From Flavobacterium aciduliphilum (GTDB lineage Bacteria > Bacteroidota > Bacteroidia > Flavobacteriales > Flavobacteriaceae): a stretch of DNA of 64,000 bases. A model generated the notes under the pieces. The model was not told where the DNA came from. It saw nothing but the letters and a program-made list of their open reading frames with translations, and made no database searches. The translations under genes were made by a program, and so were the position numbers. Below are positions 1-64,000 of the stretch, one piece after another (the first letter of the stretch is position 1; every line of letters starts with the position of its first letter). The DNA lies in assembly GCF_003268855.1 (NCBI RefSeq), contig NZ_QLSZ01000002.1:1-64000 (forward strand), written 5' to 3'.

Positions 1-1802
1 GTGGCAGGCAATGGAGACGCGGTTATCGCAGCCGATTGTCCTTGACATACGGTTGGGTTATTAACCGTTACCGTTGGATTTGGATTAACCGTTACAATAA
101 TTTCCTGAAATGGTCTACAGGTATTGTCAGCGGGTGCGGGATTTGCAATAGCATATACATAATAGGTACCAGGATTATTAGGTAATGAACCTGAAGTACC
201 TAGGATTGGAGCATCATAGCTTGCAATTTCAGAAGAATTTGGAGTACTACTTCCTAATATTGTTCCACCAGAATACATAGTAGCACCTGTTTGAGGAGAG
301 TTAAAATAGACATAGTCTATTATATTAGTCCCAGTAAAAGTAGTGTTTACAGAAAAAGCAACAGGATTAGATGATAGACAAAGACTCTGGTTAGTAGATG
401 GTGATGTAATTGTTGGGCAGTTTGTTAATAGAACAAAGGATTTTACTTCAGTACAGCCAGTTCCAGTAAGATCTTGAATAGAAGCATAAATTACTTGTCC
501 GTTTGTTCCATGATAATTTGTAGGATTAAGTATGGGATTGTTAATATTTTGAGCATCGGTCAAATTTAAATGATAATTAATTTCATAATTATTAGGGTTT
601 TGACCATTTAAAATGATTGGAGTGTTTGTTTCTAAATTAAATATTCCATTTGCATTGGAAAGGTTTGTTGGATTTGCCGTTAAATCAGGATAAAACTCAC
701 AAACAAAACTGTTTGAGCTACTGAACTGACAGCTTGAAGAGGTAGTAACAACAACTGAATAGGTCCCAGGTTGTGATACAGTATATACATTACTTGGCCC
801 AGAAGACATTAATGTAGTGCCATTATACCATGAATACGTTGCACCAGGAATTGGATTTTGACCAAAGACAATATCACGCGTTTGATTATTACAAATGGCA
901 GTATTATTTGCTACAGTATAACTTGTGTTGTGATAACCAGAGCCAGAAGTTATTAAATTCCCGATGTTAAAACTACCACCGCCTAAGAAAACCGCAGAAT
1001 CATATGCAGTGTCGTTTCTATCGGCAATAACTAATTTTATATGGTAAGTATTTCCTGCTATTACATTAGACGATGCTGTCATTTTTTTTGTAACACCATT
1101 AAAATTGGTAGCAGATGCACTGGCAGCAGCAGATGGGGGCGCTGTATATGACCCGAAATAGGCTGCATTTAAGGAATTACATGAGCTGTTATAGGCATTG
1201 TCTCTGATAGTTGTAACAGAAATCGGAGTTGTCGTAGAGGGAACTAAAGCTAAATTTACTGCTGCTGTCCCAGCGGTAACATTTGTAAGAAAAAAAGCAA
1301 AAGCATCTGAATAATCACATTGAAATGTTCCATATTCTTCCGAGGCAAATAAGAAATCAAAACTCATTGTAGAAGAAAGGGGGACAAAATCAAATTCTAA
1401 TTTTGTGGCATTTTTATATCCAGTTAAGAGAGGATCTATGCCTAAACCACTTATGTAGTTAAATAGTTGAGTATCACCAGTCCAAGTAGTGCTCCCATTG
1501 CTCTGTGTGGTAGTATTGGGACCTGGTGCTGCAGTTACATTACCAGTGCTTAAAATCACACCCTTTAATAAAGGGAAGTTAGGGTTTGTGTTAGTGAAAT
1601 ACCCAATTCCATTTGTCGAGCTAAAATTTGTTCCAGTACTCCAAGTAATGTTAGATATTGTGCCTGGACATACTGTCGAATCAAACAAAACATTTTGTAC
1701 TAATTGTGGTACAGTATAAGTAGTTGTATTGACTGTAATAGCTTGCCCAAAAATAGTATTTGGAATCACAACCAATAAAAAAATGAATAATAATTTTTTC
1801 AT
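1..1802 (-). CDS. Choice-of-anchor L domain surface protein, 5' part (C-terminus off window)
   Basis: An open frame of 600 codons runs from an ATG at 1802 to the window edge. It begins with a signal peptide (MKKLLFIFLLVVIPNTIFGQ). Residues of about 20-270 match the choice-of-anchor L pattern, including an FDFLFASEEYGTF segment, an FFLTN segment and a VFLGGGSF end; in that family this segment is usually the N-terminal module of very large Bacteroidota surface proteins. Ser/Thr/Asn-rich Ig/PKD-like modules with paired cysteines follow. The missing C-terminus would be expected to hold a T9SS sorting domain or a gliding-motility-type C-terminal domain, but that is inference. The protein is probably exported and surface bound, with an adhesin-like role. 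The gene is divergent from the nfu-like gene at 1937. Confidence 0.8.
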   Translation of the reverse strand, partial: MKKLLFIFLLVVIPNTIFGQAITVNTTTYTVPQLVQNVLFDSTVCPGTISNITWSTGTNFSSTNGIGYFTNTNPNFPLLKGVILSTGNVTAAPGPNTTTQSNGSTTWTGDTQLFNYISGLGIDPLLTGYKNATKLEFDFVPLSSTMSFDFLFASEEYGTFQCDYSDAFAFFLTNVTAGTAAVNLALVPSTTTPISVTTIRDNAYNSSCNSLNAAYFGSYTAPPSAAASASATNFNGVTKKMTASSNVIAGNTYHIKLVIADRNDTAYDSAVFLGGGSFNIGNLITSGSGYHNTSYTVANNTAICNNQTRDIVFGQNPIPGATYSWYNGTTLMSSGPSNVYTVSQPGTYSVVVTTSSSCQFSSSNSFVCEFYPDLTANPTNLSNANGIFNLETNTPIILNGQNPNNYEINYHLNLTDAQNINNPILNPTNYHGTNGQVIYASIQDLTGTGCTEVKSFVLLTNCPTITSPSTNQSLCLSSNPVAFSVNTTFTGTNIIDYVYFNSPQTGATMYSGGTILGSSTPNSSEIASYDAPILGTSGSLPNNPGTYYVYAIANPAPADNTCRPFQEIIVTVNPNPTVTVNNPTVCQGQSAAITASPLPA

Positions 1803-1907
1803 AAATAAAAACGAATAGCAATAAATGGTTTATTGTTAAATATGAATAGTAACTGTTAATTAATTTTCAAAAGTTCAAATGTAAGTATTTCTTTAAAATA
1901 ACTTTGT

Positions 1908-1915
1908 TAAATTTG
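1908..1915 (+). promoter_or_regulatory. Candidate -7 promoter box (TAAATTTG)
   Basis: TAAATTTG fits the Bacteroidota -7 consensus TAnnTTTG and lies 21 bp before the ATG of the Nfu-like gene. No good TTTG -33 box is seen at the usual spacing, so the call rests on the -7 box alone. Confidence 0.35.
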
Positions 1916-1936
1916 TAAAAAAATAAGATAATAATA

Positions 1937-2833
1937 ATGAAAGTTACTATAAAGAAAACACAAAATCCAACCATTTTAAAGTTTGAATTTCCTGATTTTA
2001 TTACTCAAAATGAAAGTTTCGAATTCAAAAACATTGACGAAGCTCAAAATTCTCCCTTAGCTCAAAAATTATTTTATTTACCTTTTGTAAAGACAGTGTA
2101 TATCTCTGGAAATTTTATAGCCATCGAACGTTTTAGTATTGTAGATTGGGAAGATGTGAAAGAGGCTGTTGCTGATCAAATCGTGGAATTTATTTCAAAT
2201 GGGGGTAAAATATTTTCAGAATCAATTAGCAATTTAACAAATAAAGTTGTAACAATTTATGGAGAAACTACTCCAAATCCAGCAACATTAAAATTTGTGA
2301 CCAATAAAAAATTAGTTACTGTTGCTGCAGAGTATAAATCAATTGAGGAAACTACGACGTCACCATTGGCAAATGAGCTATTCCAATTTCCTTTTGTAAA
2401 AGAAGTCTTCATTGATGAAAATTACATTTCAATTACAAAAAATGAGCTTGGAACATGGGATGAGTTTGGTACAGAAATGAGAGTTTTTATTAAACAATAC
2501 ATTGATAATGGAGGAGTTGTTCTAGATGAATCCTTATATTCAAATCATATCAAACAAGAGAAGCAACAAATAAAAAATTTTGAAAATTTAGATACTACTT
2601 CTCAGCAGATTATCAATATTTTAGAAGAATATGTGAAACCAGCTGTTGCTGCAGATGGCGGAAATATTCTATTCGATTCTTATGATTCCAATGAAAAAAG
2701 AATAAAAGTAATTCTTCAGGGATCTTGTAACGGGTGTCCTTCTTCAACGTTTACTTTAAAAAATGGTATCGAAAATATGTTAAAAAACATGTTGAATGAT
2801 GATGCGATAATAGTAGAAGCGTTAAATTCATAA
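1937..2833 (+). CDS. Nfu/NifU-family Fe-S cluster carrier with duplicated Nfu N-terminal domain
   Basis: This 298-aa cytoplasmic protein is likely to carry or deliver Fe-S clusters to apo-proteins. Two successive Nfu N-terminal domains are visible: each starts with a T-x-NP-(T/A)-(I/L)-LKF motif (near residues 8 and 112) and each has an SPLA-(Q/N)-(K/E)-LF followed by an FPFVK/LPFVKTV strand. The C-terminal NifU domain carries the cluster-binding pair C264-x-x-C267 in GSCNGCPSS, preceded by the usual VxPAVAADGGNI segment. Most bacterial Nfu proteins have one N-terminal domain or none; a tandem pair is common in Flavobacteriia annotation. The gene is followed 10 bp later by a DUF885 lipoprotein on the same strand, so the two are probably cotranscribed. 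Confidence 0.9.
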   Translation: MKVTIKKTQNPTILKFEFPDFITQNESFEFKNIDEAQNSPLAQKLFYLPFVKTVYISGNFIAIERFSIVDWEDVKEAVADQIVEFISNGGKIFSESISNLTNKVVTIYGETTPNPATLKFVTNKKLVTVAAEYKSIEETTTSPLANELFQFPFVKEVFIDENYISITKNELGTWDEFGTEMRVFIKQYIDNGGVVLDESLYSNHIKQEKQQIKNFENLDTTSQQIINILEEYVKPAVAADGGNILFDSYDSNEKRIKVILQGSCNGCPSSTFTLKNGIENMLKNMLNDDAIIVEALNS

Positions 2834-2843
2834 ATAAAACCTG

Positions 2844-4622
2844 ATGAAAAAAATAAGTGCTAAAATCATACAAGCTTTAGTTGTAATACTTTTTTTTGGA
2901 GCCTTAAATGGCTGTAAAAATCAAGATGATTCTCAAAAATTTGATTTACTCACAAAGAAATATTTTTATGATAAAAATAGTTTAAATCCGTTAGATGCTA
3001 CTTTGAATGGACAAAATGAATTTAATGATCAACTCGTCTTTGAAATGACAGATTTCTATAGGAAAAAGCAATCTAATTTCTTCAGAACCTATAAAGCCGA
3101 ACTTTCTAAGATTGATTCTTCAAAATTAAATGAAGAGCAATTAAATAGTTTTGAAATTATGAAATGGGAAATTAAACAAGGTGAGAAAATCTTGAAAATC
3201 CCTACGAATGTAATGCCTATTCAGCAATTCTGGGGGACGCATTTAACCATGGCGCAATTTGCAAGTGGTTCGGCGGCTCAACCTTTCAAAACGGAAAAAG
3301 ATTATAAGAATTTTTTGAAAAGAATGGACTTGTATGCCGTTTGGATTGATTCAGCAATTGTATACATGAAAAAGGGAATCGAAAAGAAGCTGGTGCTTCC
3401 CAAAGCGTTAACTATAAAAGTAATTCCACAATTTGAAGAAATTTTAACGAAAAATCTTGAGGATAATCTTTTTTATTCAACGATTAAGACGATGCCTTCT
3501 ACTATTTCTAGGTCTAAAAAAGAAGAAATTACAAAGGCATATGCTAATATGATTCAGAATAAATTGATGCCTCAATATGTAAAAATGATATATTTTCTGA
3601 AAAATGAGTATTTGCCAGCTTCAAGAAGTACGAGCGGAATTGGTAGTCTGCCATTTGGAAAAGAAATGTATAAAGCTTACAGTGAGCAATGGACAACTAC
3701 AACAAAAACACCTGAAGAAATACATGAAATAGGCTTAAAAGAGGTAGCTCGTTTAAATGCTGAAATGGAAAAAGTAAAAAATCAAGTGGGTTTCAAAGGC
3801 ACATTAAAGGAGTTTTTAAATGATGTTAGATCTAAAAAAGAACTCATGCCTTTTTCAAAACCAGAAGAAGTTATTGCGCATTTTCAGAATATTTATAACA
3901 CCATTAAACCCAATGTTGACAAACTATTTTCTTTACAACCAAAAACTAAATTCGAAATAAGAAGAACAGAAGCATTTCGCGAAAAAACTGCAAGTGCAGA
4001 ATATGTTCAAGGTGCAGTGGATGGTTCGAGACCTGGAATTTTTTATGTTCCTATTCCTAATTCGAAAGAATATAATGTTTTAGAGGATGAAGATTTGTTT
4101 TTGCATGAAGCTATTCCAGGGCATCATTTTCAGATGTCTTTGCAACAAGAAAACACCAGTCTTCCCGATTTTAGAAGATACAATTGGTTTGGAGCTTATG
4201 GCGAAGGGTGGGCATTGTATACCGAAAGTTTAGGAAAAGAACTTGGATTATACAAAGACCCATATCAATATCTTGGCATGCTTAATGATGAAATGCACCG
4301 AGCCATTCGATTGGTTGTAGATACTGGAATCCATTCTAAAGGGTGGAGTAGAGAAAAAGCTATTCAATATTCATTAGAAAATGAGGCTGAAAGTGAGGCG
4401 AGTATCACCTCTGAAGTTGAACGCTACATGGCTATTCCGGGTCAAGCATTGTCCTATAAAATTGGACAACTAAAACTCATAGAACTTAGAGATAAAGCTT
4501 CGAAAACTCTAGGAGCTAAATTTGATATTAAGAAATTTCATGCCAAAGTGCTAGAATCTGGTGTGATGCCACTTGCCTTATTAGAAATTAAAATTAATAA
4601 GTGGATTCAATCTGAAAAATAA
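2844..4622 (+). CDS. DUF885 family lipoprotein, probable metallopeptidase
   Basis: This 592-aa protein has an N-terminal signal with a lipobox (ALNGC), so the mature form should start with a lipidated cysteine near residue 24. The DUF885 fold is recognised from the motif H421-E-A-I-P-G-H-H428, from the downstream GAYGEGWALYTESLG segment, and from the overall length of about 590 residues. In the family the HExxxGHH-like motif and a distal Glu probably bind a metal, so peptide hydrolysis outside the cytoplasm is the likely role; no substrate is known. The start is the ATG ten bases after the stop of the Nfu-like gene. The C-terminal 'SGVMPLALLEIKINKWI' is typical of complete members, so the protein appears intact. 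Confidence 0.85.
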   Translation: MKKISAKIIQALVVILFFGALNGCKNQDDSQKFDLLTKKYFYDKNSLNPLDATLNGQNEFNDQLVFEMTDFYRKKQSNFFRTYKAELSKIDSSKLNEEQLNSFEIMKWEIKQGEKILKIPTNVMPIQQFWGTHLTMAQFASGSAAQPFKTEKDYKNFLKRMDLYAVWIDSAIVYMKKGIEKKLVLPKALTIKVIPQFEEILTKNLEDNLFYSTIKTMPSTISRSKKEEITKAYANMIQNKLMPQYVKMIYFLKNEYLPASRSTSGIGSLPFGKEMYKAYSEQWTTTTKTPEEIHEIGLKEVARLNAEMEKVKNQVGFKGTLKEFLNDVRSKKELMPFSKPEEVIAHFQNIYNTIKPNVDKLFSLQPKTKFEIRRTEAFREKTASAEYVQGAVDGSRPGIFYVPIPNSKEYNVLEDEDLFLHEAIPGHHFQMSLQQENTSLPDFRRYNWFGAYGEGWALYTESLGKELGLYKDPYQYLGMLNDEMHRAIRLVVDTGIHSKGWSREKAIQYSLENEAESEASITSEVERYMAIPGQALSYKIGQLKLIELRDKASKTLGAKFDIKKFHAKVLESGVMPLALLEIKINKWIQSEK

Positions 4623-5127
4623 AATTTTTTTAAAAGGTTGAATTCTTTAATTCAATTTTTAGATTACTTCGAAAGAATAAATGTTTTAGTTAAAGATAAT
4701 AAATAAGTTGATGATATTTAGTTAAAAGCTATTTTTTAATCAAAAAGGATTCCCGAAGGCTCTGCCTCGTGTGTAAAAGAGGAAAGTTTGAAAACCTAAG
4801 GTTTTCATAAAACTAAAAATTTACTTTCTTCCGATTGATACCTTGTGGGCTCTGCCCCGAGGTAGTTCATTTTATATATTGAGAGTAAGGATATATTTTG
4901 TAAAAATATTTTGGTTTCTTTTCCAGAAATATCAATAGGTTTAAATTTTTTAGCATAAATTTATTGCTTAGGAGTATTAATGTTTTACTGTTACTTCTTT
5001 ATGTTAATGTGTCAAAATTAATTATATGTATCGGCTCTAAAAAATGTATATAATAAAGGGTTAATGTGTTAATATTTAGAGAAATGTTTTAGATTGTTTT
5101 GATTTTTTTGTAAAAATTTTAATTTTT
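4623..5127. other. AT-rich intergenic region with REP-like palindromes
   Basis: No plausible gene is seen here. At 4747-4867 there are two similar GC-richer blocks with the core GGCTCTGCC (about 4759 and 4848). A perfect 7-bp hairpin, GAAAACC-TAA-GGTTTTC (4790-4806), lies between them. The second block can fold as TACCT...GGGC-TCT-GCCC...AGGTA. This looks like an intergenic palindromic repeat pair rather than a terminator, since no T-run follows. The remainder is plain AT-rich sequence. Confidence 0.5.
4747..4867. repeat. REP-like intergenic palindrome cluster
   Basis: Two related units with GGCTCTGCC and GGGCTCTGCCCC cores flank a perfect GAAAACC/GGTTTTC hairpin. The composition is clearly more GC-rich than the flanks. 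A RAYT transposase at 50.6 kb would be a possible source, but the units there are different in sequence. Confidence 0.45.
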
Positions 5128-5159
5128 TTTGAAAGTAATAAGAATATTGATTATATTAG
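5128..5159 (+). promoter_or_regulatory. Candidate promoter of the tail-cassette lipoprotein
   Basis: TTTG (5128-5131), a 20-bp spacer and TATATTAG (5152-5159) resemble the Bacteroidota pair TTTG / TAnnTTTG, with one mismatch in the -7 box. A start near 5166 would give a leader of about 230 nt that contains the nested hairpin at 5226-5335. Confidence 0.35.
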
Positions 5160-5225
5160 CCTAATTATTGCAATGATTACGTTCATACGTTGTTAAAAAT
5201 ACAAAAGCATTAAGTCTTTTATTCT

Positions 5226-5335
5226 TGTTAAGGAAAACTGGTAATTTTCATAAATAGAACAGGAATAGGCTAATGCCCACGCACGGCGTGGGCTTGGTTT
5301 ATTTGTTCTATGGGTATACCAGTGCCTCCTTAACA
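5226..5335 (+). ncRNA. Nested hairpin, possible structured leader RNA
   Basis: Four nested stems are seen directly. The outer stem is TGTTAAGGA (5226-5234) with TCCTTAACA (5327-5335). Next is CTGGTA (5238-5243) with TACCAG (5317-5322), then ATAGAACA with TGTTCTAT, and finally GCCCACGC (5275-5282) with GCGTGGGC (5286-5293) around an ACG loop. The element sits between the probable promoter and the start of the lipoprotein gene. It could be a cis-acting RNA, a conserved leader specific to this lipoprotein family, or a DNA palindrome. I do not recognise it as a named RNA family. Confidence 0.55.
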
Positions 5336-5398
5336 GTAAATTGAGTACCACGCTTTTTTATTTTTCAATGTTTTATTAATTTTTAAACATTTGAAAAC

Positions 5399-6973
5399 AT
5401 GAAGACATTATTATTGAAATTAACTAAAGTTTCTCTGTTATTATTTTTTCTAATTCTCACTAGTTGTGAAAAAGATTTGTATGATGACACTCTAAAAAAG
5501 GAAAGTAAGATTAAAGTTGAGAATTTTTCATTAAAGAATTTAAAGGAAAATAACATTAACAATCAACGGTTGTTCGAAGCAGTAAAAAAAGTAAAAAAAG
5601 CTTCAAAGAAAAATATAGCTGGAAAAATCGTTTATGATAGTGAAAAAGGTATTTATTTTGATGATGAAAAAGGTGTTAAGGTATCAAAAGAAGATTATGA
5701 ATCTTACACTTTTAAAATATTAAACTCTGAAAGTGAAAAAATTGAAAATTTACTTTTTACCAAAAACTATCTACAGCAGTATGATATATATAAAGTTAAA
5801 TACGATTTTACGGAGGAAGAGTTAAAAACATTAAGTCCAGAAGAATTAAAACAAAGACAAATAGAATATTATAACATTACAAACGAGAAAATGGAAGTGC
5901 CTGAATTGTTGTGTGTTGAATTTCAAGAGCTTGTTGATAATGGGGAATTACATGGAGCAGATTCTCCCGCACAATATGAATGGGTTACAAATGCCTCATA
6001 TTGTTTTTGGACTGGAGGAATCGGTGGCGGCGGTTCAGATGCAGGAGCTAGCGGAGGAGTTTCAGGATCTGGTGGTTCTTCAGGAGGTGAAGGTGGTGGT
6101 GGAAATGGTTCGGGAGGAGGTATTAGTGCAGCATCAAACCCTACTGGAATACATATAATTACATTGCCAGTTCATGGCAATGGAATTGCCCAAATTCAAC
6201 AAAGTTTTCAAGAACTTATTAATTCAATAAAATTTACACTAACAGTTGCGCAAACTAATTTTTTGCAAATACCTGTTCAACATAATTTAGTAATTGCTTT
6301 AACAGCTTTGGCTCAAAGCAATAATAACGATGAAATTATTAATTGGCTTATAAATCAGGCGATGAGTCAAGGTAGTAATAATGTTATTCCAATTGTTAAT
6401 TATCTTAATAGCAATCCAGAATCTTATGATTCAATTAGTGAGTTTTTAACTCAAAATAATTATTCTCAGGAAAGTATTAATCTTGTAAATCAAATGATAA
6501 ATTTATCTATATCAAATGGTTCTACTTTTACATTAGATAGTTCAATTAATAGTAATAATGCTCAAGTTTTCAATAATGTTCAAGAGTTTCAGAATTCAAT
6601 AATTAAAACTGGTAATGGATTTGATATACAATCAGCAACTCTATTAAATGAAGTGTTATCATCAGTAAAGTTTCAAATTAACAATGTAGGAACCAACCTT
6701 CAGATTGATATTAAACAAAAACTGACACCAACATACAGAGTATCAAATTTAACTACTCAACTAGTTGGAATAGCATCTTTTCTCAACAGTACATTAACAA
6801 ATTATACTGTAAATAATAGTCCTATGGGAACAATTAAAATTGATGTTTATGATACTGTATCAATGAATATAACTGTTTATGGTTATGGTATAGTTGTAAA
6901 TCAGCCTTACCATATTACAGTTATAATCGACAGTTCCAATGGTCAAATTATTTCATCATTTATTAATCCTTAA
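5399..6973 (+). CDS. Glycine-linker lipoprotein with variable C-terminal tail (unknown function)
   Basis: This 524-aa protein has a lipoprotein signal (lipobox LTSC, Cys23) and should be anchored in the outer or inner membrane facing outwards. Residues of about 25-200 form a charged, helical N-terminal region. A glycine/serine linker of about 40 residues follows at roughly 203-243, and then a long Asn/Gln/Ser-rich C-terminal part without cysteines. The N-terminal half resembles a family of Flavobacterium lipoproteins whose C-terminal parts differ between copies; that is recollection, not a search. Residues 433-524 have a frameshifted homologue downstream at 7631-7925. A small membrane-peptide gene starts 3 bp after the stop. 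No enzyme motif was found. A polymorphic-toxin, adhesin or surface-antigen role is possible, none proven. Confidence 0.75.
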   Translation: MKTLLLKLTKVSLLLFFLILTSCEKDLYDDTLKKESKIKVENFSLKNLKENNINNQRLFEAVKKVKKASKKNIAGKIVYDSEKGIYFDDEKGVKVSKEDYESYTFKILNSESEKIENLLFTKNYLQQYDIYKVKYDFTEEELKTLSPEELKQRQIEYYNITNEKMEVPELLCVEFQELVDNGELHGADSPAQYEWVTNASYCFWTGGIGGGGSDAGASGGVSGSGGSSGGEGGGGNGSGGGISAASNPTGIHIITLPVHGNGIAQIQQSFQELINSIKFTLTVAQTNFLQIPVQHNLVIALTALAQSNNNDEIINWLINQAMSQGSNNVIPIVNYLNSNPESYDSISEFLTQNNYSQESINLVNQMINLSISNGSTFTLDSSINSNNAQVFNNVQEFQNSIIKTGNGFDIQSATLLNEVLSSVKFQINNVGTNLQIDIKQKLTPTYRVSNLTTQLVGIASFLNSTLTNYTVNNSPMGTIKIDVYDTVSMNITVYGYGIVVNQPYHITVIIDSSNGQIISSFINP

Positions 6974-6976
6974 AAA

Positions 6977-7129
6977 ATGAGACGTCAAATTTTTCAAGGT
7001 GAGCCAATTCATAATACATTTTATTATTTATCTGGCATTTTACAGATACTAGGTATTGTACTTATAATACTTGTTGTTTGTTACGCTACAAGCAAAATTT
7101 ATAAATTCTTTAATCAAATACGTAAATAA
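6977..7129 (+). CDS. Small single-span membrane protein (unit 1)
   Basis: A 50-aa reading frame starts 3 bp after the lipoprotein stop codon, so it is almost certainly cotranslated with it. It has a polar N-terminus of about 20 residues, one hydrophobic segment (ILGIVLIILVVCYA, about 24-37) and a basic tail (SKIYKFFNQIRK). The same layout, hydrophobic span then Y/F-K-K-rich end, occurs in the small frames at 7479 and 7914. It could be an immunity-type, anchoring or signalling peptide of the lipoprotein; no family is recognised. Confidence 0.55.
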   Translation: MRRQIFQGEPIHNTFYYLSGILQILGIVLIILVVCYATSKIYKFFNQIRK

Positions 7130-7295
7130 TTAAATAAAAAATCTTATAAAAAACCAGAAATTTATTACATAGAGCCAGTAATCATATTGATTATATCATC
7201 GGTTCAATTAGATAAATTTTAATATTGATTATATTTGTGTTTTATTAGCTTTTTATTTATACAATCAAACTAAAAAAATGTTAAATTTCTGCTAA
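7130..7295. other. Short spacer with repeated AT-rich 13-mer
   Basis: Nothing coding is evident. The 13-mer ATATTGATTATAT occurs at 7184-7196 and 7222-7234, and also at 5144-5156 upstream of the lipoprotein. The copy at 7222 runs into TATATTTG (7230-7237), a good -7 promoter box, so this spacer may carry a promoter for unit 2 or be a relic of the upstream region of a full gene. Confidence 0.35.
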
Positions 7296-7460
7296 ACAAC
7301 TTCATTGGATGGTCTTGGTACTTACTTCAAAAAGTGGAGTGAATCTCAATGTTTCGCAGATAATGGTTTACCTTTCCATTACCATGAGCAGTGGGTATAT
7401 ACATTAGTTTTTAACAATCAGACAGGTGAATGTATTAATATATATGGAGTAAAGAAATAA
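7296..7460 (+). pseudogene. Orphan C-terminal tail fragment (unit 2)
   Basis: A 54-codon open stretch without a start codon follows a TAA and ends in TAA at 7458-7460. It reads TTSLDGLGTYFKKWSESQ and ends YTLVFNNQTGECINIYGVKK. The ending shares a loose pattern with the lipoprotein tails of the other two units (Y-H-x-x-x-(5-6)-(I/V)-x-x-x-x-(T/N)-G-x-x-I/C), but the rest is different. I read it as the 3' remnant of a lipoprotein gene with a different tail; it is followed by its own small membrane-peptide gene. It could also be a silent cassette. Confidence 0.5.
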
Positions 7461-7478
7461 AATAAAATATCAAGATAT

Positions 7479-7592
7479 ATGGAAATTCAACAATTTAGTT
7501 CTGGGTTAATGATTTTACAAGTATTAATGTTTGTTTTAATACTTATAGTTATTTATTTTTTGGTAAAAATTTACAAAAAGCTTAAAAAATAG
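7479..7592 (+). CDS. Small single-span membrane protein (unit 2)
   Basis: This 37-aa frame starts 18 bp after the orphan tail stop. Nearly the whole peptide is one hydrophobic span (LMILQVLMFVLILIVIYFLV), with a short polar N-terminus (MEIQQFSSG) and a basic end (KIYKKLKK). The layout matches the peptides at 6977 and 7914, and an intrinsic terminator follows directly. Whether it is translated is unknown, since the upstream tail is a fragment. Confidence 0.5.
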   Translation: MEIQQFSSGLMILQVLMFVLILIVIYFLVKIYKKLKK

Positions 7593-7597
7593 TTGAT

Positions 7598-7628
7598 AAA
7601 TCTCCTTATACTTTTGGGGAGGTTTTTT
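7598..7628 (+). terminator. Intrinsic terminator after unit 2
   Basis: The stem AAATCTCC (7598-7605) pairs with GGAGGTTT (7618-7625, one G-T pair) and runs into a T tract. It closes unit 2, just ahead of the unit 3 fragment. Confidence 0.6.
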
Positions 7629-7630
7629 AA

Positions 7631-7925
7631 TGTGTAAAAATAAATGTTAAACAAACGATGACTCTAAGTTATCATGTTGATAATGTAAAAATGAGTTATT
7701 TGGATTAACTGTATTTGTAGATTGGAATCAATCAGATTATTCTGTAAATAATAATGAAAAAAGTGATATTGTTGTTATAGATATTTTGGTGTTAGTTCTG
7801 TAAAAATATTTATGCAAGGAATTGGTACAATTTATCATGAAAATCAGCATTTTCAGATTAAGATTGATAAAACAACAGGAGATATAATTTCAGCAATTGT
7901 AATCATTAAAAATATGGAAAAAATA
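7631..7925 (+). pseudogene. Frameshifted copy of the lipoprotein C-terminal tail (unit 3)
   Basis: Read in three successive frames, this stretch matches residues 433-524 of the lipoprotein at 5399. It begins KINVKQTMTLSYHVDNV (lipoprotein: QIDIKQKLTPTYRVSNL), shifts frame near 7690 to NELFGLTVFVDW...DYSVNN (QLVGIASFLN...NYTVNN), and shifts again near 7780 to VSSVKIFMQGIGTIYHENQ (TVSMNITVYGYGIVVNQ). It ends KIDKTTGDIISA (IIDSSNGQIISS). Two frameshifts and the absence of any 5' part make it a pseudogene. The last part is open in the same frame as the following membrane peptide, so the stop between the two has been lost. Confidence 0.7.
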
Positions 7926-8051
7926 TTCAAAGATATGAGTGTGGGTTTGTTTGTTGGACAAATGGTTGCTTTAATAATTTTAACATTAATCATATATTTT
8001 GTTTTCAGATTTTATAAAAAAATTATAAATTATTTTTCTAAAAAATCTTAA
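7914..8051 (+). CDS. Small single-span membrane protein (unit 3)
   Basis: A 45-aa peptide is read from the ATG at 7914 (MEKIFKDMSVGLFVGQM), with one hydrophobic span (VALIILTLIIYFVF) and a basic end (RFYKKIINYFSKKS). The reading frame is open upstream to 7812 because the tail fragment in front has lost its stop, so a 79-aa fusion is formally possible. I prefer the 7914 start because it aligns with the start positions in units 1 and 2, right after the tail. Confidence 0.5.
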   Translation: MEKIFKDMSVGLFVGQMVALIILTLIIYFVFRFYKKIINYFSKKS

Positions 8052-8061
8052 AAGGAATTAA

Positions 8062-8095
8062 TAAGCCGCCTCATATAATTGGGGCGGTTATTAAA
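8062..8095. terminator. Imperfect hairpin between converging genes
   Basis: CCGCC and GGCGG arms with flanking TAA/TTA pairing form a hairpin between the small membrane gene (plus) and the oxidoreductase (minus). The T tract is weak, so this is a possible bidirectional terminator only. Confidence 0.4.
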
Positions 8096-8174
8096 GTAAT
8101 TTGAAATTATATAATTTTACTATTGAAAAAATATTGACTTTATTCACAATTTCTCAAAAATAGTTAATGGATTT

Positions 8175-9386
8175 TTACATTGCTTGTGAAATAAGAAACC
8201 CTCCAGTCCAAGCATTTTGAAAATTAAATCCCCCAGTAAGGGCATCAATATTTAGGATTTCTCCTGCAAAGTATAAGTTTTGATGCAGCTTGCTTTCCAT
8301 GGTTTTGAAATGGATTTCTTTTAAATCAATTCCTCCAGCCGTAACAAATTCTTCTTTGAATGTACTTTTACCTTCCACTTGAAATTCGCTTTGTGTTAGT
8401 TGTTGTGCTAAATTTTGAAGTTGTTTTTTCGACAAATCTGCCCATTTGGTTTCTTTAGCAATTTCAGAAGCGACAACTAAACTTTCCCACAAGCGTTGTG
8501 TAAGATTGAAAGGAGAATATTTTGAAACGATTTTTTTTGCATGTTCTAATTTGAGGTTTTTCAGAACGTTTTCGGTATCCTCAAGGGTTTCTTCTATCAA
8601 CCAATTTACTCGAATCACAAATTGATATTTTTTTTCGGCCAATAATCGAGCTCCCCAAGCGGATAGTCGCAGAATTCCAGGGCCACTCAGTCCCCAATGT
8701 GTAATCAATAGAGGACCTGTGGCAGAAAGTTTAGTTTCTTTTACAGCTACTTGAGCAAAAGATGAAATGCCCATTAAATCTTTAAGGCGTTTGTCATTGA
8801 TATTAAACGTAAAGAGAGAGGGCACTGGTGGAATAATCGTGTGTCCTAAATTTGACAGGACCTCCCAAATTTTAAGATTACTACCTGTTGTTACTACCAA
8901 TTTATCACATACAAATTGATGCGTATTGGTTTCTATTTTCCAATACAAATCGGCTTTGTAAATCGATTGTACACTTTGTGAAGTGAGTAGGGTAATACCT
9001 AGTTTTTTAGTTGCTGCAAGAAAACAATCAATAATAGTTTGCGAACTGTTAGATGAGGGAAACATTCTTCCATCATCTTCTATTTTAAGCGAAACGCCAT
9101 GTTCTTCAAACCATGCCACTGTATCGCCAGAACAAAATTGATGAAAAGGTCCTCTAAGTTCTTTTTCGCCTCGGGGATAAAATTTAACCAATTCATTCGG
9201 AACAAAGCATGCATGTGTTACATTACAACGACCCCCTCCAGAAACTCTGACTTTTGATAGGACCTCTTTGCCTCTTTCGAGAATGGCAACTTTGAGCTTT
9301 GGATTTTTTTCTACAATGTTTATTGCGGAAAAAAATCCAGCTGCCCCACCACCAACAATGATGACATCAAATGTGGAATCCATCAT
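8175..9386 (-). CDS. BaiN/HI0933-family FAD-dependent oxidoreductase
   Basis: This 403-aa cytoplasmic flavoprotein has the N-terminal Rossmann FAD motif VIIVGGGAAGFFSA and the family motifs RVSGGGRCNVTH, FPSSNSSQTI and, at the C-terminus, FAGEILNIDALTGGFNFQNAWTGG split across the FAD-closing region. These are characteristic of the HI0933/YhiN group, annotated as NAD(P)/FAD-dependent oxidoreductases; the physiological substrate is not established. A second Met directly follows the first (9383), and either could start. It lies 14 bp behind the GH13 gene on the same strand, so it may be read through from the amylase operon, but nothing links it to sugar metabolism. Confidence 0.85.
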   Translation of the reverse strand: MMDSTFDVIIVGGGAAGFFSAINIVEKNPKLKVAILERGKEVLSKVRVSGGGRCNVTHACFVPNELVKFYPRGEKELRGPFHQFCSGDTVAWFEEHGVSLKIEDDGRMFPSSNSSQTIIDCFLAATKKLGITLLTSQSVQSIYKADLYWKIETNTHQFVCDKLVVTTGSNLKIWEVLSNLGHTIIPPVPSLFTFNINDKRLKDLMGISSFAQVAVKETKLSATGPLLITHWGLSGPGILRLSAWGARLLAEKKYQFVIRVNWLIEETLEDTENVLKNLKLEHAKKIVSKYSPFNLTQRLWESLVVASEIAKETKWADLSKKQLQNLAQQLTQSEFQVEGKSTFKEEFVTAGGIDLKEIHFKTMESKLHQNLYFAGEILNIDALTGGFNFQNAWTGGFLISQAM

Positions 9387-9400
9387 GGTTGGATGTTGTT

Positions 9401-10747
9401 TTATTGTTTAAGTAAAATATGATATTCCCATGGGGCATATTCTAATTTAGCATCTTTTTTAAAGCTTAGTTTTTTGCCTGTCATGTAGTCAATAAAAGTT
9501 CCTTCAATAGGGATGGTAACAGCTAATTTTTCACTTGATAAATTAGCAATATAAAGTACTTTTTTATGATCTCGTTCTCTCTCAAAAGCTAAAAATTGTT
9601 CGTCTGCCGTCGTGTTTAAACGTCGGTAAGAGGCAGCGTCTTTACCTCCATTCAAAGCAGGATTTGAGTTTTTTAAAGCGCCTAATTTTTCATAAATAGG
9701 AAACATTTTTCCTTTAGCGTGTGTAATTTGATCTTTCACAAAAAATTTCAATCGTCTGTTGAAATCGTATTCTTGACCGTTATATATTAAAGGCATACCA
9801 GGTGTGAGATAAGTCAAGGCTGCGAAAGCTTCAACAGCATTTCCTAGACGTTCATATTCGGTACCATTCCATGAATTTTCATCATGATTTGAGGTGAAAT
9901 TCATCGTGATATCTTCAGGAGAAAATTTGTTTATTCGATTGTTCATATAAGAATCAATATCTAAAACGGTTTTTTTGCCTTGTGCTATTCCGTTCATTAA
10001 ATGATGAAACTCCCAACCATAGCACATGTCAAAGGCTTTTTCCATTAAATCAGGTTGTTCCGCTTCCATCAATTTAAAAATAGGTTTTATTTTTCCTAAT
10101 TGTTCAAAAGCGTCATTCCAAAAATCAACAGGAACTTCCATCGCCACATCGCATCGGAAGCCATCAATATGGGCTGTTTTTAACCAATATGCCATGTCAT
10201 CAATCATGGCTTTTCTCATGTCAGGATTGTTGTAATTTAATTTAACTACATCGGTCCAGTCAAATGGAGAAACCATAGCTCCATTTTTATCAGTGGTGTA
10301 ATAGTCGGGATGATTTCGTACCCATTCGTGATCCCATGCAGTATGATTAGCAACCCAATCTAAGATAACATACATACCATTATCGTGTGCTTTTTTTACC
10401 AAATTTTTGAAATCAGATAAGGTTCCAAATTCTGGATTAATACCCCTGTAATCTTTAACAGAGTAATAACTTCCCAAGCCTTCTTTTCTACGCTCTACAC
10501 CAATAGGATGAACGGGCATAATCCAAAGAATTTTTACGCCTAATTTTTTTAATTGCGGGATGTCTTTTGCAAAGGCATTAAACGTTCCTTCAGGAGAATA
10601 CTGACGAATATTTGCCTCATAAATAACCGCATTTTCCATCATTTTATCTGAAACTGGGGGAAGTGCAATTTCTTTTGTAACAGTTTGTTTTTGAGCGTTA
10701 ATTCCCATGGAAGCAACACACAAGGCAACTAAAATAATCTTTTTCAT
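9401..10747 (-). CDS. GH13 alpha-amylase family enzyme, exported
   Basis: This 448-aa enzyme has a signal peptide (to about residue 18, MGINA-Q). GH13 regions are visible: DWVANHT (region I), IDGFRCD with nucleophile D200 (region II), LMEAEQPD with acid/base E230 or E228 (region III) and TSNHDEN with D289 (region IV). It lacks any N-terminal starch-binding module and is shorter than typical alpha-amylases, fitting a periplasmic maltodextrin-acting enzyme. It lies last in a four-gene GH cluster: its start is 1 bp after the stop of the preceding GH13 gene, implying translational coupling. Precise linkage specificity cannot be read from the sequence. Confidence 0.88.
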   Translation of the reverse strand: MKKIILVALCVASMGINAQKQTVTKEIALPPVSDKMMENAVIYEANIRQYSPEGTFNAFAKDIPQLKKLGVKILWIMPVHPIGVERRKEGLGSYYSVKDYRGINPEFGTLSDFKNLVKKAHDNGMYVILDWVANHTAWDHEWVRNHPDYYTTDKNGAMVSPFDWTDVVKLNYNNPDMRKAMIDDMAYWLKTAHIDGFRCDVAMEVPVDFWNDAFEQLGKIKPIFKLMEAEQPDLMEKAFDMCYGWEFHHLMNGIAQGKKTVLDIDSYMNNRINKFSPEDITMNFTSNHDENSWNGTEYERLGNAVEAFAALTYLTPGMPLIYNGQEYDFNRRLKFFVKDQITHAKGKMFPIYEKLGALKNSNPALNGGKDAASYRRLNTTADEQFLAFERERDHKKVLYIANLSSEKLAVTIPIEGTFIDYMTGKKLSFKKDAKLEYAPWEYHILLKQ

Positions 10748-10748
10748 G

Positions 10749-12407
10749 TTATTGTATTTTTTCTATTAATAATAGGGTGTAAGGGGTGTCAAATTGTATT
10801 TTTTGTTTTGAAACAACACTAGTTTTTCCAGAATAGGCATCTCTCACTTTGGTGCCATCCTTGAATATAGTTTCTACCGAAATTTCTTTTTTTCCTTTAG
10901 GTAAGTCTAATCCCACGAGAACAGCGTCTGTAAACTGATCGTGGGTAAAGGTACGACTAAAAACATAAGGTATATTGGTTGTTTTTTTATGTTCGCCTGC
11001 ACCAATAGCAGGATGGTTTTTTCTAAAAGTACTTAATTTTTGCCAATGAGTTTCAAGTTCTTTTGTCTTTGTGTTATTTTTGAGATCATCCCAATTCATA
11101 TTCGAACGCAGGGTAGCATCACCTTGAGTACCTTCAATGACCAATGAACGACCACTTTCGTCACCATAATAAGTTTGAGAAATCCCAGGCGCCAGTAATA
11201 ACTTTATAGCACTTTCATAGGTTTTCTCTCTTTTTTTATCAAAGGGGTTGCTATCGTCGTGTGAGGAGATATAGTTCATCACAGTGTTTCCAGAAATGTC
11301 TTTATGTAAAATAGTGGAATATTTAGAAAATAAATCGTCATAACTCATGGTAGCATCCCACGGAAAACCAAAGTTAATTAGGCCTGTAAACCCGTTTTCA
11401 AAATAGTTAACCTTTTTATCACCAAAATCATAGAATTTTTTTCCTGAAATGTTGTATCCATATACTTCGCCTACAGTAAAAAAGGGATTGTTATCTAGAA
11501 CTTTTTTTGGATTATTTTTTTTGTATTCGGCAAAAGCAGCTTCGCAAACTTTCCTAAAATCGGCCCAAACATCCTCTGTAACATGTTTGGCAGTATCTAC
11601 TCGATACCCATCAATGCCATATTCTGTAATATAATCTGAAAGCCATTTCATAATGTAATATTTTGGAGCTCTGGGATAGCCAGTTTTTTGAAAAAAACGA
11701 TTCAAACTAGCTATTTCTTTTTCATAACGTCCTTCCTTTTTCCATTTTTCAATTAAAAAAGGGGGCAAATCTACATTTTCATTACTTTCTGTTTTTACGT
11801 CCGGTAGGTTTTCTACTAGCGTACATGAAATATAATTGTCATACGAGTTGTACGTGCATTTAGGAGACGTCCGGACCCAATCACTTGGATATACAGAATC
11901 TTCTGGTGTTACAGGCCCCGTGTGGTTAATCACGGCATCTAGCATGATGCGAATGCCTTTGGCATGTGCTTTCTGAACCAACTCAGCTAAATCTTTTTTG
12001 GTTCCAAAACTTGGGTCAATTGCACTCCAATCTCGAGTCCAATAGCCATGAAATCCATAAGTAAACCCAGTGCCTTCATCAACGCCATCATGAATTTGTT
12101 CTACAATAGGGGTCAACCAAATCACGGTTGTTCCCAATTTGTCAAAATATCCTTCATCCATTTTTTGAATGATGCCACGTAAGTCACCGCCTTCAAAACC
12201 TCGGAGTTTTCCAGTTTCTTTAGTTCTATTAAAAGTATGGTCATTCGTTTTGTCACCATTATTAAATCGATCTGTTACGATAAAATATACATTAGCGTTT
12301 TCCCAAACAAACGGTACTTTTATAGGAGCAATATTTTTCTTTTGCGCTAATGAATTTATGCCAATGTGTAAGGTAACAAGTACAAGTAAGTTTAATTTTT
12401 TGAGCAT
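10749..12407 (-). CDS. GH13 alpha-amylase family enzyme (MalS-like), exported
   Basis: This 552-aa protein has a signal peptide ending near SLAQ (about residue 21). GH13 motifs: DAVINHTG, YGIDGYRVDTAKH with nucleophile D271, FFTVGEVYGYN with acid/base E314, and SSHDDSN with D384. The early YFIVTDRFNNGD and FEGGDLRGI segments are typical of secreted maltodextrin-cleaving alpha-amylases. An insertion with cysteines lies between regions I and II (about 165-245), as in periplasmic MalS-like enzymes. The gene starts 3 bp after the GH31 stop and ends 1 bp before the next GH13 start. Likely role: hydrolysis of imported maltodextrins in the periplasm. Confidence 0.88.
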   Translation of the reverse strand: MLKKLNLLVLVTLHIGINSLAQKKNIAPIKVPFVWENANVYFIVTDRFNNGDKTNDHTFNRTKETGKLRGFEGGDLRGIIQKMDEGYFDKLGTTVIWLTPIVEQIHDGVDEGTGFTYGFHGYWTRDWSAIDPSFGTKKDLAELVQKAHAKGIRIMLDAVINHTGPVTPEDSVYPSDWVRTSPKCTYNSYDNYISCTLVENLPDVKTESNENVDLPPFLIEKWKKEGRYEKEIASLNRFFQKTGYPRAPKYYIMKWLSDYITEYGIDGYRVDTAKHVTEDVWADFRKVCEAAFAEYKKNNPKKVLDNNPFFTVGEVYGYNISGKKFYDFGDKKVNYFENGFTGLINFGFPWDATMSYDDLFSKYSTILHKDISGNTVMNYISSHDDSNPFDKKREKTYESAIKLLLAPGISQTYYGDESGRSLVIEGTQGDATLRSNMNWDDLKNNTKTKELETHWQKLSTFRKNHPAIGAGEHKKTTNIPYVFSRTFTHDQFTDAVLVGLDLPKGKKEISVETIFKDGTKVRDAYSGKTSVVSKQKIQFDTPYTLLLIEKIQ

Positions 12408-12410
12408 AAT

Positions 12411-14780
12411 TTAATATTCAATTTTTATTTCTGGATATGTTCCTTTTTCCCATGTTACTGGAATCACTATCGGATTTTGGAAGGTCTTATAAATTTGTTC
12501 TTTACCATTAACCCATATCTTTTTGGGTTCGATATTATGAATAATTAGGTTTACAACTTTATTTATGGAATAATATTTTTTACCCACTTGATTGTAAAAA
12601 TTGATTTTTAATTCCTTGCCTTGTAAATGGCTGTTGAAGGTTAGCAGTTCATAATTTTCTTTTTCATAAGCGTTTGGCGTAGTTCCATCGTCTTGGTACA
12701 ATTTTCCATCAGAAAAAGAAACGGTTTTGTCAAAATAATAATGTAAATCAAACGTGTCTAAACTGTATTCGCTAGAGTTTTGAATGGTTTTTATCATGGG
12801 AATAAAACTTCCACCACGAACGAATACGGGAATATAATCTTGGTGTACTTCAATAGTTTCAATAGAGTTTTTTTGATATTCTTTATCTGTGTTAAAATCG
12901 AACCAATTAGTAGTGTCGTCTGGAAATTGTATAGTCGTTTCAGTTACATTAGGATGGGTTATAGGTTTTATTAAAAAGTTATTTCCCCAATAGTATTGAT
13001 CCGACTTAATGTCATTTTGCAGAGGATTTGATTCGCTTTTTACATAAAAAGGTTGCATCAACGCTTCGCCTGTTTGGTTGTTATTAAACGCCAATGTGTA
13101 ATTATACGGTAAAAGTTGATACCGTAACTCAACTTGTTTTTTTGCTTTTTCTTTTGTTACAATGTCTTTGTAAGCTACTTCTGAAGCCACTTCTTCTTGA
13201 GCATGAGGACGGAAAATAGGTGTAAAAACTCCGTATTGTAACCAACGAAGGTACAATTCGTTATCAAAATAATCTCCGGCAAAACCTCCCAAGTCGGAGT
13301 GCATGTAGGCCATTCCTTGCATGCCCATCTGTACAGCGATGCCCACTTGACTTTGCAATCCTCCCCAACTACGGCTTACATCGCCACTCCATGGAATCAT
13401 GCCGTAGCGCTGACTTCCAGAATAGCCCGCGCGCATTAAAATAAAGGGACGTTGATTCGGAAAATCTTTTTTATAACCTTCAGCAATCAATTTAGCCCAT
13501 TGGTGTCCATAGATATTATGAACTTGGTCTGCAGATCCTCCAGCTGTTCTTGCTGAAGAGGGGAAAACTTCGGGTTCTCCCAAATCACCCCATAGCCCTG
13601 TAATCCCTTGATTTAGTAGTCTTTTATAAACATTCCAAAACCAATCTTTTCCTTCAGGCTTGAAAAGGTCTACTATTCCTGTATTTCCAAAATAGAAATC
13701 CCATGTGGCTGGACTTCCATCAGCGTTAGTAGCTAAAGCTTTTTTTGACACTGTTTCTTCCCACTTGCTGGAAGAAGTTAAGATGAAAGGTTCGGTGATA
13801 AGAATCGGATTAATGTTTTTAGCTTTTAAATCCGAGATCATTTTGGCTGGGTCTGGAAAATTATCTTTATCCCAATCTAAATTTCCCATCGTACCTTTGA
13901 TTGTTTTACCAAACCAATATAAGTCTAAAATAAGCGCATCAACGGGGATGTTACTTTCTTTAAATTTCCGAATTGTTTTTTCTACTTCTTCTTGTGAATG
14001 ATATCCAAATCTTGATGAAAAATTACCAAATGCCCATCTTGGAGGCATCGGTTGTCTGCCTGTTAATTCGGTGTAATTTTTAACCAATTCATCTCCAACA
14101 ATAACTTGATAAGTCTTTCTGCCTGAAATGGTTTCATAAGTTAGGGTGTTGTTTTTTTTCGAATCTAAATCCAAATAGCCAATAGCAGGATTGTCAAAAT
14201 GGAGAGCATAATTATTTGATGAAATCACAAGGGGAATGCAAAAATTCATTAAATCGGCATCAGTCTCATAGCCATATCGTGCCCGATTGTAAAGTTGTAG
14301 TCGGTTACCACGTCGATTCATTTTTTCAAAAGCGCGCGCACCTCCTCCATACAAGTTTTCGGTAGAAGAAATATTAAATTCTATTGTTTCAAAACCGTCT
14401 TTTTTAACATAACCATTTTTTTCAGATAGCACTTCACTATCTGTATAGTAGTATGTTATTTTGAAAGGGTTTTTAGTAATTCTTACGCTGATGTTTTCAC
14501 TACTTAAAACGATATAATCTGAAAAATCTGCATATTTACTTTTATGTATTTTTTTTATTTCTGATGGATTAACCGTATGTGAATTGGGATTAAAAGATTC
14601 GCCATTGGGTACGAATGAGGTTTCAATGATATTATCTGATAAAGGTTTTATTAGATAGAAACCATCATTAGTTTTTATTTGTAACGTGTTTTTTTTCCAA
14701 GTATTTGAGACGTATTTTCGATTTGCATTTTGCGCCAATGAAAATGTTGTGATAAGTAATAGAAGTAAAAGTTTTTTCAT
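12411..14780 (-). CDS. GH31 alpha-glucosidase, exported
   Basis: This 789-aa protein has a signal peptide (MKKLLLLLLITTFSLA). The N-terminal beta-sandwich (about 30-240, with LYGGGARAFEKMNRRG) precedes a (beta/alpha)8 barrel. The catalytic nucleophile is D399 in GLWGDLGEPE and the acid/base is D467 in WSGDVSRSWGGL, both as known in GH31. C-terminal beta domains follow, with FVRGGSFIPM and LYQDDGTTPNAYE, typical of complete GH31 members. The enzyme should release glucose from non-reducing ends of maltooligosaccharides, in the periplasm or outer membrane. It is second in the GH cluster, 76 bp after the neopullulanase-type gene. Confidence 0.9.
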   Translation of the reverse strand: MKKLLLLLLITTFSLAQNANRKYVSNTWKKNTLQIKTNDGFYLIKPLSDNIIETSFVPNGESFNPNSHTVNPSEIKKIHKSKYADFSDYIVLSSENISVRITKNPFKITYYYTDSEVLSEKNGYVKKDGFETIEFNISSTENLYGGGARAFEKMNRRGNRLQLYNRARYGYETDADLMNFCIPLVISSNNYALHFDNPAIGYLDLDSKKNNTLTYETISGRKTYQVIVGDELVKNYTELTGRQPMPPRWAFGNFSSRFGYHSQEEVEKTIRKFKESNIPVDALILDLYWFGKTIKGTMGNLDWDKDNFPDPAKMISDLKAKNINPILITEPFILTSSSKWEETVSKKALATNADGSPATWDFYFGNTGIVDLFKPEGKDWFWNVYKRLLNQGITGLWGDLGEPEVFPSSARTAGGSADQVHNIYGHQWAKLIAEGYKKDFPNQRPFILMRAGYSGSQRYGMIPWSGDVSRSWGGLQSQVGIAVQMGMQGMAYMHSDLGGFAGDYFDNELYLRWLQYGVFTPIFRPHAQEEVASEVAYKDIVTKEKAKKQVELRYQLLPYNYTLAFNNNQTGEALMQPFYVKSESNPLQNDIKSDQYYWGNNFLIKPITHPNVTETTIQFPDDTTNWFDFNTDKEYQKNSIETIEVHQDYIPVFVRGGSFIPMIKTIQNSSEYSLDTFDLHYYFDKTVSFSDGKLYQDDGTTPNAYEKENYELLTFNSHLQGKELKINFYNQVGKKYYSINKVVNLIIHNIEPKKIWVNGKEQIYKTFQNPIVIPVTWEKGTYPEIKIEY

Positions 14781-14856
14781 TTTTTAATTAATCTCCCAAA
14801 ATCATATGACTGTAAATCATATTTTAGTTAAAATTTTCTGACTAAATGTTGTAATT

Positions 14857-16692
14857 CTATTTGTTTAATTCTAATATAAAAACCGATTTGCCTTCGATTT
14901 CTAAATCATTTTGTAGGTCAAATAACTTTTCAGATATAATATCTTTCCCGGTTTTATAATCTTTAATATTTTCATGAAATCGGTTTGTTTTTAGAATCTG
15001 TTTTTCTGAATTATTATTAATTACAACCATAACACTTTCATTTTGATTGTGTCTAAAGTAGACATAAACATTATTTTGTGGTACATAATGAGTAGTTTTT
15101 CCGCTGTGGATTACAGATTTTGACTTTCTCCAATTGAATAGTTTAGCTGTAAAATCGTGATATTTTTGCTGTTCAGCACTTCTTCCTGAAGCTGTAAATG
15201 CGTTATTCGCATCTCCATTCCAGCCTCCTGGAAAATCTCTACGAATATCACCATCCCCATTATTTTTATCACCAGCCATTCCGATTTCTGATCCATAATA
15301 AATTTGCGGAATACCACGAACAGTTGCAATCAGCGATAATGCCATTTGGTATTTTTTAAAATCGTTTTTATACAAGTTGTTTAGTCGATTGGTGTCGTGA
15401 TTTTCAAAGAAAACCAATATGTTGTTGATGTTTGGATATAGAAAGTCGTTATTGAAATTTTCATACACTTTAACCATTCCGTTTCTCCAATCTTGTTTAT
15501 CCTCATTGAAGGTGCCATTTGCAATAGCATCTTGTAATGTAAAATCCATAACACTAGGTAGGTAGGAATTAAAACTTTGAATAGCACCAATTCTGCTGTC
15601 TTTTTGCCAATAGGCCATTTGAGCTTGATCGTACATCCAAACTTCTCCAACAATATTAAAATTAGGGTATTCGTCTGTTATTGCTTTTGTCCATTTTGCA
15701 ATTGCATTTTTGTCATTATAGGAATATGTATCCACTCGAAACCCATCTAAATCAGCATATTCAATCCACCAAATGGCATTTTGCGTCAAGTAATTTAATA
15801 CTAGAGGATTCGATTGATTCAAGTCGGGCATTGATTTTACAAACCAGCCATCCATACACATTTTAGCATCTATTTTTGAGGCATTGGTATCGAATTGCGT
15901 CGTCATACGGTAATTGGTTTGTGCATAACCTGGGAATTGATGTATCCAATCATAAGTTGGTAAATCGTTCATCATCCAATGTTTGTAGCCCCAATGATTG
16001 GTAACATAATCCATGATGTTTTTCATGCCTCTTTTGTGCAATTCCATACTCAATCGAAGGTAGTCTTCGTTGTTTCCAAAACGGGAATCTATTGTATAAA
16101 CATCCGATTGACCATAGGTATGGTACGAGCCTCTGTCATCATTATCTTCACATAGTGGAGTAGGCCATACAGCTGTTGCGCCCAATTCTTTGATGTAATC
16201 TAAATGTTGAATGATTCCTTCTATATCGCCACCATGTCGTCCGTCTTTATCGCTTCTGTCTGCTTTCTCGATAGTTTCTTTTGTACTGTCATTATTAGGA
16301 TTTCCGTTTGCAAAACGATCGGACATTATAAGATAGATCATGTCGGAACTATCAAATCCTTTTCGTAAACGAGAATTGTCTCTTCTCGGTTTTATAGAAT
16401 AATTCCTAGTAAACGATTTGTTTTTGTTTTTAAAAGTGAAAATAAAATCTTGAGCGGCTACATTTTTTGTGTCTATAGTGACAAAGATGTAATTGGGGTT
16501 TTCCGTCTTTTGAATGCTTTTAATGATGATTCCGTTAGAAACACTTACGTCGTTTTGAGCAATGTTTTTACCATAAAACATGATTTGAACATCCGAAAGA
16601 TTCATGTCACTCCACCAAAATGGGGGCTCTACTTTGTCAATTTGTCCAAATGAAAAAGAAGAGATTAATAAAAAGAAGAAGATTTTTTTCAT
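14857..16692 (-). CDS. GH13 neopullulanase/cyclomaltodextrinase-type enzyme (SusA-like)
   Basis: This 611-aa protein has a signal peptide ending at SFGQ (about residue 17). An N-terminal Ig-like cyclomaltodextrinase domain (about 20-105, starting VEPPFWWSDM) precedes the barrel. GH13 motifs: DYVTNHWG, LDGFRVDTYSYND with nucleophile D321, FNIVGEVWMYD with acid/base E350, and FENHDTNRL with D433. A short C-terminal beta domain (about 530-611) completes the SusA-type layout. In Bacteroides SusA this enzyme is periplasmic and degrades imported maltooligosaccharides and cyclic dextrins; the same job is inferred here. It is the first gene of the four-gene GH cluster, and a degraded GxxExxY gene lies directly upstream. 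Confidence 0.9.
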   Translation of the reverse strand: MKKIFFFLLISSFSFGQIDKVEPPFWWSDMNLSDVQIMFYGKNIAQNDVSVSNGIIIKSIQKTENPNYIFVTIDTKNVAAQDFIFTFKNKNKSFTRNYSIKPRRDNSRLRKGFDSSDMIYLIMSDRFANGNPNNDSTKETIEKADRSDKDGRHGGDIEGIIQHLDYIKELGATAVWPTPLCEDNDDRGSYHTYGQSDVYTIDSRFGNNEDYLRLSMELHKRGMKNIMDYVTNHWGYKHWMMNDLPTYDWIHQFPGYAQTNYRMTTQFDTNASKIDAKMCMDGWFVKSMPDLNQSNPLVLNYLTQNAIWWIEYADLDGFRVDTYSYNDKNAIAKWTKAITDEYPNFNIVGEVWMYDQAQMAYWQKDSRIGAIQSFNSYLPSVMDFTLQDAIANGTFNEDKQDWRNGMVKVYENFNNDFLYPNINNILVFFENHDTNRLNNLYKNDFKKYQMALSLIATVRGIPQIYYGSEIGMAGDKNNGDGDIRRDFPGGWNGDANNAFTASGRSAEQQKYHDFTAKLFNWRKSKSVIHSGKTTHYVPQNNVYVYFRHNQNESVMVVINNNSEKQILKTNRFHENIKDYKTGKDIISEKLFDLQNDLEIEGKSVFILELNK

Positions 16693-16702
16693 TGGTTAAC
16701 CC

Positions 16703-16715
16703 TTAAGGTATTAAG
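16703..16715 (+). repeat. 13-bp direct repeat flanking the GxxExxY pseudogene (copy 1)
   Basis: TTAAGGTATTAAG here is identical to 17163-17175, on the other side of the pseudogene, and is inverted at 17200-17212. Confidence 0.6.
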
Positions 16716-16726
16716 TTTAATTAAGA

Positions 16727-17143
16727 TTACTCATCGTCAAGCATTTTGTAAAATTCATTTATAAAAGGTTTGGCAGACTTTGTTATGTTATTTGTTTTAA
16801 AATTAATTATCAAACCTTGAGGTCTTCTTAATAATTTCATATAGATAAAAGTTGAGCTTCATGAATTGGTAAAATACTTTCAACGGTTTTTAATTCAACA
16901 ACAACGCAATCGTTTACTAATAAATCTAATCTTAAATCAGTTTCTGTTTTTAAATCGTAGTAATCAATCTTTACAGTTAGTTGTTGTTTTACATCATAGC
17001 CATTTCTTTCTAATTCATATTTTAAACATTCTTCATAAATGCTTTCCAACAAACCGATACCAAGTTCTTTATGAAGTTTAATAGCAAATCTAATTATTTC
17101 ATAGGATAATTGTGTACTCTTTTTTGATCAAAGTTATTTTCAT
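16727..17143 (-). pseudogene. Degraded GxxExxY protein (PD-(D/E)XK nuclease superfamily type)
   Basis: The central part (16837-17052) reads LLESIYEECLKYELERNGYDV and LDLLVNDCVVVELKTVESI, the hallmark GxxExxY family segments (LG-x-G-LLESIYEE and the E-x-K catalytic strand). Upstream, another frame reads STQLSYEIIRFAIKLHKELGIG, with an in-frame stop just before it; a change in the A-run at about 17121 would restore the ATG at 17143. Downstream, the frame stops at HEAQLLSI, but the next frame continues MKLLRRPQGLIINFKTNNI...FYKMLDDE to a TAA at 16727. Two indels therefore break the gene. The family's function is unknown; members are often solitary between unrelated operons. Confidence 0.75.
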
Positions 17144-17162
17144 TAAAGACTATATTATAGAT

Positions 17163-17212
17163 TTAAGGTATTAAGAAATCAAAAACAAACTTAATGAAAC
17201 TTAATACCTTAA
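17163..17212. repeat. Inverted repeat TTAAGGTATTAAG / CTTAATACCTTAA
   Basis: Perfect 13-bp arms (17163-17175 and 17200-17212) enclose a 24-nt loop. The left arm is also a direct repeat of 16703-16715. It lies between the maltose phosphorylase stop side and the GxxExxY relic, and could act as a terminator-like hairpin or mark an insertion boundary. Confidence 0.6.
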
Positions 17213-17236
17213 TGCTTCATGATAAAATTATATTTT

Positions 17237-19540
17237 TTAAACCGTTACCAAACTATTCGGCTCTACTAAAACTTCTTTTCCGTTTACGAAAACTGAAATT
17301 TCTTTATTCCCTTCTAATGAGAATGTGGTTTCATTTTGATGAACAGAAACTTTCAAAATTTGATGTCTAAAATTAATTTTGAACGAATAACCTTTCCATT
17401 CTTTTGGAATTCTAGGTTCGAAATGAAGCGTGTCATTTTTAACACGCATGCCTCCAAATCCTTCCACAATACTCATCCATGTTCCCGCCATTGACGTGAT
17501 ATGACAACCTTCTTCCACTTCTTTGTTGTAATCATCCAAATCCAAACGAGACGTTCTCAAGTAGAAGGTATACGCTTGTTCCATTCGACCTAAAGTAGCC
17601 GCTTGAATGGAGTGTACACATGGAGAAAGCGAACTTTCATGAACGGTAAACGGTTCGTAAAAATCAAAATGTTTCTCTAATTGTTCCTTCGAAAAATGAT
17701 CTTCAAAGAAATAAAAACCTTGTAAGGTATCAGCTTGTTTGATGTATGGGGAACGTAAAATTCGATCCCATGACCATTTTTGATTTATAGGACGCTGACT
17801 TTTATCTAAATCGTGCACTTTAACTAATTCTTTGTCCAAGAAGCCGTCTTGTTGTAAGTAAACGCCATGTTCTTCTGAATATGGGAAGTACATATTATCC
17901 GCTACGGCTTTCCAATGAGCAATTTCCGCTTGATCTAAATTGACTTTACTCATTATTCGAGCGTAGTCTGAAGCATACTCTTTTTCGACTTTGTTGATTT
18001 GTTCTACAGCATAATCAATGCACCATTTTGCAATATAATTGGTATAGAAATTATTGTTGACATTGTTTTCGTATTCATTTGGACCTGTAACTCCTAGAAT
18101 TACATACTGATTTCTATAGGTAGAGTAAGTGGCTCTTTGATGCCAAAAACGAGCAATCCCAATCAATACTTCTAATCCTTTTTCAGGGATATAGGAGTAA
18201 TCGCCTGTAAAACGATAGTAGTTGAAAATAGCAAAGGCAATAGCACCGTTTCTGTGAATTTCTTCAAAAGTAATTTCCCATTCGTTATGACATTCCTCTC
18301 CATTCATAGTTACCATCGGATATAAAGCAGCACCGTTTTTGAAACCTAATTTTGAAGCATTTTCAATGGCTTTATCCAATTGATTATATCGATAGGCTAA
18401 TAAATTTCTAGCTACTTGTTGGTCTTTAGTAGCCATATAAAATGGAATGCAGTACGCTTCGGTATCCCAATATGTTGAACCTCCATATTTTTCACCTGTG
18501 AATCCTTTAGGACCAATATTCAAACGCGAATCCTTTCCTAAATAGGTTTGATTCAGTTGGAAGATATTGAAGCGAATCCCTTGTTGTGCTTTTACATCAC
18601 CATCAATAGTGATGTCGCTCATTTCCCAAATTTTTGCCCAAGCTTGAATTTGATTTTCAACCAATTTAGTATATCCAATTTGTAATCCTTTTGAAATTAC
18701 ATTTTGAGCAGCAGTTTGTGTGTTTTCGTGATTTAACGAAACGGTATACCCTCCTAATTTTTGTATGCTAGCTGTTTGTCCTTTAGAAGCAGTCACTTCA
18801 TAAGTCAACTGGATTTTATCTGATGTCTTTTCTATATTTAACGGAGTATTGTTCAAATTGTGACCTTCTAACAAAATCGTATTTTGCATAAAAGTAGTTG
18901 CTGTAAAATGCGTTTTGAATGTTCTGGCTGTTACGAAAGCTTCATTGCTTGAATGTTGGACATCAAGCGGTTCCCAAAATTTTTCCTCCCAATTGGCATC
19001 TTCGTTGTGAACCCCAGCATCAACATAGGGTTTAAATAGTATTTTAGCATCAGCGTTAATCGGAGTTATTTCATAATTAATAACACCCAATTCGTCAAGG
19101 TCTAATGAAAGAAAACGAGTTGCTTTTACGGCAATTTCGATACCATTTTGTAAAATAGCATTGAAAGAACGGTAGTATAATCCTTCTTTCATATTCAATT
19201 CACGTCTAAAATTTGAGACAGATTTACATTTTCCTAAATCCAAAATCTCATTGTTGATTTCAATGTCAATTCCAATCCAATTTGGAGCATTTAAAACTTT
19301 TGCAAAATATTCAGGATAACCATTTTTCCACCAACCTACTTTTGTTTTGTCAGGATAATATATTCCAGCAATATAGCTCCCTTGAAATGTTTTTCCCGAA
19401 TAGTGCTCTTCAAAGTTGGCGCGTTGTCCCATAGCACCATTTCCGATGCTGAATAAACTTTCGGACGATTTTACTCGTTTTACATCAAATTCTTCTTCAA
19501 TAATCGACCAGTTGTCTGGTTTTATATAATCTTGGTTCAT
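17237..19540 (-). CDS. GH65 maltose phosphorylase (family inference)
   Basis: This 767-aa protein has no signal peptide, so it acts in the cytoplasm. It has an N-terminal beta-sandwich (about 1-270), an (alpha/alpha)6 barrel with KGFTGEKYGGSTYWDTEAY and the catalytic acid E489 in GVTGPNEYENNVNNN, and a C-terminal jelly-roll. GH65 phosphorylases cleave alpha-glucosides with phosphate and invert to beta-glucose-1-phosphate. Maltose as substrate is inferred from the adjacent beta-phosphoglucomutase and the maltodextrin locus; trehalose or kojibiose phosphorylase cannot be excluded by sequence reading alone. The usual family motif is GPDEY, here GPNEY. The gene lies 75 bp after pgmB on the same strand. 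Confidence 0.88.
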   Translation of the reverse strand: MNQDYIKPDNWSIIEEEFDVKRVKSSESLFSIGNGAMGQRANFEEHYSGKTFQGSYIAGIYYPDKTKVGWWKNGYPEYFAKVLNAPNWIGIDIEINNEILDLGKCKSVSNFRRELNMKEGLYYRSFNAILQNGIEIAVKATRFLSLDLDELGVINYEITPINADAKILFKPYVDAGVHNEDANWEEKFWEPLDVQHSSNEAFVTARTFKTHFTATTFMQNTILLEGHNLNNTPLNIEKTSDKIQLTYEVTASKGQTASIQKLGGYTVSLNHENTQTAAQNVISKGLQIGYTKLVENQIQAWAKIWEMSDITIDGDVKAQQGIRFNIFQLNQTYLGKDSRLNIGPKGFTGEKYGGSTYWDTEAYCIPFYMATKDQQVARNLLAYRYNQLDKAIENASKLGFKNGAALYPMVTMNGEECHNEWEITFEEIHRNGAIAFAIFNYYRFTGDYSYIPEKGLEVLIGIARFWHQRATYSTYRNQYVILGVTGPNEYENNVNNNFYTNYIAKWCIDYAVEQINKVEKEYASDYARIMSKVNLDQAEIAHWKAVADNMYFPYSEEHGVYLQQDGFLDKELVKVHDLDKSQRPINQKWSWDRILRSPYIKQADTLQGFYFFEDHFSKEQLEKHFDFYEPFTVHESSLSPCVHSIQAATLGRMEQAYTFYLRTSRLDLDDYNKEVEEGCHITSMAGTWMSIVEGFGGMRVKNDTLHFEPRIPKEWKGYSFKINFRHQILKVSVHQNETTFSLEGNKEISVFVNGKEVLVEPNSLVTV

Positions 19541-19615
19541 TTTTTATTTTTATTTTAAAAGTTAGAAGTTTAAAAGTTTAAGGGATTCAAAAACTTAAAA
19601 CTTGAAACTGAATTT

Positions 19616-20269
19616 TTAGTTTATTAATGAATCGATAAACGACAAATCAATAAAAGTGAAATCTTTAAATATGTATTTGGCTTCATTTAATGTTGTAGCA
19701 TCACCAATTCCGATACTGACCATTTTGGCGATATTAGCTGCTTGAATTCCAGCAACAGAATCTTCAAAGACGATTGAATTTTCGTAGGCTACATCTAATT
19801 TTCTAGCAGCTTGTAGGAATACTTCAGGATCGGGTTTGGCATTAGATACATCATTTCCATCAACAATAGCATCGAAAAAATGTATGATGCCTGTTTTTTC
19901 TAAAATTGGTTTTGCATTTTTACTGGCAGACCCCAAAGCAATAGGTTGGTTTTTATCTATTAAGTGATGTAATACTTGAAGTACTCCTGGTAAAATTTCA
20001 CTTTCGTCGATATCAACCAGATAAGATAAATAATCTTCGTTTTTTTGAATGAGCCATTTGTCTTTTTCTTCTTGTGACGCTTGAATGTTTCCAAGCTCTA
20101 ATATAATATCGAGAGATCGAACACGACTCACGCCTTTTAATTCTTCGTTATGTTCGGGTGTAAATTCGATTCCCAATTCATGAGCCAACTTTTGCCAAGC
20201 TAAATAATGATATTTAGCAGTATCAACAATGACACCATCTAGGTCGAATATGAAAGCTTTTTTTGTCAT
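19616..20269 (-). CDS. pgmB: Beta-phosphoglucomutase
   Basis: This 217-aa HAD-superfamily enzyme has the nucleophile/acid pair D9 and D11 in FDLDGVIVDT, a helical cap (about 18-90, with LKGVSRVRSLDIIL), a motif II Ser in LGSASKNAK and a motif III/IV FEDSVAGIQAA. These segments are the classical beta-PGM pattern. It converts beta-glucose-1-phosphate, made by the neighbouring GH65 phosphorylase, to glucose-6-phosphate in the cytoplasm. It sits 13 bp after the transporter stop and 75 bp before the phosphorylase, forming a transport-phosphorolysis-mutase operon. Confidence 0.92.
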   Translation of the reverse strand: MTKKAFIFDLDGVIVDTAKYHYLAWQKLAHELGIEFTPEHNEELKGVSRVRSLDIILELGNIQASQEEKDKWLIQKNEDYLSYLVDIDESEILPGVLQVLHHLIDKNQPIALGSASKNAKPILEKTGIIHFFDAIVDGNDVSNAKPDPEVFLQAARKLDVAYENSIVFEDSVAGIQAANIAKMVSIGIGDATTLNEAKYIFKDFTFIDLSFIDSLIN

Positions 20270-20282
20270 TTTTAAATAAAAT

Positions 20283-21611
20283 TTATACTAAATCAGAAGA
20301 TTTTTCTTTCACAGAAAAAACAGAAAAACCACCAAGAATCAGTGAAACACCTGCAATTGATGTGATGATGATGGGAGAAAAATTATAACTAGCTATAATG
20401 GTACCCAAAACTCCTGAAACTATTTGAGGAATTGTGATGGTCGCATTGAATAGCCCCATATAAACACCCATTTTGTTTGCAGGTAGCGAACTGGATAACA
20501 TTGCATAAGGCAAAGCTAAAATAGAAGCCCAAGCAATTCCCACTCCAATCATGGAGAATAATAACAAAGTTTTGTCATGGATGAAGTACATGGATAGAAG
20601 TCCAATCCCACCTAAAAACAATGAAAAGCTATATGTTTTTTTTCTGCCAATTAATTTTGCAATAGAAGGAATCATTAGTGCGAAAATAGCTGCAACACCG
20701 CTGTAAAAGCCAAACATAACCCCAGTCCAATTCCCAGCTTCGTTAAACCCTAAAGACTTAGCATCCAGTGCTTCAGGACCCCACACTTGATTGGCGATTG
20801 CTCTTGTAGTATACACCCACATCAAAAATAAGGCAAACCATGAAAAAAATTGAACTACTCCTAATTGCCAAAATATCTTTGGGGCATTTGAGATTAATTC
20901 TAAAATGTTAGTTTTTTCTTTTGTTTCTGGTGCATCAAGATTAATGTTGTTGTAGGTGGCATGCTCTTTTGGAGCATATTCTTTAGTTCTAATAACCGTC
21001 CACAATACACTTATCAATAGTATAGACCCTCCAATGTAGAAAGACCAAATAACCGAATCGGCTACTTTTTCCCCAGCAGCAGGAACATTTGCAACATTTA
21101 ACTCCGTAAGAATATAAGGTAATAACGAACCAAAAACGGCACCGAAATTTATAAGCGCACTTTGTAAGGAATATCCTAAGTTTTTTTGTTCATCATTTAC
21201 CATATCTCCTACTAAAGATCTAAAAGGTTGCATGGTTACGTTAAAAGAAGTATCCATAAGCAATAACGCCGAGGCACCAAAAATGAGCGGAGGAATGAGG
21301 TGGGTAAAGCTTCCTGCATTTGGCATGAAGTACATCGCCAAGGCCGAAACTAAAGCGCCAAAAAATATAAAAGGTATCCTACGGCCCAGTCTTGTCCATG
21401 TTTTATCACTTGATAACCCGATGATAGGTTGAACAATAAGACCTGCAAGAGGAGCAGCGAGCCAAAAAAGCCCAATGCTGTGAACATCTGCACCATAAGC
21501 TTCTAAAATCCTACTGGTGTTTCCGTTTTGTAAAGAGTATCCAATTTGTACGCCTAAGAATCCGAAACTTAGATTCCAGATTTGCCAAAAACTTAATTTA
21601 GGTTTTTTCAT
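20283..21611 (-). CDS. MFS sugar transporter (SLC45/GPH-like), probable maltose importer
   Basis: This 442-aa inner-membrane protein has twelve predicted spans. It starts with KPKLSFWQIWNLSFGFLGVQIGY and contains the RIPFIFFGA and QPIIGLSSDKTW(T)RLGRR signature of the sugar:cation symporter group seen in sucrose/maltose carriers. I chose the ATG at 21611 rather than the upstream in-frame Met at 21656, because the extra 15 residues would be atypical and the palindromic 5' region would then be coding. The position directly in front of pgmB and the GH65 gene argues that it brings maltose from periplasm to cytoplasm. The substrate is inferred from context. Confidence 0.85.
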   Translation of the reverse strand: MKKPKLSFWQIWNLSFGFLGVQIGYSLQNGNTSRILEAYGADVHSIGLFWLAAPLAGLIVQPIIGLSSDKTWTRLGRRIPFIFFGALVSALAMYFMPNAGSFTHLIPPLIFGASALLLMDTSFNVTMQPFRSLVGDMVNDEQKNLGYSLQSALINFGAVFGSLLPYILTELNVANVPAAGEKVADSVIWSFYIGGSILLISVLWTVIRTKEYAPKEHATYNNINLDAPETKEKTNILELISNAPKIFWQLGVVQFFSWFALFLMWVYTTRAIANQVWGPEALDAKSLGFNEAGNWTGVMFGFYSGVAAIFALMIPSIAKLIGRKKTYSFSLFLGGIGLLSMYFIHDKTLLLFSMIGVGIAWASILALPYAMLSSSLPANKMGVYMGLFNATITIPQIVSGVLGTIIASYNFSPIIITSIAGVSLILGGFSVFSVKEKSSDLV

Positions 21612-21640
21612 TATCGTAAATAATTTAACTATTACGATAA
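21611..21640. promoter_or_regulatory. Inverted repeat at the transporter start codon
   Basis: TTATCGTAA (21611-21619) and TTACGATAA (21632-21640) are perfect 9-bp arms with a 12-nt spacer. They lie immediately upstream of the transporter ATG on its coding strand, covering the ribosome-binding region. It could be an mRNA hairpin that limits translation or a binding site for a dimeric regulator. Confidence 0.4.
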
Positions 21641-21752
21641 GCGAATTGCTTATCAAAACTTACTTTTATTTTCGAAGTAAAATTCAAGTTTTGATGCTGT
21701 AAAAATATAAAAGTTTTTTTATTGTTAATCGTTTATTAAAACAAATTTGCTA

Positions 21753-21766
21753 CGAAATCGTTTTTT
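21753..21766. promoter_or_regulatory. Degenerate LacI-type operator-like site
   Basis: CGAAATCGTTTTTT matches the perfect palindrome at 22935-22948 at 11 of 14 positions. It lies between the lacI-type gene and the transporter operon, where a regulator of that operon would be expected to bind. Confidence 0.3.
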
Positions 21767-21805
21767 GTTAAAAAATAGTTAAGTAAATTTTGAGTCTAAA
21801 TAGTC

Positions 21806-22828
21806 TTATTTTGTTGATTCTCGCTCAATTAATTCTGTTTCAATTACCTCAGTTTTGTATTGTTCTTCAAAATCATCATCTTCAATTTCGAGTTTTTCGA
21901 TGAGCATTTTAGCAGCTTTTTCTCCCATTTTTACTCCGTTCTGACTAACTGTTGTAATCGAAGGCGAAGAGTATTTTGAAATAATTCCGTCTGTGAATCC
22001 TATAATAGACAAATCATCAGGAATTTTTTTTCCAATTTTTCGGGCTATTTTAATTGCAGTTACGGCAAAAATTTCATTGACTGCAAAGACTGCGTCCAAA
22101 TCAGTTGTTTGAAACAATTGCTCGATTTCTTTTTCGAAATCGTTCGTGTCTTCTATTTTTAGAATCATTTTGTCATCTACCGGAATTTCATTCGATTGTA
22201 GCGCTTTGCAATACCCGTCGGTTCTGTGTTTTCCGACACTTACATAATCAACGGTTGAGATAAGACCTATTTTTCGAAACCCTTTGTCAATAAGGTATTG
22301 TGTGGCATTATATGCTGCTAGAAAGTCGTCTATAATTACTTTGTCGCACAGAATATCATTGGTTACTCGGTCAAACATAACAACAGGCATTCCTTGGTTG
22401 ATGACTTCGGTAATATGATGATAATCTTTTTTGAGTTGGGTTTCTTTGGAAAGTGACATAATAAATCCATCAATACTTCCATTGGCAAGCATTTCCATGT
22501 TGATGACTTCTTTGTCAAAAGATTCGTCAGACAAACAAACGATAACATTATATCCTTTTTCATTAGCAACATGTTCAACCCCACTAATAACTGTTGTGAA
22601 AAAATGATGGATGATTTCGGGAATAATAATGCAAATTGTTTTAGTTTTTTTGTTTTTTAAACTCAAAGCAATATTATTGGGTTTGTAGTTGTAAAGTTTT
22701 GCAAAAGCTTGAACTTTTTGACGGGTATCTTCGCTAATCTCGGGACTATCTCTTAAGGATTTAGAAACTGTTGAAATGGATACATCTAATTCCTTGGCAA
22801 TTTGTTTTAAAGTTACTTTTCTTCTCAT
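21806..22828 (-). CDS. LacI/GalR-family transcriptional regulator
   Basis: This 340-aa regulator has an N-terminal helix-turn-helix (VTLKQIAKELDVSISTVSKSLRDSPEIS split over residues 5-32) with the family hinge-helix region near PNNIALSLK (about 50-60). The periplasmic-binding-protein-like effector domain spans about 62-335 (TKTICIIIPEI, VVMFDRVTND, DLSIIGFTDG). The effector is probably maltose or a derivative, from its location between the two halves of the maltodextrin locus. A perfect 14-bp palindrome of the LacI operator type lies 107 bp upstream of its start, towards susC, so both autoregulation and control of susCDE are plausible. Confidence 0.9.
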   Translation of the reverse strand: MRRKVTLKQIAKELDVSISTVSKSLRDSPEISEDTRQKVQAFAKLYNYKPNNIALSLKNKKTKTICIIIPEIIHHFFTTVISGVEHVANEKGYNVIVCLSDESFDKEVINMEMLANGSIDGFIMSLSKETQLKKDYHHITEVINQGMPVVMFDRVTNDILCDKVIIDDFLAAYNATQYLIDKGFRKIGLISTVDYVSVGKHRTDGYCKALQSNEIPVDDKMILKIEDTNDFEKEIEQLFQTTDLDAVFAVNEIFAVTAIKIARKIGKKIPDDLSIIGFTDGIISKYSSPSITTVSQNGVKMGEKAAKMLIEKLEIEDDDFEEQYKTEVIETELIERESTK

Positions 22829-22934
22829 TGAACGAAAGTTAGGGAGTCATTAAATTTTCAATAAAGGTATATTTATTTTTTTACACTGTCAATTTTATAG
22901 TAAAAAATAATGATTATTGAGAAAGTTTTCAACA

Positions 22935-22948
22935 CGAAAACGTTTTCG
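22935..22948. promoter_or_regulatory. LacI-type operator, perfect 14-bp palindrome
   Basis: CGAAAACGTTTTCG is fully self-complementary with a central CG step, the classical design of LacI/GalR-family operators. It is in the divergent region between the regulator (minus) and susC (plus), 108 bp before the susC ATG. Confidence 0.7.
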
Positions 22949-23055
22949 ATTCTATATATTTATCGAGTATTTTTTTTATCAGAAAAAATGTATTAATTTT
23001 ATCTTTTCGAAGTAAAGTTTAAGATGTAAATTAAGTATTAACCTAAACAAAATTT

Positions 23056-26025
23056 ATGAAAACAATTTATAAAAAATTGTTATATTTATTATTAATTCTG
23101 CCCTTTGGGGTTTTTGCTCAAACACTGGAAGGAACAGTGGTTGATGCAAAGACAAAGAAAGCCATACCGGGTGTGAATGTAATAGTAACTCAAGGAGCAC
23201 AGCAAAGTACCACTACAGATTTAGATGGTAAATTTAAGTTGGTAAAGCTTCAAAATGGGAATGTAATAAAATTCAGTTACATAGGATATAAAAATGAAAT
23301 GGTAACCTATAAAGGACAGAAAGAAGTTGTGGTGAGTTTGGATGAAGAAGCCAATACACTTCAAGAAGTCGTGGTTCAAGTGGGGTATGGTTCTGTGAAA
23401 AAGAAAGATGCTACGGGTTCAGTAGCTGTAATTACAAATAAAGATTTTAACAAAGGGGCAATTACCACAGTTGAAGGTTTGTTAGATGGAAGAGCAGCTG
23501 GAGTTGTTATAACAGGCTCAGGGACACCAGGAAATGGAGGTAATATTACAATTCGAGGAGGTTCTTCTTTATCAGCTAGTAACAATGCTTTGATTGTTGT
23601 AGATGGATTGCCAATTACTGGTGATATTACTTCTGTGAATCCTAATGATATTGAGAGTTTTTCAATTTTGAAAGACGCTTCAGCTTCGGCAATATATGGA
23701 AACAGAGGTTCTAATGGGGTAATTATTATTACTACAAAAAAAGGAACAAAGAAAGGGCTTCAAGTAGATTTTAATACATTTACTACATACAATACGTTAG
23801 CAAAAAAAATAGATGTATATTCTGCAGACGAATTTAGGAATCTTGTGGCTTCAATAAATCCATCTGCAACAAATTTGTTGTCGAATGGCAATACAGACTG
23901 GCAAAAAGAAATATTTAAGCCATCTTTTACTTCCGATGTAAGTTTATCCATGTCTGGGAATATTGGAGGAGTGTTGCCGTCAAGGCTATCTATTAGTAAT
24001 ACAGATAACAATGGAATACTTTTAACATCAAATTACAAAAGAACTACGGTTTCAACTTCTTTAAATCCTAGTTTTTTAAAAGACCATTTAAAATTTAATA
24101 TAACCGCAAACTATTCTTACGCCTTTAGAAGAAGTGCTGATGAAGGAGCTATTGGAAGTGCTATTTCTGCTGACCCGACTAGACCTGTATATGATTCAAA
24201 TTCAATTTTTGCGGGATATACTGAATGGACTACGCCAGGTCCTAATCCAGGGTCAATTTATCCTAATGGTAATTCAAATCCTGTTGCGCTATTGCTGGAA
24301 AAAAGAGATATATCTAATAATAATCGTTTTTTTGGAAATTTGAATATGGAATACAAATTTCATTTTCTTCCTGAATTAAAGTTTATTTTTAACGGAGGTA
24401 TCGATATTACTAATGGAGATGGATCTGTGACCACAAATCCAAATGCAAGAATAGGATGGCAACCAATAGTTATAAATAATTCTTCACAATTATTGCCTAT
24501 TGGATATTATCAAACAACATGGTGGCATAGTACAAACAAAAACGTGAGTTATCAATTAGATTATGCTAAAAAATTTAATAAGTTTAACTTAGATGCAATT
24601 GTTGGGTATAATTATCAAGAATTTAATTCAAATAGTTACTATTCAGGAAATAAAAATGCTTATGTTTATGGAGTGTTAAATGATGTTTATTCAGAAGTTA
24701 AAGCTTCAGATGTTTATACTGATCCTGGAAATAAATTAAACGCAGTATTTGGTCGTGTTAATCTTGGATATAATGATAAGTATTTGTTAACCGCAAATTA
24801 CAGAAGAGATGGTTCTTCTAGAATTTCGCCTGTAAATAAATATAAAAGTTATTTAGGTTATGCTTTTGCATGGAAGATTAACCAAGAAAATTTTATGAAA
24901 GATATCAAATCAATATCCGAATTAAAATTACGTTTGGGGTATGGAGAGGTAGGTCAACAAGATATTCCTGTAGCATATGATTGGTTTAAACGCTATAGTA
25001 CTTCAAACAATAACTATTATCAATTTGGTAATGATTTTATTATTATTTCAAAACCTCAAGGTTATAATGAAAACTTGAAGTGGGAAAGTAGTAAAAAATA
25101 TAATGTAGGATTGGATTTAGGATTGTTTAACAATAGATTAAAAATCACAACCGATGTTTATCTGTCTAAAACCTATGATTTGTTCTCTCAAGTAGCAGAA
25201 GGAGCTTTGCAGAATTTAAGAATTTATGGGTATAGAAATATTGGAGAATTTGAATCGAAAGGTATTGATTTTTCTGTCAACTATAATGCTGTAAAAAAGA
25301 AAAACTTTGATTTAAGCATAAATTACAACATAACCTATAACAAATTAAAAATTGGAGATTTATTTTCTGATGAATTGTTAGTAGGAGGGATTGGTTTACA
25401 ACAATATACTGAAATTCATAAAATTGGTTTAGCACCTTATTCTTTTTGGGTGTATGAACAAGTTTATGATGCAAATGGAAAACCAATTGAAGGGGTTTTT
25501 GTTGATAGAAATCATGACGGGGTAATTGATAGTAAAGATAAATATAACTACAAAAAACCTCAAGCAGACGTGATTATGGGATTTATGGTAAATGCAACAA
25601 TTTATCAAAATTGGGATTTTTCAATGGCGTGGAAAGCAAGTATTGGAAATTATATTTATGACAACATTTCTTCTGGAAGATCGGCAGCAGATGTTATTGT
25701 GAATCCACAAAGTAACACTTTGAATAACTCGCCTGTGAGCTATAGTGACTCTAATTTTGCAAAAATTAATTCTAGTAAAGAATCCGATTATTATATTAAA
25801 AATGGTTCTTTCTTAAAATTGAACAATGTCACTTTAGGATATCGATTTAATAAGATTTTTGGAGATAAAACAGGATTGAGATTTTATACAGGTGTTCAGA
25901 ATGTGTTGACTATTACAAAATACAAAAACATTGATCCAGAAGTTAATGGTTTTAATAATGGAGTCGATTCTGGAATTTTTCCAAGAGCTAGAATGTATAT
26001 GTTAGGTGCTAATGTTACTTTTTAA
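23056..26025 (+). CDS. susC: SusC-like TonB-dependent outer-membrane transporter
   Basis: This 989-aa protein has a signal peptide (FGVFAQ end), then a carboxypeptidase-regulatory-like domain (LEGTVVDAKTKKAIPGVNV, about 24-100). A plug domain with a LQEVVVQVGYGS TonB-box-like segment and GGSSLSASNNALIVVDG follows, then a long beta-barrel ending in aromatic residues (MYMLGANVTF), as for outer-membrane barrels. It should import maltooligosaccharides with the SusD partner encoded 11 bp downstream. It is the first gene of the plus-strand half of the locus and lies behind the LacI-type operator. The length fits the SusC/RagA family. Confidence 0.93.
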   Translation: MKTIYKKLLYLLLILPFGVFAQTLEGTVVDAKTKKAIPGVNVIVTQGAQQSTTTDLDGKFKLVKLQNGNVIKFSYIGYKNEMVTYKGQKEVVVSLDEEANTLQEVVVQVGYGSVKKKDATGSVAVITNKDFNKGAITTVEGLLDGRAAGVVITGSGTPGNGGNITIRGGSSLSASNNALIVVDGLPITGDITSVNPNDIESFSILKDASASAIYGNRGSNGVIIITTKKGTKKGLQVDFNTFTTYNTLAKKIDVYSADEFRNLVASINPSATNLLSNGNTDWQKEIFKPSFTSDVSLSMSGNIGGVLPSRLSISNTDNNGILLTSNYKRTTVSTSLNPSFLKDHLKFNITANYSYAFRRSADEGAIGSAISADPTRPVYDSNSIFAGYTEWTTPGPNPGSIYPNGNSNPVALLLEKRDISNNNRFFGNLNMEYKFHFLPELKFIFNGGIDITNGDGSVTTNPNARIGWQPIVINNSSQLLPIGYYQTTWWHSTNKNVSYQLDYAKKFNKFNLDAIVGYNYQEFNSNSYYSGNKNAYVYGVLNDVYSEVKASDVYTDPGNKLNAVFGRVNLGYNDKYLLTANYRRDGSSRISPVNKYKSYLGYAFAWKINQENFMKDIKSISELKLRLGYGEVGQQDIPVAYDWFKRYSTSNNNYYQFGNDFIIISKPQGYNENLKWESSKKYNVGLDLGLFNNRLKITTDVYLSKTYDLFSQVAEGALQNLRIYGYRNIGEFESKGIDFSVNYNAVKKKNFDLSINYNITYNKLKIGDLFSDELLVGGIGLQQYTEIHKIGLAPYSFWVYEQVYDANGKPIEGVFVDRNHDGVIDSKDKYNYKKPQADVIMGFMVNATIYQNWDFSMAWKASIGNYIYDNISSGRSAADVIVNPQSNTLNNSPVSYSDSNFAKINSSKESDYYIKNGSFLKLNNVTLGYRFNKIFGDKTGLRFYTGVQNVLTITKYKNIDPEVNGFNNGVDSGIFPRARMYMLGANVTF

Positions 26026-26036
26026 TGTATTAAAAA

Positions 26037-27626
26037 ATGAAAAAAAATAATTATAAATTTAAGGTTTTAGTATTGCTAACAGCCTTATTCATGTTAAACT
26101 CTTGTAGTTTGGATATTGCTCCAAAGGATGATGATGAGTTTACATCTGAACAGTTTTTTAGTAATCCAGCTTCATATAAACAATATTTGGCTAAAATTTA
26201 TGCTGGTTTAGCAGTAACTGGTCAGAATGCACCAGCTGGTGATTCCGATTTAGGTTCAGGTCCGGGTACTGTAGATGAAGGTTTTTCTCAATATTTAAGA
26301 GGATATTGGCAGTTGCAAGAATTGCCAACAGATGAGGCGATTATTGCATGGGGAGATCCAACTCTTAAAGATTTAAATCTAAACACTTGGAACGCTGATA
26401 ACGTTTTTACAGAAGCTTTTTTTGCTAGAATTTTCTATCAAATATGTCTTTGTAACGAATTTTTGAGAGAAACTACTGATGCAAAACTTGACTCAAGAGG
26501 AGTTACACCAGAATTACGTGCTGAGATAGTTCATTATAGAGCCGAAGTTCGTTTCTTGAGAGCATTGTCGTATTATCATGGTATGGATATTTTTGGTTCT
26601 CTTCCTTTTGGTACTGAAGCAGATTATCTGGGTACACCACCTCCTATGAAACCAAGAACTTTTATTTTTGATTACATTATAAATGAATTGGATGCTATAA
26701 ATACAGATTTAGTAGACGCAAAGATGAATGAATATGGGAGAGCAGATAAAGCAGCTGCTTGGATGTTGAAATCAAAAGTTTTAATGAATTCGAAAGTTTA
26801 CACGGGTGTAGATAGAAGTCAAGAGGCTTTAGACGCAGTAAATTTAGTGATTAATTCTGGTTACACAATTGCTAATATTCCTTATCCAAACTTGTTTAAG
26901 GCAGATAATAATTCAAATGGTGCTCAAAATGAAATAATTTTTCCAATTTGTTTCGATGGTTTAAAAACACAAACATGGGGAGGAACAACATATTTGATTC
27001 ATGGTTCTTGTGATAATGCAACGGCTGCATCTTTAGGTATTTCAAATGGATGGCAAGGATTTAGAACTAGAAAAGAATTTACAGAGTCTGTTGGCACTGA
27101 TTCTCGTGTAACATATGTGCCAGGAAATACCGATCCAGCAAGTATAAGTAACTATTCAGTCTTTACTCAAGGTAAAAAATTAATCAAATTTTCTAACAAA
27201 AGAGCTGATGGTACTAGTGGACAAAGTACAGATTTTCCGGATACAGATTTTCCTATGTTTAGAATGGGTGATGCATATTTAATGTATGCAGAATTGGCTT
27301 TTGTTAATGGTAAAGGAAGTAACAGTACAGGATTATCATATATAAATACTTTAAGAAGTAGATCAGGTGTAACACCTGCAACAATGTCAGAAATCACTGC
27401 TGACCCAGCTACGTTTTTCCTTAAAGAAAGAGCTAAGGAATTGTATTGGGAAGGACATAGAAGACAGGATTTAATTCGTTTGGGTAAATATAAAGATGCT
27501 TATAATTGGGAATGGAAAGGTGGATATCAAGCGGGAATTTCGGTTGACGATCATGTGTTAATTTATCCAATTCCAAATAAAGAGTTGCATTCTAATAGTT
27601 TATTGGTTCAAAATCCAGGATACTAA
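26037..27626 (+). CDS. susD: SusD/RagB-family glycan-binding lipoprotein
   Basis: This 529-aa lipoprotein has a lipobox in LFMLNSC. The SusD-family segments are visible: an early FFSNPASYKQYLAKIYAGL, an ELPTDEAIIAWGDP, AEVRFLRALSYYHGMDIFGSLP (split by TPR-like helices), and the C-terminal FLKERAKELYWEGHRRQDLIRLG with a terminal YPIPNKELHSN. It caps the SusC channel at the cell surface and delivers maltooligosaccharides. It is 11 bp downstream of susC and followed by the SusE-like gene, the usual order. Confidence 0.93.
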   Translation: MKKNNYKFKVLVLLTALFMLNSCSLDIAPKDDDEFTSEQFFSNPASYKQYLAKIYAGLAVTGQNAPAGDSDLGSGPGTVDEGFSQYLRGYWQLQELPTDEAIIAWGDPTLKDLNLNTWNADNVFTEAFFARIFYQICLCNEFLRETTDAKLDSRGVTPELRAEIVHYRAEVRFLRALSYYHGMDIFGSLPFGTEADYLGTPPPMKPRTFIFDYIINELDAINTDLVDAKMNEYGRADKAAAWMLKSKVLMNSKVYTGVDRSQEALDAVNLVINSGYTIANIPYPNLFKADNNSNGAQNEIIFPICFDGLKTQTWGGTTYLIHGSCDNATAASLGISNGWQGFRTRKEFTESVGTDSRVTYVPGNTDPASISNYSVFTQGKKLIKFSNKRADGTSGQSTDFPDTDFPMFRMGDAYLMYAELAFVNGKGSNSTGLSYINTLRSRSGVTPATMSEITADPATFFLKERAKELYWEGHRRQDLIRLGKYKDAYNWEWKGGYQAGISVDDHVLIYPIPNKELHSNSLLVQNPGY

Positions 27627-27647
27627 AGTTAATTATTTTTTTAAAAA

Positions 27648-28967
27648 ATGAAAGAAATGAAAAATATTATAAAAAATGTATTTCTTATTAGTATAGTGCT
27701 AATGGGATTGAACTCATGTGATAAGGATATGAATAATCCAAATGCGAGTAATATTGCAAATCCTAACTTGATTTCACCAAGTGACGGATCAACACTTGTG
27801 TTAAATCCAAATACATATACTGCAACTGCGATGACAGTTAAGTGGTCTTCATTAGATTTTGGATATGATGCTTCAGTTGTTTATTCTCTGCAAATAATAA
27901 AATCATCTGATAGCTTTGATTCTGATGGTGTTGTTCCTCAAGTTATTGGGTTAGGAACCTATTCTGAAAATTCGAATACCACTCACCAAGTTGATGTGAG
28001 TACAACAAATTTAAATTTAAAGTTGAAAGCTTTGGGAGCAAATATTGGTTCTGTTTCATCTTTTAAGGTAAGAATTTTTGGGAAACCTGCTGGACAATTA
28101 GATTCTTCTTCTAATGGATTAAAAGCTTATACTCAAACGAATATAATAAATAGTAATGTATATGACCCTATTGATGAAGCAGCAAAATTGTATGTATTTG
28201 GAAATTTCGGAGCCGCAAGTTCATTCGCTGATTGGGATATTAATACTTTAGGGACTTCAAACTCTCCTATAATTTATTCTTCAAAAAACAATGGTATTTA
28301 TGAGGGATTTGTATATATGAACAATGCTTTGCCAAAATTTAAATTTGCAAATCCAACAGATACAGAATTAAATATTAAAGGAGTAGGAACAGCATATACA
28401 GGAACTGCTGTAATAGGGGTGAATGACTCAGCAGATCCTCCAATCCCATTTGGAAATACTTCTGGTGCTATTGGAGTATCAACGCCAGGTACATTAGCAG
28501 CTTCAACAGATGTCTCAACAGGTAATGTAATATCTCCACCATCACCTGCCGCTGGTTCTTATTTTGTAAAAGTGAATTGGACTAGTAATGAATATGTGAT
28601 ACTAAAACGCACAATGTCTGTGACTGGTATAGCTACAAGTAATGTCGCAAAAGCATTAACGTATGTAACTGATCCTGCCTCACCTTTCTATAGAATGTAT
28701 GTTGGTGAAAATATTTCTCTAAGTGCAGGTTCTATGTATGTACAAGTTAAAAATTTAAGTTCAGCGGATGGTTCTAAATTAGAGCGTTTCGGTATTGATA
28801 ATACCATAACAACCTTGATTAATTCTGATAATTCTAGTGCCATGATTAAAAATAAGCTTAAATTTGGTGCAGCCAATTTTACAGTTACAATACCAGGAGT
28901 TTATACAATTATTTTAGATTTGAGAAATTCTGCTAATTACAATTTGAGAGCAATAAAAACTAATTAA
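27648..28967 (+). CDS. SusE-like outer-membrane lipoprotein
   Basis: This 439-aa lipoprotein (lipobox GLNSC) has an N-terminal SusE-type Ig domain (about 35-150, PNLISPSDGSTLVL and AMTVKWSSLDFGYD) and one or two C-terminal carbohydrate-binding-like domains (KLYVFGNFGAASSFADWD; PKFKFANP; TVTIPGVYTIILDL). The family binds starch on the cell surface next to SusCD. A second Met three codons later (27657) is an alternative start. It follows susD by 21 bp and precedes the secreted GH13 by 8 bp, so susC-susD-susE-GH13 is a single operon. Confidence 0.88.
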   Translation: MKEMKNIIKNVFLISIVLMGLNSCDKDMNNPNASNIANPNLISPSDGSTLVLNPNTYTATAMTVKWSSLDFGYDASVVYSLQIIKSSDSFDSDGVVPQVIGLGTYSENSNTTHQVDVSTTNLNLKLKALGANIGSVSSFKVRIFGKPAGQLDSSSNGLKAYTQTNIINSNVYDPIDEAAKLYVFGNFGAASSFADWDINTLGTSNSPIIYSSKNNGIYEGFVYMNNALPKFKFANPTDTELNIKGVGTAYTGTAVIGVNDSADPPIPFGNTSGAIGVSTPGTLAASTDVSTGNVISPPSPAAGSYFVKVNWTSNEYVILKRTMSVTGIATSNVAKALTYVTDPASPFYRMYVGENISLSAGSMYVQVKNLSSADGSKLERFGIDNTITTLINSDNSSAMIKNKLKFGAANFTVTIPGVYTIILDLRNSANYNLRAIKTN

Positions 28968-28975
28968 ACAAAGCT

Positions 28976-31819
28976 ATGAAAAAGATTTTATTATTATTTG
29001 TTTTCGTTGTTTCTGCAAATTGTTTTGCACAAGTTACTACATCGCCAAGTCCATTTGAGGCTACTCAATCGGTTACATTAAATTTTGACAAAACAGGTAC
29101 CCCTTTAGCATCCTATACGGGTACAATTTATGCTCATATTGGTGTAACAGTTAATGGTACAAACTGGTCAAATGTTATTGGTACTTGGGGTAATAACACC
29201 ACACAACCTGCTTTAACTTTGGTTTCTGGAAATGTATATAAGTTAGATATTACACCTGATTTATATACCTACTTTGGTGTGGCAACAACAAGCTCAATTA
29301 CTAAAATTTGTGTTGTTTTTAGAAATGCTGCAGGAACTGCTCAGTCTTCAGATATTTTTGTTAATGTTGGATCATTTCAAGCTAATTTAACTGCACCTGC
29401 AGCGAATAGTACAACATTTTTAGTATCAGGTTCTAGTTTGACGATTTCAGCAACAAATACAGGAGGGAGTGCAAATTATACATTATTAGCAAATGGGTCT
29501 TTTTTAAACGGCTATACTGGAAGTACTTTTTCTTATACACAAACAAATATTACTTCAAACAAATTTTATACATTAACGGTAACTTTGGGATCCGTAACAT
29601 TTACGTATAAGTTTATGGCACTAGTTAATCCTACAGTTGTAAGTGCTGCATTACCGTCAGGTATGGAAGATGGTATTAACTATAATTCGAGCGATCCAAC
29701 AAAAGCAACATTAGTGTTAACTGCACCAGGTAAAGATTTTGTTTATGTGGCAGGTAGTTTTAATAGTTGGCAACCTAATAATACCTATGTTATGAAGCAA
29801 GACCCTACCACAAGTAAATTTTGGTTGGAATTATCGGGTCTTACTTCAGGAATAGTTTATACCTACCAATATTGGGTAGGAGACCAAACTCCAAATACGG
29901 CTCAAGGCTCGCCAAAACTAGTAAAAACAGCAGATCCATATTCTACATTAGTGCTTTCGCCATTTGATGATCCTTGGATTCCAGCTACCTCATACCCTAA
30001 CATTCCTACTTACCCAGCAGGACAAGAACGTGAGGTAACTGTTCTACAAACGGGTCAGACAACATATCCGTGGAGTTCTGCAACAACAAATTTTGTTAAA
30101 CCAAGCAAAGATCATTTGGTGGTTTATGAGGCGCTTATTAGAGATTTTAATTCTAAAAGAACTTATCAAGATTTAATTGATAAAATTAGCTATCTTAAGG
30201 ATTTAAATATCAATGCTATAGAGCTTATGCCTTTAATGGAGTATGAAGGAAATGAAGGATGGGGGTATAATCCATGTTATCATTTAGCTTTAGATAAATT
30301 TTATGGACCAGCTGCAAAATTAAAGGAATTGGTAGATTTGTGTCACCAAAACGGAATTGCTGTTATTTTAGATGTGGCATTAAATCATGCGTTTGGGAGA
30401 AATCCAATGGTTCGCATGTGGATGAAAGATTCTGACGGTGATGGTTGGGGAGATCCAGCTAATGACAACCCTTACTTTAATGAATATGCAAAGCATAGCT
30501 ATGGTGTCGGATCCGATTTTAATCATTCATCTACATATACGAAATATTATACAAAAAGAGTTATAAAACAATGGATTCAAGAATTTAAAATAGATGGATT
30601 CCGTTGGGATTTAACAAAAGGTTTTACCCAATCTTGTAGTAGCGGAAATGATGCGTGTACAAATGGTTACTTGCAAGATAGAGTAGATGTTTTAAAAGAA
30701 TATGCTGATTATGCTTGGTCTTTAGATCCATATCATTACGTTATTTTTGAGCATTTAGGAATCGATAGTGAAGAACAGCAATGGGCCAATTACAGAATAA
30801 ATGAAACACCAAGCAAAGGGGTGATGATGTGGGGAGAAATGAATTATGCTTATGGTCAATTGGCTATGGGATATTCAACTGGAGCGGATATTTCTCGCAT
30901 GGGTAGTTCAAGTAGAGGTTTTACAGCAAAAAGATTATTAGGATATCCTGAAAGTCACGATAAGGATCGAATTGGTAATATGGCTAATTCTTATGGAGCG
31001 TCTAGTGTTTCAGGAAATATATCTAATGTATTAACTAGATTATGTGCTATTGCAGCTACAAGTATTTTAGTGCCTGGTCCAAAAATGATCTATCAATTTG
31101 GAGAATTAGGATCTACGCAGTCAATTTTTACGTGTACTGACGGAACAGTAAATACTGATACCGATTCTACAACTGGGGATTGTAAGTTATCTACTAAACC
31201 ACAACCCCAATGGTCAACTTGGTATACTGATCAACAAAGATTAAATGTGTATAATACATATGCCAAACTAAACCAACTTAAAGAAACAAATGCTGTTTTT
31301 GATGGAAGTTATGCTATAAGTCCAGCTGGAAACTTATTGTTGCCAAGGATTTACATTTGGGATAACACGCTTCCTTCTACACAATTGAAAAATGTTGTAG
31401 TACTTGCCAATTTTAATACCTCTGCAACGAATGTAACTCCAGATTTTCCTTACACAGGTACATGGGTAAATCTAATGGATAATTCTACTATAAATGTTAC
31501 TAGTACTTCAGCAGCTATTAATATTGAAGCGGGGGGATTTAGAGTATATGGAAACCAATCAGCGGCATTAGAAAATCAAACATTTAACACTATGGATTTT
31601 GTGAGTATTTCTCCCAATCCTGTTGTGTCAGAAGTGATGATTAATACAGATGTTAAAAATGTCGAAATTTTTAACATGACGGGTCAGTTAATTTCAAAAT
31701 TTGAAGATGTGAAAGCATTTGATAAAATAAATCTCGAAAATTTAGAAAGAGGAATTTATTTAATGAAGTGTAATGACTCTAATAACAACGAAAAAAAATT
31801 CAAAATTATTAAAGAATAA
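28976..31819 (+). CDS. T9SS-secreted GH13 enzyme with N-terminal beta-sandwich modules
   Basis: This 947-aa protein has a signal peptide (SANCFAQ). N-terminal beta domains (about 20-245) are followed by a CBM48-like module (DFVYVAGSFNSWQPN, about 258-330) and a GH13 barrel. The catalytic residues are D545 (IDGFRWD), E592 (YVIFEHLG) and D662 (ESHDKDR). The last ~75 residues form a type A T9SS sorting domain (VSISPNPVVSEVMI, EIFNMTGQLI, LERGIYLMK). Family context: CBM48 with GH13 is typical of pullulanases and branching enzymes, so alpha-1,6 activity is possible. It probably acts on starch outside the cell, feeding SusCD. Confidence 0.9.
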   Translation: MKKILLLFVFVVSANCFAQVTTSPSPFEATQSVTLNFDKTGTPLASYTGTIYAHIGVTVNGTNWSNVIGTWGNNTTQPALTLVSGNVYKLDITPDLYTYFGVATTSSITKICVVFRNAAGTAQSSDIFVNVGSFQANLTAPAANSTTFLVSGSSLTISATNTGGSANYTLLANGSFLNGYTGSTFSYTQTNITSNKFYTLTVTLGSVTFTYKFMALVNPTVVSAALPSGMEDGINYNSSDPTKATLVLTAPGKDFVYVAGSFNSWQPNNTYVMKQDPTTSKFWLELSGLTSGIVYTYQYWVGDQTPNTAQGSPKLVKTADPYSTLVLSPFDDPWIPATSYPNIPTYPAGQEREVTVLQTGQTTYPWSSATTNFVKPSKDHLVVYEALIRDFNSKRTYQDLIDKISYLKDLNINAIELMPLMEYEGNEGWGYNPCYHLALDKFYGPAAKLKELVDLCHQNGIAVILDVALNHAFGRNPMVRMWMKDSDGDGWGDPANDNPYFNEYAKHSYGVGSDFNHSSTYTKYYTKRVIKQWIQEFKIDGFRWDLTKGFTQSCSSGNDACTNGYLQDRVDVLKEYADYAWSLDPYHYVIFEHLGIDSEEQQWANYRINETPSKGVMMWGEMNYAYGQLAMGYSTGADISRMGSSSRGFTAKRLLGYPESHDKDRIGNMANSYGASSVSGNISNVLTRLCAIAATSILVPGPKMIYQFGELGSTQSIFTCTDGTVNTDTDSTTGDCKLSTKPQPQWSTWYTDQQRLNVYNTYAKLNQLKETNAVFDGSYAISPAGNLLLPRIYIWDNTLPSTQLKNVVVLANFNTSATNVTPDFPYTGTWVNLMDNSTINVTSTSAAINIEAGGFRVYGNQSAALENQTFNTMDFVSISPNPVVSEVMINTDVKNVEIFNMTGQLISKFEDVKAFDKINLENLERGIYLMKCNDSNNNEKKFKIIKE

Positions 31820-31892
31820 GTACTATATTGTACTAGAAAAAATCAACTTTTAAGTTGAAGTATAAATGTTAAATTAATTAAATTTTTAAATC

Positions 31893-33554
31893 ATGATTAA
31901 AAAACTATTTTTTGCGTTACTCTTGTCAGTAGTGTCTTTTAGCTCAAATGCTCAAAGTATTGGCTTGATAGGGGATTTTAACAGTTGGGCAAGTGATGTG
32001 GTAATGAACACCGTTGACAACACTACCTACACAGTACAATACACTTTCTTGATTACTGGAGGTGTAAAATTCAGACAAGATGCTTCTTGGGCTACAAACT
32101 GGGGTTCAAGTGCCTTCCCATCAGGAACTGGTGTTGGAGGTGGACCTAATATTCCAGTACCAGCTGGAACATACAATGTAACATTTAATCGTACTACTGG
32201 GGACTATAGTTTTCAAACTGTTGTAACAAACTTTGATCACATTGGATTCTATGGTGGATTCAATTCATTTGCTACTCCTGGTGTAGATATGGTTACTACA
32301 GATGGTATTGCGTATCAAAAAATCGAATACCAATTCACTGCTGATGGTGTAAAATTCTTAAAAGATAATAATACTAACCAAACTTGGGGAGGTACTGCTT
32401 TTCCTTCAGGAACAGCAACTGCTTCAGGAGCTACAATTCCTTTAACAGCAGGGTTTTACAATGTAGATTTTAATAAAAACACTTTGTTGTATAACTTTGT
32501 ACAAGTACCTGTTGCGTTAATTGGAGATGGTGTATCGGATTGGAGTACTGATGTATACATGGTTTCTACTGATGGTGGAGTTACTTTTACATTAACTGAT
32601 GTTCAATTGTATTCAGGTTCTGTTAAATTCAGATCAAACAATTCTTGGGCAAATAACTGGGGTGGTTCTGCATTCCCATCAGGAACAGGAACTTTGAACT
32701 CTTCAAGTAACATCCCAACAACACCAGGGATCTATACAGTTACTTTCAATAGAATTACTGGAGATTATTCTTTTGTATTGACGCAACAAACTGTAGATCA
32801 GGTGCAAATTAATGGGGTAAATATGAATACTTCTGACGGTACTAGTTATACAATGTCAGATTTTTATGTGTCAACTCCAGGTGTGACTTTTGCTAATGTG
32901 ACTTCATCTTCAACATATGGAGGTTCTTCATACCCAGCTGGAACTGCAGTAGCTAGTGCTTCTGCGATCCCTGTTCAAGTGGGTTATTACAATGTAACAT
33001 TCAACAAAACTACTTTAGATTATTCGTTCTCAGTAACACCAGTGGCTATTATTGGTGATGCTACTGCTGGAGGTTGGTCTACTGAAACTCCAATGAATAC
33101 AACCGATAATGGGGTTAACTTTACGTTGTCTAGTGCTACATTAACAGCTGGAGGATTAAAATTCCGTTCTAACAATTCATGGTCTATCGCTTGGGGTAAT
33201 GATACTGATTTTCCTTCAGGTATTGCTACAACTTCTGCTGGAAATATTCCTGTTGTTGCGGGTGTTTATGATATCTCATTTAACAGAACTACAGGGGCTT
33301 ATTCTTTTGGAAACTTAGCAACAGATTCATTTACTAGAAATAATTTAACATTATATCCAAACCCTGTAAACGATATGTTTACAATTAATGGAGACTTTGC
33401 TAAAGTTGAAGTGTATAATATCGCTGGTCAACTTGTTAAATCATTCACAGCTTCTGAAAGCTATAATGTTTCTGAGTTAAAAACAGGAATTTATTTCGTA
33501 AAAGCTACTGATGTAAATCAAAAAACTAGTGTAGCTAAAGTTATCAAAAACTAA
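31893..33554 (+). CDS. Five-repeat T9SS-exported starch-binding-like protein
   Basis: This 553-aa protein has a signal peptide (SFSSNAQ) and five repeats of about 90 residues (starting near residues 22, 115, 205, 300 and 385). Four contain a VKFR or VKFL strand and/or a W-x-x-x-WG-x-(S/T/D)-x-FPSG motif, and each ends with G-x-Y-x-(V/I)-x-FN-(R/K)-x-T-x-x-YSF/YNF. The repeat resembles the C-terminal binding modules of SusE/SusF, whose aromatic residues bind starch. Repeat 4 lacks the WxxxWG tryptophans, so it may not bind. The C-terminus is a type A T9SS sorting domain (LTLYPNPVNDMFTING, YNIAGQLVKSF). No catalytic domain is present. Its role is inferred to be surface or soluble starch capture. 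A strong terminator follows. Confidence 0.8.
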   Translation: MIKKLFFALLLSVVSFSSNAQSIGLIGDFNSWASDVVMNTVDNTTYTVQYTFLITGGVKFRQDASWATNWGSSAFPSGTGVGGGPNIPVPAGTYNVTFNRTTGDYSFQTVVTNFDHIGFYGGFNSFATPGVDMVTTDGIAYQKIEYQFTADGVKFLKDNNTNQTWGGTAFPSGTATASGATIPLTAGFYNVDFNKNTLLYNFVQVPVALIGDGVSDWSTDVYMVSTDGGVTFTLTDVQLYSGSVKFRSNNSWANNWGGSAFPSGTGTLNSSSNIPTTPGIYTVTFNRITGDYSFVLTQQTVDQVQINGVNMNTSDGTSYTMSDFYVSTPGVTFANVTSSSTYGGSSYPAGTAVASASAIPVQVGYYNVTFNKTTLDYSFSVTPVAIIGDATAGGWSTETPMNTTDNGVNFTLSSATLTAGGLKFRSNNSWSIAWGNDTDFPSGIATTSAGNIPVVAGVYDISFNRTTGAYSFGNLATDSFTRNNLTLYPNPVNDMFTINGDFAKVEVYNIAGQLVKSFTASESYNVSELKTGIYFVKATDVNQKTSVAKVIKN

Positions 33555-33574
33555 TTGATACTTTTACAACTTAA

Positions 33575-33602
33575 AAAAAGAGACGCTTTAGCGTCTCTTT
33601 TT
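33575..33602 (+). terminator. Intrinsic terminator closing the plus-strand sus operon
   Basis: Perfect stem AGAGACGCT / AGCGTCTCT around TT, extended by A and T runs on both sides, 20 bp after the five-repeat gene. Confidence 0.9.
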
Positions 33603-33635
33603 GTTTTTATAAGATTTTCTTGAATTTTGTATAAA

Positions 33636-33669
33636 AACAAAAAACCCCTGAAATTATTTTCAGGGGTTT
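33636..33669 (-). terminator. Intrinsic terminator of tRNA-Phe
   Basis: AAACCCCTG (33642-33650) and CAGGGGTTT (33661-33669) form a stem; on the minus strand it is followed by a T run, 4 nt after the tRNA 3' end. Confidence 0.85.
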
Positions 33670-33672
33670 GTG

Positions 33673-33745
33673 TGGTACCTCCAGGGATCGAACCAGGGAC
33701 ACATGGATTTTCAGTCCATTGCTCTACCATCTGAGCTAAGGTACC
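33673..33745 (-). tRNA. tRNA-Phe (GAA)
   Basis: The 73-nt minus-strand sequence folds as a cloverleaf: acceptor GGTACCT with AGGTACC, a D-arm with AGCTCAGATGGTAGAGC, an anticodon loop CTGAAAA with anticodon GAA, and a T-arm with GGTTCGATCC. The discriminator base is A and CCA is not encoded, as is usual in Bacteroidota. It stands alone between the sus operon and coaX. Confidence 0.96.
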
Positions 33746-33859
33746 GTTACTTTGAAACCTTAAAAATTACTAAGAAAGCGTTTTCTAGTGCTTCATTGCG
33801 GGTGCAAATATATAATGTTTTTTAATTTATCCAAAACAATTTTTAAAAAAATCTATTTG

Positions 33860-33867
33860 TAATTTTG
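33860..33867 (+). promoter_or_regulatory. Candidate -7 box of the coaX operon
   Basis: TAATTTTG fits TAnnTTTG and lies 19 bp before the coaX ATG. A clear -33 box is not seen. Confidence 0.4.
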
Positions 33868-33886
33868 CCTTTTAAACAATAAGCAT

Positions 33887-34618
33887 ATGCTATTAACAAT
33901 AGATGAAGGGAATACTCTGATCAAAATAGCTGTCTTTGAGCAGAATACATTAATTCGTAAGGAAGAAATTTCTTATTTGAATTTTAAAGAATTATTAAAA
34001 TATTTTCTTGACCAATTTCCAACCATCGAAAATATTATAGTTTCTTCTGTGGCTCAATTGCAAAAAAATGATTTTGAAGAACTCAGTGAGGTTATCAAAG
34101 TCTATTATGTGTCAAGAGAAACCCGATTTCCATTCGAAAATGTATACACTACACCTCATACGCTAGGGGTAGATAGAATGATCTTAGCTGCTGGAGCCGT
34201 ACTTAAATTTCCTGATAGGAATAGATTGGTGATAGATGCAGGCACTTGCATAACGTATGATTTTATTGATGCAAATAATAAGTATTATGGAGGGGCAATT
34301 TCCCCAGGAATAAATCTAAGATATAAGTCATTGCACGATTACACTGCTAAACTGCCGTTACTGGCTTTAGAATCTCCTCAACAACTCATAGGGAACTCTA
34401 CTAGTCAGTCTATACATTCGGGGGTTGTTCATGGAGTTGTTGCAGAAATAGATGCTTTTATTAACGCAATTTTAAATAAAAATGATAACTTTATCATAAT
34501 TTTAACGGGAGGCGATGCACTTTTTTTGGCTGAACGATTAAAAAACACCATATTTGCGAATCCAAATTTCCTATTGGAAAGTTTGAATCTCATTTTTCAA
34601 TTCAATTACAATGATTAA
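33887..34618 (+). CDS. coaX: Type III pantothenate kinase
   Basis: This 243-aa cytoplasmic kinase catalyses the first step of CoA synthesis from pantothenate. The N-terminal phosphate loop reads TIDEGNTLIK (family D-x-GNT-x-x-K), the central motif is LGVDRM...VIDAGTCITYDFID with the catalytic Asp, and GGAISPGINLR and ILTGGDALFL follow, all CoaX signatures. Its stop overlaps the start of the next gene by 8 bp (34611-34618), implying translational coupling. The length is at the short end of the normal range (about 245-260 residues), and it appears complete. Confidence 0.93.
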   Translation: MLLTIDEGNTLIKIAVFEQNTLIRKEEISYLNFKELLKYFLDQFPTIENIIVSSVAQLQKNDFEELSEVIKVYYVSRETRFPFENVYTTPHTLGVDRMILAAGAVLKFPDRNRLVIDAGTCITYDFIDANNKYYGGAISPGINLRYKSLHDYTAKLPLLALESPQQLIGNSTSQSIHSGVVHGVVAEIDAFINAILNKNDNFIIILTGGDALFLAERLKNTIFANPNFLLESLNLIFQFNYND

Positions 34619-35879
34619 AAAATTAATATTTAGTATTACACTCCTTTTTTCTCTGGCCTCTTTTTCGCAACAAAGCACTTCCTCTCCTTATTCTTTTTAT
34701 GGTATAGGGGATGTAAGATATAAAGGATCTGTTGAAAACAGATCTATTGGGGGTGTTGGTGTTGTTCCAGATAGTATTCATGTTAATATACTGAATCCCG
34801 CTTCTTATGCAGGTTTAAAATTGATAAATTATACCATAGGAGGTTCTTTCACGGCAAATAAATTACATACAGACACTCAAGATGAGAAAGCACAACGGAC
34901 AACGCTAGATTATTTAGCCGTTGCTATACCGTTCAAAAAATTTGGATTTGGGTTTGGATTATTGCCCTATTCATCTGTTGGGTATTATAATAGTAGTTCT
35001 GTTGTGGAAAACAATATCAATGCGACACATTATTACACGGGTAATGGTGGGTTAAACAAAGTGTTCTTTGGATTGGGGTATCAGATTACAAAGCATTTTC
35101 GTTTTGGAGCCGATGTACAATATGATTTTGGAAAAATTGACACTAAAAATGTTGCCGTTATGTACGATGCCAATGGTGTTCAAATACAATATGGCTCAAG
35201 AGAAGTGAACTCTTCTGTTATTAATGGGGTTAATTTTAATACGGGATTCTCTTTCGATACTAAAATTAATCAAAATGTATCTTTGTTTTCAAGTATAACT
35301 TATGCGCCAGAAGCCAAAGTAAATGTTGCCAATACACGTACACTGGCGACAGTACAAGTAGCTGGAACCGCAGAGGCTATTGTGGGTGATCCCATTGATG
35401 TATCAGTACCAAGTACTAAGTTGCGATTGCCTTCTAAGTTTACTTTTGGGCTAGGTATCGGTGATCCCAAAAAATGGTTTGTTGGTTCGGAAGTTATACT
35501 ACAACAATCTAGTGATTTTGGAAATCGTTATGATGATATTACTAATGTTAGTTTTGAGAATGCAAAAAGATTTTCATTTGGAGGCTATTATACACCAAAT
35601 TATAAATCTTTTACCAAATATTTTCATCGAGTAACTTATAGAGGAGGATTTAGATATGAAAATACAGGATTACTCATTAATAATCAATCTATTAATGATA
35701 GCGCACTTACTTTAGGTATAGGCATGCCTCTTAGAGGAACCTTTTCAAACATCAACTTAGGATTTGAATTGGGCTCAAGAGGAACAAAAAATAATGGACT
35801 AGTTAAAGAAAATTACATGAATTTTAGTATTGGATTGTCTTTCAATGACAGATGGTTCATCAGAAGAAAATATGATTAA
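34611..35879 (+). CDS. Outer-membrane beta-barrel protein of unknown function
   Basis: This 422-aa protein has a signal peptide (SLASFSQ) and an N-terminal SPYSFYGIGDV segment. Alternating beta-strand pattern and a final barrel strand follow (NFSIGLSFNDRWFIRRKYD). It resembles the Bacteroidota outer-membrane proteins that are widely conserved near coaX and lptC; a transport or assembly function is not established. The overlap with coaX and the 14-bp gap to the TPR gene place it in an envelope operon that includes lptC. I cannot tell whether it is a FadL/OmpP1-type channel. Confidence 0.7.
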   Translation: MIKKLIFSITLLFSLASFSQQSTSSPYSFYGIGDVRYKGSVENRSIGGVGVVPDSIHVNILNPASYAGLKLINYTIGGSFTANKLHTDTQDEKAQRTTLDYLAVAIPFKKFGFGFGLLPYSSVGYYNSSSVVENNINATHYYTGNGGLNKVFFGLGYQITKHFRFGADVQYDFGKIDTKNVAVMYDANGVQIQYGSREVNSSVINGVNFNTGFSFDTKINQNVSLFSSITYAPEAKVNVANTRTLATVQVAGTAEAIVGDPIDVSVPSTKLRLPSKFTFGLGIGDPKKWFVGSEVILQQSSDFGNRYDDITNVSFENAKRFSFGGYYTPNYKSFTKYFHRVTYRGGFRYENTGLLINNQSINDSALTLGIGMPLRGTFSNINLGFELGSRGTKNNGLVKENYMNFSIGLSFNDRWFIRRKYD

Positions 35880-35893
35880 TCAAAAATAATTTT

Positions 35894-37138
35894 ATGAAAG
35901 CTATAGGGATACTTTTGTTTGGGTTATTGTTTTTTCAATTGACATGGAGTCAAAATGATTCTTGCAAAGAAAATCAAAAACAATGCAACCAATATTTTAA
36001 TGATAAAGAGTATCAAAAAGCCTATGATGCTTGGCTGGAATTAAAAAAAACATGTGCGAAATCGGATGAAAGTGTTGTGCTTTTAGGGGCTAAAATTCTA
36101 CAATATAATGTAGAAGCTTCTGACGCTTCTGAAAAAGAGAAAAAAGTTCGAGATTTGCTAGCCTTATTCGATTTGTATGATCAATATTTTCCACAAAACC
36201 AAAATGGAAATAATGAAAAAAGGGCCATGGCTCTTCATGAAAATAAACTCGGAACACCTGATGAAATTTTTAACTATTTGAACCTAGCGTTTAAAAATCA
36301 AAAAAACACCTTTACAAACCCAAGAGCTATTTACCTATATTTTGAACTTTATTACAACCAATTCAAAGCAAAAGGAGTATCGTTTGCTGATTTGATGTCA
36401 AAATATAGTGATATTATAAGTCTTATCGAAGAAAATAGCCAAAAGCAAGTCAATCAAAAATCGGAATATGATCGTGTTAGAATGGGAATCGAAGCTTGGA
36501 TGCAAAATGTCATTACTTGCGATGATTTGAATACTTATGTAAACCAAAATTTTACAGCCAATCAGAAGAATCAACAGTGGTTGGGCGCGGTTGCGAATGT
36601 TTTGTATACGAAATGTGTTCATGTACCCATGTTTGGAACGGTAGCTCAAGCTTATTATACCCTTAAAGCTACCTCAAAATCGGCCTTTTATATGGCTACC
36701 TACAAGTTAAAATCAGCCAATCAAGAAGAAGCAATTAAGTTTTTTACAGAATCGATTGAATTGTCAGACAATAAATTAGAAAAAGCCAATAGAAGTTATA
36801 CCATTGCTTCAATATTGGCCTTGTCTGATAAAGCAAAAGCAGCTGAAATGATCCAAAACGCAATTGTTAATGACCCCGCTAGTGGAATTTATTATGTATT
36901 TCTTGCCAATCTTTATGATGCCGCTGCACAGGAATGTGCTTCCAATGACAATGAAAAAAAGGCAATTTATAAACTAGCTTCAGATACAGTGTTAAAAGCA
37001 GGTGAGGTAGAGCCAAGATTCAAACAAACAGCAAAAACCAGCTCGGATGAATATTTGAAAAAAGTTACTTTTGAAGGAAAAACAAAACCCAAAAGTATAA
37101 AAGTGGGATGCTGGATTAATCAGAAAGTTCAGTTTTAA
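35894..37138 (+). CDS. TPR-containing exported protein (paralogue A)
   Basis: This 414-aa protein has a signal peptide (LLFFQLTWSQ) and a mostly helical body with TPR-like repeats (CNQYFNDKEYQKAYDAWLELKKT; AIKFFTESIELSDNKLEKANRSY; AAEMIQNAIVNDPASGIYYVF). It ends with a conserved GCWINQKVQF. The protein at 43823 shares the start (a C-x-x-x-x-x-x-Y-(R/N) then D/A W helix), the same length and the ending GCWINETVEFN. In this operon, with an outer-membrane barrel and lptC, a scaffold role in the periplasm or at the outer membrane is inferred. The function is unknown. Confidence 0.75.
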   Translation: MKAIGILLFGLLFFQLTWSQNDSCKENQKQCNQYFNDKEYQKAYDAWLELKKTCAKSDESVVLLGAKILQYNVEASDASEKEKKVRDLLALFDLYDQYFPQNQNGNNEKRAMALHENKLGTPDEIFNYLNLAFKNQKNTFTNPRAIYLYFELYYNQFKAKGVSFADLMSKYSDIISLIEENSQKQVNQKSEYDRVRMGIEAWMQNVITCDDLNTYVNQNFTANQKNQQWLGAVANVLYTKCVHVPMFGTVAQAYYTLKATSKSAFYMATYKLKSANQEEAIKFFTESIELSDNKLEKANRSYTIASILALSDKAKAAEMIQNAIVNDPASGIYYVFLANLYDAAAQECASNDNEKKAIYKLASDTVLKAGEVEPRFKQTAKTSSDEYLKKVTFEGKTKPKSIKVGCWINQKVQF

Positions 37139-37144
37139 TTTAGT

Positions 37145-37699
37145 ATGAGAATGTGCCATAAAAAGACACTCTTTTTTTCTTTTACACTCTTTTTTGTGGT
37201 TTTATGGAGTTCTTGCGAAGGTAATTTCAAAGAAGTTCAGAAATCCACATTCTCAGAATTTAACCCCAGTGGAGAAGCCGATTCAATTAATATAAAGTAC
37301 ACCGATTCGGGTAAGATAAAATCTATTTTGGTTAGCCCAAAAATGTTAGATTATGCAACGGTTAAATTTCCTTTTACTGAATTTCCTAAAGGTGTTAACG
37401 TAACGCTTTATGATGATCACGCACGAAAAACATTTGTTACAGCAAATTATGGAGTGTCTTTCAAAGATTCGAATATAATTGATTTAAGAGGAAAGGTTAA
37501 AATAACTAACGAGACTGGACAGGTTTTTGAAACAGACCAGTTGTATTTTGATAAGAAAAATGAATGGTTTTACACCGAGAAGCGCTATAAATTTACCGAT
37601 CCTAAAGGTGTTTCCTATGGGGAAGGTGTAGATTTTAGTAAAGATTTTAAAATCATCAACTCTCAAAGTGTATCCGGAGAAGTACAAGCTAATAATTAA
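37145..37699 (+). CDS. lptC: LptC, LPS export periplasmic component
   Basis: This 184-aa protein has an N-terminal hydrophobic segment with a possible lipobox (LWSSC, about 26). An OstA/LptC-type beta-jelly-roll follows, with IKYTDSGKIKSILVSPKM, FPKGVNVTLYDDHARKTFVTANYGVSF, GKVKITNETGQVFETDQLYFDKKNEWFYTE (split over several strands) and QSVSGEVQ. LptC links the LptB2FG transporter to LptA in the periplasm. Being a lipoprotein rather than a bitopic protein is usual in Bacteroidota. It is 6 bp after the TPR gene. Confidence 0.85.
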   Translation: MRMCHKKTLFFSFTLFFVVLWSSCEGNFKEVQKSTFSEFNPSGEADSINIKYTDSGKIKSILVSPKMLDYATVKFPFTEFPKGVNVTLYDDHARKTFVTANYGVSFKDSNIIDLRGKVKITNETGQVFETDQLYFDKKNEWFYTEKRYKFTDPKGVSYGEGVDFSKDFKIINSQSVSGEVQANN

Positions 37700-37702
37700 A
37701 AT

Positions 37703-37903
37703 ATGAAATATTTAAACATAACGAAATACCTTTATTTAATCATTGGAATCATCATGATTATTGATGCCATAACCAAATGGAATGATAAAGAAAAACCATG
37801 GTTAAGTGTAATACTTGCTGGGTTGGCCATTTTTACTTTTTTCTTTAGAGATCGATTTGCTAAAAAATTTGCTGAACGCGATAAGAAGAATCAATCCAAC
37901 TAA
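37703..37903 (+). CDS. Small membrane protein
   Basis: This 66-aa protein has two hydrophobic segments (YLYLIIGIIMIIDAI and WLSVILAGLAIFTFFF) and a basic C-terminus (RDRFAKKFAERDKK). It starts 3 bp after the lptC stop and ends 6 bp before the CNNM gene, so it belongs to the same transcript. No family function is recognised. Confidence 0.7.
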   Translation: MKYLNITKYLYLIIGIIMIIDAITKWNDKEKPWLSVILAGLAIFTFFFRDRFAKKFAERDKKNQSN

Positions 37904-37909
37904 TGTGAT

Positions 37910-39169
37910 ATGGAAATTGTAGTAATCATAGTATGTTTACTTCTCTGCGCTTTCTTTTCTGGAATGGAAATTGCCTTTGTGTCTTCCAATAAAATCTTTC
38001 TCGAGATAGAAAAAAAACAGGACAATTTCGTTTCTAGAATCTTAGCCAAAATTACCGAAAAACCATCAAAATTTATCGCCACAATGTTGGTGGGAAACAA
38101 TGTTTCGATGGTAATTTATGGATTTTATATGGGTAAGTTTATTCTCCAAATCATGGAGTCTTATGCTTTTCATTTATCCAATTTTTCAAGTTTGCTTTTT
38201 CAGACGGTGTTGTCAACGTTAGTTGTTTTAATTACAGCCGAGTTTTTACCTAAAGTTTTTTTTCAAGTCTATGCCAATCGTTTGATGAAGTTTTTTGCAC
38301 TGCCAAGTTATCTTTTTTATATTATTTTCAATTACATCTCTTCATTTATTATTTGGATTTCCGATTTTATTTTAAAAAAGTTCTTAAATACAGAAGGCGA
38401 TTATGTGCCTGCTTTTTTTAGTAAGGGAGAACTAGGTAGCTTTATAAGTGAACAAATGAGCGCAGTAGAAAATCATGAAGAGGTTGATTCTGAAATCCAA
38501 ATATTTCAAAACGCACTCGAATTTTCTGGGGTTAAAGCGCGAGAGATTATGACACCAAGAACAGAATTGGTCGCCATAGATAGCTATAGTTCTATTGATG
38601 AATTGAAAGAACTTTTTGTAAGTATGGGATATTCAAAAATCATTGTGTATCAAAATTCATTGGACGATATTGTGGGATATGTACATTCATTCGAATTGTT
38701 TAAAAAGCCTAAAAACATAAAGGCCGTGACGATTCCTGTAGAATTTGTACCTGAGACTATTTATATTAAAGATGTGCTTAATATTCTAACCAAAAAAAGG
38801 AAAAGTGTCGCAGTGGTCTTGGATGAGTATGGAGGAACCTCAGGAATAATAACCGTTGAAGATATTATTGAAGAACTTTTCGGTGAAATAGAAGATGAAC
38901 ATGACGATGATATCAGTTTGATAGAACAAAGAATAACCGAAAATACCTTTCTTTTTTCAGCTCGTTTAGAAGTGGAATACCTTAATGAAAACTACAAATT
39001 GGATCTTCCAGAAGATGATTCATATAGTACTCTCGGGGGCTTTATAGTTCATGCTTCCAAAGAAATTCCTCAAAAAGGGGAACAAGTTCGAATCGATAAT
39101 TTTTTATTTGAAATTGAGGCCGCATCAAACAATAAGATTGATGTGGTTAAAATGATAATTTCGGATTAA
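37910..39169 (+). CDS. CNNM/CorC-type transporter-associated membrane protein (hemolysin family)
   Basis: This 419-aa protein has an N-terminal CNNM domain with four hydrophobic segments (about 1-190, starting MEIVVIIVCLLLCAFFSGMEIAFVSS). A tandem CBS pair follows (about 205-330, with the typical VKAREIMTPRTELVAID and LDEYGGTSGIITVEDIIEELFGEIEDEHD blocks). The C-terminal CorC/HlyC domain completes the layout. The family, once called hemolysins, includes Mg/Co efflux-related proteins and the gliding protein GldE; the name GldE is not justified here without a gldD neighbour. It lies at the end of the lptC transcript. Confidence 0.85.
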   Translation: MEIVVIIVCLLLCAFFSGMEIAFVSSNKIFLEIEKKQDNFVSRILAKITEKPSKFIATMLVGNNVSMVIYGFYMGKFILQIMESYAFHLSNFSSLLFQTVLSTLVVLITAEFLPKVFFQVYANRLMKFFALPSYLFYIIFNYISSFIIWISDFILKKFLNTEGDYVPAFFSKGELGSFISEQMSAVENHEEVDSEIQIFQNALEFSGVKAREIMTPRTELVAIDSYSSIDELKELFVSMGYSKIIVYQNSLDDIVGYVHSFELFKKPKNIKAVTIPVEFVPETIYIKDVLNILTKKRKSVAVVLDEYGGTSGIITVEDIIEELFGEIEDEHDDDISLIEQRITENTFLFSARLEVEYLNENYKLDLPEDDSYSTLGGFIVHASKEIPQKGEQVRIDNFLFEIEAASNNKIDVVKMIISD

Positions 39170-39212
39170 AGAAAAAAAATGTAACTTTTTCAATAAATAA
39201 TTAGAGTTACTA

Positions 39213-39244
39213 TTGTAATTATTTCACAGATAATTGTATTTTCG
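39213..39244 (+). promoter_or_regulatory. Candidate ppiD promoter
   Basis: TTG (39213-39215), 21 bp, then TATTTTCG (39237-39244), close to the Bacteroidota -33/-7 pair with one mismatch in TAnnTTTG. It lies 30 bp before the ATG. Confidence 0.35.
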
Positions 39245-39274
39245 CAAACTAAAATAAAAATTAACATAATAGAA

Positions 39275-41374
39275 ATGGCAGTTTTACAAAAAATTAGAAA
39301 GCGTTCAGGATTACTTTTACTAGCGATTGGATTTGCTTTGTTGGCTTTTGTTGTTCAAGATTTGATTACAAAAGGATTCAAAAGTCAATCAAAAGATGTA
39401 GGAAGTATTAATGGAAAAGATATTTCTTTTGATCAATTTAGAATCAAAGTAGCCAATGTTGAGAAAAACGCTCAAAACGGGCAGCCTATGACGCAAACGC
39501 AAGCAGCAAATCAAGTATGGGATCAAGAAGTTGCAATCGCTTTGTTGAATGAGCAATTAGAAAAAGCAGGCATTCGTTGTAGCGAAAATAGCATTATAGA
39601 AGTGTTTAAAAAAGATCCAAATATTGGACAGAACCCTACATTTTTAAATCAAGTAGGAAAATTTGATTTGAACAAATTTAAAGAATTTTTCAAAAACAAT
39701 CCTGAGCAAGCCAAAGCTTTTGAGGATAGACAAAAAGATGCTGAAATTAATGCTAAATTTCAAATCTATAGCGCTATGATCAAAGGAGGGATGTATGCTA
39801 CAAAAGCAGATGGAGAGTTCAAATACAAATTAGAATCAGATAAAGTAAATTTTGATTACGTTTCTGTGTTATATTCTACTGTTAAGGATAGTGATGTAAA
39901 AGTAACAGACGCTGATGTTACGGATTACATGAAGAAAAATGAAAAAAGATTTAAAGCAGAGGAAACTCGTGAAATTGAATATGTTCTCATTGAAGACAAA
40001 CCTTCTGCTAAAGATGAAGAAGAAGTAAAAGCTAAAGTGAACGGATTATTGTCAGGAAGCGTGGTTTACAACAGTCAAACGGGTAAAAATGATACGTTGC
40101 CAAGTTTTAAATCAGCAACCAATGTAGCTGAATTTGTAAATGAAAATTCTGACAAACCTTATGATTCTACTTATGTAACCAAACAAGATTTGCCAGCTGA
40201 ACACGCCGATAAGTTATTTGCGTTATCTGCTGGAGAAATCTATGGGCCTTATATCAATGGAAAATACTATTGTTTGTCTAAAGCTATGGGAAGAAAAGCG
40301 GGTGCTAAAGCTAAAGCAAGTCATATCTTAATCAGTTGGGAAGGAACAAAAGTGCCAAACAAAAAAGAGAAAAGAACTAAAGAACAAGCTAAGGCTAAAG
40401 CTGAGTCTTTGTTAGCTCAAGTACAAGCTAACCCAAGTTCTTTTATGATGTTGGCTTTAACAAATTCAGATGATTCTTCAGCTCAACAAGGTGGAGATCT
40501 AGGATATTTTCAACCAGGACAAATGGTAAAACCTTTTAATGATTTTGTATTCAACAACCCAGTGGGTAAAATTGGTTTAGTAGAAACCGAATTTGGATAT
40601 CACATCATCAATGTAACAGATAAGCAAGATGCGATTCGTTTAGCAACAATTGCTCAAAAAATAGAAGCTTCTGATGCTACATCAAATGAAATCTATACGA
40701 AAGCGACGCAATTTGAAATGGATGCGCAAAATAAAGATTTTGCAGCGGTTGCTAAAGCAGCAAAACTTACTATTAATCCTCCAGTAAAAGCAAAAGCAAT
40801 GGATGAAGCGTTTGGGGTAGCTGGAAATCAAAGACAAATCGTTAAATGGGCTTACAGTGAAGATACAAATGTGGGTGATGTAAAGCGTTTTGAAGTAGTA
40901 AATGTGGGTAACATTATTGCGCGTTTGAAAAAAATCAATGAAAAAGGATTAATGCCTGTTGAAGATGCTAAACCAATGGTTGAAAGCATTATTAAAAATA
41001 AGAAAAAAGCTGAAAAAATAATGGCTAAAATGAAAGGGGCTACATTAGAAGAAATCGCAAAAACTAATGCGACTACGGTTCAAAATGCACCAGCGGCTTC
41101 AGTAGAAAATTCAGTGTTAGCTAATGTTGGAGCTGAGCCTAAAGTAGTAGGAGCCGCTTTTGGAACACCAATGAATAAAGTATCTGCCCCAATTGAAGGA
41201 AACTCAGGAGTGTATGTAGTGAAAACAAAAACAGTTACAAAAGCACCAAAACTTCCTAAATATGATGATTACATCAATAAAGTAAAAGCAGCCAATGCTC
41301 AAGCTTCTGGTAGAATTTTCCCTGCCTTGAAAAACGATGCTAAAATTGATGACAACCGATTGGAATTCTATTAA
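39275..41374 (+). CDS. PpiD/SurA-type peptidyl-prolyl isomerase
   Basis: This 699-aa protein has one N-terminal membrane span (about 14-29, LLLLAIGFALLAFVVQD) and a large periplasmic part. It has an N-terminal SurA/PpiD-like chaperone region (GSINGKDISFDQF, about 41-190) and a parvulin rotamase domain (about 345-450, with KASHILISWEG, GGDLGYFQPGQMVKPF and VETEFGYHIINV). It should assist folding of exported proteins in the periplasm. The isolated promoter and a strong terminator mark it as a single-gene unit. The symbol ppiD would suit by architecture, but Flavobacterial members are often named only as peptidylprolyl isomerase. Confidence 0.88.
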   Translation: MAVLQKIRKRSGLLLLAIGFALLAFVVQDLITKGFKSQSKDVGSINGKDISFDQFRIKVANVEKNAQNGQPMTQTQAANQVWDQEVAIALLNEQLEKAGIRCSENSIIEVFKKDPNIGQNPTFLNQVGKFDLNKFKEFFKNNPEQAKAFEDRQKDAEINAKFQIYSAMIKGGMYATKADGEFKYKLESDKVNFDYVSVLYSTVKDSDVKVTDADVTDYMKKNEKRFKAEETREIEYVLIEDKPSAKDEEEVKAKVNGLLSGSVVYNSQTGKNDTLPSFKSATNVAEFVNENSDKPYDSTYVTKQDLPAEHADKLFALSAGEIYGPYINGKYYCLSKAMGRKAGAKAKASHILISWEGTKVPNKKEKRTKEQAKAKAESLLAQVQANPSSFMMLALTNSDDSSAQQGGDLGYFQPGQMVKPFNDFVFNNPVGKIGLVETEFGYHIINVTDKQDAIRLATIAQKIEASDATSNEIYTKATQFEMDAQNKDFAAVAKAAKLTINPPVKAKAMDEAFGVAGNQRQIVKWAYSEDTNVGDVKRFEVVNVGNIIARLKKINEKGLMPVEDAKPMVESIIKNKKKAEKIMAKMKGATLEEIAKTNATTVQNAPAASVENSVLANVGAEPKVVGAAFGTPMNKVSAPIEGNSGVYVVKTKTVTKAPKLPKYDDYINKVKAANAQASGRIFPALKNDAKIDDNRLEFY

Positions 41375-41395
41375 TGGATTTCTATAATCTATACA

Positions 41396-41424
41396 AAAAC
41401 CCGATGTTCGCATCGGGTTTTTTT
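41396..41424. terminator. Bidirectional terminator (ppiD / GHMP kinase)
   Basis: AAAACCCGATG (41396-41406), a TTCG loop, and CATCGGGTTTT (41411-41421), with T-runs on both strands, lies between the converging genes. Confidence 0.9.
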
Positions 41425-42337
41425 ATAAGATCATTTCGTGGTAAGGAATGACCACATCAAATCCTTTGTCTTTAAAATACGGAGTAGGATTTTCTTTGGA
41501 AAGTGCCAAAACAAAATCTCCACCCCAAGCCCCCAAACTTTTAATGACCCCATTAAAATCGTCAAATAAGGCTTCTTGAACCGTTTGAAGTCTCAAAACG
41601 GTACTCATTTCAATTTCATGATTTTGTAAGGCTACAGCAAATTCTTTAAGGTCCTCTGTGCTTATAACCTTTTGTGTAATTGAATTAATAACCGTAATGG
41701 TTTTAGCTATGGAACTTTGATGCTCGAGATAGGAAGCAATAGCCGTACGACTGTTTTGCTTTCTATTTAGATAAACAAAATATATTTTTTCAGTAAAATT
41801 GGGATGAAAGCGAACAGTGGTCACTTTTGGTTTTTCGTTAACCAATTGATATAAAATGGCTGTATTGTTTTGAGCACATGCCAAATCGTAGCCACTTCCT
41901 CCAAAGCTCCTTTTTAATAATTCATACGAATCAATTTCGAGCCATTGTGCAATATTGTTGATTAAAGTTGACGAGGTCCCTAATCCCCAAAAGCGTGGAA
42001 ATGTCAGTTCAGTAGTAATGTGGTATCCTTCAGATTGGGTCAGAAAATTAGAATTCATCTGATAGGCTTCATGCAAAATCTCAATTAAAGTGTTTTTAAT
42101 TTGATGAACTTCTGGATGTGTTTTTTTTGCTATAATAGACGAAAATGGAATGGATTCTTCAAACCAAAGACTTTGGTCATAATCATAACTTTTCCAATGA
42201 ATTATTTTGTTTTGAGAAGGTTCAACGATCAAATTTTGACCAAATTTTGTGGGCAACGCTAAAGCTTGTGCACCATCAAGCACAACATATTCTCCAGTGA
42301 TGAGTAATTTTCCATTGCTGTAAAATGTCTTTTTCAT
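41423..42337 (-). CDS. GYDIA-type GHMP kinase
   Basis: This 304-aa cytoplasmic kinase has an N-terminal TGEYVVLDGAQALALPTK segment, a phosphate-binding WGLGTSSTLINNI loop (about 116-128) and GGSGYDLACAQN (about 145-156), a variant of the GYDIA motif of this GHMP subfamily. The C-terminal GAWGGDFVLAL is the third GHMP motif. Its neighbour encodes HMG-CoA reductase, which supports mevalonate kinase or a related step. It starts 19 bp after the reductase stop, on the same strand. Confidence 0.85.
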   Translation of the reverse strand: MKKTFYSNGKLLITGEYVVLDGAQALALPTKFGQNLIVEPSQNKIIHWKSYDYDQSLWFEESIPFSSIIAKKTHPEVHQIKNTLIEILHEAYQMNSNFLTQSEGYHITTELTFPRFWGLGTSSTLINNIAQWLEIDSYELLKRSFGGSGYDLACAQNNTAILYQLVNEKPKVTTVRFHPNFTEKIYFVYLNRKQNSRTAIASYLEHQSSIAKTITVINSITQKVISTEDLKEFAVALQNHEIEMSTVLRLQTVQEALFDDFNGVIKSLGAWGGDFVLALSKENPTPYFKDKGFDVVIPYHEMIL

Positions 42338-42355
42338 GAGGCAAACAGCTTTGGT

Positions 42356-43696
42356 TTATTTTCTTAAATTTTCCAACAATTCTATCACGGAAGCGTGAGT
42401 AACCGTATGATTTTCAAAAAAGGCAGCAACTGCTTGGCGCTCGGCGTGTGTGGCTTGATGCTGGTTTAAAATATTGTTTAAGTGCATTTTCATGTGGCCT
42501 TCTTGAATTCCTGTTGTCGTTAACGAACGTAAAGCGGCAAAATTTTGTGCCAATCCAGTTGCGGCAACGATTTCCATTAGTTCGTGTGCCGATGGTTTGC
42601 CCAAGATTTCTAAAGCCATTTTTACCATAGGATGTAATGAAGTTAGCCCTCCAACAGTTCCTAAGGCAAGGGGGATTTCTAGAGAAAAATGAAACACATC
42701 ATGTTCTATATAGGCATGCGAGAGGCTTGTATATTTTCCATTACGAGCGGCATAGGCATGGGCTCCCGCTTCAACAGCTCTAAAATCATTTCCAGAGGCC
42801 AATACAACAGCATCAATACCGTTCATGATGCCTTTATTGTGGGTGACTGCTCGGTAAGGTTCAACCGCTGCAATCTGAACGGCTTGAACAAATTTTTCGG
42901 CAAAAAGAACAGGATTTTCTATTTTTTTCTCGGCTAAATCAGAAACGGGACATGAAACAGAAGCACGAACAAGGCAATTGGGAACATAATTTGATAAAAT
43001 ACACATGATAATTTGAATCTCTTTTTCATCCTCAGAAAAGGAGTCATAGTACCAAGCCGCTTCTTTTAAAGTTTTTCCTAATTGTTCCAAGCACGAGTTG
43101 ATAAAATTTGCACCCATGCTGTCTTTAGTTTCAAAAGTAACATGCAGTTGATAGTATCCTTTCAACTCGTGAGTTTTATCGACCAACTGAATGTCTAAAA
43201 TTCCACCACCTCTTTTTTGCATGTTTTTGGTAATAGATTCTGTCGCGCTATACAATTGTGATTTTATGGATTGAAAAAACGAATGTAGGGTATTAGAATT
43301 TCCTGTGTATTTAAAATGGACTTGTCCAATTTTTTCAGAGCTCAAGACCTTGGTTTTGAATCCGCCACGCGTACTCCAATATTTAGCTGATTTGGCCGCA
43401 GCTGCGACAACCGAACTTTCTTCAATAACCATTGGAACGGAATAATAACGGTCGTTGATGAGAAAATTGGGAGCAATTCCCATTGGCAAATAGAAGTTGG
43501 TAATCGTGTTTTCTATGAACTCATCGTGAAGTTGTTGCAATTTTTGGTTGCTGTTCCAATACTGCTTGATTGTATCTAGGGCTGTATCGGGATTGGCAAA
43601 ATACGTTTGAGCAATCCATTGTACTTTTTCTTCTTTTGTTAATTTAGAAAAACCGGCTATGTTCGAATTCATGATTTCTGTTTCTTGAAGGTGCAA
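42356..43696 (-). CDS. HMG-CoA reductase, class II
   Basis: This 446-aa cytoplasmic enzyme has the class II HMG-CoA reductase pattern: ENTITNFYLPMGIAPNF (the substrate-binding ENVIG-like region), VEESSVVAAAAKSAKYW, MGANFINSCLEQL (the NAD(P)-binding DAMG-like region), KGIMNGIDAVVLASGNDFRAVEAGAHAYAARNG split across the active site, and EHDVFHFSLEIPLALGTVGGLT. It makes mevalonate for isoprenoids, with the GHMP kinase just downstream. A second in-frame Met exists at residue 9 (IMNSNIAGF); that shorter start is also reasonable. Confidence 0.9.
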   Translation of the reverse strand: MHLQETEIMNSNIAGFSKLTKEEKVQWIAQTYFANPDTALDTIKQYWNSNQKLQQLHDEFIENTITNFYLPMGIAPNFLINDRYYSVPMVIEESSVVAAAAKSAKYWSTRGGFKTKVLSSEKIGQVHFKYTGNSNTLHSFFQSIKSQLYSATESITKNMQKRGGGILDIQLVDKTHELKGYYQLHVTFETKDSMGANFINSCLEQLGKTLKEAAWYYDSFSEDEKEIQIIMCILSNYVPNCLVRASVSCPVSDLAEKKIENPVLFAEKFVQAVQIAAVEPYRAVTHNKGIMNGIDAVVLASGNDFRAVEAGAHAYAARNGKYTSLSHAYIEHDVFHFSLEIPLALGTVGGLTSLHPMVKMALEILGKPSAHELMEIVAATGLAQNFAALRSLTTTGIQEGHMKMHLNNILNQHQATHAERQAVAAFFENHTVTHASVIELLENLRK

Positions 43697-43822
43697 AGAT
43701 ACGTTTTTTGTTGATTTCGATGAGGTTGTTCCATCAAGAACCCTCCCTTTTGTTTTTAAGTTTTTATTAAGAAGGAAGTCCTATCCTTTTTATATTTTTA
43801 CTCAAATGAAAAGGAGATACAG

Positions 43823-45091
43823 ATGAAAACCTTATGGATTAGTTTTTTTAGTTTTTTTGTGGGGTCTGTTTTGGCACAAACCGACGATTGCGCCACACAA
43901 ATACATGATTATCGAACGTTGTTTCAAGCCCAAAAAATTGAGATCGCGTATCAGGTTTGGCAACAAGTTAAAAATCAATGCAAACCCTTATCCGAATCGT
44001 GTTATCAAGATGGACTTCAACTCATTCAAGCGTATAGTAATCGCATGGAAAACGAAGCAGAGAAAGAGCATTTATTGAAAGATGCCCTACGATTGCTGGA
44101 AGAATACCATAAAAATTATCCTCAAATGATAGACGATATTCAAGTAGCCAAAGCCATGCTAATCTATACGAATTCCGAAAAATCAGATTTGCAATTGGAA
44201 GAGGTCTATACGTTATTGAACAGCAGTTTTCTAGATCATTATAAAAATTTTACCGATGTCAACGCCCTTCAGGTGTATTTTGTACTTAGTGTGGCAGAGT
44301 ATAAAAACAAGCAATTGACAGGGGGGGAGCTAGTCGATCGGTTTCACAAAATTCAAGAGCTTTATGAAGATTCGAAAAAGAAATCACCCGAACTTCAAAA
44401 GAACTTTGAAAACCTCCTTAAATTAGTTGAAGGAGAAGCTATAAAAGCTATAACTTGTACTGATTTTACGCATTATTATGAAGCCCAGTTCGACGCACAT
44501 AAAAACCAAGTGGTATGGTTGCAAATTGCCAACCATAATCTCGTCACAAAATGCAATACGACCGATATCTTTTTTAAAATAGCTGCGCAATGCCATCAAT
44601 TGGAGCCTACCACACAATCGAATTATGCTATGGGTTTGGCTCTTCTCAAACAACGAAAGGTTTCCGATGCGCTTCCTTTTTTCGACCAAGCCATTGCCAT
44701 AGAACAAAATACCTCTGAGCAGGCTAAAATTTGCTACAACACCGCTGTGCAATTGAGTAAACTCGACAAAACTACATCGTGTCAATATGTGAAAAAGGCT
44801 TTAGTAATTGACCCCAAAATGTATAAAGCCTATCTACTCTGGGCGCAATTGTATGCCGATAGTGAAGATTGTGTTCAAACACCACTTGAAACCAAAGCTT
44901 TATTTTATCTTGCCATTCAAACCGCCAATAAAGCCAGTGATCTTGACCCAAAATGGAAACCTCAAGCCGATAAGTTTGCTGCAAAATATGTTGGGAAAAC
45001 CTTTACTGAAAAAGAACTCAAAAAATTAAAAAGAAATACACAAACCATCTCTTTAGGCTGCTGGATTAATGAAACGGTTGAATTTAACTAA
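43823..45091 (+). CDS. TPR-containing exported protein (paralogue B)
   Basis: This 422-aa protein has a signal peptide (FFVGSVLAQ). It shows the same plan as the 414-aa protein at 35894: an early DDCATQIHDYRTLFQAQKIEIAYQVW, central TPR-like helices (ALPFFDQAIAIEQNTSEQAKICYNTAVQLS split over two repeats) and the end SLGCWINETVEFN. The paralogue's C-terminus reads IKVGCWINQKVQF. The gene stands alone here, downstream of a divergent HMG-CoA reductase gene and next to the repeat-rich region before cas9. The function is unknown. Confidence 0.75.
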   Translation: MKTLWISFFSFFVGSVLAQTDDCATQIHDYRTLFQAQKIEIAYQVWQQVKNQCKPLSESCYQDGLQLIQAYSNRMENEAEKEHLLKDALRLLEEYHKNYPQMIDDIQVAKAMLIYTNSEKSDLQLEEVYTLLNSSFLDHYKNFTDVNALQVYFVLSVAEYKNKQLTGGELVDRFHKIQELYEDSKKKSPELQKNFENLLKLVEGEAIKAITCTDFTHYYEAQFDAHKNQVVWLQIANHNLVTKCNTTDIFFKIAAQCHQLEPTTQSNYAMGLALLKQRKVSDALPFFDQAIAIEQNTSEQAKICYNTAVQLSKLDKTTSCQYVKKALVIDPKMYKAYLLWAQLYADSEDCVQTPLETKALFYLAIQTANKASDLDPKWKPQADKFAAKYVGKTFTEKELKKLKRNTQTISLGCWINETVEFN

Positions 45092-45230
45092 GGTGAGAGA
45101 GGCGGGTTTTAAGGGTTTTAAGGGTTTATGAGGTTAAGAGTTTATGAGGTTAAGAGTTTATGAGGTTTATGAGTTATAAAGTCTAAACATCCAACATTCC
45201 AACATTCCAATAATCCAGCAATCCAATAGC
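45092..45230. repeat. Short tandem repeats behind the TPR gene
   Basis: The 16-mer TTTATGAGGTTAAGAG is repeated from 45125 (two full copies, one partial). A CCAACATTCCAA-type repeat of roughly 8-10 bp follows at about 45189-45228. No coding sequence is evident. Confidence 0.7.
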
Positions 45231-45257
45231 GGTAATAAAGTTTTACGTTATTCATTC

Positions 45258-45301
45258 TTCAAGAGGAAAAAAATGAATGTTCAAGAAGAAAAAATGAATT
45301 C
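45258..45301. repeat. Two 22-bp direct repeats (TTCAAGAxGAAAAAAATGAA-type)
   Basis: TTCAAGAGGAAAAAAATGAA at 45258 and TTCAAGAAGAAAAAATGAA at 45280 are spaced exactly 22 bp, the same period as the palindromic array that follows at 45319. Confidence 0.6.
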
Positions 45302-45318
45302 TTCCTGACAATAAAATC

Positions 45319-45402
45319 AAAAGATGTATATCTTTAATAAAAAAGATGTACATCTTTTATTTAAAACATGTACATCTTTTAGTCAATAGATGCACATCTT
45401 TT
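45319..45402. repeat. Four-copy 22-bp palindromic array upstream of tracrRNA/cas9
   Basis: Copies start at 45319, 45341, 45363 and 45385, exactly 22 bp apart. The second is a perfect 18-bp palindrome, AAAAGATGTACATCTTTT; the others differ at one to three positions (TATATC, AACATG, TAGATGCA). Period and symmetry fit binding sites for a dimeric protein placed on one DNA face (two helical turns). No regulator gene lies next to it. Function unknown. Confidence 0.75.
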
Positions 45403-45553
45403 ATAAAATTCATCAGGAGGAAAATTTTTTTGTGTCTTTAGGAATAAAAAAAGTCATACTGATAAAAGCAAATAAATGTAGTGCTTGTCAAAAAATCTTA
45501 CGAGTTTGTAAAACGTATAAGATTAATTAATGCGTAGAAAATTTTTAGGGAAG
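45403..45553. other. Non-coding spacer between palindromic array and tracrRNA end
   Basis: No gene, repeat copy or clear signal is visible here. It contains GC-poor sequence with a short TTTGTAAAACGTATAAG segment and ends at the tracrRNA terminator. Confidence 0.4.
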
Positions 45554-45554
45554 G

Positions 45555-45650
45555 GATAAAAAAAAAGTCCCACCGAAGCAGGACTAAAGGTTTTCACCTA
45601 CGGCATATAGCCTTATTGTGATAAGATTAAAGATTAGAATTGTTTTAATC
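45555..45650 (-). ncRNA. tracrRNA (minus strand)
   Basis: On the minus strand, 45616-45639 is an anti-repeat: 20 of 24 positions are complementary to repeat positions 2-25, with the pairing interrupted only by a 4-nt internal loop. It is followed by a short GGC/GCC nexus-like hairpin and by a terminator AGTCC-TGC-TTCG-GTG-GGACT with nine T (45558-45585). A good -7 box, TACATTTG, lies at 45656-45663 on the same strand, giving an RNA of about 95 nt. The duplex uses the 5' part of the repeat, so crRNAs are read on the plus strand. Confidence 0.88.
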
Positions 45651-45655
45651 TGATA

Positions 45656-45663
45656 CAAATGTA
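45656..45663 (-). promoter_or_regulatory. tracrRNA -7 promoter box (TACATTTG)
   Basis: TACATTTG on the minus strand exactly fits TAnnTTTG and lies directly in front of the anti-repeat; the -33 element is not obvious. Confidence 0.55.
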
Positions 45664-45752
45664 AAGAAAAATAATTATAAATAAATGAGGTTTCCCGTAA
45701 ATGAGCTATTTATTTTTTTCTTATTTTTAAAACTTCATAAAAGGATTACAAA

Positions 45753-48700
45753 ATGGCAAAGATTTTAGGATTAGATTTAGGTACTAATAGTATTGGATGG
45801 GCTTTAATAGAAGACAAACAAAATAAAATACTTGGTATTGGAAGTAGAATATTTCCAATGGGTGTTGAGAATCTTGGTGATGGTGATGGAGAAGTATCTA
45901 AAAATGCAAGTCGAACAGGAGCAAGAGGTGTAAGAAGGCAATTTTTTAGAAGAAGATTAAGAAAAAAAGTTTTGCTAAAAGCACTTTCTGAAAATAAAAT
46001 GTGTCCGATAGATACCAAGGATTTTGATGATTGGAAAAAGACTAAACAATTTCCTTCAGAAAAATTAGCAACATGGTTTGCCTTAAATCCTTATGAATTA
46101 CGTCAAAAAGCATTGCATGAAAAACTTTCTTTGGAAGAAATAGGAAGAATTTTTTATCATCTAATACAACGCAGAGGATTTTTGAGCAACAGCAGAAAAG
46201 GCGGCAGTGATGATGGTGCTATCTTCAAAGGAAATGCTAAAGAGGGAAAAATAGGAATTGATGATACATTAGAAAGTATTGAAGGTAAAACATTGGGTTC
46301 TTACCTGTATGAAATATACCCAAAAGATAACCAACCTTTTCAATATGGATTGGAAAGAATCAGAAACCGGTATACTACTCGTAAAATGTACGTTGATGAA
46401 TTTGAAATGATATGGAACAAACAATGTCAATATCATTTTGTTTTAAACGATAGTTTAAAAGAATTGTTTGGTGGTAGAAAACAAGATGGTTACAAAGAAG
46501 ATGGAATCTTATTTCATCAACGTCCTTTGCGTTCACAAAAACATTTAGTGGGTAATTGTTCTTTTGAACCAAGCAAAACAAAATGTCCTATTAGTGCTAT
46601 TCCAGTTGAGTTATTCCGAATTTATCAATGGGTGAATACTGTTGAATATAATGGAAATAAAATCACTCAAGATGAAAAAAGCAAATTAATTGAACAATTG
46701 CTCTCGCATGATAAAATTGAATTTAAAAAATTAAGAAAAGCTATTGGAAAAGAAAGTGCAGAGTTTAAGTTTAATTATAAAGACGATGATAAAATTGTAG
46801 GGACTCATACAATCTCCAACTTGTCTAATAAAAAGTTTTTTGGCAAACAATGGTTTGACTTTACAGAAAAAGAGCAAGAAGATATCTGGCATGTGCTCTA
46901 TTTTTTTGATAGTAAATCTAATGTGAAAGAATATGCTTTATCAAAATGGAATTTTACTGAAGAACAAGCTGAAGCTATTTCTAAATTTAATGTAAAAGAC
47001 GGTTATGCAAGTTTAAGTAGAAAAGCTATCGGTAACATATTGCCTTTTTTAAAGCAAGGCTATACTTATGATGTGGCAGTGGTAATGGCTGGTATTAAAA
47101 ATGTTTTTGGTGACAAATGGCAAAATGATACTGCAGAAAACAATCAAAAGCAATTAGATGTAATTGATAATGTATATGACATTGTTAGGTCTAAAATATC
47201 GGGTGGTTTTATAGATGTTATTAAAGAATTGTTGCGAAAAGAATTTGGCTTGAATGAAAAACAATTAAAAAAATTGTATCATCATTCGGCTACTATAGAT
47301 GTAAAAGAATTACTTGATAAATTACCTATTGGTAGAGAAGCAGATAAAGAAATTCAAGCTATTAGAAACCCTATTGTTATTACAGCCTTGTTTGAGTTGC
47401 GAAAATTAGTAAATGAATTAATTGAAGAACACGGACAATTAGACGAAATTAAGGTAGAAATGGCGCGTGATTTAAAAATATCTAAATCACAGCGTAATAA
47501 AATAAGAAGAGATCAAAAACGTTTAGAGCGTGAAAATGATAGAGTAAAAGCAGAGGTTGAAAAATATATTAAAGTTACTAACGATAACATTTTAAAGTTC
47601 AAACTTTGGGAAGAGTGTAAACAAACTTGTCCTTACACTGGAGTTGCTATTCCTGTAAATAAACTCTTTACAGGTGAAATACAAATAGAACATATTCATC
47701 CATGGAGTCGTTCGCTTAATGATAGCTTTAATAATAAAACATTATGTTGGGCTGACGAAAACCGTCGTAAAGGAGATAAAACACCATTTGAGTTTTATGG
47801 TAGTGATGAGCAAAATTGGAGTGCCATCAAAGAACGTGCACTCAAGTTATTTTCGGATACCAAAGAATATCCAAATGCCTATCAAAAATTTAAACGCTTT
47901 GTACAACAAAAGTTTGATGATGATTTTTCATCGAGACAATTGAATGATACTCGATACATTAGTAAAGAAGCAAAAGAATATTTATCGCAAATATGTAGCA
48001 AAGTAACTGTTTCACCAGGACAAATGACGGCTAATTTGCGCCAAAAGTGGGGATTGAACACGGTATTAAATGATGAAAATGCAAAAACACGTGAAGACCA
48101 TCGCCACCATGCTATTGATGCTTTAGTTATGGCTTGTGGCAAAACCAGTTATTTGCAAGAGTTGTCAAAATGGAATCGATACAGTAGAAACTATGATTTA
48201 AAAGATTTTCCTATGCCTTGGGAAACGTTTCGATTTGATGCCGAAAAAGCAGTAGATAAAATATTGATATCACACAAAAAAGTTTCAAACGATATTACGG
48301 TTCGTTATAAAACAGTTGAAAAAAATGGTAAAAAATATACTAATAAAGGAGTTGCGGCTAGAGGACAATTGCACAAAGAATTTGTTTATGGCAAAAGAAA
48401 AGCTCCTTTTAGTGATGAGGCTTTTCACATTAGAAAACCTATTGAAAGTTTATTGACGGAAAAGCATATTGAAAAAGTTGTTGATATTACAATAAGAAAT
48501 TTAATCTTTAAAAGAGTTAATGAAATGGGAGGTTTTGATAAAGATAAAATTCCAGCCAATACTTTTTTTATAGTAGACGAGAATGGAGTTAAGCAACCAC
48601 AAATTTTCTTGCCGAATAAAAATGGAAAACAAGTTCCAATTTTGAGAGTAAGAATTCAAGAGACAATAAATAAAGCCAAACAATTAAAGAATAATTCAAA

Positions 48701-49145
48701 TCAGTTTGTAAATCCAAGGAATAATGACCATGTTTTAATTTATGAAACAATAGAAGGAAAACTAGAAAAGGATGTAGTAAGTTTTTGGGAAGTCGTTGAG
48801 AGGAAAAAGCAAGGTATAGATAAAATTAAGCTACCTATTGATGGTAAGAAGATAATTCAAACATTCAAAGAAAATGACATGTTCATTTTATTTAAAAATG
48901 AGGATGAAATTAATTGGGATGCAAATAATGATTTATCTGATAATTTATATAAAGTTCAAAAAATAGCCGGAGCTGATTATTTCATGGAGATTTGCTTCAG
49001 AAAGCACAATGATTCAAGAGATGATAAAAATGCAAAAGCAGATTATGTTTATATAAAAGGTTTTGGTGAGGGAAAAACAGGTTGGTTTACATTTAATCCA
49101 ATAAAAGTAAAAATATCTGTTTCAGGGAAAATACAAAAAGTGTAG
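45753..49145 (+). CDS. cas9: Cas9 (type II-C)
   Basis: This 1130-aa RNA-guided nuclease appears intact. RuvC-I: D8 in ILGLDLGTNSIGWALIE. The Arg-rich bridge helix is at about 52-70 (RTGARGVRRQFFRRRLRKK). RuvC-II: E569 in IKVEMARDL. HNH: H647 in QIEHIHPWSRSLNDSFNNKT. RuvC-III: H786 and D789 in HHAIDALV. The length lies in the usual II-C range and no second large Cas protein is found. With tracrRNA (upstream, opposite strand) and the array at 49355 it makes a complete interference set. No cas1, cas2 or csn2 lies nearby. The PAM cannot be read from the sequence. Confidence 0.95.
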   Translation: MAKILGLDLGTNSIGWALIEDKQNKILGIGSRIFPMGVENLGDGDGEVSKNASRTGARGVRRQFFRRRLRKKVLLKALSENKMCPIDTKDFDDWKKTKQFPSEKLATWFALNPYELRQKALHEKLSLEEIGRIFYHLIQRRGFLSNSRKGGSDDGAIFKGNAKEGKIGIDDTLESIEGKTLGSYLYEIYPKDNQPFQYGLERIRNRYTTRKMYVDEFEMIWNKQCQYHFVLNDSLKELFGGRKQDGYKEDGILFHQRPLRSQKHLVGNCSFEPSKTKCPISAIPVELFRIYQWVNTVEYNGNKITQDEKSKLIEQLLSHDKIEFKKLRKAIGKESAEFKFNYKDDDKIVGTHTISNLSNKKFFGKQWFDFTEKEQEDIWHVLYFFDSKSNVKEYALSKWNFTEEQAEAISKFNVKDGYASLSRKAIGNILPFLKQGYTYDVAVVMAGIKNVFGDKWQNDTAENNQKQLDVIDNVYDIVRSKISGGFIDVIKELLRKEFGLNEKQLKKLYHHSATIDVKELLDKLPIGREADKEIQAIRNPIVITALFELRKLVNELIEEHGQLDEIKVEMARDLKISKSQRNKIRRDQKRLERENDRVKAEVEKYIKVTNDNILKFKLWEECKQTCPYTGVAIPVNKLFTGEIQIEHIHPWSRSLNDSFNNKTLCWADENRRKGDKTPFEFYGSDEQNWSAIKERALKLFSDTKEYPNAYQKFKRFVQQKFDDDFSSRQLNDTRYISKEAKEYLSQICSKVTVSPGQMTANLRQKWGLNTVLNDENAKTREDHRHHAIDALVMACGKTSYLQELSKWNRYSRNYDLKDFPMPWETFRFDAEKAVDKILISHKKVSNDITVRYKTVEKNGKKYTNKGVAARGQLHKEFVYGKRKAPFSDEAFHIRKPIESLLTEKHIEKVVDITIRNLIFKRVNEMGGFDKDKIPANTFFIVDENGVKQPQIFLPNKNGKQVPILRVRIQETINKAKQLKNNSNQFVNPRNNDHVLIYETIEGKLEKDVVSFWEVVERKKQGIDKIKLPIDGKKIIQTFKENDMFILFKNEDEINWDANNDLSDNLYKVQKIAGADYFMEICFRKHNDSRDDKNAKADYVYIKGFGEGKTGWFTFNPIKVKISVSGKIQKV

Positions 49146-49147
49146 TT

Positions 49148-49249
49148 TTGTCATTTCGACCACAGGGAGAAATCACATAATCTAAAACTATATGAGATTG
49201 CTTCTCCTATTCGATTAAGCTCTTGAGTCCTCCTTCGTCGTAATGACAA
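49148..49249. repeat. REP pair between cas9 and the CRISPR array
   Basis: TTGTCATTTCGACC near 49148 is mirrored by GTCGTAATGACAA ending at 49249. Inside, GGGAGAAATC pairs with GATTGCTTCTCC. It looks like a bacterial interspersed palindromic unit inserted in the Cas locus, and a RAYT transposase lies 1.3 kb downstream. Confidence 0.7.
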
Positions 49250-49298
49250 GAGTACTTAAAAAGTTCTTTGACATGAGATTTTCATAGTCTTAAACAGC

Positions 49299-49354
49299 CA
49301 AACCACAACTGGAAGTTATGGCATCTGCCTTGCAAAAGATGCAGTAATCTTTTC
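49299..49354. other. Leader segment with inverted partial repeat and hairpin
   Basis: CAAACCACAAC (49299-49309) is the exact reverse complement of repeat positions 1-11. Between it and repeat 1, GCATCT (49321-49326) pairs with AGATGC (49337-49342). On the minus strand the sequence from 49309 reads GTTGTGGTTTG, followed by a degenerate match to the rest of the repeat. It may be a degenerate opposite-strand repeat or a hairpin with repeat 1. Confidence 0.55.
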
Positions 49355-50377
49355 GTTGTGGTTTGATTAAAGATTAGAAAACACGATATTATATGTATGA
49401 AAATTTGTGAACTTGTAATGTTGTGGTTTGATTAAAGATTAGAAAACACGATATTTCTCGGCTCGTTATCGTTGTCGTATATGTAGTTGTGGTTTGATTA
49501 AAGATTAGAAAACACGATATTTCTTATCCAGAATTGAAAGCTATAGCCACAGTTGTGGTTTGATTAAAGATTAGAAAACACGATATTTCTTGTTGTTCTG
49601 AAATTTTAGTCATTAATGTTGTGGTTTGATTAAAGATTAGAAAACACGATATTCTACCGCTGAAGCGATATCCATGTTTAAATGTTGTGGTTTGATTAAA
49701 GATTAGAAAACACGATATTACGTCTATTTGACTAGTTGAATCTAAATATGTTGTGGTTTGATTAAAGATTAGAAAACACGATATTTACACAGACAGAAAA
49801 GACAGCGAACGAAATGTTGTGGTTTGATTAAAGATTAGAAAACACGATATTTATGAATTAATAATCTTGTATAGGTATATAGTTGTGGTTTGATTAAAGA
49901 TTAGAAAACACGATATTAAACTCAAATATTCTAAAATAAATATCTATGTTGTGGTTTGATTAAAGATTAGAAAACACGATATTTTTTACAATGGGTAAAA
50001 GCGAGAGGGATTGTTGTGGTTTGATTAAAGATTAGAAAACACGATATTAAAATAAAAGAAAAAAATGTCAAACAAATAGTTGTGGTTTGATTAAAGATTA
50101 GAAAACACGATATTGTGCAACTTCAACAGTTACATTAACTGAAAGTTGTGGTTTGATTAAAGATTAGAAAACACGATATTGAAGCTTTAAAGTACAACTA
50201 GACGTGTTTAGTTGTGGTTTGATTAAAGATTAGAAAACACGATATTAAAAGATATGTATTTTTGAGAAAGTTCCCGTTGTGGTTTGATTAAAGATTAGAA
50301 AACACGATATTTTCACGTATTTTATTAAAAATAAGCGTATAGTTGTGGTTTGATTAAAGATTAGAAAACACGATATT
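49355..50377 (+). CRISPR. CRISPR array, 16 repeats, 15 spacers
   Basis: Sixteen identical 36-bp repeats begin at 49355, 49420, 49486, 49552, 49618, 49684, 49750, 49816, 49882, 49948, 50013, 50079, 50145, 50211, 50276 and 50342. The repeat starts GTTGTGGTTTGATTAAAGAT and ends AGAAAACACGATATT. Spacers are 30 nt, except three of 29 nt (49391, 49984, 50247). All spacers differ. No degenerate end repeat is seen. Direction is plus by tracrRNA pairing. The spacer sources cannot be determined here. Confidence 0.98.
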
Positions 50378-50433
50378 AGTTGCGGCGTTAGCTTCTAATA
50401 GTCAGGTAAATAAAGTGTTATATCGTGATAAAA

Positions 50434-50480
50434 AATGCTTCTTTTTTGCAGTGATAAGGCAAGATTGAAGCATTTTTTTA
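50434..50480 (+). terminator. Terminator downstream of the CRISPR array
   Basis: AATGCTTC (50434-50441) pairs with GAAGCATT (50467-50474), followed by a T-run. It follows the last repeat by about 55 bp and could stop the pre-crRNA. Confidence 0.6.
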
Positions 50481-50574
50481 TTTGTATGAAATAAAATTGC
50501 ATTAAATGTTCTATGTTTGTAATAGAATAGTATTCTATTCAAAAATTTCAAAGCCATTTAAAATTATATCAGCC

Positions 50575-51159
50575 ATGAAGCAAAGAAAATCCAATCGATT
50601 AAAAGGATATGATTATTCCAAGAATAATTTATATTTCGTCACAAATTGTGTAAAAAATAATCTGTGTTGTTTGGGTCGTGTGATTCCCGTAGGGACAGGT
50701 CGCGACCTGTCCGTACATCATCCCGAAATTCATCATCCCGAGAAAGAATATATAATGGAATTAAATCAATATGGTTTAATTGTTGAAGAAAGAATCCATT
50801 GGTTGATGAGTCAATATGGGTATGTAGATATTCATAATTATATAGTGATGCCAAATCATTTTCATATTATTTTAGAGATAGATTCAAGTTTGTTGAAAAA
50901 TAAAATTTCAGAAAATAATTCTGAAAGGACAGCTCGAGAGCAGTCCGAACAAAAAATAAAATCATTATCAAGTTTAATAGGAGCATTAAAAACGACTTCG
51001 TCAAAATTAATTCATCAAGAAAATTTCACAGATTTTGCTTGGCATCGTTCTTTTCATGACCATATTATTAGAGACGAAAAATCATATACAAATATTTCAA
51101 ATTATATAGATTTGAATCCTGAAAAATGGTTTAAAGATAGATTTTACAATAACGATTAA
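50575..51159 (+). CDS. RAYT: REP-associated tyrosine transposase (Y1_Tnp, IS200-like)
   Basis: This 194-aa protein has the HUH motif in MPNHFHIIL (about 101-109), the N-terminal RLKGYDYSKNNLYFVTNCVKN segment and a C-terminal NYIDLNPEKWFKDRF; a Tyr there should be the nucleophile. The ATG at 50575 is preferred over the in-frame 50506, because the family starts with an N-terminal (R/K)-rich segment just before YDY. Two DNA palindromes lie in the frame (50689-50716 and 50927-50946), translated as GTGRDLS and ERTAREQSEQ. RAYTs are single-copy, often domesticated relatives of IS200. It is not part of the Cas system; the proximity is probably chance. Confidence 0.85.
   Translation: MKQRKSNRLKGYDYSKNNLYFVTNCVKNNLCCLGRVIPVGTGRDLSVHHPEIHHPEKEYIMELNQYGLIVEERIHWLMSQYGYVDIHNYIVMPNHFHIILEIDSSLLKNKISENNSERTAREQSEQKIKSLSSLIGALKTTSSKLIHQENFTDFAWHRSFHDHIIRDEKSYTNISNYIDLNPEKWFKDRFYNND
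50689..50716. repeat. Palindrome inside the RAYT gene
   Basis: GGACAGGTCGCGACCTGTCC (50693-50712) is a perfect 20-bp palindrome, extended to 28 bp with one mismatch. It is kept in frame and encodes GTGRDLS. Confidence 0.8.
50927..50946. repeat. Second palindrome inside the RAYT gene
   Basis: GGACAGCTCGAGAGCAGTCC is a near palindrome with only one mismatched pair outside its centre, in the frame of the RAYT coding sequence. Confidence 0.65.
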
Positions 51160-51237
51160 AATAGTTCTAGTTGGGTAGGTTGTGGTTCTTTTGGAACTTC
51201 TGCTTATGATGCAAATAATCTTTAAAATAATTTCATA

Positions 51238-51642
51238 ATGAAAAAAATTTATTACAAAATAATGATAAGTTCTATATATGCCGCTAAAAACAATGGTATT
51301 ATGAGTGATATATGGAAGTATGCGTCTAGTTTTTATTTTGCATTTGCAACTTCAATATATTTACTTTTTATGTATTCAGTAGTAAATAATTATTTGTTAA
51401 ATCATCAGTTAGATTTTTTTAAATTAAAAATTATTCTCAATGGTAAATACAATTTTATATTAAATATGGTAATATATTTTGTAGTACCAATTATGAGTGT
51501 AAACTATTTATTGATTTTTAAAGAAAATAGATATAAGGAGCTTATAAAAGAATATAATAATAGTTATAATAAAAAACTATTTGCTTGGTATTTTATGATT
51601 TCTATTGTTTTTATGTATGCTACGTTATTTTTAAAAAAGTAA
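51238..51642 (+). CDS. Small membrane protein of unknown function
   Basis: This 134-aa protein has three or four hydrophobic segments (about 30-50, 73-92, 110-131) and starts KKIYYKIMISSIYAAKNNGIMSD. The amino acid composition is rich in Asn, Ile, Tyr and Lys. It lies alone between the RAYT and the DPP IV gene and no family is recognised. The coding sequence is AT-rich, like the accessory segments around it. Confidence 0.55.
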   Translation: MKKIYYKIMISSIYAAKNNGIMSDIWKYASSFYFAFATSIYLLFMYSVVNNYLLNHQLDFFKLKIILNGKYNFILNMVIYFVVPIMSVNYLLIFKENRYKELIKEYNNSYNKKLFAWYFMISIVFMYATLFLKK

Positions 51643-51919
51643 AATTTGGAGTTGGTACAGGTAATGTCCAGATAGCTCGGAATGCAATTCCGAGCAACAA
51701 TGAGCTTAAAACGCACAAACGACAACGATAAAAAGAAACCGTTTTTTTATACTTTTGTTTTAAAGGTTGTTACTGACTTGGACTGCAAATCAGAGCTTTC
51801 GGGTTTCAATTACCCAAAAATTCCAAAACCAAACCATCCAAAGTAGAATTTCTTCGAAAAACAACCATTAATTGTAATTTTTTCACTAAAATTGAAGTCG
51901 TTTTAAAAATAAGATAAAA
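51643..51919. other. Intergenic region with palindrome, upstream of DPP IV
   Basis: GCTCGGAAT (51675-51683), GCA, ATTCCGAGC (51687-51695) is a perfect 9-bp hairpin, REP-like and without a T-run. No coding sequence is apparent; a promoter for the DPP IV gene is presumed but not identified. Confidence 0.5.
51675..51695. repeat. REP-like palindrome
   Basis: Perfect 9-bp arms around a 3-nt loop, GC-rich in an AT-rich background. It does not match the palindromes inside the RAYT gene. Confidence 0.6.
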
Positions 51920-54088
51920 ATGAAGTCAATTAAACTTGTTGTGTTGTTTCTATTATGTGGTTTTTCGCTTGTAGCTCAACAAAAATTATCGGTTGAAGAA
52001 ATCTATGCCGGAGCTTTTCGTGCCAAAGGAATGGACGAATTGCAAACCATGAAAAACACCAATCAATACACGGTTCTTAATTCGGATAGAGCTACTAGAA
52101 CCCAACAAATAGATTTATATGATTACGCCACATTAAAAAAAGTAGCAACCCTTGTTGATACCAAAAATGCCACTTTATTGTCGGACGGTATTGATAGCTA
52201 CACGTTTAGTAATGACGAGAAAAAGCTTTTGATAGCCAACAATAGTAATGCTATTTATCGCCATTCATTCACTGCCGATTATTATCTGTATGACCTAATA
52301 ACCAAACAAACCAGTAAATTGTTTGAGCAAGTGCAAGAGCCTACTTTTTCTCCCGATGGGACTAAAATTGCTTATGCAAAAGCAAACAACTTATTTGTGT
52401 ATGATATTGCTTCTAAAGCGACGACTCAAATCACTACCGATGGAAAGAAAAATGCCATCATCAACGGAATTACAGATTGGGTTTATGAAGAAGAATTTGC
52501 CTTTGTAAGAGCGTTCGATTGGAGTGCCGATAGCAAAAAAATAGCGTTTATTCGATTTGATGAAAGCGAAGTGCCCGAGTTTTCGATGAATATCTACAAG
52601 AAAGATTTGTATCCAAAGGTGGAGACGTTCAAGTATCCTAAGGCGGGTGAAAAAAATGCAACGGTTTCATTGTTTGTTTATGATGTGGCTAGTGCAGCCT
52701 CTAAAGCAATAAACTTAGGAAATTATTCCGATTTTTATATTGCTAGAATGAAATGGACTAATGAGGCTAATGTGCTTTGTGCTCAAGTATTGAATCGCCA
52801 TCAAGATAATCTAGATTTAATTTTTGTAGATGGAACTACGGGTGTGGCTAAAGTGGTGATGAATGAGAAAGATGCTGCTTATGTAGAGGTAACCGATAAT
52901 TTGACGTTTTTGAAAGACAACAGTTTTATATGGACTTCAGAGAAAGACGGTTTCAATCATATTTATTGGTATGACAAAACCGGTAAGCTAAAAAACCAAG
53001 TGACTAAAGGCAATTGGGAAGTAACGGCTTACTACGGATTTGACGAAAAAACAAAAACGATTTTCTATCAATCAACAGAAAATGGTTCGACAGTGAGAGA
53101 TGTGTATAAAATCAGTTTGGATGGAAAGAAAAAAGTAAAATTGTCGCAACGAGTGGGAACCAATTCGGCAACATTTAGTCCAGATTTTACGTATTTCATC
53201 AGCACATATTCTAGCGCAAGTGTACCAACAACCTATTCTTTGAACAATTCTAAAGACGGAAAACAAGTGCAATTGATTGAAGATAATGCTGCTTTGGCTG
53301 AAAAGGTGAAAAAGTATAATCTACCCACCAAAGAGTTTTTTGAATTGACTACTGAAAAAGGCAACAAATTGAATGCTTGGATGATCAAACCGAAAGATTT
53401 TGACGCTTCCAAAAAATACCCCGTTTTTATGTATCAATATTCGGGTCCAGGTTCGCAACAAGTAGCTAATGATTGGTTGGATATCAACGATTATTGGTTC
53501 ATGATGTTGTCGCAACAAGGGTATATAACAGTATGTGTAGATGGAAGAGGCACCGGATTTAAAGGAGCAGCATTCAAAAAATGCACGCAAAAAGAATTAG
53601 GAAAATATGAAGTAGAAGATCAAATTGATGCCGCAAAAGTAATTGGAAATTATGCGTATGTGGATAAATCTAGAATTGGTATCTTTGGCTGGTCGTTTGG
53701 TGGATTTATGGCAAGTAATTGTATCATGAAAGGTGCTGAGGTGTTTAAAATGGCGATTGCGGTAGCTCCGGTGACCAATTGGAGGTTTTATGACAGCATT
53801 TACACAGAGCGCTACATGCAAACCCCACAGGAAAATGCAAGTGGGTATGATGACAATTCGCCAATCAATCATGTGAGCAAATTAAAAGGGAACTTTTTGT
53901 TAATTCACGGAACGGCAGATGATAACGTACATGTTCAGAATTCCATGCAAATGATTGAAGCTTTGGTTCAAGCGAATAAACAATTTGATTGGGCGATTTA
54001 TCCCGACAAAAACCATGGCATTTATGGAGGTAAAACGAGAATACAGTTGTTTAATAAAATGACCAATTTTATCAAAGATAAACTATAA
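51920..54088 (+). CDS. Dipeptidyl peptidase IV-type S9 prolyl peptidase
   Basis: This 722-aa exported enzyme has a signal peptide (FSLVAQQ). An eight-bladed beta-propeller (about 30-480) contains the substrate N-terminus-binding double Glu in DWVYEEEFAF. The C-terminal alpha/beta-hydrolase carries the catalytic triad S592 (GWSFGGFM), D667 (GTADDNVH) and H699 (NHGIYGG). DPP IV releases Xaa-Pro dipeptides from peptides, here in the periplasm. It is 28 bp ahead of the first POT transporter, a convincing peptide digestion-and-uptake unit. Confidence 0.92.
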   Translation: MKSIKLVVLFLLCGFSLVAQQKLSVEEIYAGAFRAKGMDELQTMKNTNQYTVLNSDRATRTQQIDLYDYATLKKVATLVDTKNATLLSDGIDSYTFSNDEKKLLIANNSNAIYRHSFTADYYLYDLITKQTSKLFEQVQEPTFSPDGTKIAYAKANNLFVYDIASKATTQITTDGKKNAIINGITDWVYEEEFAFVRAFDWSADSKKIAFIRFDESEVPEFSMNIYKKDLYPKVETFKYPKAGEKNATVSLFVYDVASAASKAINLGNYSDFYIARMKWTNEANVLCAQVLNRHQDNLDLIFVDGTTGVAKVVMNEKDAAYVEVTDNLTFLKDNSFIWTSEKDGFNHIYWYDKTGKLKNQVTKGNWEVTAYYGFDEKTKTIFYQSTENGSTVRDVYKISLDGKKKVKLSQRVGTNSATFSPDFTYFISTYSSASVPTTYSLNNSKDGKQVQLIEDNAALAEKVKKYNLPTKEFFELTTEKGNKLNAWMIKPKDFDASKKYPVFMYQYSGPGSQQVANDWLDINDYWFMMLSQQGYITVCVDGRGTGFKGAAFKKCTQKELGKYEVEDQIDAAKVIGNYAYVDKSRIGIFGWSFGGFMASNCIMKGAEVFKMAIAVAPVTNWRFYDSIYTERYMQTPQENASGYDDNSPINHVSKLKGNFLLIHGTADDNVHVQNSMQMIEALVQANKQFDWAIYPDKNHGIYGGKTRIQLFNKMTNFIKDKL

Positions 54089-54116
54089 TCAAACTAAATA
54101 AACTAAAACAATAATT

Positions 54117-55637
54117 ATGAGTGAACAAGTAAAAACAGGACATCCAAAGGGGCTTTTCTTCCTTTTCTTTACAGAGATGTGGGAGCGATTCAGTTATTAT
54201 GGAATGAGGGCCATCTTTATTCTATTTATGACCAAAATTTTATTGATGAAAGATGCAGATGCATCTCAAATCTATGGAAGTTATACTGGATTAGTATATC
54301 TTACACCACTTTTAGGAGGGTACTTGTGTGATAAATTTTTAGGAAACCGAAGAAGTATCGTTATCGGAGGTTTGTTAATGGCTTTGGGGCAATTCTTTAT
54401 GTTTTTGAGTGCTTCAGCAGGAGCCAATGGCGGAGTTTCATTAATGTGGTTGGGATTAACAGCAATTATTATTGGTAATGGATTCTTCAAACCCAATATT
54501 TCAACGATGGTAGGACAACTGTATCCTGCAAACGATAGAAGAATTGATAGTGCCTTTACTATTTTCTATATGGGAATCAACTTGGGCGCTTTCTTTTCAC
54601 CTTTAGTGTGTGGTTCTATGGATTTCAAATGGGGCTTCTTGGCAGCTTGTATAGGGATGTTATTAGGATTAGTAGCATTTATTTTTGGTCAAAAGAAATT
54701 CCTTATTTCTGAAGAAGGGAAACACATTGGTTTACCTGTTAAGAAATTGGATGCCACAAGTATTGCGATGATTGTTGGTTCTATTGGAATTATCTTCTTT
54801 ATGTTGAATTTCAAGCAAATGTTCAATAGTGATACAGATATTATTGGATATTTTATTTATGGTGCTATGGTGGCCATGCCTGTATTAATTTTGACTGACA
54901 AAAGTTTGTCTAAAATTGAATTACAAAGAATCACAGTGATTTTTATTTTAGCGTTCTTCGTGATTTTCTTCTGGGGAGCGTTTGAACAAGCTGGAGCTTC
55001 TTTGACATTGTTTGCAGATAGACAAACAAACAGAACTTTATTTGGATGGGAAATGCCAGCTTCATATTTTCAATCTGTAAATCCATTAGCAGTTATTTCT
55101 TTGGCACCAATCATGACTATTGTATGGGGCTTTTTATATGCTAGAAAATTGGAACCTTCTTCTCCCAAAAAAATGGCGATAGGTCTTGGTATGGTGGCTA
55201 TGGGGTATGTAGTTATTGCTATTGCGGTGAAAGGATTGGGAATTGGTGAAAAAGTATCGATGTGGTGGTTGATTGGGTTGTATGTAATTCATACTATTGG
55301 AGAATTATGTTTGTCACCAATCGGGTTATCAATGGTTTCTAAATTAGCGCCGTTACGATTATCTTCTTTAATGATGGGAACTTGGTTCTTGGCTAATGCT
55401 GCGGCGAATAAATTTGCAGGAACATTAAGTGCCTTGATTCCTGGAGGAGAGGATGGAACGGGAGGAGCGACTCATTTCTTAGGATTCCAAATTACTAATT
55501 TATATGAGTTCTTCGTATTGTTTATCATCATGTCGGGTTCTGCTTCAGCCATTTTGTTTTTCTTAAGCTCATGGTTGGAAAAAAGAATGCACAACGATCA
55601 TGTAGAAGGGGTAGATTTAGAAGTAGAAAACCGATAA
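54117..55637 (+). CDS. POT/PTR-family proton:oligopeptide symporter (1)
   Basis: This 506-aa inner-membrane protein has twelve to fourteen spans. The POT signature is in FTEMWERFSYYGMRAIFILF (about 17-36), with the E-x-x-ERFxYYG proton-coupling motif; NGFFKPNISTMVGQLY and GELCLSPIGLSM are also typical. It should import di- and tripeptides. It follows the DPP IV gene by 28 bp and precedes a related transporter by 70 bp, so dipeptide release and uptake may be transcriptionally linked. Confidence 0.93.
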   Translation: MSEQVKTGHPKGLFFLFFTEMWERFSYYGMRAIFILFMTKILLMKDADASQIYGSYTGLVYLTPLLGGYLCDKFLGNRRSIVIGGLLMALGQFFMFLSASAGANGGVSLMWLGLTAIIIGNGFFKPNISTMVGQLYPANDRRIDSAFTIFYMGINLGAFFSPLVCGSMDFKWGFLAACIGMLLGLVAFIFGQKKFLISEEGKHIGLPVKKLDATSIAMIVGSIGIIFFMLNFKQMFNSDTDIIGYFIYGAMVAMPVLILTDKSLSKIELQRITVIFILAFFVIFFWGAFEQAGASLTLFADRQTNRTLFGWEMPASYFQSVNPLAVISLAPIMTIVWGFLYARKLEPSSPKKMAIGLGMVAMGYVVIAIAVKGLGIGEKVSMWWLIGLYVIHTIGELCLSPIGLSMVSKLAPLRLSSLMMGTWFLANAAANKFAGTLSALIPGGEDGTGGATHFLGFQITNLYEFFVLFIIMSGSASAILFFLSSWLEKRMHNDHVEGVDLEVENR

Positions 55638-55707
55638 ATCTTTTCAAAATATTTTATATCTTTCAAACCTGTAACTCAATTGTTGCAGGTTTTTTAATTC
55701 AAAACTT

Positions 55708-57231
55708 ATGGCAGAAAAATTAACCTTAGAGCAAATTCAAAACTTTAAAGGAAAATATCCAAAGCAAATTTGGAGTCTTTTCTTTTCGGAAATGTGGGAA
55801 CGTTTTTGCTTTTATGGCATGCGCGGCATGTTGGTGTTTTTTATGATATCTCAATTAAATTTTCAAAAAACAGAGGCTAACTTGCAATATGGTGCTACCC
55901 AAGCATTTGTATATGCTTTTACGTTTATCGGTGGTCTTTTCGCGGATAAAATTTTAGGTTTTAGAAAGTCGTTGTTTTGGGGCGGAATATTGATGATTGT
56001 AGGGAGTATGATTTTGGCTACCGACCCACACCAATATTTCTTTTTGGGAATATCATTTACCATCATTGGAACAGGTTTTTTTAAACCTAATATATCCACA
56101 ATGGTAGGGAAATTATATAAAGCAGGAGACTCTAGAACCGATGCTGGATTTTCTTTATTTTATGCCGGAATCAATCTTGGTGCGTTGCTAGGAGGATATT
56201 TGTGTATTGCAATAGGAAAAGGCGAAATGTTAGCCACAACGATTCCCGCTGATAAACGATGGAATGTCGCTTTTGGTTTGGCTGCTGTTGTTATGGTTAT
56301 TAGTTTGATTAATTTTGTTTTTACACAACGTTCTCTTGGGAGTATTGGAGTACAGCCAGGGCATCCAGATTCAGAAGCTCCTCATCAAAAAGTGTCTAAA
56401 TTTCTCGAATATGGGGTATATGTTGGGACATTACTTTTAATTCCCGTAATAAAAATAATGGTTTCAAAGACTCAATTCACCGATTATTTCATGTGGACCA
56501 TTGGCCCTCTTACACTATGTTACCTTTTTTATGAGATGACAAAAGTAACATCAGCCGAACGAAAAAAACTTTGGGCGGCTTTAGTGTTCATTCTTTTTTC
56601 AATAGTTTTTTGGGGAATCTATGAACAAAGTGGCGGTTCGCTGAGTATTTTTGCAGCTGAAAATTTAGATAAAAACTTACTAGGCATGAAACTTGATCCT
56701 AATGGGGTTAATAATTCTGCGGGAGCTTTCTTTATTATATTTTTAGCCCCTATATTAGGGCTGTTGTGGATTTGGTTGAGTGAAAGAAAGATAGAACCCA
56801 ACACGATTATTAAGTTTGGTTTAGGATTTATTTTGTTGGGGTTTGGATATTATGTTTTATTCGCTACCAAGTTTTTTGCAACATTAGCAGGGATAACCTC
56901 ACTAAATGTGTTTACATTGGCATTACTTGTGATTACCTTTGGAGAGCTTTGTTTGTCGCCAATTGGGTTGTCTATCATGACAAAACTTTCTACTAAAAAT
57001 TTGCAGGGAATGATGATGGGTATGTGGTTTTTGGCAAGTGCTTATGGTCAGTATGTTGCAGGATTAATTGGCGCTTTTTTGTCGGAGGCAAAAGCAGGAG
57101 CAAGCAAGTATGAAGTTTTGAATACGTACACCGAAGGTTATAAAGAATTGGGTTGGTTTGCTTTAATTGCTGGAATCTTATTAATCACCATTTCGCCATT
57201 TGTAAAAAAACTTATGCAAGAAGTAAAATAA
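55708..57231 (+). CDS. POT/PTR-family proton:oligopeptide symporter (2)
   Basis: This 507-aa inner-membrane protein has the same plan as the preceding gene: SEMWERFCFYGMRGMLVFF, GTGFFKPNISTMVGKLYKAGD and GELCLSPIGLSIM. The ExxERFxYYG motif has F and C instead of Y and S (ERFCFYG), which is tolerated in the family. A separate hairpin or promoter is not seen in the 70-bp gap, apart from a CCTGTAACTC...TTGCAGG pair (stem near 55668-55689) with a T-run; read-through or termination there is uncertain. Confidence 0.93.
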   Translation: MAEKLTLEQIQNFKGKYPKQIWSLFFSEMWERFCFYGMRGMLVFFMISQLNFQKTEANLQYGATQAFVYAFTFIGGLFADKILGFRKSLFWGGILMIVGSMILATDPHQYFFLGISFTIIGTGFFKPNISTMVGKLYKAGDSRTDAGFSLFYAGINLGALLGGYLCIAIGKGEMLATTIPADKRWNVAFGLAAVVMVISLINFVFTQRSLGSIGVQPGHPDSEAPHQKVSKFLEYGVYVGTLLLIPVIKIMVSKTQFTDYFMWTIGPLTLCYLFYEMTKVTSAERKKLWAALVFILFSIVFWGIYEQSGGSLSIFAAENLDKNLLGMKLDPNGVNNSAGAFFIIFLAPILGLLWIWLSERKIEPNTIIKFGLGFILLGFGYYVLFATKFFATLAGITSLNVFTLALLVITFGELCLSPIGLSIMTKLSTKNLQGMMMGMWFLASAYGQYVAGLIGAFLSEAKAGASKYEVLNTYTEGYKELGWFALIAGILLITISPFVKKLMQEVK

Positions 57232-57276
57232 AATTCATAAATTTCGACACTATTTTAAAGCAAAACATTTATAGAG

Positions 57277-57822
57277 ATGAAAAAAATATTTATTGTGATG
57301 TTGTTTGTAGCAGTAAGTGCTTCTTCCTATGCACAAGAGGGGCTTACATGGTATAATGATATGACCAAGGCCGTAGCAATTTCTCAAAAAGAACAAAAAC
57401 CAATGTTTCTTTTCTTTACTGGAAGTGATTGGTGTGGTTGGTGTATGAGATTGCAAAATGAAGTGTTCAAAACCCCTGAATTTATTTCTTGGGCAAAAGA
57501 ACATGTCGTGTTGGTCGAATTGGATTATCCAAGAAGAACGGAACAACCAGAACAGATAAAAATGCAAAATGCTCAAATGCAACAGATGTTTCAAGTACAA
57601 GGATATCCAACAGTATGGTTTGTAAAACCAACGGTTAAAGAAGACGGAAAAATCAATTTGGAGCAATTAGGAAGTACAGGATATGTAGCAGGCGGTCCAT
57701 CAAAATGGCTTGAAGGAGCCAATCAAATCATTGCTAAATACATTCCTCTAGAAGAGCCGCCAATAGTTAAAGAAACTCCCATCAAAAAAACAAGTGCCAA
57801 GAAAAGTGCCAAGAAAAAATAA
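57277..57822 (+). CDS. Thioredoxin-like exported protein
   Basis: This 181-aa protein has a signal peptide (AVSASSYAQ). A thioredoxin fold follows with a CxxC active site in DWCGWCMRLQ (about 52-56) and a cis-Pro in QGYPTVWF. It resembles DUF953/thioredoxin_7-type proteins. The C-terminus is Lys-rich (KKTSAKKSAKKK) and probably disordered. It could act as a periplasmic thiol oxidoreductase or reductase. It is 45 bp after the second POT gene. Confidence 0.85.
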   Translation: MKKIFIVMLFVAVSASSYAQEGLTWYNDMTKAVAISQKEQKPMFLFFTGSDWCGWCMRLQNEVFKTPEFISWAKEHVVLVELDYPRRTEQPEQIKMQNAQMQQMFQVQGYPTVWFVKPTVKEDGKINLEQLGSTGYVAGGPSKWLEGANQIIAKYIPLEEPPIVKETPIKKTSAKKSAKKK

Positions 57823-57824
57823 AC

Positions 57825-59858
57825 CTAAATTTTAAAATATCCCATTTCTGAAATATCGTGAAATGGGATATTTTCTTTACTACAAGTTGCTTTCCATTGG
57901 GTAACATAGCTTTTAAAATTTGTAGTCCCAAAAACAACCATTTTAGGTTTCCAAAAACGGAAGAGTCGCTCGATATTTACTTTTGGAGCATCGATTAGAA
58001 TCAAAATGTCGGGATGAATATTTTTTAAATAGACACCCGATTTATCGATGATCATAATCTTATAAGTTTGAAAAGAGTAGAAATTTTTTAAGGTCGAGGT
58101 TTTGCTTATTCTACAGCCATTTTCTGTAATATAATTTTGAAGAGCCGCTTCTTCTTTCCAATTTTTTGGAGTGACATCATTACTGTGAAGTACTACATTT
58201 GTGCCATGTCTCTCAGAGATAATATTTTTTTTCTTTCCACTAAAAACGATGAACTCGTTCGTTTTTTGAGAAGTTACCTTCGAATCAATCCATATAATTT
58301 GAAACACAATTAAGCTGATTAAAAAAGCTATTGCCTTCTGATAGTTGGGTTTCTTTAGCCAAATAATCAAACTGAAAATCAGAAGATAGGTTCCCAACAT
58401 CATCCCAATACTGCAAAAAATATTCTTGAACACAAATGAATCTAATGAGGCTACCCATGAAATGATTTTGTTTAGGATATAGATGCTTTCTTCTAATGTG
58501 TTGTACAAAAAAGAATAATGTGAATCACATAATGCGATGAGCATGACAATCACGCCAAGTCCTAATATGAAAGACATGCCTGGGAGCACGATAAGATTCG
58601 TTACAAAAAACAAACTCGGAAATTGATGAAAATAGTAAATGCTTATAGGGAATGTTCCAATCTGTGCGGCAAAAGATACGGAAACAATATCCCAAAAATA
58701 CTTACTAATCTTGTTTTTGGGTGTCCAAAGGGATGAAATGAGAGGGTGCAGCCAAACAATAAAGAAGAGCGCAATATAGCTGAGTTGAAATCCGACATCA
58801 AACAAGAAAGCAGGTTGAAATAAAAGGATGATAAAAATAGATATAGCTAGGGTGTTATATATGTTGATGCTTCTTTTTAAGAAATTTCCAAGGGCAACAA
58901 ATGAAAACATGGCTACTGAACGCAATACTGATGGAGCCAATCCTGCCAAAACACCGAAACCCCATAGGCATAGAATGGTAATGATGCATTTTACCAAAGC
59001 AGCATTTTTGGTATTGGGAAATAGTTTTAAAAGAAAGGTGATGAAGAGTAAAATAAATCCTACATGGAGACCAGAAACGGATAAAATATGTACGGCACCA
59101 GCATATTGGTAGTCTTTGATAAGGTCTGGAGAAATGTCTTGTTGTTGTCCTAAAATTAAAGCAACTAAAACATGTAACTCGGGCGCGTTAAATTTGTATT
59201 TCTTTAGGTTTTGTATAATTCTTGTTCGGATACCATCGGCGAAATAAAAGATATCGCGATCGATTTTTTTGGTCAAAATGCAATTTTTACTTTGGCAATA
59301 AAATTGAGAATAGATTTGTTTGTTTTTTAGATAATTTCCATAGTCAAATTGGCTTGGGTTATTTGGTTTTTTAGTAAGAAATAAATAACCCTTGGCCAAG
59401 AGATGGGAACCTGTTTTGATGGGAAATTTAAAAGAATCTTTATCAATATTAAGAACGGTTTTTCCAATACAATTTCTTGTGTCAATTCGAATGATACTGG
59501 CATCATAGCGAATGGTATTATTAGAGTTTTTTAATTTTTCATTAATAACCAATTCGCAGGTATGCGCTTGCTTTTTGGAGCTTAGTAAATGGATATAATG
59601 ATTCGGATAGCGTGTTTGCTGGTGAATCAACAAGGTAAAACATCCAATAAGAAAAGAAACAACAAAAACATTGATTCCAAAATAAGGTTTTTGAAAAAGA
59701 GTATTTTGAGTACGGAAGTATAAATAGGATAACGAGCCCAATGAAAGAAGTAAAGCAAGCAACACTGGCGCTAGAGAAAAAGAGGCACTATGAGCGAAGA
59801 GAAGCCCTAGCACAAAGCAGCCTGTTATTTTAATTAATGGAAACTCAAATGTTTTCAT
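57825..59858 (-). CDS. ComEC/Rec2-type DNA-uptake membrane protein
   Basis: This 677-aa inner-membrane protein has an N-terminal DUF4131-like segment (about 20-170) and the ComEC/Rec2 competence domain (about 230-490, with the signature VHILSVSGLHVGFIL and GLAPSVLRSVAMF). At least nine hydrophobic segments are seen. The C-terminal part (about 525-677) aligns in position with the usual metallo-beta-lactamase domain, but I see no HxHxDH motif, so a nuclease role is unlikely. Members of this short kind are common in Flavobacteria. It is single-stranded DNA uptake related by family. Confidence 0.85.
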   Translation of the reverse strand: MKTFEFPLIKITGCFVLGLLFAHSASFSLAPVLLALLLSLGSLSYLYFRTQNTLFQKPYFGINVFVVSFLIGCFTLLIHQQTRYPNHYIHLLSSKKQAHTCELVINEKLKNSNNTIRYDASIIRIDTRNCIGKTVLNIDKDSFKFPIKTGSHLLAKGYLFLTKKPNNPSQFDYGNYLKNKQIYSQFYCQSKNCILTKKIDRDIFYFADGIRTRIIQNLKKYKFNAPELHVLVALILGQQQDISPDLIKDYQYAGAVHILSVSGLHVGFILLFITFLLKLFPNTKNAALVKCIITILCLWGFGVLAGLAPSVLRSVAMFSFVALGNFLKRSINIYNTLAISIFIILLFQPAFLFDVGFQLSYIALFFIVWLHPLISSLWTPKNKISKYFWDIVSVSFAAQIGTFPISIYYFHQFPSLFFVTNLIVLPGMSFILGLGVIVMLIALCDSHYSFLYNTLEESIYILNKIISWVASLDSFVFKNIFCSIGMMLGTYLLIFSLIIWLKKPNYQKAIAFLISLIVFQIIWIDSKVTSQKTNEFIVFSGKKKNIISERHGTNVVLHSNDVTPKNWKEEAALQNYITENGCRISKTSTLKNFYSFQTYKIMIIDKSGVYLKNIHPDILILIDAPKVNIERLFRFWKPKMVVFGTTNFKSYVTQWKATCSKENIPFHDISEMGYFKI

Positions 59859-59934
59859 AGGAATAAAAGTATGAAAAAGGATTAGGTTTCCAAATTTTAT
59901 TTATCAAATAAAATAATCTTTTTTGTAGAACAGA

Positions 59935-60441
59935 TTAGTCAATAATGCGATTGACTTGTACTAAGGTTTTAGCGTAATAAGCTTCTTTGGTAGAGGAGAT
60001 GATTACACCCAATTGATTCGAGGTATGTATGAATTTGATATCATCATCAACATCCGTGACAAGTCCCACATGATTTATTTCAAGTTTGTTGTTTGTTTTA
60101 AAGAACAATAAATCACCTTTACGAACATCATTAAAAGAAATGATGCGCCCTGATTTTGACATATCAATCGATTTTCTGGGAAGCGAAATGTTTATTTTTT
60201 TGAACGCAATAAAAACTAACCCAGAGCAATCAAGTCCTCTGTAATCAGTACCTCCCGCTTTGTAAGTAATGCCTAAGTAGGTTTTCGCTTCGTCAATAAG
60301 TTGGATTACAGTTTTATAAGACGCTTTTGTAAAGCTATTGTCTGTGTATGAATGTAATCTGGAAGTGGATTTACATGACATTACCCCTACACTCAAAAAT
60401 AAAACGAAGCATTTTAAATAATTTCTTTTTAGGATTGACAT
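59935..60441 (-). CDS. NlpC/P60-family (C40) lipoprotein
   Basis: This 168-aa lipoprotein has a signal ending in a lipobox (GVMSC, Cys about 23). The catalytic pair is Cys in RGLDCSGLVF and His in INHVGLVTD, and the third polar position is in FIHTSNQ. C40 peptidases cleave the D-Glu-mDAP peptide bond of peptidoglycan; the outer-membrane location suggests cell-wall turnover. It overlaps lpxB by 13 bp (60429-60441), a strong coupling sign. Confidence 0.9.
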   Translation of the reverse strand: MSILKRNYLKCFVLFLSVGVMSCKSTSRLHSYTDNSFTKASYKTVIQLIDEAKTYLGITYKAGGTDYRGLDCSGLVFIAFKKINISLPRKSIDMSKSGRIISFNDVRKGDLLFFKTNNKLEINHVGLVTDVDDDIKFIHTSNQLGVIISSTKEAYYAKTLVQVNRIID

Positions 60442-61544
60442 GTTTGTACAATTAATTGTGCTGTTGTTTTGCTGGCTCCCAGACCTCCCAGTTTTTTTTC
60501 TAATTCGGAATATTTTTTTAATAGCGTGTTACGATGTGGTTCGTTTAAAATTTTTTCCAATTCGTCTTTAATTCTCATTGTGTTACAGTCGTTTTGGATT
60601 AATTCAGTCACGACCGGTTCGTCCATAATCAAATTCACGAGGGAAATGTACTTTAAAGTAATGATCCGTTTTGCAATTTGATAGGAAATCCAACTTCCTT
60701 TGTAACATACTACTTCGGGGACTTTAAATAAAGCGGTTTCCAATGTAGCAGTTCCTGAAGTTACTAAAGCAGCGTGCGCATGAGCTAATAAATCGTACGT
60801 CTTATTGCTAATGAATTTAATGTTACGTTCTTTGATAAAAGGTTTATACAATTCAAACTCTTGACTTGGAGCGCCAGCAATTACAAATTGATAGTTTGGA
60901 AAATCATGGACAACACTTAACATCAAAGACAACATAACCGAGATTTCTTGTTTTCGACTTCCAGGAAGTATTGCGATAATAGGCTTGTCGTCAAGTTGGT
61001 GCGCTGTTCTAAAACTATTGTTATCAATTTCAGTACGATTGTGAATGGCATCAATAAGCGGATGACCAACAAAATTTACAGGAAAATGATGTTTTTTCTC
61101 ATAAAAATCTTTCTCAAAAGGAAGGATGACATAGAGTTTGTCGAAATCTCTTTTTATTGCTTTTATTCGACTTTCTTTCCAAGCCCAAATTTGAGGCGAA
61201 ATATAATAATGTGTTCGATATCCTTTTTTCTTAGCCCATTTTGCAATACGCATGTTAAACCCCGGATAGTCAATGAAAATTAGGACATCGGGATTAAATT
61301 TTTCAATATCTGCTTTACAAAAGGTGATATTATTCAAGATGGTTTTTAAATTTAGGACTACTTCGGCAAATCCCATAAAGGCCAATTCTCGATAATGTTT
61401 TATCAATGTTCCTCCTACTTTTTGCATCAAATCACCCCCCCAAAATCGAATTTCAGCATTTGTATCCTCTTGATATAAGGCTTTCATTAAATTGGAACCA
61501 TGTAAATCTCCTGAAGCTTCTCCAGCAATGATGTAGTATTTCAT
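60429..61544 (-). CDS. lpxB: Lipid-A-disaccharide synthase
   Basis: This 371-aa cytoplasmic, membrane-associated glycosyltransferase joins UDP-2,3-diacylglucosamine and lipid X in lipid A synthesis. The family motifs are visible: IIAGEASGDLHGSNLM at the start, FIDYPGFNMRIAKWAKKKG, FVGHPLID, LPGSRKQEI, and the C-terminal SGTATLETALFKVPEVVCYKG. The length fits. It follows the small membrane gene by 1 bp and surE by about 290 bp; lpxB next to surE is a frequent arrangement in Bacteroidota. Confidence 0.95.
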   Translation of the reverse strand: MKYYIIAGEASGDLHGSNLMKALYQEDTNAEIRFWGGDLMQKVGGTLIKHYRELAFMGFAEVVLNLKTILNNITFCKADIEKFNPDVLIFIDYPGFNMRIAKWAKKKGYRTHYYISPQIWAWKESRIKAIKRDFDKLYVILPFEKDFYEKKHHFPVNFVGHPLIDAIHNRTEIDNNSFRTAHQLDDKPIIAILPGSRKQEISVMLSLMLSVVHDFPNYQFVIAGAPSQEFELYKPFIKERNIKFISNKTYDLLAHAHAALVTSGTATLETALFKVPEVVCYKGSWISYQIAKRIITLKYISLVNLIMDEPVVTELIQNDCNTMRIKDELEKILNEPHRNTLLKKYSELEKKLGGLGASKTTAQLIVQTCQS

Positions 61545-61545
61545 T

Positions 61546-61818
61546 TTAAATAAACAGTGTAAGAATTGCTAAAAGTAGTGTGGCTAATACAATGCCTCTC
61601 GCCATCAGTTCTTTATTGATTTTTAGAAGTAAAAAGAAAACAAAAATATTTAAAATAGCTCCCAATGTAATTACTTTTCCTAACACCCCCTCTGATTTTA
61701 CAAGCTGTAAATCTGTAAACGTTTTTAATTCGGTAAAACATTTTAAAAAAATGAAAACACCTAAAAAAGTCGTAAAAAGACCAATAAAAAAACCAATAAA
61801 TAAATCTGTTTTCTTCAT
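61546..61818 (-). CDS. Small membrane protein
   Basis: This 90-aa protein has three hydrophobic segments (about 6-26, 48-66, 72-90) and no recognised motif. It is 1 bp before lpxB and 20 bp after surE on the same strand, so it belongs to the surE-lpxB-nlpC transcript. Confidence 0.75.
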   Translation of the reverse strand: MKKTDLFIGFFIGLFTTFLGVFIFLKCFTELKTFTDLQLVKSEGVLGKVITLGAILNIFVFFLLLKINKELMARGIVLATLLLAILTLFI

Positions 61819-61838
61819 AAGATTATCTTGTTTTTAAT

Positions 61839-62609
61839 TTAAAATTCCCAAGAGTTTAGCGTTTGTATCGCATGATGTGCGGTTAAATCATATTGAACAG
61901 GTACAATAGAAATGTAATCATTAGCAAGGGCCCACTCGTCAGTGTCTTCTCCTTTGTCGAGATTAATAAATTCGCCGGTCAGCCAATAATAATCTTTTCC
62001 AAAGGGAGTTGTTCTTTTGTCAAATTTTTCTTGCCAGATCGCTTTGGCTTGTCTGCAAATTTTGATGCCTTTAATAGATTCTTTTTTAAGTTTTGGAAAG
62101 TTTACATTAAGAATAGTTCCTTCAGGTAATTTGTTCTGCAAAACTCGAGAAGCTATTGAAAGCACAAAAGGTTTGATTTGTTCAAAATCGGCGTTCCAAT
62201 TATAATCTAAAAGAGAAAATCCAATTGCAGGAATCCCTTCAATACCCGCTTCTAAAGCAGCACTCATGGTTCCTGAATAAATTACATTGATGGAGGAATT
62301 CGAACCATGATTAATTCCGGAAACGCATAAATCAGGTTTTTGTTTGAGTACCTCACTGATGGCCATTTTGACACAATCAACAGGGGTTCCAGAACAACTG
62401 TATTCGGTAACAAGGGCTTGTTCGTCAGAAATTTTATTCAAATGCAGGGTGTTGTTAATTGTTATGGCATGTCCCATAGCACTTTGAGGGCTGTCGGGCG
62501 CCACCACTACAACGGTTCCTAATTCAACCATACATGAAATAAGAGCTCGAATACCTGGAGCCGAAATTCCATCATCGTTGGTTACCAATATCAAAGGTTT
62601 TTTTTGCAT
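61839..62609 (-). CDS. surE: 5'-nucleotidase SurE
   Basis: This 256-aa cytoplasmic phosphatase has the SurE N-terminus LILVTNDDGISAPGIRAL with the metal-binding D-D pair, an ALITISDL-equivalent region near GTMSAALEAG and the Asn in SGINHGSN. I start it at the ATG at 62609 (MQKKPLILV), because the upstream in-frame Met at 62642 gives an unusual 11-residue extension. It hydrolyses nucleoside 5'- or 3'-monophosphates. It is the first gene of the surE-lpxB cluster. Confidence 0.93.
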   Translation of the reverse strand: MQKKPLILVTNDDGISAPGIRALISCMVELGTVVVVAPDSPQSAMGHAITINNTLHLNKISDEQALVTEYSCSGTPVDCVKMAISEVLKQKPDLCVSGINHGSNSSINVIYSGTMSAALEAGIEGIPAIGFSLLDYNWNADFEQIKPFVLSIASRVLQNKLPEGTILNVNFPKLKKESIKGIKICRQAKAIWQEKFDKRTTPFGKDYYWLTGEFINLDKGEDTDEWALANDYISIVPVQYDLTAHHAIQTLNSWEF

Positions 62610-62672
62610 GACACTTCCATTAAGGCTGTAACAAAAGTACATATTTTGTGTCTTATTCCGATATTAAATTAA

Positions 62673-62680
62673 TAACTTTG
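62673..62680 (+). promoter_or_regulatory. Candidate -7 box (TAACTTTG)
   Basis: TAACTTTG fits TAnnTTTG and lies about 105 bp before the protease ATG, in the divergent region to surE. The -33 partner is not clear. Confidence 0.35.
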
Positions 62681-62784
62681 AATCGGTGTTGATTTTTAAC
62701 AAAAAATTATGTGATTCTAACACATATTGGCATAATTTTTTAATGTATTTTTAGAAAAAAATAATGAATGAAATTTTTAGATTT

Positions 62785-64000
62785 ATGAAAAGAAATTATA
62801 AGATTATTTTGCTAGTTGTAGCACTTTCGGTTGGTTTGTGGAGTTTTATTCCAAAAATAAAAGGAAAAGATACAGAAAAAGATAAGTTGTTGTTGGAGCT
62901 TTTATCGTATGTTATTGAAAAAGGGCATTACAGTCCAGCAGCAATAGACGATGCTTTTTCTAAAGGCGTTTATAAAGAATATTTAACAACTATTGATCCG
63001 TCTAAACGCTATTTCTTGCAATCTGATATTGATGAGTTTTCTAAATATGAGACACAAATTGATGATCAAATTAAAAATAAAGAGTTAACTTTTTTTGATT
63101 TGACCTATACCCGTTTGATGCAAAGAATGGCAGAAAGCAGAACGTATTACAGAGATGTTTTAAAAAATCCTATCGATTATTCTATCGATGAAAAAATAGA
63201 TACTGATTATGAAAAAGCACTCTACTGTAAAAACGTGGAGGAGTTGAAAGATCGTTGGAGAAAACAGGTAAAACTATCTACGTTATCTTCGTTAGTTGAA
63301 AAACAAAAAATTCAAGAGGAAATTACTAATAATAAGAACAAAACGCCTGAGCAAAAATTAAATGATTTTAGAGTAAAACAAGGAAATAAGCTCACAAAAG
63401 AGGCGGAAGAAAAATTTCTAAAAAGTATTGCCAAACAAGATACTATGAAGATAAAATCGTTTGAGCAATTAGAAAGTGAGACACGTAAAAACGCATTAAA
63501 ATCACTAGAAGAAAATTATGATTTTGTGAATAAGGAATTGGATCGAGAAGATTGGTTTGCGATTTTTATAAATGCCATTGCGACGCGATTTGATCCGCAT
63601 ACTTCATATTTTGCTCCAGATGAAAAAGAGCGATTTGATGTGAGTATGAGTGGTAAATTAGAGGGAATAGGTGCGCGTTTACAAAAGAAAAATGATTACA
63701 CCGAGATTTCTGAGTTGATTTCAGGAGGTCCAGCATGGAGAGGGAAGGAATTGGAAGCAGGCGATATTGTCTTAAAAGTAGCTCAAGGAGACAGTGAACC
63801 AGTGGATGTAGTAGGCATGAGATTGGACGATGTGGTTAAAAAGATTAAGGGGCCTAAAGGAACTGAAGTAAAGTTGACGGTGAAAAAGACAGATGGTTCT
63901 ATAAAAGTGATTTCCATTATTAGAGATGAGGTTGAAATTGAAGAAACTTACGCTAAATCAAGTATTGTAGAGCGAAACGGTGTAAAATATGGAATTATTT
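62785..64000 (+). CDS. C-terminal processing (tail-specific) protease, 5' part
   Basis: The 405 codons present begin with MKRNYKIILLVVALSVGLWS, a single N-terminal hydrophobic segment. The ATG at 62764 (seven codons upstream) is a possible alternative. A DUF3340-like N-terminal helical region with PSKRYFLQSDIDEF and FDPHTSYFAPDEK is followed by a PDZ domain (GKLEGIGARL, LISGGPAWRGKELEAGDIVLKV). This is the S41 Prc/Tsp layout; the catalytic Ser-Lys pair would lie beyond the window. It should degrade or trim periplasmic proteins. Confidence 0.88.
   Translation, partial: MKRNYKIILLVVALSVGLWSFIPKIKGKDTEKDKLLLELLSYVIEKGHYSPAAIDDAFSKGVYKEYLTTIDPSKRYFLQSDIDEFSKYETQIDDQIKNKELTFFDLTYTRLMQRMAESRTYYRDVLKNPIDYSIDEKIDTDYEKALYCKNVEELKDRWRKQVKLSTLSSLVEKQKIQEEITNNKNKTPEQKLNDFRVKQGNKLTKEAEEKFLKSIAKQDTMKIKSFEQLESETRKNALKSLEENYDFVNKELDREDWFAIFINAIATRFDPHTSYFAPDEKERFDVSMSGKLEGIGARLQKKNDYTEISELISGGPAWRGKELEAGDIVLKVAQGDSEPVDVVGMRLDDVVKKIKGPKGTEVKLTVKKTDGSIKVISIIRDEVEIEETYAKSSIVERNGVKYGII

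What the first reader, a model, noticed from the sequence alone, without database searches (positions are those of the whole stretch)
5226..8051. Lipoprotein locus with an array of orphan tail cassettes and paired membrane peptides
The lipoprotein at 5399 is followed by three units. Each has a C-terminal tail of the lipoprotein (intact, fragmentary, or frameshifted) followed directly by a small single-span peptide with a basic end (6977, 7479, 7914). The third tail matches residues 433-524 of the lipoprotein through two frameshifts. The pairing of a variable tail with a membrane peptide, repeated three times, resembles silent-cassette or toxin-immunity arrangements, but no known toxin fold was found. 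This may be an undescribed polymorphic surface or interbacterial system.
Basis: partly seen in the sequence, partly recalled or inferred. Interest (0 to 1): 0.72.

Follow-up and report, generated by a model that had tools for sequence, protein, structure and literature searches.

The report
Lipoprotein toxin with tiny immunity peptides
A Flavobacterium gene cluster looks like a swappable bacterial weapon: a lipoprotein carries an exchangeable toxin-like tail, each tail is paired with its own tiny membrane peptide that probably protects the owner, and remnants of other tail-peptide pairs lie behind it.

Summary
Three single-span peptides (6977, 7479, 7914) each follow a tail: intact, a fragment, and one broken by two frameshifts. 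The broken tails are divergent family members, not copies of this gene's tail. In Flavobacteriales genomes 26 of 27 tails (window included) are followed by such a peptide, against 3 of 203 other large ORFs in the same stretches. Peptides co-vary with tails (Mantel r 0.65), not with the N-half (r 0.10). The same N-half carries quite different C-termini with other partners: AHH motif (6 proteins; Pfam confirms AHH in 4 and Imm11 in 2 partners), JAMM-like motif (10), HExxH (10). Peptides outnumber tails (53 to 28) and also occur without them. In F. luminosum a full gene and an orphan cassette share a 108-bp, 98% seam just before their tails diverge. Best reading: a lipoprotein polymorphic toxin system with a new all-beta, probably inner-membrane-acting toxin tip, single-span immunity peptides and a poly-immunity array. 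Toxicity, immunity and delivery are inferred, not shown. In passing: the gene sits behind a strongly covarying hairpin leader, without an Rfam match, found in 104 of 199 genomes of the genus.

The parts
5215..5345 (+). Covarying hairpin element (leader) about 50 nt upstream of the lipoprotein start; no Rfam match
   Evidence: RNA fold z -7.3; model R1/R2 hits; covariation; no Rfam match
5399..6973 (+). Full-length lipoprotein, predicted polymorphic toxin (524 aa)
   Evidence: ORF and lipobox; homologues of N-half and of tail
5399..6148 (+). N-half carrier module: signal peptide, lipobox, conserved N-half, Gly-rich linker (residues 1-250)
   Evidence: N-half matches with different C-termini
6389..6595 (+). 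Pre-tail helical segment (residues 331-399), also found in front of other C-terminal modules
   Evidence: A2 matches confined to about model 3-75; helices in AF2 model
6596..6970 (+). Tail: predicted toxin tip, all-beta domain (residues 400-524)
   Evidence: A3 family of 27; AF2 of a homologue pLDDT 90, pTM 0.83; no Pfam match in 27 of 27 at E 0.01
6977..7129 (+). Peptide 1, predicted cognate single-span immunity peptide (50 aa)
   Evidence: similar orphan peptide at L136:3192-3377
7296..7460 (+). Unit 2 tail fragment (C-terminal end of another tail)
   Evidence: 15.9 bits against model without window row; shuffles at most 6.0
7479..7592 (+). Peptide 2, orphan immunity-like single-span peptide (37 aa)
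   Evidence: 26.0 bits, shuffles at most 11.6; type B, E 5e-10
7598..7625 (+). Terminator-like hairpin closing unit 2
   Evidence: Consensus scan only
7631..7913 (+). Unit 3 decayed tail, pieces in three frames (two frameshifts)
   Evidence: 31.2, 17.5 and 8.2 bits, collinear
7914..8051 (+). Peptide 3, orphan immunity-like single-span peptide (45 aa), in frame with the tail remnant (ORF 7812-8051)

Best explanation
A lipoprotein polymorphic toxin locus with a poly-immunity array. The N-half (signal peptide, lipobox, conserved N-half, Gly-rich linker) is the export and display module. The pre-tail helical segment is a junction at which C-termini are exchanged. The all-beta tail is the toxin tip, and the peptide directly behind it is its cognate immunity protein. 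The peptide is predicted to sit in the inner membrane with its N-terminus in the periplasm and its basic C-terminus in the cytoplasm. It would block the tail at the periplasmic face of the membrane, or inside it, so the tail most likely attacks the inner membrane (a pore, or a membrane-protein target) and is not an enzyme. Units 2 and 3 are remnants of other toxin-immunity modules whose tails decayed while the peptides stayed intact, giving protection against tails carried by relatives. SHOWN by sequence: modular carrier and tail, tail-peptide linkage and co-variation, orphan peptides, a recombination-type seam in F. luminosum, all-beta fold (prediction). INFERRED: toxicity, neutralisation, target membrane, delivery route (surface lipoprotein; no T6SS sheath gene detected, T9SS gene present).
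For: Tail followed by a small TM ORF (ATG start, 30-80 aa, within 100 bp): 26 of 27 tail ORFs, against 3 of 203 other ORFs of 200 aa or more in the same 61 stretches and 0 of 16 ORFs matching only part of the tail model (Fisher p 7e-30 and 6e-11). Mantel test: tail-peptide r 0.65 (n 27, p 5e-5), N-half-peptide r 0.10 (n 24, p 0.07), tail-peptide given N-half r 0.69. 54 proteins with the N-half: 19 tail, 10 JAMM-like motif, 10 HExxH, 6 AHH motif, 9 other; partner type follows the C-terminus (motif classes by pattern). AHH (PF14412) above cut-off in 4 of 5 motif carriers scanned and Imm11 (PF07791) above cut-off in 2 of 3 of their partners scanned. 53 peptides in 34 non-redundant stretches that hold 28 tails; 9 peptides in 7 stretches without a detected tail. 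F. luminosum full gene and orphan cassette: 106 of 108 bp identical just before the tails diverge. More positive C-terminal side in 29 of 29 peptides. No charged residue, His, Cys or Ser conserved above 75%; the columns above that are G, W, Q, G, G. AF2 of a homologous tail: pLDDT 90, nine strands.
Against: No toxicity or neutralisation is shown by any computation. The tail has no recognised toxin fold: best VIA-align Z 7.3 and 6.5, no Foldseek E below 0.001. The window tail departs from the family at two conserved places (S for W, 21 of 27; D for G, 25 of 27), so its own activity could be altered. A seam repeat was not found in the eight other loci tested, nor in the window beyond 21 bp. Tail and N-half distances also correlate somewhat (r 0.34, p 0.0016), so exchange is not free. 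Nearest-neighbour tails and nearest-neighbour peptides agree in only 8 of 27 pairs, as expected of short divergent peptides, so the co-variation is broad, not one-to-one. The delivery route is unknown. Loci were picked by similarity to the query, so counts describe that sample, and related loci are not independent.
Confidence: 0.82

Rival explanations
1. The peptide is a functional accessory of the tail (membrane anchor, export or assembly partner of a surface protein) rather than an immunity protein; the locus is a diversifying surface system without toxicity.
For: Close linkage and co-variation of tail and peptide would also follow from a physical partnership; no toxicity is shown; no toxin fold was recognised.
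Against: Peptides persist without a tail: 9 peptides in 7 stretches without a detected tail, a lone one with no toxin beside it in F. yafengii L138, four behind one toxin in L136, three (a fourth by eye) in L094. The same carrier bears AHH nuclease with an Imm11-family partner.
Confidence: 0.11
2. Ordinary decaying tandem duplication of the lipoprotein gene; the peptides are incidental small ORFs.
For: Two of the three tails in the window are decayed.
Against: The orphan tails are not recent copies of this tail. The tail-peptide pair recurs in 26 of 27 loci, peptide models hit 0 of 755 control ORFs, and tails sit on full-length genes elsewhere.
Confidence: 0.02
3. The peptides are the toxic component (small membrane peptides of the type I toxin kind) and the lipoprotein or leader controls them.
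For: Short single-span peptides with a basic end resemble type I toxins in size (recalled, no call).
Against: Several intact peptides are kept in a row, also without tails; selection for uncontrolled toxins is hard to see. In the AHH class the downstream gene is an immunity-family gene (Imm11).
Confidence: 0.03

Closest known systems
SitA/SitI lipoprotein polymorphic toxins of Myxococcus (PMC5562445, PMC8546572; passages read)
   Same: Lipobox, conserved N-terminal module, swappable C-terminal toxin tip, cognate downstream immunity gene; AHH nucleases among the tips
   Different: Myxobacteria and TraA-dependent outer membrane exchange; tips described as nucleases acting in the cytoplasm. Here Flavobacteriales, an N-half without a named family, and a tail whose partner is a single-span membrane peptide
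Lipobox plus N-terminal cystatin-like polymorphic toxins with BamE-like immunity (PMC12419801; sections 29 and 30 read whole, passages elsewhere)
   Same: Lipobox, shared N-terminal domain, several C-terminal tips, membrane or periplasmic immunity
   Different: Different tips (Min-Wnt, CapCone, colicin M-like and others) and BamE-like immunity; whether the N-halves are related was not tested; 'flavobacteri' does not occur in its main text
TANFOR polymorphic toxins of Bacteroidetes (PMC7073777; passages read)
   Same: Same phylum, C-terminal toxins including AHH, downstream immunity genes
   Different: Large TANFOR proteins proposed to use T9SS; no TANFOR match here; 'lipoprotein' does not occur in that paper's main text
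T7SS TspA/TsaI and EsaD/EsaG immunity strings (PMC9484751; abstract start in listing only)
   Same: Polymorphic toxins, strings of non-identical immunity genes; TspA depolarises membranes
   Different: Firmicutes, T7SS; no sequence comparison was made
Imm65/Tox-JAB-1 and the Amoebophilus APD1/APD2 lipobox effectors (PMC3482391; passages read)
   Same: Lipobox N-terminal domains with polymorphic C-termini in Bacteroidetes; JAB toxins with exported immunity
   Different: Tox-JAB-1 is described with RHS repeats; APD effectors are predicted to be host-directed; no tail or peptide of this type is described in the passages read

Membership tests
Polymorphic toxin system (general) | Conserved N-terminal module joined to unrelated C-terminal tips | tested here: met
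   54 proteins with the N-half, at least four C-terminal classes; 18 of 25 full-length tail proteins share it over most of its length, two match weakly, five not
Polymorphic toxin system (general) | Tip-specific immunity gene directly downstream | tested here: met
   As linkage and co-variation only: 26 of 27, Mantel; AHH with Imm11
Polymorphic toxin system (general) | Orphan tip/immunity cassettes and poly-immunity loci | tested here: met
   Window units 2 and 3, L033/L140 orphan cassette with 108-bp seam, L136 with four peptides for one toxin, L094 with three by model and a fourth by eye
Polymorphic toxin system (general) | Toxicity of the tip and its neutralisation by the partner | not testable with these tools
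   Needs expression experiments
SitA lipoprotein toxins | Lipoprotein with swappable C-terminal toxin | tested here: met
   Lipobox pattern in 22 of 27 tail ORFs, two of the five misses being orphan cassettes; C-terminal classes
SitA lipoprotein toxins | Homologous escort domain and TraA-dependent outer membrane exchange | not tested
   No SitA or TraA comparison was run; different phylum
TANFOR polymorphic toxins | N-terminal TANFOR domain (TIGR02542) | tested here: inconclusive
   NCBIfam scan at E 0.1 gave no TANFOR hit; presence of that model in the library copy was not checked
Lipobox + cystatin-like toxins (PMC12419801) | N-terminal cystatin-like domain | not tested
T6SS effector | Genome encodes a T6SS sheath | tested here: inconclusive
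   VipB PF05943 in 0 of 25 tail-bearing genomes; of 14 control genomes only E. coli rings; a divergent Bacteroidota sheath could escape this model
T9SS cargo | T9SS present in the genome and a T9SS sorting domain on the protein | tested here: inconclusive
   SprA_N in 25 of 25 genomes; the window protein has no Pfam or NCBIfam match above cut-off, and no dedicated search for a sorting domain was run

The most novel reading that the evidence does not exclude
An undescribed Flavobacteriales weapon class: surface lipoproteins with an exchangeable, non-enzymatic all-beta toxin tip that kills at the inner membrane and is held off by a co-evolving single-helix immunity peptide of 37-66 aa, kept as poly-immunity strings. 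Part of the class is expressed behind a new structured RNA leader that also stands before TonB-receptor-like and secreted-protein genes.
Probability: 0.5. Interest if true: 0.76.

Novelty: new variant of a known kind. Interest (0 to 1): 0.63.

Why it matters
It gives a set of unnamed Flavobacterium lipoproteins a testable role as interbacterial toxins and proposes a toxin domain that Pfam does not name in any of 27 members and NCBIfam does not name in the three tail proteins scanned. It offers very short immunity proteins whose specificity must lie in a periplasmic stub and one helix, which makes toxin-immunity recognition at a membrane directly testable with short peptides. It also proposes DUF6705-type proteins as immunity partners of JAMM-like tips, and it brought up a widespread, strongly covarying leader hairpin without an Rfam match.

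Tried and rejected
Simple tandem duplication: rejected, because the orphan tails are not recent copies of this gene's tail and the tail-peptide pair recurs across genomes.

Pfam, NCBIfam and PADLOC names: none above cut-off for the window proteins, no PADLOC match in 6 proteins; 0 of 27 tails match Pfam at E 0.01. The weak BioW, MscL, CoxB, NEMP and TraL hits are below cut-offs and were dismissed.

Fold of the tail: two AF2 models (pLDDT 78 and 90). Foldseek gave no match with E below 0.001. VIA-align gave middling Z only: 9fei, a Fusarium defoliating toxin, Z 7.3 and 6.5; 4k15, Listeria lmo2686, Z 6.2 and 6.5; 3kny, a Bacteroides protein, Z 5.2 and 5.7; staphylococcal leukocidins, Z about 5, among the rows shown for the second model only. 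By the tool's own note such values may be just a common arrangement, so I draw no fold membership, only 'all-beta'. PDB sequence search: best E 0.21.

The search for related loci with the 27-row tail alignment was not possible (no stretch conserved enough); the peptide alignment was used instead. Its single genome-contig scan confirmed 9 of 213 pattern matches, so it is a small sample.

Empty-site test: flanks of the neighbouring flavoprotein gene were read in six relatives. None shows the window's upstream DUF885-like gene next to it (one has it several kb away), so no clean empty site was obtained.

Seam repeats like the one in F. luminosum were looked for in eight further loci and not found; the window shows only a 21-bp match.

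Sample limits: tail places not fetched were G349, G013, G386, G336, G182 and G035 and G182, G495:C12 and G690, all with E of 2.3e-4 or more. Duplicate loci were dropped before counting (L033, L035, L036, L037, L116, L119; L133, L134, L135, L137, L139, L140, and ORFs under 300 aa or with little of the N-half). L136 is not part of the 27.
Full report
WHAT IS THERE. The window (contig 2 of a 2.74-Mb draft genome) lies in the genus Flavobacterium, to judge from same-genus genomes whose contigs have the lengths of named Flavobacterium records. It holds a 524-residue lipoprotein gene at 5399-6973, followed within 3 bp by a 50-aa single-span peptide (6977). Then come a tail fragment with a 37-aa peptide (7479) and a frameshifted tail with a 45-aa peptide (7914). 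Using a tail profile that excludes the window, the orphan tails score above shuffles, and the three unit-3 pieces are collinear with residues about 430-524. They are other members of the tail family rather than copies of the neighbour.

THE TWO HALVES MOVE SEPARATELY. A search of 398 genomes of the genus with the whole protein found 59 with a match. Most matches lie in residues 1-250, in proteins with other or more distant C-termini; a smaller set covers residues 331-522, in proteins whose N-half was too distant to be reported. A profile of eight tails matched 41 of 398 genus genomes and 11 of 395 genomes drawn from the order. In 61 stretches (window, L033-L052, L093-L132) 43 ORFs match the profile and 27 reach the end of the tail. 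The other 16 match only part of it: 15 match the helical pre-tail and continue into other C-termini, and L105 is a special case. An iterated N-half profile covers 18 of the 25 full-length tail proteins over most of its length; two more match weakly, and five not at all. By eye, L098, L100, L102, L103 and relatives form a second lipoprotein carrier and L112 a third.

THE TAIL TRAVELS WITH THE PEPTIDE. A 30-80 aa ATG-started ORF with a membrane span lies within 100 bp behind 26 of 27 tail ORFs. The 27th, L094, has one that overlaps the tail gene. The rate is 3 of 203 for other large ORFs in the same stretches and 0 of 16 for the partial matches (Fisher p 7e-30 and 6e-11). Distances between tails correlate with distances between peptides (r 0.65, n 27, p 5e-5). 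N-half and peptide distances do not (r 0.10, n 24, p 0.07), and the tail-peptide correlation stays at 0.69 when the N-half is held constant. Tail and N-half correlate weakly (r 0.34, p 0.0016), and nearest neighbours by tail and by peptide coincide in only 8 of 27. Loci are related by descent to unknown degrees, so these p-values are guides.

WHAT ELSE SITS ON THE SAME CARRIER. Of 54 proteins with the N-half, 19 end in the tail, 6 contain an AHH motif, 10 a JAMM-like motif, 10 contain HExxH and 9 are other (motif classes by pattern only). Of the six AHH-motif proteins five were scanned: Pfam puts AHH above cut-off in L046, L122, L126 and L130 and below it in L047. Of three partners scanned, Imm11 is above cut-off in L046 and L126 and below it in L047. 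All six have a partner of 228-245 aa with a similar start. The JAMM-like class has exported partners of 182-208 aa in 10 of 10; the one scanned (L041), and those of two further loci of the same look (L002, L003), are DUF6705. By eye, AHH partners lack a signal peptide, JAMM and HExxH partners carry one (HExxH: 9 of 10 have a partner ORF in reach), and tail partners are single-span peptides. If these are immunity proteins, their location points to cytoplasm, periplasm and inner membrane, respectively, as the place where each tip acts.

ORPHAN PEPTIDES. 53 peptides of this kind lie in 34 non-redundant stretches that hold 28 tails (the 27 plus L136). Four follow one toxin in L136, three by model and a fourth by eye in L094. 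Nine lie in seven stretches without a detected tail: as extra genes in loci whose toxins have other C-termini (for example L135, L139, L141) or with no toxin beside them (F. yafengii L138). A peptide of L136 that is not next to the tail resembles the window's peptide 1. In F. luminosum (L033, the same region as L140) the full-length gene and an orphan tail-peptide cassette share 106 of 108 bp immediately before their tails diverge, the seam expected of cassette exchange. Intact peptides beside broken tails, in the window and in L033, fit retention of immunity.

FOLD AND MECHANISM. The tail of L136 is predicted with high confidence as a nine-strand all-beta domain (pLDDT 90, pTM 0.83); the window's tail also comes out all-beta, with seven strands, at lower confidence and with the helical pre-tail. 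No solved structure matches clearly. In 27 tails no charged residue, His, Cys or Ser is conserved above 75%; what is kept is W-x-Q and three glycines. All 29 peptides tested (27 cognate and the two window orphans) have the more positive flank on the C-terminal side (mean net charge +4.1 against -1.4), which predicts a periplasmic N-terminus. I therefore infer a non-enzymatic tip acting at the inner membrane and blocked there by the peptide. The order of likelihood is mine: toxin-immunity pair about 0.85; inner membrane as site of action about 0.6; pore formation about 0.35.

DELIVERY. A lipobox pattern is present in 22 of 27 tail ORFs, with on average 2.5 acidic residues in the six positions after the cysteine in 21 proteins. 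That is reminiscent of lipoprotein surface-export signals of Bacteroidota (recalled, not tested). A T6SS sheath gene was found in 0 of 25 tail-bearing genomes and SprA of the T9SS in 25 of 25, so T6SS delivery looks unlikely, with the caveat that the sheath model may miss divergent Bacteroidota sheaths; T9SS is widespread in this group (recalled) and proves nothing.

COMPARISON. By anatomy this is a polymorphic toxin system. The nearest described designs I found are the SitA lipoprotein toxins of Myxococcus and the lipobox plus cystatin-like toxins of PMC12419801. Whether the N-half belongs to either was not tested. I found no description of this carrier, tail or peptide in the listings, which cover open-licence PubMed Central papers only; of five papers I read passages or sections, none in full.

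LEADER. Independently of the above, window 5215-5345 folds into a long hairpin (z -7.3) that recurs in front of other toxins of the family. In 63 stretches eight hits with E below 1e-7 all lie directly upstream of a toxin start on its strand, mostly by about 50 nt and at most about 160 nt; the other 55 stretches have none at that level, so most toxin loci lack it (seven of the eight are in the model, L116 is not). In 13 further loci one more hit, L026 (E 2.6e-6), lies about 190 nt upstream of the N-half gene there. Of six copies in an ordinary alignment 20 of 39 pairs show two-sided changes; of 33 distinct copies 33 of 39 pairs do, with 0 of 500 shuffles reaching any of the five measures, although that alignment was fitted to the structure. 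It occurs in 104 of 199 genus genomes, in 0 of 26 control stretches and four times in the window's genome, each time about 50-70 nt before a start codon. Many of the 30 or so other copies looked at, by my reading, lie between an HTH regulator and a SusC-like receptor gene. Rfam has no match. Its function is unknown.

Noticed in passing
window 5215-5345; L114:1501-1634, L136:1434-1567, L119:4741-4876 (-), L036:5508-5643 (-), L046:4514-4651 (-), L095:5327-5464 (-), L116:1634-1772, L026:2482-2619 (-): A strongly covarying hairpin leader of about 115 nt, without an Rfam match, directly upstream of some toxin genes of this family and present in 104 of 199 genomes of the genus, often between an HTH gene and a SusC-like gene by my reading.
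   Followed up: partly
L201, L202, L203 (the three other copies in the window's own genome): The same hairpin lies 60-67 nt before a LamG-like secreted protein, a protein that looks like T9SS cargo and a methyltransferase-like ORF (gene names by eye).
   Followed up: partly
L105:2640-3158, L133:8415-8933, G349:C1:1383649-1383921: Proteins of about 172-175 aa with a weak match to the beta tail model; L105 and L133 have a hydrophobic N-terminal part (G349 was not fetched). Possibly membrane-bound relatives of the toxin tip.
   Followed up: no
L038-L045, L048, L128 and partners: All 10 JAMM-like C-termini are followed by exported proteins of 182-208 aa; the one scanned (L041) is DUF6705, as are the partners in L002 and L003. 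DUF6705 may be an immunity family.
   Followed up: partly
L098, L100, L102, L103, L110: A second lipoprotein carrier with an 'AKKWF'-like start (by eye) also bears the tail and peptide.
   Followed up: no
G091 (L114, L116, L036, L026): One pond MAG carries at least four places with this N-half or pre-tail; all four have the hairpin upstream, and the three read in full have different C-termini by eye.
   Followed up: partly
window 4760-4870: Repeated GGCTCTGCC(C/T)CG-like words between the upstream gene and the leader (by eye); one is called terminator-like.
   Followed up: no
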